From assembly GCA_025925185.1 (NCBI GenBank), contig JAICLV010000059.1:1-13395 (forward strand): DNA of 13,395 nucleotides, written 5' to 3'. Shown in pieces: positions 1-13,395 of the stretch. The translations under genes and the position numbers were made by a program. The first letter of the stretch is position 1; every line of letters begins with the position of its first letter. A model generated the notes under the pieces. The model did no database searches. It was not told the origin of the DNA and saw nothing but the letters and a program-made list of their open reading frames with translations. The stretch comes from Acidothermaceae bacterium (GTDB taxonomy: Bacteria; Actinomycetota; Actinomycetes; Acidothermales; Acidothermaceae).

Positions 1-2280
1 GCGCAGCTGTACGGCGTGTGGGTAGGCGCGGACGCCTCCGGCGAAGGCGTCGCCCCGCACCAGCACGACCTTGCCGAGGTGCCCGCTGACTGGGACGCGC
101 TGATCGCGAACGGTCTGGGTCAGCTCACCCGGCCGTGGGGCACCGCGCCCGGCGACCCCGCGCTCGGCGCCCGCGCGCTCGCCCGCACGCAGGCCGACAT
201 GATCGCGGCGAACAGCCACTGCATACCTGACGTCGTCCACGAAGAGTGCCTTTCAGGCTTCATGACGTGGGGCGCGACGATCTACCCCACGCCGCTGTCA
301 TGGGGCGCGAGCTTCAACCCCGAGCTGGTCGAGCGGATGGCGAACCAAATCGGCGCGGCGATGCGCTCCGTCGGCGTCCACCAAGGTCTAGCGCCTGTGC
401 TGGACGTCACTCGCGACTATCGCTGGGGTCGGGTCGAGGAGACCATCGGCGAGGACCCGTACCTCGTCGCCACGATCGGCACCGCGTACGTGCGCGGCCT
501 GGAGTCGGCCGGCATTGTGGCCACGCTCAAGCACTTCGTCGGCTACTCGGCGTCGCGCGCCGGCCGCAACTTCGGCCCGGTCCACGCCGGCCCCCGCGAG
601 CTGGCCGACGTCTTGCTCCCGCCGTTCGAAATGGCGGTCCGCGACGGCGGCGCGCGTTCGGTCATGCACGCCTACACCGAGATCGACGGCGTACCGGGCG
701 CGGCCAACCACCAGACTCTGACCGAGTTGCTCCGTGACAGCTGGGGCTTCGAGGGCACCGTCGTGGCCGACTACTTCGGCGTCTCGTTCTTGCACCTGCT
801 CCACCACGTCGCCGCCGACGATGCGAGCGCGGCCGCCCTGGCGCTCGACGCCGGCGTCGATGTGGAGTTGCCCACGATGCGCTGCTACGGCCGGCCGCTG
901 GCGGACGCGGTCCGCCACGGTGAGGTCAGCGAGGACCTGATCGATCGGGCCGTCCGACGGGTGCTGATCCAAAAGTGCGAACTCGGCCTGCTCGATCTCG
1001 ACTGGCAGCTCGAGCCGACGGCGCTCACCGATGGTGAGCGTGGTCTGGACGGCGACATCGACAGCACCCGCGGAACCCTCACGCTCGATCCCCCGGTAGC
1101 GCGCGCGGTCGCGCCCGGAAGCGCCGAACAGGCGATCGTGCTCGTCGCCAATGCCGGCACGCTGCCGCTGGCCGCCGACGCCAGCCTCGCCGTGGTCGGG
1201 CCGCGCGCCGACGACGCGCTCTCGATGTTCGGGTGCTACTCCTTCCCCAGCCACGTCGGCAGCCACCATCCCGAATTGCCTTGGGGAATCACGGTTCCGA
1301 CGGTTCTCGAGGCGATCCGCGCCGAGCTGCCCGGCGCCACCGTGAGCTACGCGCAAGGCTGCGAGGTCGACACCCCCGACACGTCTGGAATCCCGGCCGC
1401 CGTCGCGGCGGCGAGCGCCGCCGACGTGTGCGTCGTCGCGCTTGGCGACCGCGCCGACCTGTTCGGTCGCGGCACCTCCGGCGAAGGCTGCGACGCGCTC
1501 GATCTGTCGCTGCCTGGCGTGCAGGGCAAGCTGCTGGAAGCGCTGCTGCAGACCGGAAAGCCGGTCGTCGCGGTGCTCTTGACCGGGCGCCCGTACGCGC
1601 TCGGCCAGTACGCGGACCGGCTCGCCGGCGTCGTCCAAGCTTTCTTCCCCGGTGAGGAGGGCGGGCCGGCGATCGCGGGCGTGCTGTCGGGCCGGGTCAA
1701 CCCGTCCGGCCGGCTTCCAGTGAGCCTCCCGACGTCTGCGGGCGGCCAACCGGCCACCTACCTGACGCCACTGCTCGGCATGCGGACCGAGGTCAGCAAC
1801 ATCGACCCCACGCCGCTGTGGCCGTTCGGGCACGGGACTTCATACACCGCGTTCTCCTGGGACGACGTGCGCGTCGCGGGTCGGCCGGCCGACGACACCG
1901 TCGCCGAAGTCGCCACGGACGGTGAGGTCGAGGTCTCCGTCTCCGTGCGCAACGTCGGTAACCGCCGTGGCGCCGAGGTCGTCCAGTTGTACCTGCACGA
2001 CCCAGTCGCGCAGGTCACCCGACCCGAGACGCGGCTTGTCGGCTACGCGCGCGTCGAACTCGACCCTGGCGAGCAACGCGTCGTCGCGTTCCAGTTCGCC
2101 GCAGACCTGTCGTCGTTCGCCGGCGTGCGGGGCGAGCGAATCGTCGAGCCCGGCGAGCTGGAGCTTCGCTTGGGTCGGTCGTCGGCGCAGACCGAGGGCG
2201 TTGTCCGGTTGCAGGTCACCGGCCCCGAGCGCACGGTTGGCATGTCGCGCAGGCTCGTCGCGCACGCGCTAGTGCGGTAA
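1..2280 (+). CDS. GH3 beta-xylosidase/beta-glucosidase, 5' end missing
   Basis: Glycoside hydrolase family 3 enzyme that removes terminal beta-linked sugars from oligosaccharides by a retaining mechanism. The frame is open from base 1 (reading AQLYGVWVGADASGEG), so the true start lies upstream; the GTG at 16 is internal. 759 residues are visible. Numbered from base 1, the GH3 N-terminal barrel spans about 1-330 and contains GEDPYLV, KHFVGYS and VVADYFGV, where D257 is the expected nucleophile. The second alpha/beta domain spans about 375-610 and contains GRGTSGEGCD, where E495 is the likely acid/base. A fibronectin-III-like domain covers about 640-720. The HEECLSGF and LPPFEMAVRDGGARSVM segments look like actinobacterial beta-xylosidases, so I favour xylosidase over glucosidase, but substrate cannot be settled from sequence. 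Only 10 bp separate it from the GH43 gene, implying co-transcription. Whether it has a signal peptide cannot be seen. Confidence 0.95.
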   Translation, partial: AQLYGVWVGADASGEGVAPHQHDLAEVPADWDALIANGLGQLTRPWGTAPGDPALGARALARTQADMIAANSHCIPDVVHEECLSGFMTWGATIYPTPLSWGASFNPELVERMANQIGAAMRSVGVHQGLAPVLDVTRDYRWGRVEETIGEDPYLVATIGTAYVRGLESAGIVATLKHFVGYSASRAGRNFGPVHAGPRELADVLLPPFEMAVRDGGARSVMHAYTEIDGVPGAANHQTLTELLRDSWGFEGTVVADYFGVSFLHLLHHVAADDASAAALALDAGVDVELPTMRCYGRPLADAVRHGEVSEDLIDRAVRRVLIQKCELGLLDLDWQLEPTALTDGERGLDGDIDSTRGTLTLDPPVARAVAPGSAEQAIVLVANAGTLPLAADASLAVVGPRADDALSMFGCYSFPSHVGSHHPELPWGITVPTVLEAIRAELPGATVSYAQGCEVDTPDTSGIPAAVAAASAADVCVVALGDRADLFGRGTSGEGCDALDLSLPGVQGKLLEALLQTGKPVVAVLLTGRPYALGQYADRLAGVVQAFFPGEEGGPAIAGVLSGRVNPSGRLPVSLPTSAGGQPATYLTPLLGMRTEVSNIDPTPLWPFGHGTSYTAFSWDDVRVAGRPADDTVAEVATDGEVEVSVSVRNVGNRRGAEVVQLYLHDPVAQVTRPETRLVGYARVELDPGEQRVVAFQFAADLSSFAGVRGERIVEPGELELRLGRSSAQTEGVVRLQVTGPERTVGMSRRLVAHALVR

Positions 2281-2290
2281 CGGCGTAGCG

Positions 2291-3916
2291 ATGCCGCGAT
2301 CCACGCCAGCCCGGTTTCGCAATCCCGTGCTGCCTGGATCGCATCCCGACCCGTCGATTTGCCGCGTCGGTGACGACTACTACGTCGTCACCTCGACGTT
2401 CGAGTACTTCCCGGGCCTGCCGGTGCACCACAGCAAAGACTTGGTGCACTGGCGGTTGATCGGACACGTGCTCGACCGTCCCGACCAACTCGACCTTGAC
2501 GGCGTGCGAGCCTCCGGTGGCCTCTACGCGCCGACAATTCGCCACCACGACGGCGTTTTCTACGTGATGTGCACACTGGTCGACGGCAACGACGCGAGCG
2601 GAAACTTCGTCGTCACCGCCACGGACCCGGCCGGCAAGTGGTCCGACCCGGCGTGGCTACCCGACGCCGACGGGTTCGACCCGTCGTTGCTCTTCGACGC
2701 CGACGGGTCCGCCTGGTATTGCGCGACCAGGCAGCTAGACGAGGCTGGTCACACGGCGGTGTGGGTGCAGCGGTTCGACGCGAGCAATCTGGCGCTGACC
2801 GGCGAGAAGTCCGTTATCTGGCAAGGCGCGTTGCAGGGTGCGCGCTGGTCGGAGGCCCCGCACATTTACCGGGTCGGCGACTGGTATTACCTGCTCACCG
2901 CCGAGGGCGGCACCTCGATGGAACACGCGGTCGTCGTCGCCCGCAGCGCGCAGGTCACCGGACCGTATCTCGGGTGCGAGCGCAATCCGGTGCTGACCGC
3001 GCGGCACCTCGGCGCCAACGCGCCCGTTGTCGCCACCGGTCACGCCGACCTCGTCGAGACCCAAAACGGCGAGTGGTGGGCGGTGCTGCTCGGCGTGCGC
3101 GACAGCGAGCGCGGCAACCTCGGGCGAGAGACCTTCCTCGCGCCGGTCACCTGGGAAGACGGCTGGCCGGTGTTTTGCCCGGGAGTCGGTCACGTGCGCC
3201 TCGCAGAGCGCCGTCCGACATTGGACGACGCGCGGTGGCCGACACCGCCGCGTTGCGACTCGTTCGACGACGCAGGGTTGGCGCCCGAGTGGATGTTCGT
3301 GCGCACGCCGCGCGAATCTTGGTGGTCGCTCGGTGATCGACCCGGATGGCTGCGACTTCACGCGCGCCCGGTGGCGTTGACCGACGCCGCGAATCCGAGC
3401 TTCGTCTGCCGCCGCCTGCGGTCACGCGACTTCACGGCGTACACCGCGCTAGAGCTCGCGCCGAGCTCGGACGACGAAACGGCGGGCGTCGCGCTGGTGC
3501 ACAGTCCTGATTTCCAGCTGCGCTTTGAGATCTTCGGTGTCGACCGACGGACGGCACGCGTCGTGCGTCGCGCCGGGGGCGTAGACGAGATCGCCGGGAC
3601 TCTGCCGGTCGCACAAGGGTTGATCCGGTTGGGTGTCGAGTCGCGCGGCACCTCCACCGAATTTCGCTTAGATGACGGCGAAGGCTGGCGCATCGTGGCA
3701 CGATGTGATGCAAGCCATCTAAGTTACCGATCAGCCGGCGGCTTCTTCGGCGTCGTGATCGGCATGTTTGCGGCCGGCGGCGACCAACCGGAACCGGGGG
3801 TCGCGGACTTCGACTGGTTCGAACTCAGCGACGACTACGACGCCGAACTCGGGGGCGGTGCCGACGACACCGCCTCGTATCCTTGCAGGACCGATCCACC
3901 CAGGGAGTTCTCGTGA
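2291..3916 (+). CDS. GH43 beta-xylosidase (subfamily 11-like)
   Basis: Inverting glycoside hydrolase that cuts single xylose units from the non-reducing end of xylo-oligosaccharides; some relatives also have arabinofuranosidase activity. The 541 residues match the length of the two-domain xylosidases typified by Selenomonas SXA. All three catalytic carboxylates are present at the expected spacing: D20 in HPDPS (base), D130 in DGFDPSLLFD (pKa modulator) and E188 in WSEAPHIY (acid). The five-bladed propeller covers about 8-320, and a C-terminal beta-sandwich (GH43_C2 type) about 325-530. There is no signal peptide or membrane segment, so it should be cytoplasmic. The ATG lies 10 bp after the GH3 stop with no convincing Shine-Dalgarno site, which suggests translational coupling. 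The 3' end overlaps the start of the LacI gene by 4 bp. Confidence 0.96.
   Translation: MPRSTPARFRNPVLPGSHPDPSICRVGDDYYVVTSTFEYFPGLPVHHSKDLVHWRLIGHVLDRPDQLDLDGVRASGGLYAPTIRHHDGVFYVMCTLVDGNDASGNFVVTATDPAGKWSDPAWLPDADGFDPSLLFDADGSAWYCATRQLDEAGHTAVWVQRFDASNLALTGEKSVIWQGALQGARWSEAPHIYRVGDWYYLLTAEGGTSMEHAVVVARSAQVTGPYLGCERNPVLTARHLGANAPVVATGHADLVETQNGEWWAVLLGVRDSERGNLGRETFLAPVTWEDGWPVFCPGVGHVRLAERRPTLDDARWPTPPRCDSFDDAGLAPEWMFVRTPRESWWSLGDRPGWLRLHARPVALTDAANPSFVCRRLRSRDFTAYTALELAPSSDDETAGVALVHSPDFQLRFEIFGVDRRTARVVRRAGGVDEIAGTLPVAQGLIRLGVESRGTSTEFRLDDGEGWRIVARCDASHLSYRSAGGFFGVVIGMFAAGGDQPEPGVADFDWFELSDDYDAELGGGADDTASYPCRTDPPREFS
3902..3907 (+). promoter_or_regulatory. Shine-Dalgarno site for the LacI-family gene
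   Basis: AGGGAG lies 5 nt before the GTG at 3913, inside the last codons of the GH43 gene. This site decides the start of the repressor. A TTG at 3883 in the same frame would extend the protein by ten residues, but it lacks such a site. Confidence 0.8.
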
Positions 3917-4932
3917 ATACCGGCGAGCGCCGTCGTGTCACCATCGCGGACATCGCCGAAGAGGCAGGGGTCTCTGTACCGACCGTCTCCAGAGTCTTGA
4001 ACGGCCGAATGGACGTCGCGCCTGAAACGCGAGGCCGCGTCGAGGAATTGCTGCAGCGGCACGACTACCGTCGCCGGGGGACGCCCAAGACCGGACAGGC
4101 CAGCCTCATCGACCTTGTCTTCACCGACCTCGACAGCCCTTGGGCGGTCGAGATCATCCGCGGCGTGGAAGACGTCGCGCACGACTTCGGCGTCGGCGTC
4201 GTCGTCTCGGCGGTTCACAGCAGGGCGACCTCCGAACGACGCTGGTGGCAAAACGTCCAGGCGCGCGCGTCTGACGGCGTCATCTTGGTCGCGTCGCATC
4301 TGCACCCCAAGCTCGAGGCCCAGCTTCGCCGCCATCCACCGACGGTGGTGGTCGACCCAGCAGGAGTGCCCACCGCCGACCTGCCGACCATCGGCACGAC
4401 GAACTGGGCGGGCGGCCTCAGCGCCACCGAGCACCTGATCAGCCTCGGCCACCGAAGGATCGCCATCATCAGCGGGCCGCCGCGGCTGCAATGCAGCCGG
4501 GCCAGACTCGACGGCTACCGCACCGCCCTCGACGCCGCGGGGATCGGGCCCGACGACACTCTCGTCTACCAGGGCGACTTCTATCACGAGTCCGGATTCG
4601 CGGGCGGGCAGAAGTTTCTCGCGCTCGACCAACCGCCGACCGCGATCTTCGCGTCGAGCGACCAGATGGCTTACGGCGTCTACGAGGCCGTGCGCCAGCA
4701 GGGGCTGCGCGTTCCGGCCGACGTCAGCATCGTCGGTTTCGATGACCTGCCCGAAGCCCGCTGGTCGTCGCCACCGCTCACGACGGTCCGACAACCCCTG
4801 TCTGAGATGGGCGTGCTGGCCGCCCGCACCCTGCTGCGGTTGGTGCGCGGCGAGGAGATCGAGACGCTGCGCTTCGAGTTGGCCACCCAACTGGTGGTGC
4901 GCGAAAGCACCTCGACACCCCGCGACGCGTAA
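3913..4932 (+). CDS. LacI-family transcriptional repressor of the xylosidase operon
   Basis: DNA-binding repressor of 339 residues. The N-terminal helix-turn-helix is canonical (about residues 9-31, TIADIAEEAGVSVPTVSRVL followed by NG). It is followed by a sugar-binding periplasmic-binding-protein-like domain (about 65-335) with typical landmarks: GHRRIAIISGP, the GYRTALDAAGI segment, AIFASSDQMAYGVYEA, VSIVGFDDLPEA and TTVRQPLSEMG. The GTG start overlaps the GH43 stop (GTGA) and has a good Shine-Dalgarno site, so it is the last gene of the xylosidase operon. By position it most likely senses xylose or xylo-oligosaccharides and represses this operon. The ligand is inferred from context only. 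A candidate operator lies downstream at 5058-5074; the operon's own promoter is outside the window. The hinge region is arginine-rich (DYRRRGTPKTG) rather than the common YxPN form. Confidence 0.94.
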   Translation: MNTGERRRVTIADIAEEAGVSVPTVSRVLNGRMDVAPETRGRVEELLQRHDYRRRGTPKTGQASLIDLVFTDLDSPWAVEIIRGVEDVAHDFGVGVVVSAVHSRATSERRWWQNVQARASDGVILVASHLHPKLEAQLRRHPPTVVVDPAGVPTADLPTIGTTNWAGGLSATEHLISLGHRRIAIISGPPRLQCSRARLDGYRTALDAAGIGPDDTLVYQGDFYHESGFAGGQKFLALDQPPTAIFASSDQMAYGVYEAVRQQGLRVPADVSIVGFDDLPEARWSSPPLTTVRQPLSEMGVLAARTLLRLVRGEEIETLRFELATQLVVRESTSTPRDA

Positions 4933-4956
4933 CTCGGCCTTTAAGAGCCCCCCAGG

Positions 4957-5012
4957 CCCTGAAACTCGCGCTTGGACACTTCTGCTGCGAGGTTCAAGCA
5001 CGAGTTTCGAGG
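4957..5012. repeat. Long imperfect inverted repeat (hairpin) after lacI
   Basis: GAAACTCGCGCTTG at 4961-4974 pairs with CAAGCACGAGTTTC at 4995-5008, with 13 of 14 positions complementary. The inner stem extends by three more pairs (one G-U), leaving a 14-nt loop at 4978-4991. Outside the core, 4957-4958 can pair with 5011-5012. It begins about 25 bp after the LacI stop. This position fits an operon-end transcript structure or terminator, but no T-run follows it on either strand, so it is not a classical intrinsic terminator. Confidence 0.65.
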
Positions 5013-5057
5013 TCGAAGGCTCGCCGTTCGCGGCGGTGCCGGCGCGTCGGTCACGTC

Positions 5058-5074
5058 GTCCGAAAGTTTCGGAC
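5058..5074. promoter_or_regulatory. Putative LacI-family operator palindrome
   Basis: GTCCGAAAGTTTCGGAC is a perfect inverted repeat of two 8-bp arms around a single central G. The CGAAAGTTTCG core resembles, from memory, the GAAA(C/G)TTTC-type operators reported for actinobacterial xylan and xylosidase LacI repressors. It lies 126 bp after the LacI stop and about 145 bp before the chemoreceptor-like gene, with no other gene between. It could therefore place that gene under the neighbouring repressor. No clear -35/-10 pair could be assigned around it. I saw no second copy in the window. Confidence 0.6.
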
Positions 5075-5206
5075 TTTTCTCCGTGAGTCGATTCACAGTC
5101 CGGCCTTAGGTCATCACGTCGCATGCCGATACCCAGGTAGTGCTCGGCGCCCACGCGCCGCGCAGCGAGTGCGCCCGCGATGGCGCGCACGTGTGCCGAA
5201 CTGACC

Positions 5207-5211
5207 GGGAG
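5207..5211 (+). promoter_or_regulatory. Shine-Dalgarno site for the chemoreceptor-like gene
   Basis: GGGAG lies 7 nt before a TTG at 5219. It favours TTG-5219 as the start over the in-frame ATG at 5180, which has no good site in front of it. Confidence 0.6.
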
Positions 5212-5218
5212 TCAAACG

Positions 5219-6838
5219 TTGAGTACCAACGTTGAGATGCACGCGACACCGCCCGCAGCCGACCTGCGGCGCGCCTTGACGGCGCGGCTGGCCGAGGCAG
5301 CCGTCGTGACGGTCGGCATTGTCGTGGCCGCCCTCTTGGCGAGCGGGCACCAGGTGGGCTACGCCATCGCGGTGGGCGCCGTCGCCGCCGCCGTCGTCAT
5401 CGGCGTGGTCACGGCGGTGCATCGGCGTGAGGCGGCCGATCTGCGCGCGATGGCGGGCACGCTCGAAATGCTCGCGGACGGCGACCTCACCACCGACGTG
5501 CCGCAGTTCAACTCGGGCTCGGCTCATGAGATTTCTCGGTCCACAGCAGCACTGGTCCACAAGCTGCGCGAAGTCCTGACGGAGAACCAGCGCGTCGCCG
5601 AGCTGCTCGGCAACCAATGGCAGCAGATGAACGAGGTCGCCTGGGCGATGATGTCGATGTCCGAGGGCACCGTCAAAGACGTCGCAGCGGCCGCCGCCTC
5701 CGCCAACGAGGTCTCGGAGCGGATCGCCGTCATCGCGGCCGGCGCCGAGGAGACGGCCGCCACCATCAAGGACGTCGCCGACCACGCGTCGCAGGCTTCG
5801 ACGGTCGCGGCGTACGGCGCGCGGCAGGCGGGTGGCGCCAGCGAGACGTTCGGCGAGTTGGAAGCGGCGTCAAACCGCGTTGAGTCGATCGTCAAGCTGA
5901 TCGTGAGCATCGCGTCGCAGACCCACCTGCTAGCGCTGAACGCGACGATCGAGGCGGCCCGGGCCGGTGAGCACGGCCGCGGCTTCGCGGTCGTCGCGGG
6001 CGAGGTGAAGCAACTCGCCGAAGCGACCGCACATGCCACCGACGACGTCATCGCCACGATGCAAGACATCAAGAACGGCTCGCAAAGCGCGTCGGCCGCG
6101 ATGTCCGGCATCACCACGACGATCGAGCAGGTGAACGACTCGCAGTCGGCGATCGCCGCCGCCGTCGTCCAGCAAACAGCCGTCACCGAGTCCATCGGCA
6201 GCAGCTCGTCGATCGCGGCCGAGCGCGCCACCACACTGGCTTCCAACGTGAAGGCGTTGACCGACGCCGTCCGGTTGAGCGCGTACAGCGGAGCGCAGGC
6301 CCGCACGGTCGCGGCCGACGTCCAAGGTGCGGAGTCGACGTTGCGCTCGCTGCTCGGCGGATTCCGCTTCACGCCGGTCGAGGTTGTCGCGTCGGACGAC
6401 GTGCAGGTCGAGCTCACAGGCGGGGTCGAGCAAGCGAACGGCGTCACGACGGTGCAGAACTGGGTGCAGGGCAGCGGCCTCAACCAGTTCAACTACCAGG
6501 GCAGGTGGGGCCACGCGACCGCCAATGTCGAGGCCAACGGCACGAACTCGCACTCGAGCATGCCCGGCGACACTGCGACGCTGCGATTCGTGGGCACCCG
6601 AATCCGCTTCTACGGTGTGGCGGCGGCGAACCACGGTATGGCCTCGGTGTGCGTCGACAATGGGCCGGAGAGCGTCATCGACCAGTACTCGGAGAACCGC
6701 GTGCACGGCGTGATGAACTGGGAGAGCCCGGTGCTGCCGCACGGCGAGCACACGCTGAAAGTAACCGTGCTCGGCGACGGAAACCCACGGTCTCGCTACG
6801 TCTGGATCAACGTCGACCGAGTCGAAATCGTCGACTGA
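5219..6838 (+). CDS. MCP-type signalling protein with C-terminal galactose-binding-like module
   Basis: Membrane-anchored chemoreceptor-like protein of 539 residues (TTG start; an ATG at 5180 would add 13). Two hydrophobic helices (about 25-42 and 46-67) are joined by a loop of a few residues, so there is no extracellular sensor domain. Arginines at 17, 18, 23, 69 and 70 predict that both termini are cytoplasmic. A HAMP-like stretch follows (about 71-118). The coiled-coil MCP signalling domain spans about 120-388, with the near-canonical hairpin tip [20 protein letters not shown], then [15 protein letters not shown]. The signalling domain ends in SLLGGFRF, where many MCPs stop. Here about 125 more residues form a beta-sandwich-like module (about 415-539): [52 protein letters not shown]. 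It resembles galactose-binding-fold modules at the ends of secreted glycosidases. Signalling partners (CheA/CheW) are not in the window. Ligand and function are unknown; carbohydrate sensing is inferred. Confidence 0.9.
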
Positions 6839-6865
6839 ATCGACACTGTCGAGATCGTCGACTAA
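6812..6865 (+). repeat. 27-bp tandem duplication spanning the gene's stop codon
   Basis: 6812-6838 and 6839-6865 agree at 21 of 27 positions, including ATCGTCGACT at 6827-6836 and 6854-6863. The first copy encodes VDRVEIVD and a TGA stop. The second, still in frame, encodes IDTVEIVD and a TAA stop. This looks like an old in-frame duplication of the end of the chemoreceptor-like gene. Confidence 0.7.
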
Positions 6866-6887
6866 CGCGGCGTGGCATCCTGAGGGC

Positions 6888-7313
6888 ATGCCGATCGACC
6901 CTCGCCACGAGAACTTGTTGACGGCCCGCGACATCGGGGTGCTCGCGACCATCAAGCGCGACGGGCGCCCGCAGCTGTCGACCATCAACTACAACTTGGA
7001 CGCCGCGCGCTCGCTTGTGCGGATCTCCGTGATGGACGATCGCGCGAAGGTCCGCAACCTGCGCCGCGACCCGCGCGCGAGCCTGCACGTCTCCAGCCCG
7101 GACGGTTGGCGGTGGGTCGTCGCCGAAGGCACCGCGCGACTTTCGCCGGTGGCGGCAAAGCGTGACGACGCGACAGTCGAGGAGTTGATCGACGTGTATC
7201 GCGCGATCCGCGGCGAGCATCCCGACTGGGACGACTACCGGCGCGCGATGGTCGAGGACAAGCGGCTGGTGCTGAGCATCGAGGTCGAGCGCACATACGC
7301 GTATCGCGAGTAG
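6888..7313 (+). CDS. PPOX-class flavin/F420-dependent enzyme (Rv1155-like)
   Basis: Small split-barrel protein of 141 residues in the pyridoxamine-phosphate-oxidase-like superfamily. It closely resembles mycobacterial Rv1155, a PPOX-class protein that binds cofactor F420. Shared landmarks are IGVLATIKRDGRPQLS near the N-terminus, RAKVRNLRRDPRASL in the middle, VAEGTARLSP, and GEHPDWDDYRRAMVEDKR near the C-terminus. Members are cytoplasmic homodimers that bind F420 or a flavin; the physiological substrate of this subgroup is not firmly known. The ATG matches the usual length. The nearby TGAGGG (6881-6886) is only one or two bases from the ATG, too close for an ideal Shine-Dalgarno site, so translation may be leaderless or coupled. 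It lies 49 bp after the chemoreceptor-like gene and converges on holB with 3 bp between stops. I see no functional link to the sugar genes. Confidence 0.93.
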   Translation: MPIDPRHENLLTARDIGVLATIKRDGRPQLSTINYNLDAARSLVRISVMDDRAKVRNLRRDPRASLHVSSPDGWRWVVAEGTARLSPVAAKRDDATVEELIDVYRAIRGEHPDWDDYRRAMVEDKRLVLSIEVERTYAYRE

Positions 7314-7316
7314 CGG

Positions 7317-8495
7317 TCAACCGGCACGCAACTGAAGCATCAACGACTCAAGCGCGAGCAACGGATTCGCGTTGGCGTCGAGCAACTGCCGGCAGACGAG
7401 GATCGCGTCGAGCCGGCGCAAGGTCGACTCGGGTGTCGAACTACTTGCCAGCGCGCGCATCTCGCCCTCCCGGTCGGCGTTCGCGACTTCGACGCCGGAG
7501 TTGAGCTGCAGCACCAACACGTCGCGGTAGAAGCCGGCGAGATCGGTGAGCGCGCGATCGAACGCGTCACGGCTCGTGCGTGTAGCGCGCGACTTTTGCC
7601 GCCCCTCAAGCTCTTTCAATGCGGACGACGCCGCGCGGCTGGCGCCGCGCGTGATCGCGGCGCCGCTGTGACCGCGACCGAGCCCGGTCGCCGAGGCTCC
7701 TTCGCCGAACGCCTCTTTCAGCGAAGCCGTCTCCGCCTCGTCCAAGTCGGTGGTGAGTTCGGCCGCCTCGGCGTTGACGGACTTCACCAACGCGTCAGCA
7801 GCGGCAAGGCAGGCGCCGACGTCCGAAAGCTGTGACGGGATGCGCAACACCGCGTCGCGACGGCCGCGGGCGGCTTTGTCGGTGGCGAGCCTTCGCGCGC
7901 GGCCGACATGGCCGGCGGAGACGCGAGCAGCGAACGTCGCCGTCTTGTCATCGACGCCGTCGCGCGTTTGCAGCATGGCTGCGACGGCGTCGATCGGTGG
8001 GGTGCGCAACGCCACCACGCGGCATCTCGACCGGATCGTCACGACGAGATCTTCTGCCGACGGCACGCACAGCAACCAGACCGTCCGCGCGGCGGGCTCC
8101 TCGATCGCCTTCAGCAGCACGTTCGCCGCGCCTTCGGTGAGTCGGTCGGCGTCCTCGATGACCATCACGTGCCAACCGGCGCCGGACGGCGAGAGCGCCG
8201 CACGGGACACGAGTTCGCGCGCCTCTTTGACTCCGAGCGAAAGCCCTTGCGGGCGAACGAATTCGACATCGGCGTGCGTGCCGGCGAGCACCGTGTGGCA
8301 GCCGGCGCACACGCCGCAGCCAGGCTCGTCGGCGGTGCACTGCAACGTGGCGGCGAACGCCCGCGCGGCGACAGAGCGACCCGACCCCGGGGGGCCGGTG
8401 AACAACCACGCGTGGGTCATGCCGACGCCACGCGCGGCGTCAAACAGCGTCTCGACCACCCGCTGTTGCCCGATCAACTCGTCGAAGACGCTCAT
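7317..8495 (-). CDS. holB: DNA polymerase III subunit delta-prime
   Basis: Clamp-loader subunit that works with gamma/tau and delta to load the beta sliding clamp at primer-template junctions. 392 residues. The N-terminus (FDELIGQQRVVETL) begins the AAA+ domain. The P-loop reads GPPGSGRS, with Arg40 where active ATPases have Lys, consistent with delta-prime being a non-hydrolysing member. A four-cysteine zinc module follows (C53, C60, C63, C66). A Walker-B-like VMVIEDADRL, LLKAIEEPAARTVWLL and an SRC motif (TIRSRCR) complete the AAA+ core. The C-terminal helical domain is alanine-rich with weaker conservation. The ATG is preceded by AAGGGG. The gene lies 7 bp after the thymidylate kinase gene, and the two are surely co-transcribed; tmk-holB is a common bacterial pairing. 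Confidence 0.96.
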   Translation of the reverse strand: MSVFDELIGQQRVVETLFDAARGVGMTHAWLFTGPPGSGRSVAARAFAATLQCTADEPGCGVCAGCHTVLAGTHADVEFVRPQGLSLGVKEARELVSRAALSPSGAGWHVMVIEDADRLTEGAANVLLKAIEEPAARTVWLLCVPSAEDLVVTIRSRCRVVALRTPPIDAVAAMLQTRDGVDDKTATFAARVSAGHVGRARRLATDKAARGRRDAVLRIPSQLSDVGACLAAADALVKSVNAEAAELTTDLDEAETASLKEAFGEGASATGLGRGHSGAAITRGASRAASSALKELEGRQKSRATRTSRDAFDRALTDLAGFYRDVLVLQLNSGVEVANADREGEMRALASSSTPESTLRRLDAILVCRQLLDANANPLLALESLMLQLRAG

Positions 8496-8498
8496 GTT

Positions 8499-8504
8499 CC
8501 CCTT
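8499..8504 (-). promoter_or_regulatory. Shine-Dalgarno site of holB overlapping the tmk stop
   Basis: On the minus strand AAGGGG precedes the holB ATG by 3 nt (5 nt from AAGG). Its first two bases are the AA of the TAA stop (8503-8505) of the upstream kinase gene, suggesting coupled translation. Confidence 0.65.
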
Positions 8505-10785
8505 ATTTGCGCCCGATTTTGATGGGTGCCGTCAGTTGGACGGTGCTCGACGCGGGCGGCACGACGGGCTCGAGGCGCCGCACGATGAGGCGGTGGATGA
8601 CGTCCGGCGGGAGCGAGGCGTCGACGACGAGATAGCGATCGGGCGCGGTGTTGACGAGCTCGCGAAAGGCGTCACGCACCCGCTGATGGAACTCGAGCGA
8701 CTCGGCCTCAAGGCGATCAGGGCCGTCGTCGCGCGATACCGCCCGGGCCAGGCCGTCCTCGACGCGAAGGTCGAGGAGCACGGTGACGTCAGGCTTCAAC
8801 CCCGAGGTCGCGAACGACGAGAGGCGCTCGACCTCCCCCATCGACAAGTCGCGGCCCGCACCCTGGTAGGCCAGGGAGGAGTCGACGTAGCGGTCGGTGA
8901 TGACGACCGCGCCGCGCGCGAGCGCCGGCCTGATGACCGACGCCACGTGCTCGGCGCGGTCAGAGGCGTACAGCAACGCCTCGGCGCGGGGCGAGAGCTC
9001 GCCGGTGTCGGGGTCTAGCAACAGCTGACGCAACCGCTGGCCGACCGGCGTCGCGCCCGGTTCGCGGGTGACGACGACTTCGTATCCGCGCGCCGCGAAC
9101 CAGTCAGCGAGGAGCCGCGTTTGGGTCGACTTGCCAGCGCCCTCGCCGCCCTCGAACGCGAGGAAGAAGCCGGTCGTGACACCGCGGCCGGTGAGCGGGT
9201 GGTGGCCGCGCAAAGCGGCGCCGAGGTCGCGCCACAGCGGCACGTCGCGATCGTCCATCTGACGGTAGGCGATGATGCCGACCACGAACGCGATCGCACC
9301 CGCGCCCAACAACGTGAGGGACGGACCGTCGGCGCGCAGGACGATGTTTTGGAAGTGCAACGTGTGCAAGCCAATGGCACCCGAGATGAAGGGCCCGGCC
9401 ACCACCATCAACAGCAAGGTGACTTGCATCATCGATTGCAATGTCGCCCAGGTGCGGCCGCGCTTGGAGTCTTCGACCTCCAAGCCGAGCAAGGTGTAAC
9501 CGGTCACCCACGCCACACCTGAGCATGCGCCCATCAGCGTCGCGCCAAAGACCACGAGCACCAGGTTGTGGATAACCGCGGTGACTGCCAGCACGAGGCC
9601 GGCGGCCGTGATCGCGATGGCGAACAGCCGACGCCGCGACAGCTGACCGAGAAAGCGCGGGCCGAGGAACATGCCGGCCGCCAAGCCCACGAACACCGAG
9701 CCGAACAGCAGGCCGTAACCGGGGTCGCCACCGCCCAGGTCGGCGACGTACAGCTTCGCGAGCCCGACGACGACGCCCGCCGCCGCGAAGGCGCCGAGCA
9801 TCCCGATGACGAGGCCGCGCACGACCTTCGTCTGGCCGACGAACTGCCAGCCGTCGATGATCGACGCGATCACACCTGGACGCGCGGCGTGGTCGTCACC
9901 GGCGGAGGCGTCGACCGCGCGGTCGCGTCGTCCGCCCTGATGCGACACCTCGTGCAACGTGAAGATCGTCGCGGCGGACACCAGGAACGTCGACGCGTTG
10001 AAGTACAACGCGAGATCGACCTGGTTGGTCGTGAAGAACGGCCAGCGGCTGGCGAGGATGCCGGTGAGGAAGCCGAGCACAGCGAAGACACCGCCGGCGA
10101 CCGGCGCCGAGCCGTAGGTGGTGAGCAGGCTGAGCTGGTTGGCCCGCTCGAGGCGCTCGCGAGGAACCAGGTTGGGGACCGTGGCCTCCTTGGCCGGGAT
10201 CCAAAAAAGGCTCAGCGTCTCGATGAGGAAGGTCGCGGCGAACAGCCACCACAGCGTGTGCACGAGCGGGATGGAGACGTAGAGCGAGAACCGCCCGATG
10301 TCGGCGATGACCATGGTCATGCGTCGGTCGAGCCGATCAGCGAGGGCGCCCGCGAGCGGCGCGAGGGTGACCGCTGGCAGCAGGCGGACGAACACCACGA
10401 TGCCGACGGAGAAGTTCTTTGCCAAGAACGTGTGGCTGGTGGCAAGCGACGTGGCCAAGGACGTCTGCGCGAGGAAACCGAGCCAGTCGCCGAAGCTCGA
10501 CAGCGAGAGCGCGATCCACAGCTTGCGGAACGACTTGATGCCCAGCACACCCCGGAAGCCGACGACACCGTCGGTGCCGGAGGCGGCGCGCAACGCCGTC
10601 GCTGGCGACGGTCCGGGCGACGGCGTTCGCTGCGACGTCTGCGGATCGCTGATGGCGTGCTCCTGCGGGCATGCGGACCGGCCCCCTAGCCAGCCCTCGC
10701 GACCTTCAGTATCCCGTGCCGGCGGCGAAATGCCGTCCTTGCCGCCCCCCGCATGGCTCTTACCCGGCCCTCGCGCCGCCCGCAC
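8503..10785 (-). CDS. tmk: Bifunctional MFS transporter-like/thymidylate kinase fusion
   Basis: Fusion of a polytopic major-facilitator domain with thymidylate kinase, the enzyme converting dTMP to dTDP for DNA synthesis. From the GTG at 10785 it has 760 residues. About 1-77 is a Gly/Pro/Arg-rich region without recognisable domain. About 78-525 carries many hydrophobic helices and an MFS motif-A-like loop (GALADRLDRRM). About 538-745 is a complete kinase: P-loop FEGGEGAGKSTQ (Lys552), TREPGATPVGQRLR, DRYVDSSLAYQGAGR and a LID-like RDDGPDRLEAES. The kinase motifs are intact, so this is probably the cell's essential Tmk. Such fusions are known in Actinobacteria; the role of the membrane part is not established. 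The start is uncertain: a good Shine-Dalgarno (10660-10665) sits before an in-frame ATC at 10653, and another GTG lies at 10548. Upstream is topA (173-bp gap) and downstream is holB. Confidence 0.95.
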   Translation of the reverse strand: MRAARGPGKSHAGGGKDGISPPARDTEGREGWLGGRSACPQEHAISDPQTSQRTPSPGPSPATALRAASGTDGVVGFRGVLGIKSFRKLWIALSLSSFGDWLGFLAQTSLATSLATSHTFLAKNFSVGIVVFVRLLPAVTLAPLAGALADRLDRRMTMVIADIGRFSLYVSIPLVHTLWWLFAATFLIETLSLFWIPAKEATVPNLVPRERLERANQLSLLTTYGSAPVAGGVFAVLGFLTGILASRWPFFTTNQVDLALYFNASTFLVSAATIFTLHEVSHQGGRRDRAVDASAGDDHAARPGVIASIIDGWQFVGQTKVVRGLVIGMLGAFAAAGVVVGLAKLYVADLGGGDPGYGLLFGSVFVGLAAGMFLGPRFLGQLSRRRLFAIAITAAGLVLAVTAVIHNLVLVVFGATLMGACSGVAWVTGYTLLGLEVEDSKRGRTWATLQSMMQVTLLLMVVAGPFISGAIGLHTLHFQNIVLRADGPSLTLLGAGAIAFVVGIIAYRQMDDRDVPLWRDLGAALRGHHPLTGRGVTTGFFLAFEGGEGAGKSTQTRLLADWFAARGYEVVVTREPGATPVGQRLRQLLLDPDTGELSPRAEALLYASDRAEHVASVIRPALARGAVVITDRYVDSSLAYQGAGRDLSMGEVERLSSFATSGLKPDVTVLLDLRVEDGLARAVSRDDGPDRLEAESLEFHQRVRDAFRELVNTAPDRYLVVDASLPPDVIHRLIVRRLEPVVPPASSTVQLTAPIKIGRK
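10660..10665 (-). promoter_or_regulatory. Shine-Dalgarno-like CAGGAG inside the 5' part of the MFS-tmk frame
   Basis: On the minus strand CAGGAG is followed after 6 nt by ATC (10653-10651), which is codon 45 of the frame opened at 10785. No ATG, GTG or TTG occurs at that spacing in frame. It may mark the true start with a rare ATC initiator, or it may be chance. Confidence 0.35.
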
Positions 10786-10958
10786 GAGGCGCGCCGAATC
10801 GCTTTTGGTTGAGAAGACGACACACCGAGGCGAGCGCGATGCCCGTGCTGGAGATGAGGCCGGACGCCGTGGTGGCGGCGGGCGCGGCGTGACGACGCCT
10901 CGGGCGCTGCCTCGCGGCCGGGCGCGCGGTGCCCATCCCGTTCAACGCACCACACCAC
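10786..10958. other. Intergenic gap between topA and MFS-tmk
   Basis: 173 bp of very GC-rich sequence with no supported gene. Short open stretches exist on both strands but show no recognisable protein. No clear promoter or intrinsic terminator could be assigned. An 8-bp palindrome, GGCGCGCC, occurs near 10789-10796. The gap may hold a promoter for the kinase-holB pair. Confidence 0.5.

Positions 10959-13395
<2,437 letters not shown>

Follow-up and report, generated by a model that had tools for sequence, protein, structure and literature searches.

Introduction

Sugar chemotaxis is known mostly via periplasmic binding proteins or the PTS. With Trg and Tar, which work with periplasmic binding proteins, and with the PTS, sugar uptake machinery informs chemotaxis, as it would in the system considered here; unlike those systems, the receptor in the window (the whole stretch of Acidothermaceae DNA that was analysed, 13,395 nt) itself bears a module of the type found on sugar-acting enzymes, and this module is predicted to lie inside the cell. 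Chemoreceptors with C-terminal sensor domains have also been described: the cited part of PMC7390727 counts at least 17 types, of which CZB is the most populated, and calls them poorly characterised. CZB receptors such as H. pylori TlpD carry a cytoplasmic sensor domain after the MCP domain, as the window receptor appears to do (cited parts of PMC7390727, PMC13001251 and PMC8262984), but CZB is a zinc-binding sensor of HOCl or zinc, whereas the domain in the window is CE2_N-like and tied to sugar loci.

Two further systems invite comparison. Modules of the CE2_N type (PF17996), known from carbohydrate esterase 2, GH59, GH25 and other proteins, are homologous in sequence to the one studied here; many of their hosts, enzymes among them, begin in the manner of secreted proteins, whereas the module in the window sits on a receptor, is predicted to be cytoplasmic and scores below the Pfam cut-off. 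The Streptomyces bxl system (bxlR, bxlEFG, bxlA) has a LacI-family regulator, an ABC importer, a xylosidase and the CGAANNTTTCG motif in common with our locus (cited part of PMC12772271), to which the window and its syntenic relative, L001, add a chemoreceptor gene with its own operator-like site.

An earlier note on this DNA had taken the receptor architecture to be undescribed. That view has to be given up for the topology, which is not new because C-terminal sensor domains on MCPs are already known, and a CE2_N-like domain may itself be among the 17 or more types of PMC7390727. The new part is the use, as a C-terminal sensor, of a module otherwise found on sugar-acting enzymes and other proteins; our search of the open-licence literature found no paper on a chemoreceptor with a CE2_N module.

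The receptor gene and its domain order

The features of the receptor gene, in window coordinates, are as follows.

5207–5211, + strand: Shine-Dalgarno-like GGGAG, upstream of TTG 5219
5219..6838, + strand: chemoreceptor gene, 539 aa from TTG 5219; the longest ORF, from ATG 5180, gives 552 aa
5273..5428, + strand: two-helix membrane hairpin with loop GHQVGY, without an extracytoplasmic domain (hydropathy scans)
5429..5575, + strand: HAMP-like segment below the Pfam threshold, boundaries approximate (alignment pattern and sub-threshold HAMP matches in relatives)
5777..6253, + strand: MCP signalling domain (PF00015, E 1.9e-27) including its hairpin tip (conservation over an alignment of 43)
6254..6385, + strand: C-helix end and short variable linker (alignment)
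6386..6835, + strand: C-terminal CE2_N-like module, predicted cytoplasmic, core starting near 6431 (homology, conservation and topology)

The coding frame given in the earlier note is open without interruption from 5219 to 6838, and a TTG start at 5219 is plausible because GGGAG precedes it and because both GGGAG and TTGAGT recur in L001. The order proposed there, a membrane anchor, a HAMP-like segment, an MCP hairpin and a C-terminal module, also holds. PF00015 matches with 96.6 bits against a cut-off of 34.6 and covers model positions 1–163 of 172. The HAMP assignment is looser: the Pfam scan gave no HAMP match in the window protein at E 0.01, and the best score seen in relatives was 19.2 bits, under the cut-off of 25. 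Pfam scan, database search and alignment agree on a separate conserved domain of about 140 residues placed after the signalling domain.

A C-terminal module homologous to CE2_N-like modules

Searched against 5.8 billion proteins, residues 385–539 of the window protein gave 53 matches with E values from 2.2e-97 to 4.2e-18, so the module is not a product of chance. All but one of these matches (52 of 53) are chemoreceptors, as are 11 of 11 matches to the module of a paralogue, and the fusion is therefore a real family. The non-receptor match, which is also the least significant (E 4.2e-18), is a GH59 galactosylceramidase, P0054, that carries PF17996 in a precomputed list.

With Pfam CE2_N itself the window module reaches 15 bits (E 0.027), a weak match well short of the 27.9-bit cut-off. 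Among the receptors scanned, the highest scores are 25.0 and 25.8 bits (E 1.2e-5), also below that cut-off, and membership in the CE2_N-like group is thus by homology and not by Pfam threshold, although one receptor, P0043, is assigned PF17996 in the protein database's precomputed list. In alignment A2, CE2_N matches 24 of 43 members at E ≤1, the best (7e-6) being a GH59 protein, and a GH25 protein, P0080, exceeds the cut-off with 30.4 bits. Homologues of the module thus occur on GH59, GH25 and further proteins, which supports the identity that the earlier note had proposed for it. For the galactose-binding-like fold suggested there, the only structural hint is a weak match (i-E 0.01), in a profile search of the PDB, to residues 332–415 of 3nqh, a glycosyl hydrolase; a plain phmmer search of the PDB with the module returned nothing below E 0.3. 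Other matches in the PDB were set aside: the T18.1 pilin match adds up two repeats whose individual i-E is 1.1, and those to Scone (i-E 120 per repeat) and MiXBM (E 0.82) in the profile search were taken as chance.

Among the non-receptor frames that bear the module, 25 of 40 have a hydrophobic stretch in their first 160 residues and therefore look secreted-type; for some of the remaining 15, the frame starts right at the border of the retrieved locus. At loci L084–L091 the non-receptor module occurs two to three times per frame in 7 of 8 loci, with a hydrophobic stretch near the start in all 8.

Conservation separates the receptor modules from the others. Twelve residues (G418, W430, G441, F457, G459, G466, G473, D480, R494, L506, H511 and W529) are invariant, wherever a letter is present, in 31 non-redundant receptor modules, which places the module under strong constraint. 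R494, W529, N471, H472, N443, R456 and S503 are kept at 0.90–1.0 across the same 31, whereas in 56 other modules the most frequent residue at these seven columns accounts for only 0.32–0.38, a pattern that would be expected of a specialised site. Rows below 80% identity were kept for conservation (31 of 69 receptor and 56 of 78 other modules), 33 other rows entered the tree, and both analyses omitted L031 altogether, along with any module match that covered less than 96 of the 149 model positions; the row that stands for the window was taken from P0002, whose sequence and that of the window protein differ at three positions. In the tree, the receptor modules require one label change, with a support of only 79, and the tree is compatible with a single origin for them.

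Whether jelly rolls of this type touch sugar has been addressed in two esterases. In the cited part of PMC2661963, the CtCE2 jelly roll is not the cellulose-binding site and the mutant Y683A there behaves like wild type, yet W127A in CjCE2A, in or at the jelly roll, raised KM for xylan and glucomannan. Sugar contact by a CE2_N-type jelly roll is, on this showing, no more than plausible.

Predicted topology

Hydropathy gives two membrane helices with a loop of 1–13 residues in 48 of 52 family members, the window protein included; of the remaining four, two have one helix and two have three. The count covers those of 64 examined proteins whose tip motif lies beyond residue 200, the other 12 being fragments, shorter members such as P0018–P0020, and P0002, which has a changed tip letter. 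P0018–P0020 and a paralogue, G001:C133, have no membrane helix predicted from hydropathy, and the receptor of genome G473 reaches no more than a borderline 1.57, at a peak within its helical bundle. No other sensor domain, and no outside ligand domain, was seen in family members.

Because the hairpin has two helices and a short loop, because no outside ligand domain is present and because some relatives are helix-less, the module should be cytoplasmic. Its likely position can be narrowed further: in alignment with an ordinary receptor of the same genome (L003), the module begins past the end of the C-helix, and general receptor structure would put it at the membrane-proximal end of the bundle. 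The predicted intracellular placement of a module of this kind is the odd part of the architecture, a consequence that the earlier note had not drawn.

Distribution of the receptor family

In the four receptor matches whose source name includes an organism, that organism belongs to the Acidothermaceae (4/4). Two of the three genomes examined from the order of genome G001 contain the module; G001 encodes three module-bearing receptors and G003 five, one of which (L031 8554–9975, G003:C26) is interrupted in the assembly and contains ambiguous bases. At L029 (7802–10894), two chemoreceptor genes stand in tandem, one with and one without a C-terminal module.

Wider searches, in which no more than about ten candidates per genome were scored, gave module matches in 39 of 393 genomes of a class sample at E 1e-15 and profile matches in 55 of 396 genomes of a phylum sample. 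Translations and a receptor profile identified module-bearing receptors in two class-sample genomes, G411 and G473, which belong to orders distinct from that of G001; the module occurs in 1 of 5 and 1 of 1 genomes of those orders. Searched for across Actinobacteria, as the earlier note had suggested, the same architecture was thus found in G001, G003, G411 and G473. No chemoreceptor frame was present in 29 phylum-sample loci outside G001 or in 8 further class-sample loci, and the receptor profile, run over 39 loci (L034–L062 and L082–L091), matched L082 and L083 only. A simple tip motif proved too strict and missed these two true receptors.

The window locus and a candidate operator

Upstream of the receptor gene the window holds the following features.

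1..2280, + strand: GH3 beta-xylosidase/alpha-L-arabinosidase (NF052329, 1089 bits, cut-off 1050), 5′ end outside the window
2291..3916, + strand: GH43 with GH43_C2 domain, no signal peptide visible (Pfam scan)
3883..4932, + strand: LacI-family regulator, start codon uncertain, HTH match from residue 20
5058..5074, no strand assigned: palindrome GTCCGAAAGTTTCGGAC, candidate BxlR-type LacI-family operator, between the LacI and receptor genes
5061–5071, no strand assigned: operator core CGAAAGTTTCG, upstream of the receptor gene

Domain matches bear out the GH3, GH43 and LacI genes that the earlier note had placed before the receptor, the GH3 gene being cut by the window edge. L001 (JAICYF010000052.1, an Acidothermaceae MAG) is syntenic with the window, with identities of 84% for GH3, 78% for GH43, 92% for LacI, 83% for the receptor, 88% for holB, 89% for the dTMP kinase-MFS protein and 94% for topA. 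Its gene order is a divergent ABC importer, GH3 xylosidase/arabinosidase, GH43, LacI and receptor, the importer consisting of an SBP_bac_1 protein with a lipoprotein-like start and two permeases; by analogy, a similar importer may sit beyond the left edge of the window. GH43 opens directly with its catalytic domain, and by eye neither it nor the L001 GH3 has a signal peptide, so imported oligosaccharides would be cut intracellularly, in the compartment predicted for the module. Two minor features of these contigs may be recorded. The dTMP kinase-MFS gene (window 8503–10785, − strand, 760 aa) is a single ORF in which MFS transporter-like and thymidylate kinase halves are fused, and is kept in L001, and L001 has G+C-rich tandem repeats of about 30 bp between LacI and receptor (8870–9030) that were not seen in the window intergenic region.

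The palindrome before the receptor gene resembles a described operator. In the cited part of PMC12772271, CGAANNTTTCG before Streptomyces xylan genes is linked to the LacI-family regulator BxlR, with xylobiose as putative ligand, and the motif is matched in sequence at window 5061–5071, a candidate site for LacI binding. The pattern CGAAASTTTCG, selected after the palindrome had been seen, has a single match in the window, ahead of the receptor gene, and no match in 200 shuffles. In L001, three sites match CSGAAASTTTCSG with at most one mismatch, where 0.11 would be expected and no shuffle reached three. Two of these (3576 and 3721) fall between the probable start codons of importer and GH3, which are themselves inferred, and the third (9045) lies before the receptor; the longest possible ORFs would take in both of the former, that of GH3 covering 3721 and that of the importer 3576. 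The receptor-side site (one mismatch) and one of the two GH3-side sites each carry a mismatch.

CsnR, a regulator of chitosanase genes, belongs to the ROK family. The GAAACTTTC core lies within an oligonucleotide around the CsnR palindrome, with different flanks (cited part of PMC3048496), and the core alone therefore fails to name the regulator. When seven further receptor genes of G001 and G003 were searched for shared palindromes, none proved to have a similar operator upstream. A CGAAACTTTCG site at 8529 in L032, within a BPD_transp_1 permease gene that neighbours an SBP_bac_5 gene, was taken as chance. For the window and L001, the simplest reading of the sites is that the receptor would belong to a xylan-sugar regulon.

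Neighbourhoods of other receptor loci

Nine receptor loci have readable neighbours, the window and L001 being counted once as the same locus; L092, a contig of 3.5 kb, says little on neighbourhood. Sugar genes adjoin five of the nine (L001, L023, L028, L030 and L093). At L023 these are an FGGY kinase, a class II aldolase, sugar ABC genes and a binding protein, the PF13407 match of which stops 226 bp short of the receptor; at L028, an aldose epimerase, an FGGY kinase, two LacI proteins, AraA and two permeases; and at L030, DeoR and GatZ/KbaZ, which flank the receptor on the same strand. At L093, in G473, the order is two GFO/IDH/MocA oxidoreductases, a permease, a binding protein, an ABC ATPase, a ROK protein and the receptor (9151–10476), which closes a same-strand run with the sugar ABC and ROK genes, 7 bp behind ROK, and is followed on the opposite strand by a ROK-family HTH protein. 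The arabinose-locus receptor of L028 is also adjoined by a gene for a GGDEF-EAL protein (5801–8134, − strand).

The other four loci (L024, L027, L029 and L031) have no sugar genes among the scanned neighbours, which are FtsH/S9 peptidase, GntR-aminotransferase, RsgA/amino-acid permease and RadA/ProDH. With PF13407 as marker (31 places in G001 and G003), three of the eight receptors in these two genomes have a match within 4 kb, where 3.9% would be expected (binomial 0.003); the figures are 2 of 8 at 2 kb (0.016) and 3 of 8 at 6 kb (0.006), all drawn from small numbers, short contigs and partly approximate receptor coordinates. One of five module-less receptors also lies within 4 kb of a PF13407 match. 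The link to carbohydrate genes asserted in the earlier note therefore stands in part: five of nine loci lie near sugar genes, and in L001 related operator sequences stand on the GH3 side and before the receptor, but four of nine loci lack such neighbours. That note had counted homologues never found near glycosidase genes as evidence against its reading; the L001 receptor lies beside GH3 and GH43.

A possible sensor of imported sugar

We consider it somewhat probable that the cytoplasmic CE2_N-like module reads the imported sugar pool and sets CheA, and that the receptor gene is co-regulated by LacI. A CE2_N-like module would have been fused past the normal end of the MCP signalling domain; the ABC transporter would import xylo- or arabino-oligosaccharides, and GH3 and GH43 would cut them inside the cell. 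With sugar present, the BxlR-like LacI protein would release both the xylosidase operon and the receptor gene. The module, for which carbohydrate binding is predicted from its relatives and its locus, would read the internal pool of oligosaccharide or product, and in its ligand-bound form would alter the membrane-proximal end of the helix bundle; we infer that CheA activity, and with it the direction of the response, would be set in this way. The fusion, the family, the hydropathy pattern, the locus, the operator sequence and the che genes of relatives are observed, and the other steps are inferred. Several results count against this account: the sub-threshold CE2_N scores of the scanned receptors, the behaviour of the CtCE2 jelly roll, the four loci lacking sugar genes, the module-less receptor close to a PF13407 match, the degenerate tip in G473, the choice of operator pattern after the fact together with the mismatches in L001, the failure to find such an operator at seven further receptor genes, and flagellin being found in G001 but in neither G002 nor G003.

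The module might instead be a protein-docking domain: binding no sugar itself, it would link the receptor to a cytoplasmic partner that carries the sugar (ABC ATPase, ROK, LacI or GH). This we regard as unlikely, if worth keeping in view. The G473 receptor shares its gene run with an ABC ATPase and a ROK protein, several of the receptor-specific conserved residues are charged or polar, and direct evidence for sugar binding by CE2_N jelly rolls is thin in the cited part of PMC2661963; but the neighbours vary from locus to locus (GH3/GH43, FGGY/aldolase, AraA, GatZ, ROK) while the core residues of the module remain fixed. We give rather less weight to a module that senses an intracellular non-carbohydrate, the sugar neighbourhoods having arisen by chance or because sugar operons abound. 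Such a sensor would suit the four loci without sugar genes among their scanned neighbours, and the enrichment comes from few loci, but the three of eight receptors within 4 kb of PF13407, against about 4% of gene positions in G001 and G003, the operator sites common to the GH3 side and the same-strand sugar-gene run in a genome of another order all speak for carbohydrate.

There are receptors that lack an outside ligand domain and monitor the state of the membrane or of the cell's energy, and by that precedent the module could be a tail without sensory role, with signalling via the membrane hairpin and HAMP-like part only; the twelve residues invariant in 31 non-redundant modules make this improbable. 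A module outside the cell that binds polysaccharide directly is hardly credible. Its non-receptor relatives do look extracytoplasmic, given their hydrophobic starts, and its hosts include GH59 and GH25, but here a two-helix hairpin stands ahead of the signalling domain, some members are helix-less, and CheA and CheW are cytoplasmic.

The reading of the module as an internal sugar sensor can be extended beyond this locus. In Acidothermaceae and some other actinobacteria, an enzyme-borne CE2_N-like module may have been recruited as a cytoplasmic sugar sensor, its copies having multiplied to follow different imported sugars (xylo-oligosaccharide, arabinose and others) by direct binding; this wider proposal is a serious possibility that we hold tentatively, as falling somewhat short of probable. 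If true, chemotaxis by the internal pool of imported sugar would be a route distinct from sensing by periplasmic binding proteins and by the PTS. Movement would be coupled directly to imported plant-polymer sugar, with the receptor probably sharing a regulon with the matching importer and xylosidases, and the ligand of a C-terminal-sensor chemoreceptor would be predictable from the neighbouring operon.

Signalling partners in related genomes

The earlier note had proposed a check for cheA and cheW, and such partners are present in relatives of the window. G001 encodes one CheA bearing two CheW domains, another CheA-like kinase that has a receiver, and also CheB, CheR and CheW; CheW domains were found at 6 places in G001, 4 in G003, 6 in G411 and 3 in G473. 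The hairpin tip of the G473 receptor is degenerate, so not every member need signal alike. Flagellin was not found in G002 or G003, and G001 encodes two flagellins.
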